From a virus, in the IMG/VR virus record IMGVR_UViG_3300010148_000109, positions 1-24,849 of that record: a stretch of DNA of 24,849 bases; one strand, 5' to 3'. Made by a program: the position numbers and the translations under genes. A model generated the notes under the pieces. The model was not told where the DNA came from, did no database searches, and saw only the letters and a program-made list of their open reading frames with translations. Shown here in pieces: positions 1 through 24,849 of the stretch. The stretch's first letter is position 1; each line of letters starts with the position of its first letter.

Positions 1-2
1 AT

Positions 3-3000
3 TATGATGGTGATTTAAATCCTTTTAGAAGTCAATTTATAGAAGGAGAACAAATGAATGTTATTGATGGTAAAGTTTTTGAAAACAAAGACTTTATTGA
101 TGCTCAAATTGACAAAAAAGGATATTCTCAACAAGTAATACAATCTGAAGCATATAAAGCTCAAAAAGAATCTTTAAAACCTGGTAATGTTACAGAGATT
201 ATACAAAACTTATTTAAGTATGATAAGTATGGGGATAAAGCAATTTTCCCTGAAGCAAGTTCTAGACCAGCAGATAAAAATTTAAGAAGAGAAAAGTATT
301 TAGAAAAGTTAATTAATGCATATGCTGAATACAATGCTACTGGTAAAGGTTTAATACCATTGTTTAGAAATATAGAAATTCAGCCTAGACAAAAAACTAA
401 AGCTATATCTCGTCAAGATTTAGATAGATTCTTAGAAGAAGTACATAATCAAAGTGATCTTTACGATAAAAACTTTATATTAATTAATGGTAAAAGATTT
501 AAAGATTTTGCTAAAGACTTTAGTATTCCGTTTGAAGGTGAACAAATACAAAAACGTATAAAGTATACGTCTAAGCCACCTGCTAGTGTAGAAGACTATT
601 TAAGACTGCATGACAATATTATTAGATCACATACTTTAGAAAATATTAGCAGAAAAAAATTAAATAAAAAATATAACCCAAGTAATTTAAAACCTAGATA
701 TCAAGGTTATGGTGAAGGGTTTGGTAGACATTTAACTGAAAACCCTGCGGCATTTGATAAAATAACAAAAACACTAGAACAGTTATATCCTGAAATAAGA
801 ATACTTAAAAAGGATAAAGCAATAGTAGATACAGAAACAGGAGAGCTACAAAGAGGAAGAGCATTTTATCAAGCTAAATTACAATCAGGAGAAGTAAAAA
901 ATATTATTGGTAGTGAAGGTGCTGAAAAGACTGTAGAAATAGGACAAGGTTCGGTAGAAGTAGGAGAAAGATTATTTACAGAAGATGGTTCAGTAGTAAT
1001 GAGAGATAATGTAAAAGCTATTACTGCTGCTATTGAATATTCTATGTCAGATGCTACATTAGATACTATACCACATGAATATAGTCATCATTATGTGCAA
1101 ATGTTTGCTGAAGATGCATTGATTAAAAATGCATTTAGAGAGATAAAAAGAAAAAAAGGTTTATCTAATAACGAAACATGGGAAGAACTAGCTAATAAAA
1201 TAGGTTTAGATTTTGCTAGTGAAGTTTCAAAAATAAAAAGAGGCGAAACTACTGCTGATAAATCTTTAAAAAATAAATGGTTTAAATGGGCATCTACATT
1301 CTGGAATAAAGTTAAAGACTTATTTGGATCTGATAAAATGAAATCAGAATACGATAAATTGTATGACGCATTTAAGTCAGGAAAAAGTCCAGAAGAGTTA
1401 CGATCTATTCATACTACTGAAATGAAAAGACAAGCTACTGCTTTTGAAAATGATAACTTTAAAACTAGACCTTTTGGTTTTGCTAATGCGTCAGAGTTTG
1501 ATCCTTTAGATGAATCATTAATACAAAAACAAAAGCCACTAACTATAGCTAAAAAGAATATTCCTTTTAATGAAGAATATGCTAAAAATGCATTAGGCTA
1601 TACAGATAAACAAATAAGGGATATATCATTATTTAAAGCTGGTTTAGCCTCTGATCCTAAAGCAGTAAAACTTTTAGAAAAACAATATATATCTAAGAAA
1701 TACACAGATATGTTAAAAGACAAATATGTAATGTCTGATGTAGATGGTGTATTAAACTTAAAAGGAAAAATGGATGCAGAGCTTAGATATAATATTTCTA
1801 AATATGATAATCTTGCTCCAGGTGTAAAATCTTTAATGGACAAAGTATTTTTAAGCAAATTTGCGGCAAATACTCAACATCCTTTAAATCTATTTAAATA
1901 CATAAGTGGAAGTGAAAACAGTTATATATATAATGCTGTTATAGGAGAGTTTTATGAAGGTAAACGTAAAGGTTCACAAATACAGGTATTTACTAAAGAT
2001 GGATTTAGAGAAGCAGTAGACAATTCTTATAATGGCAATGCAGAGTTTGCTGGCATTGAATATACTGATAACAACTTAAGAATATTAAATGGTAGAGCCA
2101 CCAAACAAGGTGAAGTTAGCGGTAAAAGCATAAAAGTAGATAATGCTAGAAAAATACTTATTACAGACTCTGAATTAGCTCAACTGTATAGAACATTCAA
2201 AACGCTTGAGAATCAAGGCTCACAGGCTTATATGGAAGCTATAGACCGTAAAGTAAACGCTAATACTGGCATAGCATTTAATTTATTTGGAAAAGAAAAT
2301 GTAAGTAATAGAAAAATTAACGATTCATTTAAGCTTACAAAGTCAGAATACGATGACATTATAAATGTAGTAGAATCTGATCCTACTATTATGTCATTAG
2401 TAAAAGCTAGTGAAAATGTTAGTCGTCAAATATATGATGTTGTTAATCCAGTATATAAAAAGATTAAAGGTGTAGACTTAACAGAAGCTAAAGATTATAT
2501 TACTCTTATAAGAGATGTAAAAAAAGGACAAGCAGAAAGAGATTTAGACAAAATATATTTAGAAAGCTTTTTAAAGAGTAGAGATAAAGATGCTAAAGCT
2601 GATATTAATATTGGCGGCATAATGAAAAATGCTACTGACTATTCTGTATCAACAAGTAATTTTGCTAGTAATAAAATAGGAAACCATAACCTTAAACAGT
2701 TTGTTAATCAATTAAAACAAACACAAGCTATATCTCCATTTATAGATAAGATAGTTAAAAACTATAGTGGCAAGTTTGATGAAATGATTGAACAAAGTGA
2801 TGTTGGATCTAAACACGATATACGTGAAAAGAATATGGTAGATAAGTTTATGGATAATTTCCCTGTGTATGCATTAGGTTATAATCCATTTGTTTCTTTA
2901 AAACAAGCTGCATCATATTTAATGACTAACCCAGAGCTTAATAAAAAATATTTTAGAGTCAAGGAGTTTATGGATATAGCAGATACTTCTAGAAAGGGGT

Positions 3001-3938
3001 TTGCTAACTGGTTTAAAGAAGGAGGTAATAAGCAATTGACACATCTAGATCCTTTCTTGGAAGAGTTATATGCTAATTCTCCTGACTTTAAAATAAGACT
3101 AGATGGTAAGTTATTTAGAGAATTAAGAACTGCGGTAGACAACAATACGCACCCTATTACTGGACAAGACTTATATAATGGTATAAACTTTTTTGGCAAA
3201 CGTGTAGAAACAAATAAATTCTTACGTAAGACTAGAGCAATGGAGTGGATACCTATTGTTGATGCCGCTACTATTGGTCAAATATATAAAACGGTAAAAC
3301 TAGAATTAAAAGATCAAGGGTTTGAAGGTCAAGATTTAATTGACAAAGCTGTACGTAAAACTGAATACACAGTAAACAAAACACAGCCTACTTTTGATTA
3401 CTTATTTACTAGTACATTCCGTAAGAGTGACAATCCTATGATTAGAGCATTGTCTATGTTTGGCGCACAACCACATAAAAATTATAATTATGCTTTGGAA
3501 TCTGTATATGATTATTATATGAATGACCATCCTGCATTTGCTAACAGGATGAAAAAGGCATTAGGAGCAGCATTTGCTATGCAGCCGCTAATGTTAGGAA
3601 TGTTAGGTATACCATCATTATTAGCGTCTAGCGCATTTGACTTTGATGACTCTAGAACATATAAAATGGCAGTAAAAAATACATTCCAAAAGTCTTTAGG
3701 AAATGTACCAGGTGCTAATGCACTTGCTACTTTACTTGAAGCAGCTTATGATGGTAGAGCTGATAGGGCGTTAAACATACATCCTATTGGTGGTTTAGCA
3801 AGAGATACATATGGTTTATTTAACGATTCACCATATTATGAAAAGACTCAACCAGAGCGTATGGCTAGAATATTAGCTCAGATATCAGGCTTACCTCGTA
3901 TGCCTATTACTCAAACAGCATCAGTATTTAACAAATGA
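3..3938 (+). CDS. Very large virion protein with HExxH zincin motif (5' partial)
   Basis: Probably an internal virion or DNA-ejection protein of the large polyvalent type found in tailed phages; this role is inferred from size, position next to tail genes and a hydrophobic C-terminal stretch. The frame stays open from base 3 to the first ATG at 54 and reads as ordinary protein, so the gene likely begins left of the window. The purine-rich AGAAGGAG before that ATG is then just codons for I-E-G-E. Counting from the ATG, residues 341-345 are H-E-Y-S-H, a canonical HExxH zinc-protease motif, followed about 30 residues on by E-E-L-A-x-K-I-G, where a third ligand could lie. Near the C-terminus the segment AFAMQPLMLGMLGIPSLL could insert into a membrane. 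The stop overlaps the next ORF as ATGA. Confident that it is a gene; function is inferred. Confidence 0.9.
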   Translation, partial: YDGDLNPFRSQFIEGEQMNVIDGKVFENKDFIDAQIDKKGYSQQVIQSEAYKAQKESLKPGNVTEIIQNLFKYDKYGDKAIFPEASSRPADKNLRREKYLEKLINAYAEYNATGKGLIPLFRNIEIQPRQKTKAISRQDLDRFLEEVHNQSDLYDKNFILINGKRFKDFAKDFSIPFEGEQIQKRIKYTSKPPASVEDYLRLHDNIIRSHTLENISRKKLNKKYNPSNLKPRYQGYGEGFGRHLTENPAAFDKITKTLEQLYPEIRILKKDKAIVDTETGELQRGRAFYQAKLQSGEVKNIIGSEGAEKTVEIGQGSVEVGERLFTEDGSVVMRDNVKAITAAIEYSMSDATLDTIPHEYSHHYVQMFAEDALIKNAFREIKRKKGLSNNETWEELANKIGLDFASEVSKIKRGETTADKSLKNKWFKWASTFWNKVKDLFGSDKMKSEYDKLYDAFKSGKSPEELRSIHTTEMKRQATAFENDNFKTRPFGFANASEFDPLDESLIQKQKPLTIAKKNIPFNEEYAKNALGYTDKQIRDISLFKAGLASDPKAVKLLEKQYISKKYTDMLKDKYVMSDVDGVLNLKGKMDAELRYNISKYDNLAPGVKSLMDKVFLSKFAANTQHPLNLFKYISGSENSYIYNAVIGEFYEGKRKGSQIQVFTKDGFREAVDNSYNGNAEFAGIEYTDNNLRILNGRATKQGEVSGKSIKVDNARKILITDSELAQLYRTFKTLENQGSQAYMEAIDRKVNANTGIAFNLFGKENVSNRKINDSFKLTKSEYDDIINVVESDPTIMSLVKASENVSRQIYDVVNPVYKKIKGVDLTEAKDYITLIRDVKKGQAERDLDKIYLESFLKSRDKDAKADINIGGIMKNATDYSVSTSNFASNKIGNHNLKQFVNQLKQTQAISPFIDKIVKNYSGKFDEMIEQSDVGSKHDIREKNMVDKFMDNFPVYALGYNPFVSLKQAASYLMTNPELNKKYFRVKEFMDIADTSRKGFANWFKEGGNKQLTHLDPFLEELYANSPDFKIRLDGKLFRELRTAVDNNTHPITGQDLYNGINFFGKRVETNKFLRKTRAMEWIPIVDAATIGQIYKTVKLELKDQGFEGQDLIDKAVRKTEYTVNKTQPTFDYLFTSTFRKSDNPMIRALSMFGAQPHKNYNYALESVYDYYMNDHPAFANRMKKALGAAFAMQPLMLGMLGIPSLLASSAFDFDDSRTYKMAVKNTFQKSLGNVPGANALATLLEAAYDGRADRALNIHPIGGLARDTYGLFNDSPYYEKTQPERMARILAQISGLPRMPITQTASVFNK

Positions 3939-4111
3939 TAAATGATTTTATAGAACATAAAAAAACAGTTGTTAAAAAAACTGGTATAAGTAAAGCCAAA
4001 GTAGATTTATCGTTGAGATATTTTGAAAAGGCTTTAAAGAAGACAATTAGGAATAAAAAACCTTTTTCAGTTTATGGAAAAGTTACCTTTATTAAATTGC
4101 ATAAAAAATAA
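3935..4111 (+). CDS. Small HU/IHF-like DNA-binding protein (58 aa)
   Basis: A short ORF filling the gap between the large virion protein and the next structural gene. It begins in an ATGA overlap with the preceding stop and ends in TAA at 4109-4111. The pattern K-K-T-G-I-S-K followed by F-E-K-A-L-K-K-T-I and then V-Y-G-K-V-T-F-I follows the first half of HU/IHF proteins: helix-turn-helix dimerisation helices, then the first strand with the G-x-x-T-F motif. The DNA-clamping arms and last helix of full-length HU (about 90 aa) are absent. It could be a minimal nucleoid-type protein packaged in the virion, or a remnant. The HU resemblance is by eye only. Confidence 0.6.
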   Translation: MINDFIEHKKTVVKKTGISKAKVDLSLRYFEKALKKTIRNKKPFSVYGKVTFIKLHKK

Positions 4112-4131
4112 ATAAATAATAATTTTATAAT

Positions 4132-5214
4132 ATGGCACTTTCCCCTAAATTTAATGTTTCACAAAGATGTAAAGATTCAGTAATGGTCTTTAAAGATACT
4201 ACTGGAGATTATGATGCATCTAAAAATGCTGGGGGATATGGTTCTCCCAATATAGCTCGTTCTGGAGTAGACAGCACAACTATAGAAATAAAAGCTCCTG
4301 ATGGTAGATATTACAAAACTTTAGGCTATAATACTGATTTACTTTTATATTCTACAGATTATTTATTTACGGCAAAAGATACAGAAAAGTATATAAAAGC
4401 ACATGAGTTTATTTCATACCGAAGAGAAGCCAAGCCAGTAACAATTACTGGTACTGCTGGGGAATTATTTACAGTTTATTTTACAGATGGAGTTACAGGT
4501 AATGTAAAAATTACTATTCAAAATGGTAGCACTACAACAGCTGGTACAATATCTAGCACTACAGCTAGTGAAGTAACGGTAAAAATAGCAAACGGATTAA
4601 GTACTGTAACACAAATAGCTACATTATTAGAAACACATGATGCAGTAAGTAATGTAAAAACATCTGGATCAGCATACAGTCAAGGCAGTAAAACTATTAT
4701 TGAGTCTACAGATGGAGCAGATTATGTAACTAAAGGTCAATTAGCTAGTTTTGTAACAGGGTGTTATGATTTTAGATATAGAGTTTTTGATGGTAGACTA
4801 ACTCCATCTAGTTCTTTAACAGAAGGTGATTTATATGTAGTACATACTGCGGATCCTGGAGAATATGTTACCTATAATAATGTTAATTATTTTATGAATG
4901 AAACTATTAGAGCTACATCAGTATCGTCATGGACAAGAAGTAATGCTAATGTATTATTAGCAAAACTAGAAGCAGAAACAAAAACTACGTTTAGTTATTA
5001 CTGTTCTATTACAGACAAAATAAAAGAAATGATTTTGCAAGATCATCATGTAAGATGTGATAAGTCTTGCGATTTTGTGCAAGCATTAAGCATATTTGAA
5101 ACAGAATTATCTGCTGCTTTAGTTTCATTAGAACGTGAACAAGAAGATTGTGCTTGTGATTCATTATCAGATTTAGAAAAACTAATTAATGCCTTTATGG
5201 CAAGATGTTGTTAA
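4132..5214 (+). CDS. Cysteine-rich structural (tail/appendage) protein, paralogue 1
   Basis: A 360-aa protein with N-terminal F-N-V-S-Q-R-C, then F-K-D-T-T-G-x-Y-D and a G-G-Y-G motif, a long Thr/Ser-rich middle typical of beta-structured virion proteins, and a C-terminal helical domain rich in cysteine (R-C-D-K-S-C near residue 310, C-A-C near 341, final C-C). The same N-terminal and C-terminal pattern appears in the next gene, so the two are paralogues. From memory, such D-T-T-G-x-Y proteins are common near tail genes of Bacteroidota phages. The start has no Shine-Dalgarno, only an A/T-rich leader. No enzymatic motif is visible; a role in tail or appendage assembly is inferred from position. 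Confidence 0.8.
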   Translation: MALSPKFNVSQRCKDSVMVFKDTTGDYDASKNAGGYGSPNIARSGVDSTTIEIKAPDGRYYKTLGYNTDLLLYSTDYLFTAKDTEKYIKAHEFISYRREAKPVTITGTAGELFTVYFTDGVTGNVKITIQNGSTTTAGTISSTTASEVTVKIANGLSTVTQIATLLETHDAVSNVKTSGSAYSQGSKTIIESTDGADYVTKGQLASFVTGCYDFRYRVFDGRLTPSSSLTEGDLYVVHTADPGEYVTYNNVNYFMNETIRATSVSSWTRSNANVLLAKLEAETKTTFSYYCSITDKIKEMILQDHHVRCDKSCDFVQALSIFETELSAALVSLEREQEDCACDSLSDLEKLINAFMARCC

Positions 5215-5223
5215 AATATAATT

Positions 5224-6021
5224 ATGGGAGTAGTAGTAAGTTTTAAAATAAACCAAGATTGCGACAATGTTCGTTTAGAGTTTCAGGATACAACGCCAGA
5301 AGATACAGGATCTAATAATGGATATGGAGAGGTTGTATCTGGATTAAAAACATCTGGTACTATAAATACAGCGAGAGCTAATATTAAAGTAACTAGATTT
5401 ATACTTACTGATCACAAAACATCTACTGAATATGATTTTTATACAGGTTTTGTTCCAAATTATGTAGATAAAATAACATATATATTGTTTAATGAAATAT
5501 CTGATCACTCTAGTTATACACGAATAGAAGATGGTAGGTATAGTTTAAAGTATGAAGTATATGCAGATGATGGTAGTATTACTAATGCTAATTTAGCAAA
5601 TGGTGTAAAATATGCTGCATACAATGCAGATCCAGTAGGAACTGGTGGAGCGACTAATAAAGTAAGTATTACTATAGGTTTAAATACTTTACATTATTTA
5701 CAAGGTGTATCTGTAGTATATGATAGTTCTGCAAGTTCTGTTGTATTTGGTGGAACAGCAAAACTAGCTGCTTTAATAGATGATCATACTGTTGACTTTT
5801 TATATACTTGTGTATGTGAAGATTGTATAGATGATCGTAAAATAGATTTTACCGCTAAGTGTAAACATGATTATGAATTGCTATCTGCAATTAATGAATT
5901 AGATACAGAATTAGCGGCAATAAAAAGCTCCTATGATAATGGAGAAACTACTCTTATAGATGATTCTTTAAGAGATGTAGAAGAAATATGTAAGATTTTA
6001 AAAAATAAATGTGGGTGCTAA
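5224..6021 (+). CDS. Cysteine-rich structural protein, paralogue 2
   Basis: A 265-aa relative of the preceding protein, 9 nt downstream. Shared features are F-K-I-N-Q-D-C-D near the N-terminus, F-Q-D-T-T with an N-G-Y-G motif, and a C-terminal region with C-V-C-E-D-C, a paired C-K-H-D-Y-E helix, a T-E-L-A-A helix and a terminal C-G-C. The middle is shorter and differs in sequence, so the copies are old. A structural role in tail or neck appendages is inferred from context. Its TAA stop overlaps the next ATG as TAATG, so the next gene may be translated by reinitiation. Confidence 0.8.
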   Translation: MGVVVSFKINQDCDNVRLEFQDTTPEDTGSNNGYGEVVSGLKTSGTINTARANIKVTRFILTDHKTSTEYDFYTGFVPNYVDKITYILFNEISDHSSYTRIEDGRYSLKYEVYADDGSITNANLANGVKYAAYNADPVGTGGATNKVSITIGLNTLHYLQGVSVVYDSSASSVVFGGTAKLAALIDDHTVDFLYTCVCEDCIDDRKIDFTAKCKHDYELLSAINELDTELAAIKSSYDNGETTLIDDSLRDVEEICKILKNKCGC

Positions 6022-6245
6022 TGGCAATGACAGAAACAACTATAAAAAATTCAATTAATGCTTGCATGGCAGAATTTTACAAAAAGTATATTGATGATTC
6101 TCATATAGGTAGAGATGATAAAAACACTATGCGTGTTCTTAAAAAGCTTAAAATATTATATAATTTAAGTATGTGGATGGATTTTGAAGAGTCAGAATAT
6201 GAAAAAATATTCTGTTTTATAGCGGAATGTAAACATAAAGTATGA
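6021..6245 (+). CDS. Small hypothetical protein with cysteines (74 aa)
   Basis: I do not recognise the family. The frame is also open from an ATG at 6009, but the ATG at 6021 sits in a TAATG overlap with the previous stop, the arrangement used repeatedly in this genome, so I prefer it. The product is mainly helical (C-M-A-E-F-Y-K-K-Y-I, then L-K-K-L-K-I-L-Y-N-L) and carries cysteines near both ends, recalling the cysteine-bearing C-terminal domains of the two preceding proteins. It could be an assembly partner of those proteins; that is inference from position only. Confidence 0.7.
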   Translation: MAMTETTIKNSINACMAEFYKKYIDDSHIGRDDKNTMRVLKKLKILYNLSMWMDFEESEYEKIFCFIAECKHKV

Positions 6246-6277
6246 AAAATTATAATTAATTTAGAAAAAAATATAAA

Positions 6278-6601
6278 ATGAGTAGAATTGAAGATTTAAC
6301 TAGCCGATTATTTGAAGCACAAAGAAAAGCAAGTAGTGTATCTCACAGCGTAAAAGCGCATAGCGATATATCATCTAGTACAGAAGTTATTGCTGCTGGA
6401 ACCAGAGTCGGAGCAACTATATTTAATAATTTAGGTGGAGATGTTTTTTTAAAATTAGGCGGTGGAACAGTTAGTTCTTCAAGCTTTTCTCTTAAAATAG
6501 CAGCTGGAAACTTATATGAACTTCCATATAGATTTGAAGGATCGGTAACAGCTATAACAGCAGCATCTTCTGGTAATTTACAAATAACAACTTTAAAATA
6601 A
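6278..6601 (+). CDS. Small beta-rich structural protein (107 aa)
   Basis: The N-terminal 30 residues are polar and helical. The rest alternates as short strands: T-I-F-N-N-L-G-G-D-V-F-L-K-L-G-G-G, then F-S-L-K-I-A-A-G-N-L-Y-E-L-P-Y, then G-S-V-T-A-I-T-A-A-S-S-G. This layout is familiar from small beta-sandwich proteins next to tail fibres in many phages; I recall the pattern but no specific family name. Likely role: a tail, neck or capsid accessory protein. It ends 7 nt before the tail-fibre start, so the two are probably co-translated. Confidence 0.75.
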   Translation: MSRIEDLTSRLFEAQRKASSVSHSVKAHSDISSSTEVIAAGTRVGATIFNNLGGDVFLKLGGGTVSSSSFSLKIAAGNLYELPYRFEGSVTAITAASSGNLQITTLK

Positions 6602-6608
6602 TAACACA

Positions 6609-9600
6609 ATGCCAATATATAGTTCAGGTACAATAGCAAACCCTTTATTAGCATGGTCTACTGGCAAAACATATTATGTTGGTGATGATGTTGTAGAAAG
6701 CAATAAAATATATACATGTATAGTAGAACATACAGGAGGTACATTTGCAGATGATTTAGCTGCTAGTAAATGGGCAGAGCTTAGTACGGCAATAGCATAT
6801 ACAGCTGGAGATGGTTTAGATCTTACAGGTACAGCTTTTAGTATAGATGCAAAAGCTAATGGTGGTTTAGTAATTGATTCTACAGAGTTAACAGTAGATT
6901 TAGCTGCTAGTGGCATTACTGGTACTCTTGCTCTTGGAGATGGTGGTACAGGTCAAACAACAGCACAAGCGGCTATTGATGCTCTTACAGCAGTTAGTGG
7001 AGCTACTACAGGTCATGTATTAACTAAAGATGGTTCAGGTAATGCTACTTGGGCAGCTGCCGCAGCAGGTGCTACAGATTTAGATGGTTTATCAGATGCA
7101 CAATCAACTGCTCAAGATTTAACATTAGGACAAGGTGCTGGTAATGATATGGATACTTCCACTCCTACTTACAATACTTATGTAGGTGTTAATGCAGGTT
7201 ATGATTCAGATACTGATACTAGATTCAATGTAGCAATAGGTCATTCTGCAATGGAAAACAATGAAGCAGGAGATAATCAAGTGGCTATCGGGTATCAAGC
7301 TTTAAGTCAAGGTACAACAGGAACTATGTCTAATACTGCTATAGGATGGAGAGCATTAGCAGGATCTACGGGTGGTACAGGTAACGTAGCATTGGGATAT
7401 GAAACATTGAGAACTGCAGGTTCTATTGGAGATTATAATGTTGCGATTGGCTATCAAGCTATGACAACTTTTTACAATTCACAATATACTATTGCAATTG
7501 GCTATAAAGCAGGATACGCTAACAGAGATGATTATAGTGTTCTTATAGGACATCAAGTAGCTTATGGATCATCTCAGGTAGGAGCAAGTAATGTTTATAT
7601 TGGTGATCAAGCAGCCTACAAATCTACAACTGCATCTAAAAACGTAGCTATTGGATATAAAGCAGCTTACGACATAACTATTGGTGCTGACAATGTAATA
7701 CTTGGAAATTTAGCTGCTGAGAATATAACTGAGGGAGAAGATAATATTGTTCTTGGAACAAGTGCAGCAGACAATCTTACTACAGGAGATAACAATATAA
7801 TAATAGGTAATGCAGTAGATGCCAGTTCTGCTACTGTATCTAATGAATTAAGAATTGGTAGTGGTGCAGTTTTACCTTTAAGTGCTAATCTCTCTACTGG
7901 AGCAGTAACTATTAACAGTGCATACACTTTACCTACAGCAGTAACAGGAGCAAATAACTATGTGCTTACAGCACAGACTGATGGCTCTACAGCATGGGCA
8001 GCAGTGTCAGGTGGCGCATCTGATTTAAACGGTTTAGATGATGTATCAGTATTAGGTAGCGGATACGCATGGTCTTTATTTAAAAATGGCACATCACCAA
8101 ATGGCGCTGCAGTTACTGGTACTTTTAGCGGAGAAAGAAATTTAGGAATAGGCGCTGGTGCATTAAATTCTATTACTAGCGGACATGATAATATAGCTAT
8201 TGGATACTGGGCTGGTAATGCTTTAACGACAGAAAGCGACAATATACTTATAGGTTGGGGCGCTGGTAAACTTTTAAGCAGTGGCGCACACAGCAATACT
8301 GTATTAGGTTTTGGCGCACTAGATGCTGCGACTACTGGATATGGAAATACTGTAATGGGGCACAATGCTGCTAGTGCAGTGACTCTAGGGGATTTTAATG
8401 TATGTATCGGCTCAATGGCTGGCAATGCCTTACAAAATGCAGACAGAAACGTAATTATAGGTTATGATTCGGACGGTGCAGCAAACGCAGACCATCAAAT
8501 CGCAATAGGTGATAAAGTTGTCTCAACACAAGCAAGCAGTTTTATATTAGGTCAAGATGGTCAAATATTACTACACGGAGATTTTGCAACTGCTGGAGAA
8601 ACTAAACTAGGTGTAAATCTTGGCAATACATGGACTGCGCCAACAGCAAATTTACACGTCAAAGGACAAGGAACGGGAACAGATACAGCTTTATTAGTTG
8701 AGGATAGTGCTGGTGATGATTTACTTAAAGTTTTAGATAATGGCTCTGTTACTGTTAACAATGCTTATACCTTGCCAACTGCTGTAACTGCCGCAAATGA
8801 TTATGTACTTACAGCGCAAACAGACGGCTCTACGGCATGGGCAGCCGTTAGCGGTGGCGGTGGTGCTAGTGCTTTGAATGATTTAAGTGATGCTACTACT
8901 CCAAGCCCGGGGAATGTTGGAATTGGTTCTAATGCTTTATCTAGCATAGCATCGGGCGGTAATTATAATACGGCTGTTGGCGAGGATGCTGGTAAGGCTG
9001 TGGCGACTGGGAAATACAACTGTTATTTCGGATTTCAAGCTGGAGAAACAAAAACGGGAAGCCGAAATATAGCCATAGGATACAAGGCTTTTGAGGCTGG
9101 TAGTGCAAGCGGCAATGATACTGTCACAATAGGTTATTCAGCCATGCAGACGGCAACGGGTAGCGGAAACACTGCAATAGGTCGTAGTAGTGGTGATGGT
9201 TTGAGTAGTGGCTCTAATAATACTTTTTTAGGCTATTTGACAGATGGAGTTAATACAAATCATAATCAGATAGCCATAGGGTACAATGCCACTGCTGGCG
9301 GTACTAATACAATTCAAATGGGTAATAGTTCAATTACTACGGCTGATATACAAGTTTCGTGGACTGTGGCATCTGATGAAAGGGTGAAAGACAATATAAC
9401 AGATACTGCAATAGGTTTAGACTTTATTAATGCTTTAAGACCCGTAACGTTTACTAAAATACACCCAGCAGACTATCCAACAGAAATTAGAGAGGACAGA
9501 TATAAGCAAGGCGGTGCAGATTATGACGAGGAAACTGAAACACCAATAAAAGGCGAGTTTGACACAACTACGGCGCATGACGGACTAATTGCTCAAGAGG

Positions 9601-9755
9601 TAAAAGCTGCAATGGATAGTCTAGGGGTTGACTTTAGCGGATGGAAAGAAAAAGCAGATGGTAGACAAGGTATCCAATATGAGGCTCTAGTAATGCCTCT
9701 AATTAAAGCGGTGCAAGAATTAAGCGCAAAAGTTAAAGAATTAGAAAATAAATAA
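6609..9755 (+). CDS. Tail fibre with beta-roll repeats and C-terminal peptidase S74 chaperone
   Basis: The probable host-recognition fibre, 1048 aa. In order: residues 16-57 resemble a family 5/12 carbohydrate-binding module (W-S-T-G-K-T-Y-Y-V-G-D-x-V, Y-T-C, K-W-A-E-L). Then come three units, each a linker (about residues 124-165, 433-479 and 714-762) followed by repeats of the type N-V-A-I-G-Y-x-A, the left-handed beta-roll pattern of YadA-like trimeric heads. The C-terminal 130 residues are the intramolecular chaperone of endosialidases (peptidase S74): A-S-D-E-R-V-K-D-N-I with S922 and K926, A-H-D-G-L-I-A-Q-E-V, and a closing coiled coil. In the known family the chaperone trimerises and cuts itself off at that serine. 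Base composition and codon use shift toward higher GC from about 8000 onward, suggesting the distal part was acquired by recombination. Confidence 0.93.
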   Translation: MPIYSSGTIANPLLAWSTGKTYYVGDDVVESNKIYTCIVEHTGGTFADDLAASKWAELSTAIAYTAGDGLDLTGTAFSIDAKANGGLVIDSTELTVDLAASGITGTLALGDGGTGQTTAQAAIDALTAVSGATTGHVLTKDGSGNATWAAAAAGATDLDGLSDAQSTAQDLTLGQGAGNDMDTSTPTYNTYVGVNAGYDSDTDTRFNVAIGHSAMENNEAGDNQVAIGYQALSQGTTGTMSNTAIGWRALAGSTGGTGNVALGYETLRTAGSIGDYNVAIGYQAMTTFYNSQYTIAIGYKAGYANRDDYSVLIGHQVAYGSSQVGASNVYIGDQAAYKSTTASKNVAIGYKAAYDITIGADNVILGNLAAENITEGEDNIVLGTSAADNLTTGDNNIIIGNAVDASSATVSNELRIGSGAVLPLSANLSTGAVTINSAYTLPTAVTGANNYVLTAQTDGSTAWAAVSGGASDLNGLDDVSVLGSGYAWSLFKNGTSPNGAAVTGTFSGERNLGIGAGALNSITSGHDNIAIGYWAGNALTTESDNILIGWGAGKLLSSGAHSNTVLGFGALDAATTGYGNTVMGHNAASAVTLGDFNVCIGSMAGNALQNADRNVIIGYDSDGAANADHQIAIGDKVVSTQASSFILGQDGQILLHGDFATAGETKLGVNLGNTWTAPTANLHVKGQGTGTDTALLVEDSAGDDLLKVLDNGSVTVNNAYTLPTAVTAANDYVLTAQTDGSTAWAAVSGGGGASALNDLSDATTPSPGNVGIGSNALSSIASGGNYNTAVGEDAGKAVATGKYNCYFGFQAGETKTGSRNIAIGYKAFEAGSASGNDTVTIGYSAMQTATGSGNTAIGRSSGDGLSSGSNNTFLGYLTDGVNTNHNQIAIGYNATAGGTNTIQMGNSSITTADIQVSWTVASDERVKDNITDTAIGLDFINALRPVTFTKIHPADYPTEIREDRYKQGGADYDEETETPIKGEFDTTTAHDGLIAQEVKAAMDSLGVDFSGWKEKADGRQGIQYEALVMPLIKAVQELSAKVKELENK
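6978..7103 (+). repeat. Tail fibre linker repeat, copy 1
   Basis: Encodes the most divergent of three linker modules. It shares the pattern H-V-L-T-x-x-x-x-G-x-x-x-W-A-A followed by G-A-x-D-L-D-G-L-S-D-A with copies 2 and 3. Confidence 0.65.
7905..8045 (+). repeat. Tail fibre linker repeat, copy 2
   Basis: Encodes A-Y-T-L-P-T-A-V-T and Y-V-L-T-A-Q-T-D-G-S-T-A-W-A-A-V-S-G, almost identical in protein to copy 3 but with many synonymous base differences. Confidence 0.8.
8748..8894 (+). repeat. Tail fibre linker repeat, copy 3
   Basis: Protein nearly identical to copy 2 (A-Y-T-L-P-T-A-V-T, then Y-V-L-T-A-Q-T-D-G-S-T-A-W-A-A-V-S-G). Codons differ and the copy sits in the higher-GC half of the gene. 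Confidence 0.8.
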
Positions 9756-9762
9756 AACAAAA

Positions 9763-10089
9763 ATGGCATTAACAATAACAAAAACAGATACATTACCTTT
9801 AACAATTAAAGGTACTAGTGTAGTATTACCTAGCGTATACGCAAGATTAGAAACAGCATTTTCGCCTAATGGTATTAATATTCAAATTGGAATGTATTTT
9901 TATGAAAATAAAGCTGCTTTCCAATCTGAAGAAGGAGTTGTTAAAATTAAAGAATTAAAATCATTGTATAACAAAGAAGCAGATTTAGCGGCAGATCCTG
10001 CTGAATCTCAAACTGTTGAATTAGCACATGAAAAAGTAAAAGCTGACTTAGAAGCAAAAGGTTATACAGTTGCTATTGTAGATTTATAA
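9763..10089 (+). CDS. Hypothetical tail-associated protein (108 aa)
   Basis: Lies 7 nt after the tail-fibre stop and starts M-A-L-T-I-T-K-T-D. The N-terminal half is predicted beta (L-T-I-K-G-T-S-V-V-L-P-S-V-Y-A-R-L-E-T-A-F, then I-Q-I-G-M-Y-F-Y-E-N), the C-terminal half helical and charged. Similar small proteins often follow S74 tail fibres in phages (recollection, not searched), so a fibre-attachment or baseplate role is plausible. The TAA stop overlaps an 18-codon mini-ORF as TAATG. Confidence 0.7.
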   Translation: MALTITKTDTLPLTIKGTSVVLPSVYARLETAFSPNGINIQIGMYFYENKAAFQSEEGVVKIKELKSLYNKEADLAADPAESQTVELAHEKVKADLEAKGYTVAIVDL

Positions 10090-10145
10090 TGGAAGAAGCT
10101 ATTGTAGAAATAGAAACCACTATTGGAACAATTAGATTGCTATGA
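10089..10145 (+). CDS. 18-codon mini-ORF linking two genes
   Basis: The ATG overlaps the preceding stop (TAATG) and its TGA stop overlaps the next ATG (ATGA), so a terminating ribosome could pass from the tail-associated gene to the inner spanin gene without needing a free ribosome-binding site. The peptide (M-E-E-A-I-V-E-I-E-T-T-I-G-T-I-R-L-L) has no recognisable domain. A coupling role is inference; a chance ORF is possible. Confidence 0.4.
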   Translation: MEEAIVEIETTIGTIRLL

Positions 10146-10375
10146 AAGAAGTAAAAATAGATCTAAAATATGTAAGCACATTTGGTGTTTTTATATGTAC
10201 ACTCGTAGGGTTTTATTATACTACTAATTATAGACTTGAATCTTTAGAAGATAAAGTAAAAGAGTTAGAGTCTAATAATGAAGCTGTAATTAGATTAGAA
10301 GAAAGAGTTAAAACAATACAAGCAAAAACAGATGAAATATATAAGCATATTATTGAGTACGTTAGCGATAATTAG
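10142..10375 (+). CDS. Inner-membrane spanin candidate (i-spanin, Rz-like)
   Basis: A 77-aa protein with one N-terminal membrane segment (about residues 11-27, V-S-T-F-G-V-F-I-C-T-L-V-G-F) followed by a continuous charged coiled coil to the end (L-E-S-L-E-D-K-V-K-E-L-E, then R-L-E-E-R-V-K-T-I-Q). This is the topology of i-spanins, which join an outer-membrane lipoprotein across the periplasm and fuse the two membranes at lysis. The next gene overlaps its 3' end by 44 nt in another frame and encodes a lipoprotein, the classic Rz/Rz1 arrangement. It is shorter than lambda Rz. Start coupled by ATGA. Confidence 0.7.
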   Translation: MKEVKIDLKYVSTFGVFICTLVGFYYTTNYRLESLEDKVKELESNNEAVIRLEERVKTIQAKTDEIYKHIIEYVSDN

Positions 10376-10562
10376 TTGTAGCTCTGATGACAATCATGTG
10401 TATGAATCAGGTGAATTTAAAGATACTGTTGTTATAGAGTATACAGATTCAAAAGATACATTAATTATAGACACTTCTAAAGTAGTAAAAAAAAATGCCA
10501 AAAATCTGTGGACTCCCAAATGCAATGCTTATCCGAAATGGAAAACAAACTGGATCGTTTAA
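10332..10562 (+). CDS. Outer-membrane spanin candidate lipoprotein (o-spanin, Rz1-like)
   Basis: A 76-aa product with a lipoprotein signal: M-K-Y then I-S-I-L-L-S-T-L-A and the lipobox I-I-S-C with Cys16, leaving a mature protein of about 61 aa. The start lies inside the end of the i-spanin gene in a different frame. The mature part is short and polar with few features (repeated I-I/V-V and T-D pairs, a W-K-T-N-W-I-V tail). Genetic overlap plus lipobox makes an o-spanin the best reading; an unrelated small phage lipoprotein is the alternative. An outer-membrane partner fits a Gram-negative host. Confidence 0.7.
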   Translation: MKYISILLSTLAIISCSSDDNHVYESGEFKDTVVIEYTDSKDTLIIDTSKVVKKNAKNLWTPKCNAYPKWKTNWIV

Positions 10563-10599
10563 AAAGAAAGCTAGAGGAGAGAAAAGAAAAAAGAGCTAA
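10495..10599 (+). CDS. Possible 34-aa basic peptide overlapping o-spanin gene
   Basis: Starts at an ATG inside the 3' end of the lipoprotein gene in a different frame (M-P-K-I-C-G-L-P-N-A...). It ends in a Lys/Arg-rich tail (F-K-K-K-A-R-G-E-K-R-K-K-S). A competing frame (10538-10639) overlaps most of it, so at most one may be real. Its M-P-K opening and basic tail resemble the small basic proteins just downstream. Confidence 0.35.
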   Translation: MPKICGLPNAMLIRNGKQTGSFKKKARGEKRKKS

Positions 10600-10639
10600 A
10601 CGTAAAAAAAATAAAAATGCCAAAAGACGCATGTTATAA
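10538..10639 (+). CDS. Possible 33-aa Lys/Arg-rich helical peptide
   Basis: Third frame of the same stretch: M-E-N-K-L-D-R-L-K-R-K-L-E-E-R-K-E-K-R-A, a likely single charged helix, ending within the next gene. It links the lipoprotein gene (overlap) with the 53-aa basic protein (overlap from 10617). The low-complexity A-rich DNA could give this by chance. Confidence 0.35.
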   Translation: MENKLDRLKRKLEERKEKRAKRKKNKNAKRRML

Positions 10640-10778
10640 AAAAGTAAAAGCTAGATACAAGGTATTTCCTTCTGCTTATGCAAGTGGAGCTATAGCTAAA
10701 TGTAGAAAAGTTGGAGCTAGTAATTGGGGTACTAGTACTAAAAAGAAAAAAACTACTAGACGTAAAAAGAAAAAATAA
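10617..10778 (+). CDS. Small basic conserved phage protein (53 aa)
   Basis: Contains D-A-C-Y-K-K-V-K-A-R-Y-K-V-F-P-S-A-Y-A-S-G followed by A-K-C-R-K-V-G-A-S-N-W-G, then a pure Lys/Arg/Thr tail. I recall this Cys-Tyr-Lys-Val-Lys-Ala-Arg-Tyr...Pro-Ser-Ala-Tyr-Ala-Ser-Gly pattern as a recurring small protein of marine and other environmental phages, with no known function. The high positive charge suggests nucleic-acid binding, perhaps in the capsid. The stop overlaps the next start as TAATG. Confidence 0.75.
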   Translation: MPKDACYKKVKARYKVFPSAYASGAIAKCRKVGASNWGTSTKKKKTTRRKKKK

Positions 10779-11056
10779 TGGCGGTAAAAAAGTCTGCAAA
10801 AGGAGCTGCATTAAAGCGATGGTTTAAAGAAGAATGGATAGATGTGCGTACTGGTAAACCTTGCGGCAGAAAGAAAGGAGAAAAGCGTGGCACACCATAT
10901 TGTAGACCTAAGAAAAGAGTAAGCAGCAAAACTCCTAAAACAGCTAGTGAAATGACTGCATCTGAAAAACGTAGTAGAATATCTCAAAAGAAAAGATTAG
11001 GGCAACCAGCTGGAAAACCTAGAAGAGTTAAATCTTTAAAACGCAAAAAGAAATAA
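10778..11056 (+). CDS. Small basic conserved viral protein (92 aa)
   Basis: Very Lys/Arg rich. Recognisable blocks are K-R-W-F-K-E-E-W-I-D-V-R-T-G-K-P-C-G-R, G-E-K-R-G-T-P-Y-C-R-P and R-V-S-S-K-T-P-K-T-A-S-E-M-T. I recall this W-F-K-E-x-W-x-D-x-x-T-G-K-P-C-G-R family from phages and large eukaryotic DNA viruses as a protein of unknown function; no search was possible. The two conserved Cys could bind metal. Nucleic-acid binding is inferred from charge. Coupled by TAATG to the preceding gene. Confidence 0.8.
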   Translation: MAVKKSAKGAALKRWFKEEWIDVRTGKPCGRKKGEKRGTPYCRPKKRVSSKTPKTASEMTASEKRSRISQKKRLGQPAGKPRRVKSLKRKKK

Positions 11057-11058
11057 TT

Positions 11059-11184
11059 ATGGCAAAGTTAAGTTCTAAACAAAAACGCATTGCAAAAGCA
11101 GCAGCTCCTAAAAATAAAATTACAGGAGCAGATTTTAAAGCATTAAAAAGAAAAAAAAAGAAATCTAATGGCAAAAAAAAGTAA
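11059..11184 (+). CDS. Small basic phage protein (41 aa)
   Basis: M-A-K-L-S-S-K-Q-K-R-I-A-K-A-A-A-P then K-I-T-G-A-D-F-K-A-L-K and a Lys-rich tail. The S-x-K-Q-K-x-I-A...P...I-T-G-x-D-F-x-x-L pattern recurs in tiny proteins of many tailed phages (recollection); function unknown. It overlaps the next ORF by 17 nt in a different frame. Confidence 0.7.
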   Translation: MAKLSSKQKRIAKAAAPKNKITGADFKALKRKKKKSNGKKK

Positions 11185-11329
11185 ACTAACAACAAGACAA
11201 GAAAATGCTATGAATCGTCATAGTAAGCATCATACTAAAAAACATTTAAGCATGATGAAAAGACTTATGTTAAGTGGTAAAACCTTTACAGAATCTCATA
11301 AAATGGCTATGAAAAAGGTAGGTAAATAA
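11168..11329 (+). CDS. Small basic His-rich phage protein (53 aa)
   Basis: L-T-T-R-Q-E-N-A-M-N-R-H-S-K-H-H-T-K-K-H then M-K-R-L-M-L-S-G-K-T-F-T-E-S-H-K-M-A-M-K-K-V-G-K (two helices by eye). I recall this R-Q-x-x-x-x-x-H-S-x-H-H-T-x-K-H pattern as a conserved small protein in phages. The C-terminal S-G-x-T-F-x-x-A/S-H-K-x-A motif resembles a short DNA- or protein-contact helix pair. Function unknown. Out-of-frame overlap with the preceding gene supports coupled translation. Confidence 0.75.
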   Translation: MAKKSKLTTRQENAMNRHSKHHTKKHLSMMKRLMLSGKTFTESHKMAMKKVGK

Positions 11330-11339
11330 TAAATGACTC

Positions 11340-11353
11340 CAAATAATTATTTG
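11340..11353. promoter_or_regulatory. 14-bp perfect palindrome upstream of coiled-coil gene
   Basis: CAAATAATTATTTG reads identically on both strands and lies 14 nt before the 11368 start, in the only real gap of this gene run. It could be an operator or a start-region element (its core AATAATTATT recurs before two other genes). Chance is not excluded in such AT-rich DNA. Confidence 0.3.
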
Positions 11354-11367
11354 TAATTTACACATAA

Positions 11368-11718
11368 ATGGATATTCAAAGCATATTACTCAGTATTATA
11401 GGAATCCTACTAGGAGTAGTAAGCTTTTTTCTACGTTCATTGTGGGTTGATATTAAAAACAATAAAGAAAATATGGGCAAGCTTAAAGGCAAAATAGAGC
11501 TTGCAGAACAAAAGTCTGATCAATTAATAGACAAAGTATCCCACATTAACAATTTAAAAATACAACAGCTAACAGAAAAATTAGATATTTTTTGTAGAGA
11601 TATAAAAGAAGATATCAATAAGTTGAGTGATGAAATAATGATTATGAATCGTGGATCTATTCGCATTGATAGAGATGAAAAGGGTAGGTTTATAAAAATG
11701 AGAAAAGAAGATGTATAG
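11368..11718 (+). CDS. Single-helix membrane protein with long coiled coil (116 aa)
   Basis: Residues 4-23 (Q-S-I-L-L-S-I-I-G-I-L-L-G-V-V-S-F-F) form a membrane helix. Residues 30-100 are a charged coiled coil with heptad-like spacing (K-L-K-G-K-I-E-L-A-E-Q, Q-L-I-D-K-V). It sits beside the candidate endolysin gene, overlapping it by 8 nt. It could act in lysis (a second spanin-like or holin-accessory protein) or in membrane anchoring; nothing in the sequence decides. Similar topology occurs in two other proteins of this block, at 10142 and 12604. Confidence 0.7.
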   Translation: MDIQSILLSIIGILLGVVSFFLRSLWVDIKNNKENMGKLKGKIELAEQKSDQLIDKVSHINNLKIQQLTEKLDIFCRDIKEDINKLSDEIMIMNRGSIRIDRDEKGRFIKMRKEDV

Positions 11719-12304
11719 TCTTAATGATATTATAGATATAATGGAAAAAAAGAGTTATGTAGTATTTTCTGATGACTCTAAAAACTTTAATTTAAATATC
11801 GTTGGTATTCGCAATGAAGATGAAACTGCTAATACTTTTAACGATTACATGGTTATATTTTGGAAATATCGTGGACAATGGCATCAATTTGCTTTTAGTA
11901 TTACTACAGATCCTGGAGTTTATTGGCGTGAAAATCCTATAAATGTAAATGGAACGGCAATATTAAAACCTGGACAATACAGAGGTATGTGGCAGTTAGG
12001 TAAACATCAAGGTAAATATGAAGCTCTTAAACAGGTAAAGCCTGTAACAGTATATAGAGATAAAAACAAAAATCTTGTGTTAGATAGAGGAGATGAGGAA
12101 ACTGGTTTGTTTGGTATTAATCATCACAGAGCAACATCAAAAAAAGATTTTACAAGTACACAAGTAGATAAATGGAGTGCTGGTTGTCAAGTACAACCTA
12201 ACCCTGTTCTATTTGACTTGGAAATGCAAATGTTTAAAACTGCTGCTTCTATATGGGGTAACAGTTTTACTTACACATTATTAGAGGAAATTGACTTTAA
12301 ATAA
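11711..12304 (+). CDS. YkuD-like (L,D-transpeptidase-type) candidate endolysin
   Basis: A 197-aa soluble protein. The C-terminal half has G-L-F-G-I-N-H-H-R (H138, H139) and, 17 residues on, W-S-A-G-C-Q-V with Cys159. This spacing of a His with S-x-G-C resembles the catalytic motif of YkuD/L,D-transpeptidase folds, whose members act on peptidoglycan cross-links. A tryptophan-rich beta region precedes it (Y-M-V-I-F-W-K-Y-R-G-Q-W-H-Q-F-A-F). No signal peptide is visible, as expected for a holin-dependent endolysin. Location among membrane and spanin genes supports a lysis role. The alternative is a virion-associated peptidoglycan enzyme. The overall family assignment is by motif only. Confidence 0.6.
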   Translation: MYSLNDIIDIMEKKSYVVFSDDSKNFNLNIVGIRNEDETANTFNDYMVIFWKYRGQWHQFAFSITTDPGVYWRENPINVNGTAILKPGQYRGMWQLGKHQGKYEALKQVKPVTVYRDKNKNLVLDRGDEETGLFGINHHRATSKKDFTSTQVDKWSAGCQVQPNPVLFDLEMQMFKTAASIWGNSFTYTLLEEIDFK

Positions 12305-12310
12305 AAAATT

Positions 12311-12604
12311 ATGGCTTTAGATAAATCTAAAATGCCTTGTAATAAACCACGCAAATCACCTAATCCTAAAAAGAAAAAGGTCGTTAAAGCGTGTGCTAAT
12401 GGCAAAGAAAAAATTATACATTTCGGAGCTACTGGCTATGGACATAACTATAGTGCTGCGGCAAGAAAATCATTTCGTGCTAGACATAAATGTGGATCTG
12501 CTACAGACAAGATGAGTGCTAGATATTGGGCATGCAAAAATTTATGGGCAGGTAAAGGAGGAAGTACAAAAAGTTCTCCTAAATCACGTAGAGGTAAGTA
12601 CTAA
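12311..12604 (+). CDS. Small basic conserved viral protein (97 aa)
   Basis: Begins with K-M-P-C-N-K-P-R-K-S-P, then V-V-K-A-C-A-N-G-K-E-K-I-I-H-F-G-A, then R-K-S-F-R-A-R-H-K-C, then K-M-S-A-R-Y-W-A-C-K-N-L-W, ending Ser/Arg/Lys rich. The H/R-F-G...R-x-S-F-x-A-R-H...M-S-A-x-Y-W-A pattern is one I recall as widespread in phages and giant viruses without known function. Four spaced cysteines could bind zinc. Together with the genes at 10617-11329 it makes a set of tiny basic proteins. TAATG coupling to the next gene. Confidence 0.8.
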   Translation: MALDKSKMPCNKPRKSPNPKKKKVVKACANGKEKIIHFGATGYGHNYSAAARKSFRARHKCGSATDKMSARYWACKNLWAGKGGSTKSSPKSRRGKY

Positions 12605-12936
12605 TGTCAGGTTTAGACTTAAAAGAAGGTTCTAAAGTTAGTCTTGACGTTAAAACTTTAGGAGGTATTATTTTTGGCTTAGTTACTTTAGCTGGTGTAT
12701 GGTTTAGTTTAACAGCTGAATTAGCTCAATTAAAAATACAGGTTATGCGTATGGAAGACGATGTTATGCTTAACCATGAATTTCGTGTAAAGTGGCCTCG
12801 GGGAGAATTAGGTTCTTTACCAGATGATGCTGAACAGAATCTTAAAATACAATATTTACAAGGAGATGTACAAGAGTTAAAAAAAGAACTCAAAGAATTA
12901 AAGCTAGAATTACATGAGTCTATTTCAAAAAAATAG
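12604..12936 (+). CDS. Single-helix membrane protein with coiled coil (110 aa)
   Basis: A polar N-terminus is followed by one membrane helix at residues 18-36 (G-G-I-I-F-G-L-V-T-L-A-G-V-W-F). A helical segment follows (A-E-L-A-Q-L-K-I-Q-V-M-R-M-E-D-D). A short Pro/Trp-containing break (V-K-W-P-R-G-E-L-G) precedes a C-terminal coiled coil (L-K-K-E-L-K-E-L-K-L-E-L). It resembles small phage membrane proteins near holin and endolysin genes. It may be a holin accessory or a second i-spanin-like protein. The start uses the TAATG overlap at 12602-12606. Confidence 0.7.
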   Translation: MSGLDLKEGSKVSLDVKTLGGIIFGLVTLAGVWFSLTAELAQLKIQVMRMEDDVMLNHEFRVKWPRGELGSLPDDAEQNLKIQYLQGDVQELKKELKELKLELHESISKK

Positions 12937-12942
12937 AAACAA

Positions 12943-13833
12943 ATGATTCCAAATATATTATTAGAGCAAAAAGCATCTAATGTTTTTAAAATAGAACAAC
13001 AAGTAAAATTAGGTTTTGAACAAAAGTATTTATTAGTATCTGATGTTCATTTTGACAACCCAGATTGTGATCGTAAATTATTTAAAGAACACTTAGAGGA
13101 AGCTAAAAGAATAGGAGCAGGCATAATTATTAATGGCGATTTTTTCTGTATGATGGAAGGTCGTGCTGATCCTCGTAATTCTAAAAAATTATATCCTAAA
13201 CATCTTGGTATGAATTACCTAGACAATGTAATAGAAGATGCGGCAGAGTTTTTAGAACCATATGTAGAAAATATAATTTTTATAGGTATGGGTAACCACG
13301 AAACAGCTATCCTTAAACGCAATGAAACTAATGTTACTGAACGTTTGTGTGGTTTACTTACTTATAGGACAAAGCATAAGGTTTATAATGGCTTTTATGG
13401 TGGGTTTGTAAGGTTTATGTTTTATTGTTTAACTAAAAATGGTCATAAAGGTATGCGTCATTCTTATGTTATGAGTTATTTTCATGGATCTGGTGGTGCT
13501 GGAGTAATGACTAAAGGTGTTAATAAACATATGCAAAGGCTTACTTTTATGCCTGATGCAAATATACATTGGATGGGACATACACATCAAGAAATGGTAA
13601 TTCCTCATGCTAGAGTTAGATTGTCAGATCAAGGAAAAATATATCATGATGAGTGTTTATTATTAAATACAAGCACTTATAAAGATGAGTATAAAGGTGG
13701 TAAGCTTGGCTGGGCAGTACAGTCTGGACATCCGCCCAAAAACAAAGGTGCGCTTTGGTTAATATTTGATTATAAAAAGTCTATTATGAAAGATAATAAA
13801 CCTGTTAAATACTATGTTAGTAGAGCTAGATAA
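12943..13833 (+). CDS. Calcineurin-like metallophosphoesterase
   Basis: All metal-site motifs of the family are present: S-D-V-H (D34, H36), N-G-D (D66), G-N-H-E (N118, H119), a lone H181 in F-H-G-S, and G-H-T-H (H213, H215). The 296-aa length fits a stand-alone catalytic domain. Members hydrolyse phosphomonoesters or phosphodiesters of proteins, nucleotides or DNA using two metal ions. The substrate cannot be read from the sequence; DNA-end or nucleotide processing is one option for a phage. Starting 6 nt after the preceding stop, it is probably expressed with the late genes, which is unusual for a DNA-repair-type nuclease. Confidence 0.9.
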   Translation: MIPNILLEQKASNVFKIEQQVKLGFEQKYLLVSDVHFDNPDCDRKLFKEHLEEAKRIGAGIIINGDFFCMMEGRADPRNSKKLYPKHLGMNYLDNVIEDAAEFLEPYVENIIFIGMGNHETAILKRNETNVTERLCGLLTYRTKHKVYNGFYGGFVRFMFYCLTKNGHKGMRHSYVMSYFHGSGGAGVMTKGVNKHMQRLTFMPDANIHWMGHTHQEMVIPHARVRLSDQGKIYHDECLLLNTSTYKDEYKGGKLGWAVQSGHPPKNKGALWLIFDYKKSIMKDNKPVKYYVSRAR

Positions 13834-13846
13834 AAAATATTATATT

Positions 13847-13854
13847 TATATTTG
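13847..13854 (+). promoter_or_regulatory. Candidate Bacteroidota-type -7 promoter element
   Basis: TATATTTG fits the Bacteroidota -7 consensus TAnnTTTG and sits 14 nt before the holin-like gene. No clear TTTG -33 partner is seen. The 11-mer TATATTTGTTA recurs before the leftward ORF at 21412. Confidence 0.35.
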
Positions 13855-13868
13855 TTAAAAAATTTGAT

Positions 13869-14165
13869 ATGTTTAAAAAATTATTAGCAGAAGCACTACC
13901 TAGCATTGCAAAAGCAACAAGTAGTGTTGTTAAAGATCATAAAGGTAAAGTATCTTCTAAGCGTGTTTTTAGCGTGTTTGGTGGAGGTTCTTTAATTACT
14001 GTTGGTCTTACTATATTAGATAATGGGTTAGAAGCAAATGATGATCAACAGTTATATGTTGGATTAGCATTAACTACTTTAGGAGTTGCTGCTGGATACC
14101 TTGCGTCTTTTAATATTAAAGAAATATCTACAAGTGCAGATAAAACACCTGAAGAAAATAAATAA
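13869..14165 (+). CDS. Holin candidate with two membrane helices (98 aa)
   Basis: Two membrane segments, at about residues 33-50 (V-F-S-V-F-G-G-G-S-L-I-T-V-G-L-T-I-L) and 62-81 (L-Y-V-G-L-A-L-T-T-L-G-V-A-A-G-Y-L), are joined by a short acidic loop. The N-terminus is basic and the C-terminus polar and charged. This fits class II holins, which form inner-membrane pores that time lysis. The position after the endolysin candidate and a preceding promoter-like motif agree. Alternative: another small phage membrane protein. Confidence 0.6.
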   Translation: MFKKLLAEALPSIAKATSSVVKDHKGKVSSKRVFSVFGGGSLITVGLTILDNGLEANDDQQLYVGLALTTLGVAAGYLASFNIKEISTSADKTPEENK

Positions 14166-14177
14166 TTATTAACAAAC

Positions 14178-14193
14178 TAAATGAATTGAAATG
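14178..14193 (+). promoter_or_regulatory. Repeated start-region element with two-codon ORF, copy 1
   Basis: TAAATGAATTGAAATG: ATG-AAT-TGA ends one base before the gene start at 14191. The identical 16 nt precede the leftward gene starting at 21143. Both copies also have AATAATTATT just upstream. Confidence 0.6.
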
Positions 14194-14640
14194 AAAAGTT
14201 TAACTATTGGAGAAGCGGTTGATTTATACAATATTATTGTATCTTTTAACGAGCAATCAGTACAAGAGAAAATTGATTTACCTGGAAATATAAGCTATGC
14301 TTTATTCAGAAATACTAAAAAACTAGAATCAGTTTTTAAATTTTTTACCGATAAACAAAAAGAGTTAATTGAAAGTAATGCTCTTAAAAACAAAAAAGGT
14401 GAAATACAGTATGAAGATGAAGCAAAGGGTATAGTAAAGTTACGTAAAGACAATACTTTAAATAAAGAATTTGCTGAATATGTTTCTTTAGAATCTGGTG
14501 TAGATTTATATACGATCAATTTGGATGTTGAAGATTTGGCTAAAAAAATAAACGGTAGTCACATAGCACTTAATAGACTATGGTTTATTCTTGATAACCT
14601 TATAGAAGAAGCTCCTGTTAAAGTATTAGAAAGTGTCTAA
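14191..14640 (+). CDS. Hypothetical protein, mainly helical (149 aa)
   Basis: I do not recognise a domain. It opens M-K-S-L-T-I-G-E-A-V-D-L-Y-N-I-I, has a central charged part (L-R-K-D-N-T-L-N-K-E-F-A-E-Y-V), and a C-terminal block around I-A-L-N-R-L-W-F-I-L-D-N-L-I-E-E. Such proteins are common in late regions of Bacteroidota phages by my recollection. The leader is unusual in carrying the two-codon ORF element shared with the gene at 21143. The next gene starts with GTG inside its last codons, so the two are probably coupled. Confidence 0.7.
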   Translation: MKSLTIGEAVDLYNIIVSFNEQSVQEKIDLPGNISYALFRNTKKLESVFKFFTDKQKELIESNALKNKKGEIQYEDEAKGIVKLRKDNTLNKEFAEYVSLESGVDLYTINLDVEDLAKKINGSHIALNRLWFILDNLIEEAPVKVLESV

Positions 14641-14854
14641 GATAATAGAAGTAGATATAGTAGATAAAAATGGAGAAGTGCATCCTATTGCTATAAATAT
14701 AGACCATATAGTATATATAAGACCATACTATAATAATAAGTCTAATACTTCTGCCGCTATATTCACAAATGAAAAAATGTTTGTTACCGACAAAATTTAT
14801 TCGGAAATTGTAGATATAATAAATAATAAATCGTTAACACCAAAATTTGTATAA
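14633..14854 (+). CDS. FlbD-like small beta protein (73 aa, GTG start)
   Basis: The start is GTG at 14633, overlapping the previous stop by 8 nt; no in-frame ATG occurs until the middle of the protein. The sequence N-I-D-H-I-V-Y-I-R-P-Y, then A-A-I-F-T-N-E-K-M-F-V-T, then Y-S-E-I-V-D-I-I follows the strand-strand-helix plan of FlbD-type small proteins (x-N-x-x-x-I-x-x-I ... T-N-G-x-x-x-x-V-x-E). The function in phages is unknown. A protein with a similar I-N-I-N-N-I-I opening is encoded at 16146-16439 on the other strand. Confidence 0.65.
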   Translation: MSKIIEVDIVDKNGEVHPIAINIDHIVYIRPYYNNKSNTSAAIFTNEKMFVTDKIYSEIVDIINNKSLTPKFV

Positions 14855-14855
14855 A

Positions 14856-15044
14856 ATGTACGGCAAAAAAAAATCAAGCAAAAAAGACATGAATGATTAC
14901 TCTATGCAAAAAGCAGCATATGGTATGAAGGTTCCTAAATATCCTAAAGGCGGAAAGATAAGCTACCTTAAAAAAAGTAGCAAAAAAGCTGCTATGGGTG
15001 GCGAATGTTGTTCTGAAGATTTAATGAGAGAGCAACCAAGATAG
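14856..15044 (+). CDS. Small Lys/Gly-rich protein (62 aa)
   Basis: The frame opens at a TTG at 14847, but the ATG at 14856, one base after the previous stop, is the better start. The product is basic and low in complexity: G-K-K-K-S-S-K-K, Y-G-M-K-V-P-K-Y-P-K-G-G-K and a G-E-C-C end. I recall similar M-x-G-K-K...Y-G-x-K-V-x-K-Y-x-x-G-G tails in small phage proteins from Bacteroidota. It is the last gene before the terminator at 15067. Possibly a capsid-associated basic protein, like the set at 10617-12604. Confidence 0.65.
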   Translation: MYGKKKSSKKDMNDYSMQKAAYGMKVPKYPKGGKISYLKKSSKKAAMGGECCSEDLMREQPR

Positions 15045-15066
15045 ACAGTAATATAATCAGCTGTTT

Positions 15067-15114
15067 GGGAAATGGTAAAAGTGACATGGGGTTGCTTTTG
15101 CTATTCCCTTTTTT
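15067..15114 (+). terminator. Hairpin terminator of the rightward late genes
   Basis: Arms 15067-15081 and 15095-15108 pair over 14 bp (GGGAA...TGGTAAAAG with CTTTTGCTATTCCC, one bulged A, two G-U pairs), with a 13-nt loop followed directly by T6 at 15109-15114. This is a standard intrinsic terminator. The HNH gene starts only 6 nt further on. Confidence 0.75.
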
Positions 15115-15119
15115 ATTAA

Positions 15120-15587
15120 ATGATGAAGGAAATGAACTATGAAAAGAAAGAATGTAGTGGTTGCAATAACATTACATATATATATAATAAGAAGAATAAT
15201 CTTTGCCAGTATTGCTATAAGAAAAAACGTTCTGAAATTTGGCGGCAAAACTCTAAGCCTAAAAAAAGCTATGTAATACCTATACGTAGTAAGAAAGGAA
15301 AAAAAACAGTAACTAAAGACAGAGGATTCTTTGAATCAATCTGGAACAGTAGACCACATATATGTGAAAATTGTTATGAAGATTTAGGAGATCAATATAA
15401 TCCTGTGTATTTTAGTCATATATTAACAAAGGCAGCATATCCATCATTAAGGTACAATGCTGACAATATAAATATTTTATGTTTTAAATGCCATCAAATA
15501 TGGGAGTTCGGAAAAAGAAAGGAAATGAGCATATACAAGAAAAATTGCTTAGTCATACAGACTCTGAAGAGTTTGATCAGGAATTAA
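15120..15587 (+). CDS. HNH family protein with N-terminal zinc ribbon (NinG-like)
   Basis: A 155-aa protein. The N-terminal C12-x2-C15 and C29-x2-C32 form a likely zinc ribbon. The HNH-like region has I-C-E-N-C-Y (C82, C85), F-S-H (H100), N-A-D-N (N116) and C-F-K-C-H (C121, C124, H125) followed by W-E-F-G-K-R-K-E-M. The layout recalls NinG-type recombination proteins and HNH nucleases that nick or cut DNA. The start may be the ATG at 15120, 15123 or 15132. It lies right behind the late terminator, so it depends on readthrough or an unseen promoter. Its TAA overlaps the next ATG as TAATG. A homing nuclease is a less likely alternative. Confidence 0.8.
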   Translation: MMKEMNYEKKECSGCNNITYIYNKKNNLCQYCYKKKRSEIWRQNSKPKKSYVIPIRSKKGKKTVTKDRGFFESIWNSRPHICENCYEDLGDQYNPVYFSHILTKAAYPSLRYNADNINILCFKCHQIWEFGKRKEMSIYKKNCLVIQTLKSLIRN

Positions 15588-15703
15588 TGAGCAATTTAGA
15601 TAAACTTATAAAGCATGATAACTTTATAGAGTGTAAATCATGCGGAGGAAATGTACTTAATGTAGAAGTTAACGGTAAGTGTTGGGTTTGTAATTTAAAG
15701 TAA
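15587..15703 (+). CDS. Zinc-ribbon peptide (38 aa)
   Basis: From the TAATG overlap with the HNH gene the product is 38 aa, containing C-K-S-C-G-G and C-W-V-C, a compact four-cysteine zinc ribbon. The same frame is open from an ATG at 15488, which would give 71 aa overlapping the HNH end by 100 nt; I prefer the coupled start but cannot exclude the longer form. Function unknown; small zinc ribbons can bind DNA or a partner such as RNA polymerase. Confidence 0.6.
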   Translation: MSNLDKLIKHDNFIECKSCGGNVLNVEVNGKCWVCNLK

Positions 15704-15705
15704 AG

Positions 15706-15733
15706 AAAAAGGCAGCTAAAAAACTGCCTTTTA
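15706..15733. terminator. Bidirectional terminator between convergent gene blocks
   Basis: AAAAGGCAG (15707-15715) and CTGCCTTTT (15724-15732) pair perfectly around an 8-nt loop, with T-runs on both strands. It lies 3 nt after the rightward stop and about 40 nt past the end of the leftward RusA gene, as expected for a shared terminator of converging transcripts. Confidence 0.85.
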
Positions 15734-15774
15734 CTCACTTTTAAAATCAAATGTTCTGATGAAGGAACAAGAAC

Positions 15775-16149
15775 CTAGTTGCTAATATACGGAATAACAT
15801 ATATCTTTCCCTCATATCCCCATACTTTTTTTACATTTTTATATGTATGCACATAAGAGTCTTCTTTTGCTAATGCATCTTGAAATGCTTTTATTAAATT
15901 ATCTAGATCTGGTCTTTGCGTGTGTGGTTGGTGTTCCATTTCACGTTTCTTTTTTTTAGACCAAGATTTAGGCATCGGCAAAACAAAAGTCATAGATAAG
16001 GTAGAAGTAATATTATATTTATTTATAAAAGCCTCCTCACGTAAGTCATCACAATACTTGTAATAACGTAAAACACAAGGGCGTTTAGACCAACGATCAC
16101 GTTGAGTCATTCTAGGTTTTGGTATTGGAATAACATTTAATATCATCAT
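15775..16149 (-). CDS. rusA: RusA-family Holliday junction resolvase
   Basis: A 124-aa protein, the usual RusA length. It has the N-terminal strand I-P-I-P-K-P-R-M-T, then L-P-M-P-K-S-W-S-K-K-K, then R-P-D-L-D-N-L-I-K-A-F-Q-D-A-L with D81, D83, K87 and D91, and D97 in the next turn. In the family these acidic residues and the lysine cut four-way DNA junctions, clearing recombination or replication intermediates before packaging. It starts in an ATGA overlap with the preceding gene and is the last leftward gene before the shared terminator. Start M1 or M2 cannot be separated. Confidence 0.9.
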   Translation of the reverse strand: MMILNVIPIPKPRMTQRDRWSKRPCVLRYYKYCDDLREEAFINKYNITSTLSMTFVLPMPKSWSKKKKREMEHQPHTQRPDLDNLIKAFQDALAKEDSYVHTYKNVKKVWGYEGKIYVIPYISN

Positions 16150-16439
16150 ACTAGAGATTCAAGGAAATCTATTTTAGATTCTTTATCTTCTAATCTAACA
16201 CTACAAAAGTAAGCGTCAAATTCATGTATCAATCCATGAACACATATGCTTTTAACTTTTTCCTCTTTTTCTGGTAAGTGTATTTTAGTATCCAATTGAA
16301 TACGTATGCACTCGCATACCCTAACATCATCATTATCAATCCTGCTGTAATAGTCGGTATTATAACAAATAATGTTGTTAATATTAATACGTAATACTTT
16401 GCTGCTTTCAATTTCTGTGAATTTTATAAAATTTTTCAT
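16146..16439 (-). CDS. Hypothetical FlbD-like small protein (97 aa)
   Basis: ATGA overlaps at both ends tie it to the neighbouring genes. V-L-R-I-N-I-N-N-I-I-C-Y near the N-terminus, C-E-C-I-R-I-Q-L-D-T-K-I-H-L in the middle and K-I-D-F-L-E-S-L-V at the end give a strand-strand-helix plan like FlbD-type small proteins and the 14633 product, with an insertion. Several cysteines are present. Function unknown. Confidence 0.7.
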   Translation of the reverse strand: MKNFIKFTEIESSKVLRININNIICYNTDYYSRIDNDDVRVCECIRIQLDTKIHLPEKEEKVKSICVHGLIHEFDAYFCSVRLEDKESKIDFLESLV

Positions 16440-16933
16440 TGGAACAAATTTGTTTGTGAACGTTCACTATAAGACATAAAATTACGCATAAGATCATTAT
16501 AATCAAATGTGTTATTCATTGCTTGCTTAAACGTTATCATACGCAATTCAGGATCATGAACCCTGTATTGAGTATTATTAAATATAAAAACTTTTTCTGG
16601 TAACTTCAAACCTTCAAACATAAATTGCCTAGCTAGATCGGTAGGTTTCCAATAACCTGTAGCTTTTTTACCTTCGGGTGCTTTGTCTTTAGGCATGGGG
16701 ACAACTAATCCCCAATGCCTAAGTTTAGCATAATCACCATTAACAGTTTTAAGTTCTTCAATACAATGTACGTATCTTTCAAACTTAGATAGCCTTACCA
16801 TTTCTCCTAATACCCTAACCATGCTAGAGTTTAGTTTTACAGGATAAAGCTTTACTACTTGCGTACAGCAAGGACAGGTTGTACCATCCCTCCAGTTTTG
16901 TCTTAAATAATCTTTACCTTCTTGTATAGTCAT
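16436..16933 (-). CDS. Conserved phage protein with N-terminal cysteine cluster (165 aa)
   Basis: T-C-P-C-C (C20, C22, C23) near the N-terminus could be part of a metal site. Then come R-V-L-G-E-M-V-R-L and the block G-D-Y-A-K-L-R-H-W-G-L-V, followed by G-Y-W-K-P-T-D-L-A-R-Q-F and V-F-I-F-N-N. I recall the C-P-x-C...K-L-x-x-W-G-L...G-x-W-x-x-T-x-x-G/A-x-x-F pattern as a widespread phage protein of unknown function; the winged-helix-like end (W-x-x-T-x-x-A) could contact DNA. ATGA overlaps with both neighbours indicate one translational unit. Confidence 0.75.
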   Translation of the reverse strand: MTIQEGKDYLRQNWRDGTTCPCCTQVVKLYPVKLNSSMVRVLGEMVRLSKFERYVHCIEELKTVNGDYAKLRHWGLVVPMPKDKAPEGKKATGYWKPTDLARQFMFEGLKLPEKVFIFNNTQYRVHDPELRMITFKQAMNNTFDYNDLMRNFMSYSERSQTNLFQ

Positions 16934-17130
16934 GACTTAGATATCTTTCGTAATACTTCATTAAAATCTGTAACAGCAAGATTATATTCTTCTTCTACTA
17001 GATGTAATAAATCTTTTAATAAGTCAGCTTTTTGTAATGGATCTAGATTATAAAAATCATTACCCCACACAATTTTAATATTATCAAGTTCAGAGTTTAT
17101 CTTGATTCTACTTTTATTTTTAACTTTCAT
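16930..17130 (-). CDS. Hypothetical small protein (66 aa)
   Basis: No recognised domain. A basic start (K-V-K-N-K-S-R-I-K-I-N) is followed by two helices (D-P-L-Q-K-A-D-L-L-K-D-L-L-H-L-V-E-E-E-Y and V-T-D-F-N-E-V-L-R-K-I). Coupled by ATGA on both sides. Probably an early accessory protein. Confidence 0.65.
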   Translation of the reverse strand: MKVKNKSRIKINSELDNIKIVWGNDFYNLDPLQKADLLKDLLHLVEEEYNLAVTDFNEVLRKISKS

Positions 17131-17195
17131 TTCTTATCGTTTTCATTACTAAATATAAATTCTTGTTCATCTCCTGGATCTGATATTATAAACAT
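17127..17195 (-). CDS. 22-codon mini-ORF bridging a gap
   Basis: Starts inside the end of the preceding small gene (29-nt overlap, other frame) and stops in an ATGA overlap with the next one, so it joins two genes otherwise 36 nt apart. The peptide is acidic (S-D-P-G-D-E-Q-E-F). Either a coupling ORF or chance. Confidence 0.35.
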   Translation of the reverse strand: MFIISDPGDEQEFIFSNENDKK

Positions 17196-17331
17196 AACGT
17201 GGTAATCTTTTTGTTAATGACTTAATAGATATTGTAATCTTATGATTAGCAAATAGTACGTCTTGAACAATATGAACATTGTTGTTGTACTTTTTTAAAT
17301 AGTATTTTATTAGATCGTTATTAGACTTCAT
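17167..17331 (-). CDS. Hypothetical small basic protein (54 aa)
   Basis: The frame is open further upstream inside the nuclease gene, but the ATG at 17331, overlapping the nuclease stop by 11 nt, fits the pattern of the genome. The product starts M-K-S-N-N-D-L-I-K-Y-Y-L-K-K-Y, contains a short strand (H-K-I-T-I-S-I-K-S-L) and ends with R-S-R-R. The start resembles small helix-turn-helix-like peptides (L-I-K-Y-Y-L...N-N-x-H-I-V-Q-D), but this is weak. Confidence 0.55.
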   Translation of the reverse strand: MKSNNDLIKYYLKKYNNNVHIVQDVLFANHKITISIKSLTKRLPRYVYNIRSRR

Positions 17332-18061
17332 AGTAGTTAACATAATCTTTAAAGTTAAACTTGTTGTCAATGAATGTTGATTTATACAAGTCAAATAATC
17401 TTTTGTATTTCTCATAACCTTCCATCAATGTTTCAGATGTAGCTTTTACCAACATAGGAATATAAGGTTCTTTCTTTTCTTGTACAACCCAAAAGAAATC
17501 TAACTGATGACCTTCGCCAAACTGGTACCATGCAGCTTGCCTGTCATAGTCATAAAGATATCTAACGGCATGCTTCCAATAAGATATACTACCTTCTTTT
17601 GCTGTCTTCAAATCAACAATAGCTTCGCCAGGAATATAGTTATCCAGCTTACCTTTGCACTTTACACCTTTATACTCCCATTGTAGTATCTTTTGTTTTT
17701 CACCAATACGAAGCATTTCATATATATCGTGGTAATTCTGTAAGCTATCTGCCATATTCTTAATTGTCAAGAAATCGTTATAACGTATAGACTCTTTGTC
17801 TTTGTTGTCTTGTAGCCATTCTTTGTAGGCTTTAGTGCCTCTACGCATACCTGCTGGCATAATGGCATATTTGTCGGCAAAAACATCAGGCTCTAATAAA
17901 TACTCATCATAGTAATTACCAAATGACAATGAATCAGTAGACTTAGTTAGTTTGCCTTTTAGATAGAACTCCAAATGTAAAGGAGATTCTTTTATATACC
18001 CTAACATAGAGTTTGTTAAGTGTGTTGTGTCTGAGTAATAATTGTCATTAGTAATTTTCAT
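17321..18061 (-). CDS. RecE-like PD-(D/E)XK exonuclease
   Basis: A 246-aa nuclease. Residues 46-59 (S-F-G-N-Y-Y-D-E-Y-L-L-E-P-D) match the G-x-x-x-H-x-x-L-L-E-P block of exonuclease VIII/RecE-type proteins, with Tyr where His is usual. The core is W-E-Y-K-G-V-K-C-K-G-K-L-D (D140), then I-V-D-L-K-T-A-K (D150, K152), then D-R-Q-A-A-W-Y at 173-179. These are the metal and catalytic positions of the fold. The family resects DNA ends 5' to 3' for single-strand annealing. No annealing protein is obvious in this window. Starts 14 nt inside the DnaA-like gene. Confidence 0.85.
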   Translation of the reverse strand: MKITNDNYYSDTTHLTNSMLGYIKESPLHLEFYLKGKLTKSTDSLSFGNYYDEYLLEPDVFADKYAIMPAGMRRGTKAYKEWLQDNKDKESIRYNDFLTIKNMADSLQNYHDIYEMLRIGEKQKILQWEYKGVKCKGKLDNYIPGEAIVDLKTAKEGSISYWKHAVRYLYDYDRQAAWYQFGEGHQLDFFWVVQEKKEPYIPMLVKATSETLMEGYEKYKRLFDLYKSTFIDNKFNFKDYVNYYEV

Positions 18062-18440
18062 GGTTTTCTAAATGTTTTGATTTTAAAAAATTGTAAGTGT
18101 TTTTATATACAGCATCTGTAAATAAATCATTCTCATGCGCTTGATAAGCATGCACTATAGTAGAATGATCAAGATTGCATTTCTTTCCTATATACATATA
18201 AGGAGCATTATAGTGTTCTCTAAGTATGCCGTAAAGCATTTGCCTGGCTTGTATATATTCTTTCTTTCTGCTTCTAACTAATAAGTGAGTATCAATAAAA
18301 GAAAAATGAGAATTTATAAGTTCACATATTTTATCAAAGGTATCATGCAATAATATCCTTCTAGGTGGTTTGTTGTCTGATAAACCTACCCAAACATAGG
18401 GATGTATTATTCCCTCATCAAGGTTCCTTTCTCCATGCAT
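18048..18440 (-). CDS. DnaA domain IV-like DNA-binding protein (130 aa)
   Basis: The C-terminal 70 residues follow DnaA domain IV: Y-I-Q-A-R-Q-M-L-Y-G-I-L-R-E (62-75), Y-I-G-K-K-C-N-L-D-H-S-T-I-V-H-A (83-98) and a last helix. D-H-S-T-I-V-H-A is the DnaA signature that contacts the DnaA box. The AAA+ ATPase domain is absent; the first 50 residues are unlike DnaA domains I-III. Such a protein could bind host or phage DnaA boxes, either helping to load the neighbouring helicase at a phage origin or titrating host sites. A perfect DnaA box lies at 21225-21233. Starts 34 nt inside the preceding small gene. Confidence 0.8.
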   Translation of the reverse strand: MHGERNLDEGIIHPYVWVGLSDNKPPRRILLHDTFDKICELINSHFSFIDTHLLVRSRKKEYIQARQMLYGILREHYNAPYMYIGKKCNLDHSTIVHAYQAHENDLFTDAVYKNTYNFLKSKHLENHENY

Positions 18441-18637
18441 TTGATTAAAAGTTTATTTTTAGAAATAAATTCTGATAATGTATAAGTATCCCATACTTCA
18501 TCTATCTTATTATATATATGAAAAGCATCATCTTCATATTTTAAATACATTCTAATGGCTGTGCCTCCAGATACACAAAGTATACTGGTAGGTCTATCTC
18601 CAATAGCGTCTATCAATGAATTAATACTAGTAATCAT
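18407..18637 (-). CDS. Hypothetical small protein (76 aa)
   Basis: The frame opens at 18727, but that upstream part overlaps a well-formed 53-aa gene. The ATG at 18637, overlapping the 53-aa gene's stop by 11 nt, is the likely start. The sequence includes S-I-L-C-V-S-G-G-T-A-I-R-M-Y-L-K-Y and D-A-F-H-I-Y-N-K-I-D-E-V-W, a beta-rich small protein. Family not recognised. Confidence 0.65.
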   Translation of the reverse strand: MITSINSLIDAIGDRPTSILCVSGGTAIRMYLKYEDDAFHIYNKIDEVWDTYTLSEFISKNKLLIKCMEKGTLMRE

Positions 18638-18788
18638 AATATTTAAGTATATAAGATGCAAAAGTAGTAGTAACCTTATATCCATTAAAGTCAAAGTCAG
18701 TACTGTTAGAGTATAGAGTTTCCTCATATCTCTTTATAAATTCTGTTAATTCAGTTTCAGTTAAGTTAGAAAAGTATTCCATTATCAT
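18627..18788 (-). CDS. Hypothetical small protein (53 aa)
   Basis: Fills the gap between the NinB-like gene (5 nt away) and the 76-aa gene (11-nt overlap). It opens M-I-M-E-Y-F-S-N-L-T-E-T-E-L-T-E-F-I-K-R, then F-N-G-Y-K-V-T-T-T-F-A-S-Y. Tight packing supports it as a real gene. Function unknown. Confidence 0.6.
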   Translation of the reverse strand: MIMEYFSNLTETELTEFIKRYEETLYSNSTDFDFNGYKVTTTFASYILKYYDY

Positions 18789-18792
18789 TAAT

Positions 18793-19242
18793 CTAAATTA
18801 GGTTCCCATAATATGAATCTCGGTCTGGTATATACAAACCATATTCTGCCCACATTTTTTGGACACTAGCTATAAAGATACCAAATTCTTTGGAGTTCAT
18901 CTTGCTAGGAGTCTTACCTTCTGAGCGAGAAATAATCGGCACAGATAAAACCTCCTTTACCATAAAGTCATCACCAAGTATTTGCTTTAAATTATAAGAA
19001 TGTATATCATCTTTAGTTATAGGCTCTCCTATATATTCATCTAAAAACTCCTTAATTAAAGGAATAATAAATCCCCAATAAAAAGCATTTTGTTTTAGAC
19101 TGCGATGATTGTGATATTCTTTTACTGTTATAAGAGCGTTCTTATCTTCAAACCTAGCAAGTGTAGCTTCCCATACCTCTCTATTGTATGGTACTATTTT
19201 TCTACCACTAAAACGGATCGGTATAATCATTTCCTGTGCCAT
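18793..19242 (-). CDS. NinB-like recombination protein
   Basis: The frame is open from 19320, but the first 26 residues lie wholly within the helicase gene and look unlike protein. The ATG at 19242 (M-A-Q-E-M-I-I-P-I-R) gives 149 aa and a 35-nt overlap with helicase. The motif R-S-L-K-Q-N-A-F-Y-W-G (47-57) followed by I-x-E-F-L-D-E-Y-I-G and D-D-I-H-S-Y-N-L-K is typical of NinB/Orf-like phage proteins. In lambda, NinB (Orf) assists RecA-type recombination by binding SSB and single-stranded DNA. Next to helicase, RecE-like nuclease and RusA, a recombination-mediator role fits. Family call by motif only. Confidence 0.65.
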   Translation of the reverse strand: MAQEMIIPIRFSGRKIVPYNREVWEATLARFEDKNALITVKEYHNHRSLKQNAFYWGFIIPLIKEFLDEYIGEPITKDDIHSYNLKQILGDDFMVKEVLSVPIISRSEGKTPSKMNSKEFGIFIASVQKMWAEYGLYIPDRDSYYGNLI

Positions 19243-20581
19243 AATATAAATTGTTATAGTTACTTTTTTCTTCGTATTCTTTAAATTGATTAGTAGGTAG
19301 GTTAAACATAGTTCTGCCAATACCAGTACCAGTATTTCTACCTTTAGCTACAATAAGCTCTGCCTCTTGTTCAGGCTCATTCATTGTGTTATGGTCGTAA
19401 TAGTCAGGTCTATGTATAAGAATAATGTTATCTGCATCATTCTCAATACTACCTGATTCACGTAAGTCAGACATCTGAGGTCTAGAAGCTTTGCGACTTT
19501 CAGCTTGTCGTGATAACTGAGCAAGCATAATAACTGGTATGTTCAGTTCTTTAGCAATCTCATTTTTCATTACAGAAGATATGTATGCAACCTCCTGTTC
19601 ACGACTACGACTATTGTTTTGATATCTTATCAATTGCAAATAATCAACGATAACAACATCAATATCGTGCTTAGTCTTTAGATATTTAATCTTTGCTATA
19701 ATATCATTAAGCTTGTTAGATGTGTCGTCAATGATTATGTATTCATCACGTATCAAAGCAAAAGTATCGGCAAAGTCCTTCTGTTTACTATAATAGTACC
19801 CTTCTTCTCTAAAGTTAGATATATTAACATTATTATCAATTGCTAGTAGTCTTGTTACCAGTTGATTAAAAGACATCTCTAAACTAAAGAAAGGGACTCT
19901 AAAGCCTTGTTTTGATATATTTAGTAGTAAGTTAAGACCAAGTGCAGTTTTGCCCATAGAAGGTCTGCCTGCAACAATGGTAATAGTCTGTGGATCAAAA
20001 CCATAAATGATATTATCTAATGCATTTATTTTTGTTCTAATGACTTTTTTATCACTATTAAAACTGTTATGAAAATCCAAAAGCAAATCATAAGCGGATT
20101 TACTACTTGCATTATTTTCAAATATATCCAAGATTGATTTACGTGCTTTTTCTGATAATTCATTTAGATCTTTTTTGTTTACAACATTCATAAATATTTC
20201 CTGAGTTAGAAGAAGTAGTTTGCGTCTAACGTGATGTTCGTGCAAAACTTTAATCTGTTCTTCTAATCCTTTGTCAATATTTACTCCATGATCTAATAGA
20301 CCTACAAGGTAATCATTTACCTTCTGTATATCCAACAGCTTGAATATCTCAAAGCTTGATAGCTTATCTAAGACTACGTCTTTGTCTAAGCTTTTAAAGT
20401 TATTTTCAGTAAGTATTTTAGATATAGCCTTATTCTTCTCGTCAAAGAAATATTCAGTTTGTAGCTTGTCTTTGTACTGTGTATATAATTCATAGCTTTT
20501 CAGCATACTGCCTAATACACGCTTTTCAATGACAAGATTGTTAGCATTGCTATAGGCACTATCAATAAGGTTTAGGCTCAT
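19208..20581 (-). CDS. dnaB: Replicative DNA helicase, DnaB family
   Basis: 457 aa, full length for the family. The N-terminal helical domain (about 12-150) starts I-E-K-R-V-L-G-S-M-L. The RecA-like ATPase core has Walker A G-R-P-S-M-G-K-T (205-212), catalytic S-L-E-M (E235), Walker B V-V-I-V-D-Y-L-Q-L-I (309-318), Q-L-S-R (354-357) and D-L-R-E-S-G-S-I-E-N-D-A-D. As a hexameric ring it unwinds DNA 5' to 3' on the lagging strand and works with the primase encoded upstream. A 118-nt gap with a hairpin precedes it, so its expression may be reduced or separately controlled. No loader gene is recognised here, unless the DnaA-like protein helps. Confidence 0.95.
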   Translation of the reverse strand: MSLNLIDSAYSNANNLVIEKRVLGSMLKSYELYTQYKDKLQTEYFFDEKNKAISKILTENNFKSLDKDVVLDKLSSFEIFKLLDIQKVNDYLVGLLDHGVNIDKGLEEQIKVLHEHHVRRKLLLLTQEIFMNVVNKKDLNELSEKARKSILDIFENNASSKSAYDLLLDFHNSFNSDKKVIRTKINALDNIIYGFDPQTITIVAGRPSMGKTALGLNLLLNISKQGFRVPFFSLEMSFNQLVTRLLAIDNNVNISNFREEGYYYSKQKDFADTFALIRDEYIIIDDTSNKLNDIIAKIKYLKTKHDIDVVIVDYLQLIRYQNNSRSREQEVAYISSVMKNEIAKELNIPVIMLAQLSRQAESRKASRPQMSDLRESGSIENDADNIILIHRPDYYDHNTMNEPEQEAELIVAKGRNTGTGIGRTMFNLPTNQFKEYEEKSNYNNLYYGTGNDYTDPF

Positions 20582-20606
20582 TTTAAAGATTTTAAAAGTA
20601 AAAAGT

Positions 20607-20668
20607 AAAAAAGGGAGAAAGATGGATAGCTTGAGGTAGAAACTTTAAATGCTCCTTCTCCCCTTTTT
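20607..20668 (-). terminator. Candidate terminator or leader hairpin before helicase gene
   Basis: On the leftward strand, AAAAAGGGGAGAAG (20668-20655) can pair with CTTTCTCCCTTTTTT (20621-20607) over about 12 bp with one bulge. T-rich sequence follows (TTTTTTACTTTTTACTTTT). The loop of about 34 nt is long for an intrinsic terminator, so attenuation or mRNA protection is possible instead. The rest of the 118-nt gap shows no convincing promoter. Confidence 0.4.
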
Positions 20669-20699
20669 ACTGAACAGTCATGGCTAAATGACTAAAAGA

Positions 20700-21143
20700 T
20701 TATTTATACTTGTTAATGAACTGCGTAGCAGATGATTTTAACAAAGTATTTCCATCAATAGCTTGACTAACTTCCTGTGCTTCTGTCATAGGTACGTTAG
20801 GATTCTTTTGTATGATATCCTTAACCCACTTTACTTGTCCAGCACTAGCTGTTGCATTAGGATCGCTAGGAGCGTAGTTAGCATTGCTTTTATTGTATCC
20901 ATTGTTGTTATACTGTTTCTTATAACCACCGTTGTTGTATGGCTTTTTGTAGCCTGTGTCTTCAACCTTGTGGTTTTCGTTAGCAGCAATAATAACATCA
21001 TAATAGAAATCAATAGCTTTTAACATGATTTCTTTTTTCTCTTCAACACTAACAGCTTTCTTGTAAGTTTCAGAGTTCAAACAAGCAGCGTTTGCTAGGT
21101 TTACAGATTGTCCAATAATGATTTCATTTCTTCTTGAATCCAT
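20700..21143 (-). CDS. Low-complexity-linker protein, possibly ssDNA- or replication-associated (147 aa)
   Basis: Three parts are visible. The N-terminal helical domain (1-58) opens R-R-N-E-I-I-I-G-Q-S-V-N-L-A-N. A disordered Asn/Gly/Tyr/Lys-rich linker (about 59-92) repeats G-Y-K-K and Y-N-N-N-G-Y. A C-terminal 45 residues (A-S-A-G-Q-V-K-W-V-K-D-I-I, then A-T-Q-F-I-N-K-Y-K) resembles the short S-x-x-Q-x-x-x-I-x-x-L helix module at the ends of many phage replication proteins. The N-terminal G-x-x-V-N-L-A motif recurs in phage early proteins near single-strand-binding genes (recollection). Own promoter, own leader with two-codon ORF, and the hairpin after it suggest high independent expression. 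No OB-fold is seen. Confidence 0.7.
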   Translation of the reverse strand: MDSRRNEIIIGQSVNLANAACLNSETYKKAVSVEEKKEIMLKAIDFYYDVIIAANENHKVEDTGYKKPYNNGGYKKQYNNNGYNKSNANYAPSDPNATASAGQVKWVKDIIQKNPNVPMTEAQEVSQAIDGNTLLKSSATQFINKYK

Positions 21144-21156
21144 TTCAATTCATTTA
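21141..21156 (-). promoter_or_regulatory. Repeated start-region element with two-codon ORF, copy 2
   Basis: The leftward strand reads TAAATGAATTGAAATG, identical to 14178-14193; the final ATG is the start at 21143. The two-codon ORF (ATG-AAT-TGA) occupies 21153-21145. AATAATTATT lies directly upstream in both copies. Confidence 0.6.
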
Positions 21157-21171
21157 ATAATTATTAAAAAG

Positions 21172-21203
21172 TAAAGATAAAAATATTCTGTGTCGCTATC
21201 AAA
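21172..21203 (-). promoter_or_regulatory. Candidate Bacteroidota promoter for the 21143 gene
   Basis: The leftward strand has TTTG (21203-21200), a 20-nt spacer, then TATCTTTA (21179-21172), matching TTTG-N19-21-TAnnTTTG except the last base. Expected transcription start is a few bases on, giving a leader of about 20-25 nt. Confidence 0.5.
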
Positions 21204-21219
21204 GCATGATACCAACATA

Positions 21220-21243
21220 CTAAATGTGGATAACCATATTTAG
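21220..21243. other. Imperfect hairpin containing a perfect DnaA box (possible origin)
   Basis: CTAAATGTGG (21220-21229) and CCATATTTAG (21234-21243) are inverted with one mismatch around ATAA. TGTGGATAA at 21225-21233 is the exact complement of the DnaA box TTATCCACA. It lies in a 97-nt intergenic gap, two nucleotides after the stop of the 55-aa gene and before the promoter of the 21143 gene. No T-run follows, so it is not a terminator. Confidence 0.45.
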
Positions 21244-21244
21244 T

Positions 21245-21412
21245 CTAATATACTAGATCTATAGAAGAACTCTGCTGATAAGGATCTGTAACGTACCAAG
21301 CGGCAACAACCTTTTCAGGATCAATTGCCTCTGATGCTTTTACAACACCTTCTCTTATGAGTTTCATAACAATTCTTCTCTTAAGATCTTTAATTTTGAT
21401 TTCGTATATCAT
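21245..21412 (-). CDS. Hypothetical small protein (55 aa)
   Basis: A gene too short for usual ORF cut-offs, filling most of the space between primase and the DnaA-box gap. It starts M-I-Y-E-I-K-I-K-D-L-K-R-R-I-V, has E-A-I-D-P-E-K-V-V-A-A-W-Y-V-T-D-P-Y in the middle and ends I-D-L-V-Y. A TATATTTG promoter element lies just 6 nt upstream, so the message could be nearly leaderless. Family not recognised. Confidence 0.6.
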   Translation of the reverse strand: MIYEIKIKDLKRRIVMKLIREGVVKASEAIDPEKVVAAWYVTDPYQQSSSIDLVY

Positions 21413-21418
21413 ATGTAA

Positions 21419-21426
21419 CAAATATA
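21419..21426 (-). promoter_or_regulatory. Candidate -7 promoter element for the 55-aa gene
   Basis: The leftward strand reads TATATTTG, followed by TTA, the same 11-mer as before the holin-like gene at 13847-13857. The -33 region shows only a T-run. The start codon follows 6 nt later. Confidence 0.35.
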
Positions 21427-21434
21427 ATAAAAAA

Positions 21435-22436
21435 TCAGTTAATATGAAAAAACACTAATTTATGAAGTAGCTGATATGCACCACCTTGTTGAAAGTATTC
21501 GGCAATGTCATTAGCTTTAGTTATCTCCCTAAGATCAATGTATGGTATTCCATATTCTTCATACAGTTTTACAGACCTTGCTCTACCAGTATCATCATTG
21601 TCATAGCATGTAATCAAATGATTGCATTTAGAACGTATACTATTGTATTGTTCTGTAGTTAATGCTGATGTTTCTGAGTTAAGAGCAATACCTATAAATG
21701 CTGTATTGTTATACAATGACATAACATCTTTCTGTCCAGCGCACAAAAGAATTACTTCCCTTGTTTTGATATCTGGATCTTCAAGCTGTGCCATACCGAA
21801 GATATTTTCTCTCTTGGTATTGCCAAAGTATTTTTTACCGCTTTTGAGAAATGGTCGGTAGATTTTATATCTATCGTTTCCATAATCGTAAGCATACATA
21901 ATACTGCACCTACTGTCATCTATTTCATAATTTTTGACATGATTGATTACTTTAGATATAGGCTTAACATTGTATAGTTCTAGAGTCTTACGATTGATTC
22001 CAAACTGGCTCCAAAATCGTTTATCCATTACCTCCCAATCTCTTTCTACAATACTAAAGTATTTAGCGTGTGTATCGCTTTTTTCTTCTACAAAAGTCTT
22101 TTTTGGTTTACTAATATAACTTGGCTTAAAGTAATTCTGAGTAGGAAGAGTAGATTGCTCGTCTTGTATATTAAAGTCCGCAGCAATTTTAAGTACAGCC
22201 TCTCTAAATGAAAGACCGTACATTTCCATTACAAAATCAAAACATGAACCCTGTATACCAGCAAAGTCTTTGAATACAACCTGATGCCTATCATTCTTGT
22301 ATATCACAAAACTAGGGTTCTTTTCGTTCCTTAGTGGTGATTTAATAGGTTTGTTAATCCTGATAGGCTCGTCAATATAATACTGAAATATGTCTAGCTC
22401 TTGTACTTTGTTTAGTACAGTTTCTTTGCTAATCAA
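21435..22436 (-). CDS. DnaG-type DNA primase, divergent (degenerate zinc site, altered TOPRIM)
   Basis: 333 aa. The N-terminal region S-P-L-R-N-E-K-N-P-S-F (33-43), V-F-K-D-F, then S-C-F-D-F-V-M-E-M-Y-G (64-74) and F-R-E-A-V-L-K-I-A follows the CHC2 zinc-domain fold, but the usual Cys and His ligands are replaced by other residues. The catalytic TOPRIM part has L-L-C-A-G-Q-K-D-V-M-S-L (231-241), where E-G-x-x-D is expected and Ala233 replaces the Glu, then C-Y-D-N-D-D-T-G-R (277-285) and A-N-D-I-A-E-Y-F. It should make RNA primers for the DnaB-like helicase, if active. Starts in an ATGA overlap with the upstream gene. The C-terminal helicase-binding domain of bacterial DnaG is absent. Confidence 0.85.
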   Translation of the reverse strand: MISKETVLNKVQELDIFQYYIDEPIRINKPIKSPLRNEKNPSFVIYKNDRHQVVFKDFAGIQGSCFDFVMEMYGLSFREAVLKIAADFNIQDEQSTLPTQNYFKPSYISKPKKTFVEEKSDTHAKYFSIVERDWEVMDKRFWSQFGINRKTLELYNVKPISKVINHVKNYEIDDSRCSIMYAYDYGNDRYKIYRPFLKSGKKYFGNTKRENIFGMAQLEDPDIKTREVILLCAGQKDVMSLYNNTAFIGIALNSETSALTTEQYNSIRSKCNHLITCYDNDDTGRARSVKLYEEYGIPYIDLREITKANDIAEYFQQGGAYQLLHKLVFFHIN

Positions 22437-22702
22437 TTCAAGTGTATTTTACTTTCGTAGTTGTTTTCAAGTAAGTTATCTAGCTCTGCAATAGAGATAA
22501 CTAGATTTTTAAATGCTTCACTAGCTTTTAGATGTTCTTCCGTAAGCAGTTCAAAGTACACGCTGTCTTCATTAGAATCTTTTAGACATCCCAATAATGC
22601 TGCTGACTCTCTGTAAGACCGATGGATCTCCTTCAACCTCTCCGTTATTACGTTCATTGGTTGATTCCATAGGGTTTCCGTTTGCTTTTCCAATATCTTC
22701 AT
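22433..22702 (-). CDS. Hypothetical helical protein (89 aa)
   Basis: Helical and charged: I-T-E-R-L-K-E-I-H-R-S-Y-R-E-S-A-A-L-L-G, then F-E-L-L-T-E-E-H-L-K-A-S-E-A-F-K-N-L. Its first 131 nt overlap the end of the preceding gene in a different frame; an inner ATG at 22657 would reduce the overlap to 86 nt. Its 3' end joins the primase gene by ATGA, so it is probably translated. Family not recognised. Confidence 0.65.
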   Translation of the reverse strand: MKILEKQTETLWNQPMNVITERLKEIHRSYRESAALLGCLKDSNEDSVYFELLTEEHLKASEAFKNLVISIAELDNLLENNYESKIHLN

Positions 22703-23087
22703 TTTTTGTTACTACTTTAAATTTAACAATTTCAGTATCAATATAATGACTATCAAACATCTTTTTGATTACTGGTTTGTTTTCACAATCAATAGTTGCT
22801 ATTACTTTGTCATCCTTGTACACTTTAATTTTAACGTGTCTAGGAATGTTAGCAATAGAACCTGAAACGGCAAAGTCTGGAACTAGCTTAATATCACCAA
22901 AAGACTTTAGATACTTAGAATACTTTTTAAGCAATTCGTTTTCTAAGTAATAATCCCAACGATTTTTAGAATTGTTTCTAGTCTGTTTAGCATAGACTTT
23001 TTGTTTGATGTATCTATGTACTTCTGTGCCGATAATACTAACAAGTTTGTAAGCAACAGCAATTCTTACTACATGTAAAAAACCCAT
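22572..23087 (-). CDS. Hypothetical protein (171 aa)
   Basis: Starts two bases after the upstream stop. The N-terminus (M-G-F-L-H-V-V-R-I-A-V-A-Y-K-L-V-S-I-I-G) is hydrophobic and may associate with the membrane, the middle is basic, a beta segment follows (H-V-K-I-K-V-Y-K-D-D-K-V-I-A-T-I-D), and the C-terminal 40 residues are Asn/Glu/Gly rich and probably disordered. That disordered part is where the overlap with the next gene lies, so it may be constrained by the other frame. Function unknown. Confidence 0.65.
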   Translation of the reverse strand: MGFLHVVRIAVAYKLVSIIGTEVHRYIKQKVYAKQTRNNSKNRWDYYLENELLKKYSKYLKSFGDIKLVPDFAVSGSIANIPRHVKIKVYKDDKVIATIDCENKPVIKKMFDSHYIDTEIVKFKVVTKNEDIGKANGNPMESTNERNNGEVEGDPSVLQRVSSIIGMSKRF

Positions 23088-23089
23088 CT

Positions 23090-23419
23090 TTAGATATTTG
23101 AATAATGATTAGATTGAATAATAGACAGTTCATCAGCGAATTTATCATCCGTAAGATTTGGAAAGTTGTTTACAAACCTCGTGCATAAGTCCATAAGCTT
23201 TTGATACAAGTCTTTGTGCAATGCTTTATTTGCATTTATAATTTTAATGTAACATACGCTTTCAAGTGTTTTTACGTCACTTGGAAAGATTACAGCCTCT
23301 GGCATGTTACTATCACTAGTAAGTGATTTTACAAACTGTAATTCGCCATTGATAGCCTTTAGCTCGTCATAAGCTGTGTAAGAACTATCATAGGCTTCAA
23401 ATAAATCTTTAAACCACAT
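23090..23419 (-). CDS. Hypothetical protein (109 aa)
   Basis: Helical with no recognised motif: M-W-F-K-D-L-F-E-A-Y-D, then Q-F-V-K-S-L-T-S-D, P-E-A-V-I-F-P-S-D-V and K-L-M-D-L-C-T-R-F-V-N-N-F. Lies in the leftward early block 11 nt after the preceding gene. Confidence 0.65.
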   Translation of the reverse strand: MWFKDLFEAYDSSYTAYDELKAINGELQFVKSLTSDSNMPEAVIFPSDVKTLESVCYIKIINANKALHKDLYQKLMDLCTRFVNNFPNLTDDKFADELSIIQSNHYSNI

Positions 23420-23430
23420 AATTAATTGTT

Positions 23431-23634
23431 TTAGTCTAAATCAAAAAGTTCTTCTGGTAATACTCCTCTATCTACAGGGTATAGAACTATAGCGGTTTTA
23501 CCACTTTTAAGTTTATGCCTCCCAACATCGTAATCAACATGGTTATATCCATTACCTTCAGGATCTTGAGAAACAATAATTTCAACATCGGAGGAGAGAG
23601 TACGAAAAAAATCTCTCAGGTCTTTAACTGTCAT
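23431..23634 (-). CDS. Conserved small phage protein (67 aa)
   Basis: Opens M-T-V-K-D-L-R-D-F-F, then D-V-E-I-I-V-S-Q-D-P-E-G-N-G-Y and A-I-V-L-Y-P. I recall this M-T-V-x-x-L-x-x-x-L...x-V-x-V-S-x-D-x-E-G-N pattern as a very common small phage protein of unknown role. ATGA overlap with the preceding gene. Confidence 0.75.
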   Translation of the reverse strand: MTVKDLRDFFRTLSSDVEIIVSQDPEGNGYNHVDYDVGRHKLKSGKTAIVLYPVDRGVLPEELFDLD

Positions 23635-23930
23635 AAGTATACTTTATTTAATAAATTAATAATAGTTCTGATTTCTGTTATTTCATCAGAACCTATTCTA
23701 TCGCTCCATTCTAACATGCCTTTAAGCATTTTTGTTGCGATTTCTACATTCATAATCTCTGCTTCATAATGTTCAGCTCCCTCTTGTTCATGGTATGCTT
23801 GAATCAAATTGTCGCAGTAGTTTACCCTATTAGGCGCTTCTCCGCCATAATAGGTATAAACTTTAATCTTACCCTCGTATACAAAAGATGTGTCCGTATC
23901 AGGACTAGCTATTGGCTTCTTCATTTTCAT
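23631..23930 (-). CDS. Hypothetical protein (99 aa)
   Basis: Overlaps the Api92-like gene by 26 nt at its start and the next gene by ATGA at its end. It has F-V-Y-E-G-K-I-K-V-Y-T-Y-Y-G-G near the N-terminus (strands) and a helical C-terminal half (I-A-T-K-M-L-K-G-M-L-E-W). Family not recognised; probably an early accessory protein. Confidence 0.65.
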   Translation of the reverse strand: MKMKKPIASPDTDTSFVYEGKIKVYTYYGGEAPNRVNYCDNLIQAYHEQEGAEHYEAEIMNVEIATKMLKGMLEWSDRIGSDEITEIRTIINLLNKVYL

Positions 23931-24639
23931 ATTTTTCTAGAGTTGTTTTAATATTTAATCTATCTCCTTTTTTCATTACTTCCCATAGATCTGAATAATG
24001 ATCTTTAAAATCCTCAAGTGTTCCGTACAATCCCTCTTGGGCGTAGTCGTAAAAACGATCCCACCATGATGTTGGGTCTTCTATAAACTCATATTTACTA
24101 CAGCTCATTTCTACTTCATCTACAAGTTCTCCATCAAAATAACTTTGTCTTCCTGCAAAGTCCATACCTGATTCAGAGTATTCTACTTCTATACGTAACA
24201 ATGGATATTTCTTACTTAATGCTAAGTAATAAGCAGTTGGAGGCGACCATGCAGTATCAAATGATACTTCAAAATAGGTATCATTTACTTCGTTTATATA
24301 ATAATCGTACGCATCCCATTTGGTTCCCCAATTAACTAATCTCCATTCATACCAAGTTTCATATCCATATTTTTCAATATTAGATTTCAATTGTTTTTTT
24401 TCTTCTTCTGTAGGTGGATATCCTTTACGTACATCTAATTCTTTAGGCATTGGTACTCCTCCATCAAAAGTAAAAGTGTATAAAGAACCATGAAAGTTAT
24501 CATGTTTTTTAGATAAGCTTATATTATCTTTTTCCTCTTTAAGAATTACAGATTTTTTTATAAAATCTTTAAACTGTTTTTTACATTCTATACTATCACT
24601 AGTTTGTACATAAAACCAGTTACTACAATGATTAGGCAT
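23905..24639 (-). CDS. Api92-like phage protein
   Basis: 244 aa. Starts M-P-N-H-C-S-N-W-F-Y-V, then G-G-V-P-M-P-K-E-L, W-R-L-V-N-W-G-T-K-W-D-A-Y, F-E-V-S-F-D-T-A-W-S-P-P and Y-L-A-L-S-K-K-Y-P, all hallmarks of the Api92-like (DUF1281) family of phage and plasmid proteins, which have a ferredoxin-like fold and no established function. Length is typical. Overlaps the upstream gene by 8 nt. Expected to be expressed early. Confidence 0.85.
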   Translation of the reverse strand: MPNHCSNWFYVQTSDSIECKKQFKDFIKKSVILKEEKDNISLSKKHDNFHGSLYTFTFDGGVPMPKELDVRKGYPPTEEEKKQLKSNIEKYGYETWYEWRLVNWGTKWDAYDYYINEVNDTYFEVSFDTAWSPPTAYYLALSKKYPLLRIEVEYSESGMDFAGRQSYFDGELVDEVEMSCSKYEFIEDPTSWWDRFYDYAQEGLYGTLEDFKDHYSDLWEVMKKGDRLNIKTTLEKYENEEANS

Positions 24640-24817
24640 TTTCTTCTATTTTAAATTGTTCATAATATTTTTTATAGTTCAGTAATATATCCATATACTG
24701 AGCTTTAGATAATCCTGTGGCTTTTATTGCCTCATTATCTAGCATATTATATACTCCAGATTGTTGAACCTGTAGATATGCTTTAAATTCTTTTTCTGAT
24801 ACTTTAACGTTATTCAT
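24632..24817 (-). CDS. Conserved small phage protein (61 aa)
   Basis: F-K-A-Y-L-Q-V-Q-Q-S-G-V-Y-N-M-L-D, then A-T-G-L-S-K-A-Q-Y and I-L-L-N-Y-K-K-Y-Y. The pattern F-x-x-Y-x-x-V-x-x-S-G-x-x-N-M...G-L-x...N-Y is one I recall in many phages as an uncharacterised small helical protein. It is the first complete leftward gene of the window; no clear promoter is seen in the 32 nt to its right, so transcription probably begins further right. Confidence 0.75.
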   Translation of the reverse strand: MNNVKVSEKEFKAYLQVQQSGVYNMLDNEAIKATGLSKAQYMDILLNYKKYYEQFKIEENA

Positions 24818-24849
24818 AGTATTATTTTAATAACAGTCAATAGTTAAAT

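Follow-up and report, generated by a model that had tools for sequence, protein, structure and literature searches.

A protein of 130 residues encoded in a DNA fragment of a marine phage consists of a DnaA domain IV standing alone, and is a divergent addition to a known protein type. We propose, tentatively and with slightly less than even confidence, that it occupies DnaA sites, acting either on those of the host or as a regulator of the phage. The DNA is a 24,849-base IMG/VR virus record, hereafter the window, in which no end repeats were found, so that it is probably a fragment. An earlier note had suggested that this protein and a DnaA box near 21.2 kb form a phage origin or a decoy that titrates host DnaA; neither reading was supported by any of the tests run. 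The gene is as follows.

18048–18440, minus strand: stand-alone DnaA domain IV (Bac_DnaA_C) protein, 130 aa, from profile, phmmer and an AlphaFold2 model

The product passes the curated threshold of the PF08299 profile (45.1 bits, cut-off 31.5), with the Bac_DnaA_C match spanning residues 36–100, and it contains the sequence NLDHSTIVHA, the box-reading signature that the earlier note had pointed out. By phmmer, it aligns to 1l8q and to 1j1v, the complex of domain IV of E. coli DnaA with box DNA. Residues R399, R407, Q408, D433, H434, T435 and T436 make the base contacts in the 1j1v complex. In the alignment, R399, R407, Q408, D433, H434 and T436 are retained, T435 is replaced by serine and P423 by methionine. 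Compared with E. coli DnaA, the loop preceding the D-H pair is shorter by one residue, and a leucine takes the place of Arg432. An AlphaFold2 model, for which 13 pelagiphage homologues were used, has a disordered N-terminal tail of about 26 residues followed by five helices, including a helix-turn-helix, which together span residues 28–128. The model agrees with the domain IV assignment: although its confidence is moderate (pLDDT 67), the folds closest to it are without exception DnaA domain IV, with VIA-align Z scores of 12.9 to 3pvp and 12.5 to 1j1v and an rmsd of 2.0 over 92–95 residues (92 for 1j1v), against at most 5.7 for unrelated chains.

We also searched the protein for an AAA+ domain III with Walker motifs. 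None is present, and the 130-residue reading frame matches domain IV alone, so that the ATPase domain is indeed missing, as had been claimed. Since domains I and III are both lacking, the protein cannot oligomerise with ATP, nor can it melt an origin or load a helicase; going by established DnaA biology, it should read DNA and do neither of the latter. Its mostly retained base-contact residues predict binding to the canonical box, TTATCCACA. However, the shortened loop before the D-H pair, with its missing Arg, means that the true target may differ from TTATCCACA, in which case counts of that box may be the wrong test.

The DnaA-like gene sits among helicase, primase and recombination genes, which bears out its proposed place in a replication block. 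The recognisable genes of the block are listed below.

15775–16149, minus strand: RusA-type Holliday junction resolvase, from profile searches
17321–18061, minus strand: PD-(D/E)XK exonuclease (DUF3799), from profile searches
18793–19242, minus strand: NinB/Orf recombination mediator (phrog_72, 6.7e-13)
19208–20581, minus strand: DnaB-like replicative helicase (PF03796, 1.9e-75; phrog_19)
20700–21143, minus strand: protein of an unclassified family, 147 aa
21435–22436, minus strand: DnaG-type primase with zinc ribbon and Toprim, from profile searches

Plus-strand genes extend to 15.7 kb and converge, at a bidirectional terminator-like repeat, on minus-strand genes that begin at 15.78 kb. In order of transcription, the minus-strand block starts with the primase, a 55-residue ORF (21245–21412), the 147-residue gene, the helicase and NinB/Orf, and continues through small ORFs to the DnaA-like gene, the DUF3799 exonuclease, whose gene shares 14 bp with the end of the DnaA-like gene, more small genes and RusA. 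The annotated sequences nearest to the primase belong to crAss-like phages and a Riemerella phage occurs among the helicase matches, which makes a Bacteroidota host likely. Of the helicases found, the closest come from phages (Riemerella CRP6, G003 and G004) that are without a DnaA domain IV gene, which indicates that this gene is not a standing partner of the DnaB-like helicase. Elsewhere, small Lys/Arg-rich proteins of 53, 92, 53 and 97 residues are encoded among the late genes (10617–12604), and an extension past the window, taken from a sister contig, encodes a 112-residue protein (L016:912–1250) whose acidic DDMPF end resembles the tail of a single-stranded-DNA-binding protein.

Each of the eight HTVC010P-type pelagiphages examined has a gene for domain IV alone, as do 79 marine contigs; phages of Rhizobium, Aurantimonas, Pseudanabaena and Microcystis likewise encode domain-IV-only or longer domain IV proteins. 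DnaA is among the proteins common to all HTVC010P-related genomes (PMC6811365). In the literature searched on phage-encoded DnaA, we found no functional study of a stand-alone domain IV. Outside the sister contig, the closest protein found to that of the window is an HTVC010P-type DnaA-like protein. Members of this group (HTVC035P gp24, Greip gp42 and the Skadi DnaA-like protein) resemble it in being a stand-alone domain IV with a shortened loop and an N-[LQ]-D-H-[ST]-T signature (or G-Q-D-H), and their genes likewise lie in an early or recombination block. Identity is 20–28%, however, and the pelagiphage proteins are about 175 residues long with a conserved N-terminal region, compared with 130 in the window; helicase and primase are not annotated in HTVC010P-type genomes, whereas the window has both. 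The proteins of the Rhizobium, Aurantimonas AmM-1, Pam3 and Microcystis phages also carry domain IV with no recognised DnaA ATPase domain, but their genomes are high in GC, unlike the window; in addition, RHph_N28_2 keeps the bacterial G-R-D-H signature, Pam3 has G-R-D-R, and the AmM-1 domain lies within a 396-residue protein. In Rhizobium phage I1_23 (L134:38084) and Microcystis phage Mae-JY35 (L133:40385), the DnaA domain IV gene likewise has RusA a few genes away; this nin-like position, shared with the window, is a recurrent one. The E. coli domain (1j1v) shares its fold, helix-turn-helix and base-contact residues with the window protein but belongs to a DnaA that carries domains I–III.

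The site at 21.2 kb comprises these features.

21144–21244, minus strand: intergenic gap of 101 bp, 76% AT, between the 55-residue ORF and the 147-residue gene
21219–21244, neither strand assigned: imperfect inverted repeat with 11-bp arms and a 4-nt loop that holds the box, from sequence and folding
21225–21233, minus strand: perfect 9-mer DnaA box TTATCCACA, from a sequence scan of the window
21191–21217, minus strand: second stem-loop of the gap, 5+5 bp, with a one-base bulge on each side

The box lies where the earlier note had placed it. It is the window's sole TTWTNCACA match, against 4.34 ± 1.87 expected from shuffles (3.9–4.3 over the estimates). A perfect box is expected 0.28–0.30 times per window (P about 0.25, slightly above the one in five quoted earlier) and 0.001 times in the 101-bp gap. 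The 26-bp repeat, ACTAAATGTGG-ATAA-CCATATTTAGT, begins right after the stop codon of ORF 21245–21412, and the box covers the end of one arm and the entire loop. The inverted repeat described before thus exists, though its arms are slightly longer than the 10 bp given. The arms contain one mismatch, G opposite T on the plus strand and A opposite C on the transcribed minus strand. A box within such a repeat did not arise in any of 1500 order-2 Markov simulations, which leaves a functional site possible. The conjunction was, however, defined after it had been seen.

For the site itself, there is an even chance that the box is a coincidental 9-mer in a gap that serves transcription punctuation, its stem-loops ending or stabilising transcripts around the 147-residue gene. 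This reading concerns the site alone and is compatible with a DnaA-site-occupying role for the protein. Apart from the chance frequency of the box, it draws on how common such structures are: repeats with a stem of 10, one mismatch and a loop of 3–8 have 21 overlapping counts in the window, where simulation gives 12.6 on average. The gap (76% AT, against 68% for the whole sequence) has a folding z of −2.3 to −4.1, varying with the stretch, energy set and shuffle, and in the RNA sense a U-rich stretch starts 6 nt after the second stem-loop. On the other side of the 147-residue gene lies a gap of the same layout, with stem-loops followed by a U-rich tract.

20582–20699, minus strand: gap of 118 bp, from folding

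This second gap (folding z −3.0) holds a 19-bp stem (20604–20622/20653–20671), 89% complementary and with a T-rich tail, which is terminator-like and upstream of the helicase gene; a terminator scanner missed it owing to its long loop. Positions 15704–15774 are likewise structured with a T-rich tail, and further large gaps also have structure. Structured intergenic gaps are therefore usual in this phage, and punctuation around the 147-residue gene accounts for the hairpins with no need of an origin. Against punctuation, the terminator scan returned no intrinsic terminator, which would have a G+C-rich stem with a T run immediately behind it, at the 21.2-kb hairpins, and the stem with the box is weaker in the transcribed strand (−8.6 kcal/mol) than in the other (−11.8 kcal/mol). 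An Rfam search gave no match.

Less probable, and on balance unlikely, is that the 26-bp repeat is an operator at which a phage regulator, possibly the DnaA-like protein, controls the 147-residue gene. The palindrome is suitably placed, with the start codon (21143) some 75 bp downstream of it, and words resembling its half-site are slightly over-represented (33 against 22.6 expected, with up to two mismatches). However, binding of DnaA domain IV to its box is monomeric, the other intergenic gaps yielded no further good copy of the half-site, and no promoter match specific to the gap was found. Promoters of the Bacteroidota type, TANNTTTG, were set aside since they occur at chance-level frequency overall.

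An origin at 21.2 kb appears improbable. In this reading, the DnaA-like protein would mark the box in the hairpin, either extruded or as duplex, and the DnaB-like helicase of the phage would be recruited to it. The arrangement has its attractions, as the box and inverted repeat lie in an AT-rich gap between the primase and helicase genes and their combination is rare in simulation. DnaA origins, however, use clusters of boxes, and a search of the window and a 5.2-kb sister-contig extension gave one box, with none in the extension; nor did we find an iteron family, tandem array or repeat family at the gap. For the AT-rich unwinding element that a DnaA origin would have beside its boxes, the comparison is 76% AT in the gap with 68% overall. 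The earlier note had looked to a skew change near 21.2 kb, where GC skew in fact keeps a constant sign (−0.05 to −0.14). Cumulative skew turns at about 15.75 kb alone, the sole sign change, where gene direction switches; skew follows gene strand in the window and is thus weak evidence on origin position. The protein furthermore has neither loader nor AAA+ parts. Phage lambda offers a comparison: lambda O is an AAA+-less DNA-binding initiator encoded in a replication operon with nin genes. Its second domain recruits P, and ori-lambda is an array of iterons. The window resembles this system in having an AAA+-less, predicted DNA-binding protein in a replication block with a nin-type gene, but neither a P-recruiting domain nor an iteron array was seen in it. 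The minimal form, in which a stand-alone domain IV on one hairpin box suffices for recruitment of the DnaB-like helicase without a classical loader, is more doubtful still.

To look for conservation of the site in relatives, we scanned viral contigs with the DnaA domain IV, helicase, exonuclease and primase proteins, with alignments and with two DNA patterns, and recovered only a sister contig, distant pelagiphages and unrelated helicase or exonuclease matches. The sister, the sole close relative found, has 99.88% identity over 8.3 kb. Its 10 differences all lie outside the box gap, which at this identity is uninformative on selection. Eight of the 10 fall within 211 bp (17190–17400), in or beside ORF 17167–17415, making this stretch a hot spot for local variation or recombination. 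The hairpin pattern was found in no other DnaA domain IV phage; its matches in six non-sister viral contigs, none with a DnaA domain IV gene or a homologue of the window in the sequence covered, are at chance level. Three matches to LDH[ST]T[IV]VHA in genome contigs were due to chance and not DnaA. Six unverified records deposited as 'Bacteriophage sp.' (MT837016, MT838540, MT839331, MT836067, MT837747 and MT838945) were rejected as phage homologues because they hold full-length bacterial dnaA and are host DNA; in one such record (L012), dnaA is accompanied by gyrase, recF and dnaN.

There was no sign of box excess among 14 other phages with DnaA domain IV proteins, which have two perfect TTATCCACA boxes against 4.6 expected and 35 TTWTNCACA matches against 57. 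The deficit lies at the 12.75th percentile of permuted patterns and is not significant, and we discarded it as evidence of avoidance. The decoy reading is very unlikely: many phage copies could conceivably sum to many boxes, but known titration sites carry clusters, and one box per 30 kb, with DnaA sites in the window below expectation, argues against it.

An element of the form TTAT[AC][AC]A[AC]A does recur in all eight HTVC010P-type leaders, ahead of the terminase-side operon. It is flanked by a promoter-like motif that is conserved and by a small ORF preceding the terminase gene, and its spacing from a conserved ATATATACATGGGA motif varies.

HTVC010P L019:667–675; L020:34887; L021:34523; L024:33552; L018:35728; L022:19952; Skadi2 and Greip leaders: pelagiphage leader element

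The element reads TTATCCACA in HTVC010P and TTATACACA in three others. As these leaders are CA-rich, a DnaA-box-like element there is a lead rather than a result. The presence of one such element makes a cis target for the DnaA-like protein plausible in this group.

We favour a DNA-occupying DnaA mimic because of the domain IV identity and fold, the base-contact residues, the missing AAA+ domain, the single box and the lack of box excess. Most likely, the protein would bind DnaA-box-like sites as a monomer and, by occupying them, compete with host DnaA, or modulate it, at the origin of the host and at promoters under DnaA control. Alternatively, it may be a site-specific regulator of the phage, and the box and hairpin at 21.2 kb are a possible, unproven target. 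Both binding and the direction of its effect are inferred, and action on the host is our proposal; a host or regulator role is more likely than origin building. Counting against this explanation are the absence of a box in a repeat from all the simulations, the pelagiphage leader element, the shortened loop and the non-significant box deficit.

Stand-alone DnaA domain IV genes are already annotated in marine pelagiphages, rhizobial phages and cyanophages, and the window adds a divergent member beside its own helicase and primase. If such proteins mark phage origins, they would represent an initiator without an ATPase, although the box survey argues against a simple version of this acting in cis. 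If instead their effect is to block or redirect host DnaA, such proteins would constitute a shared phage lever on host replication.
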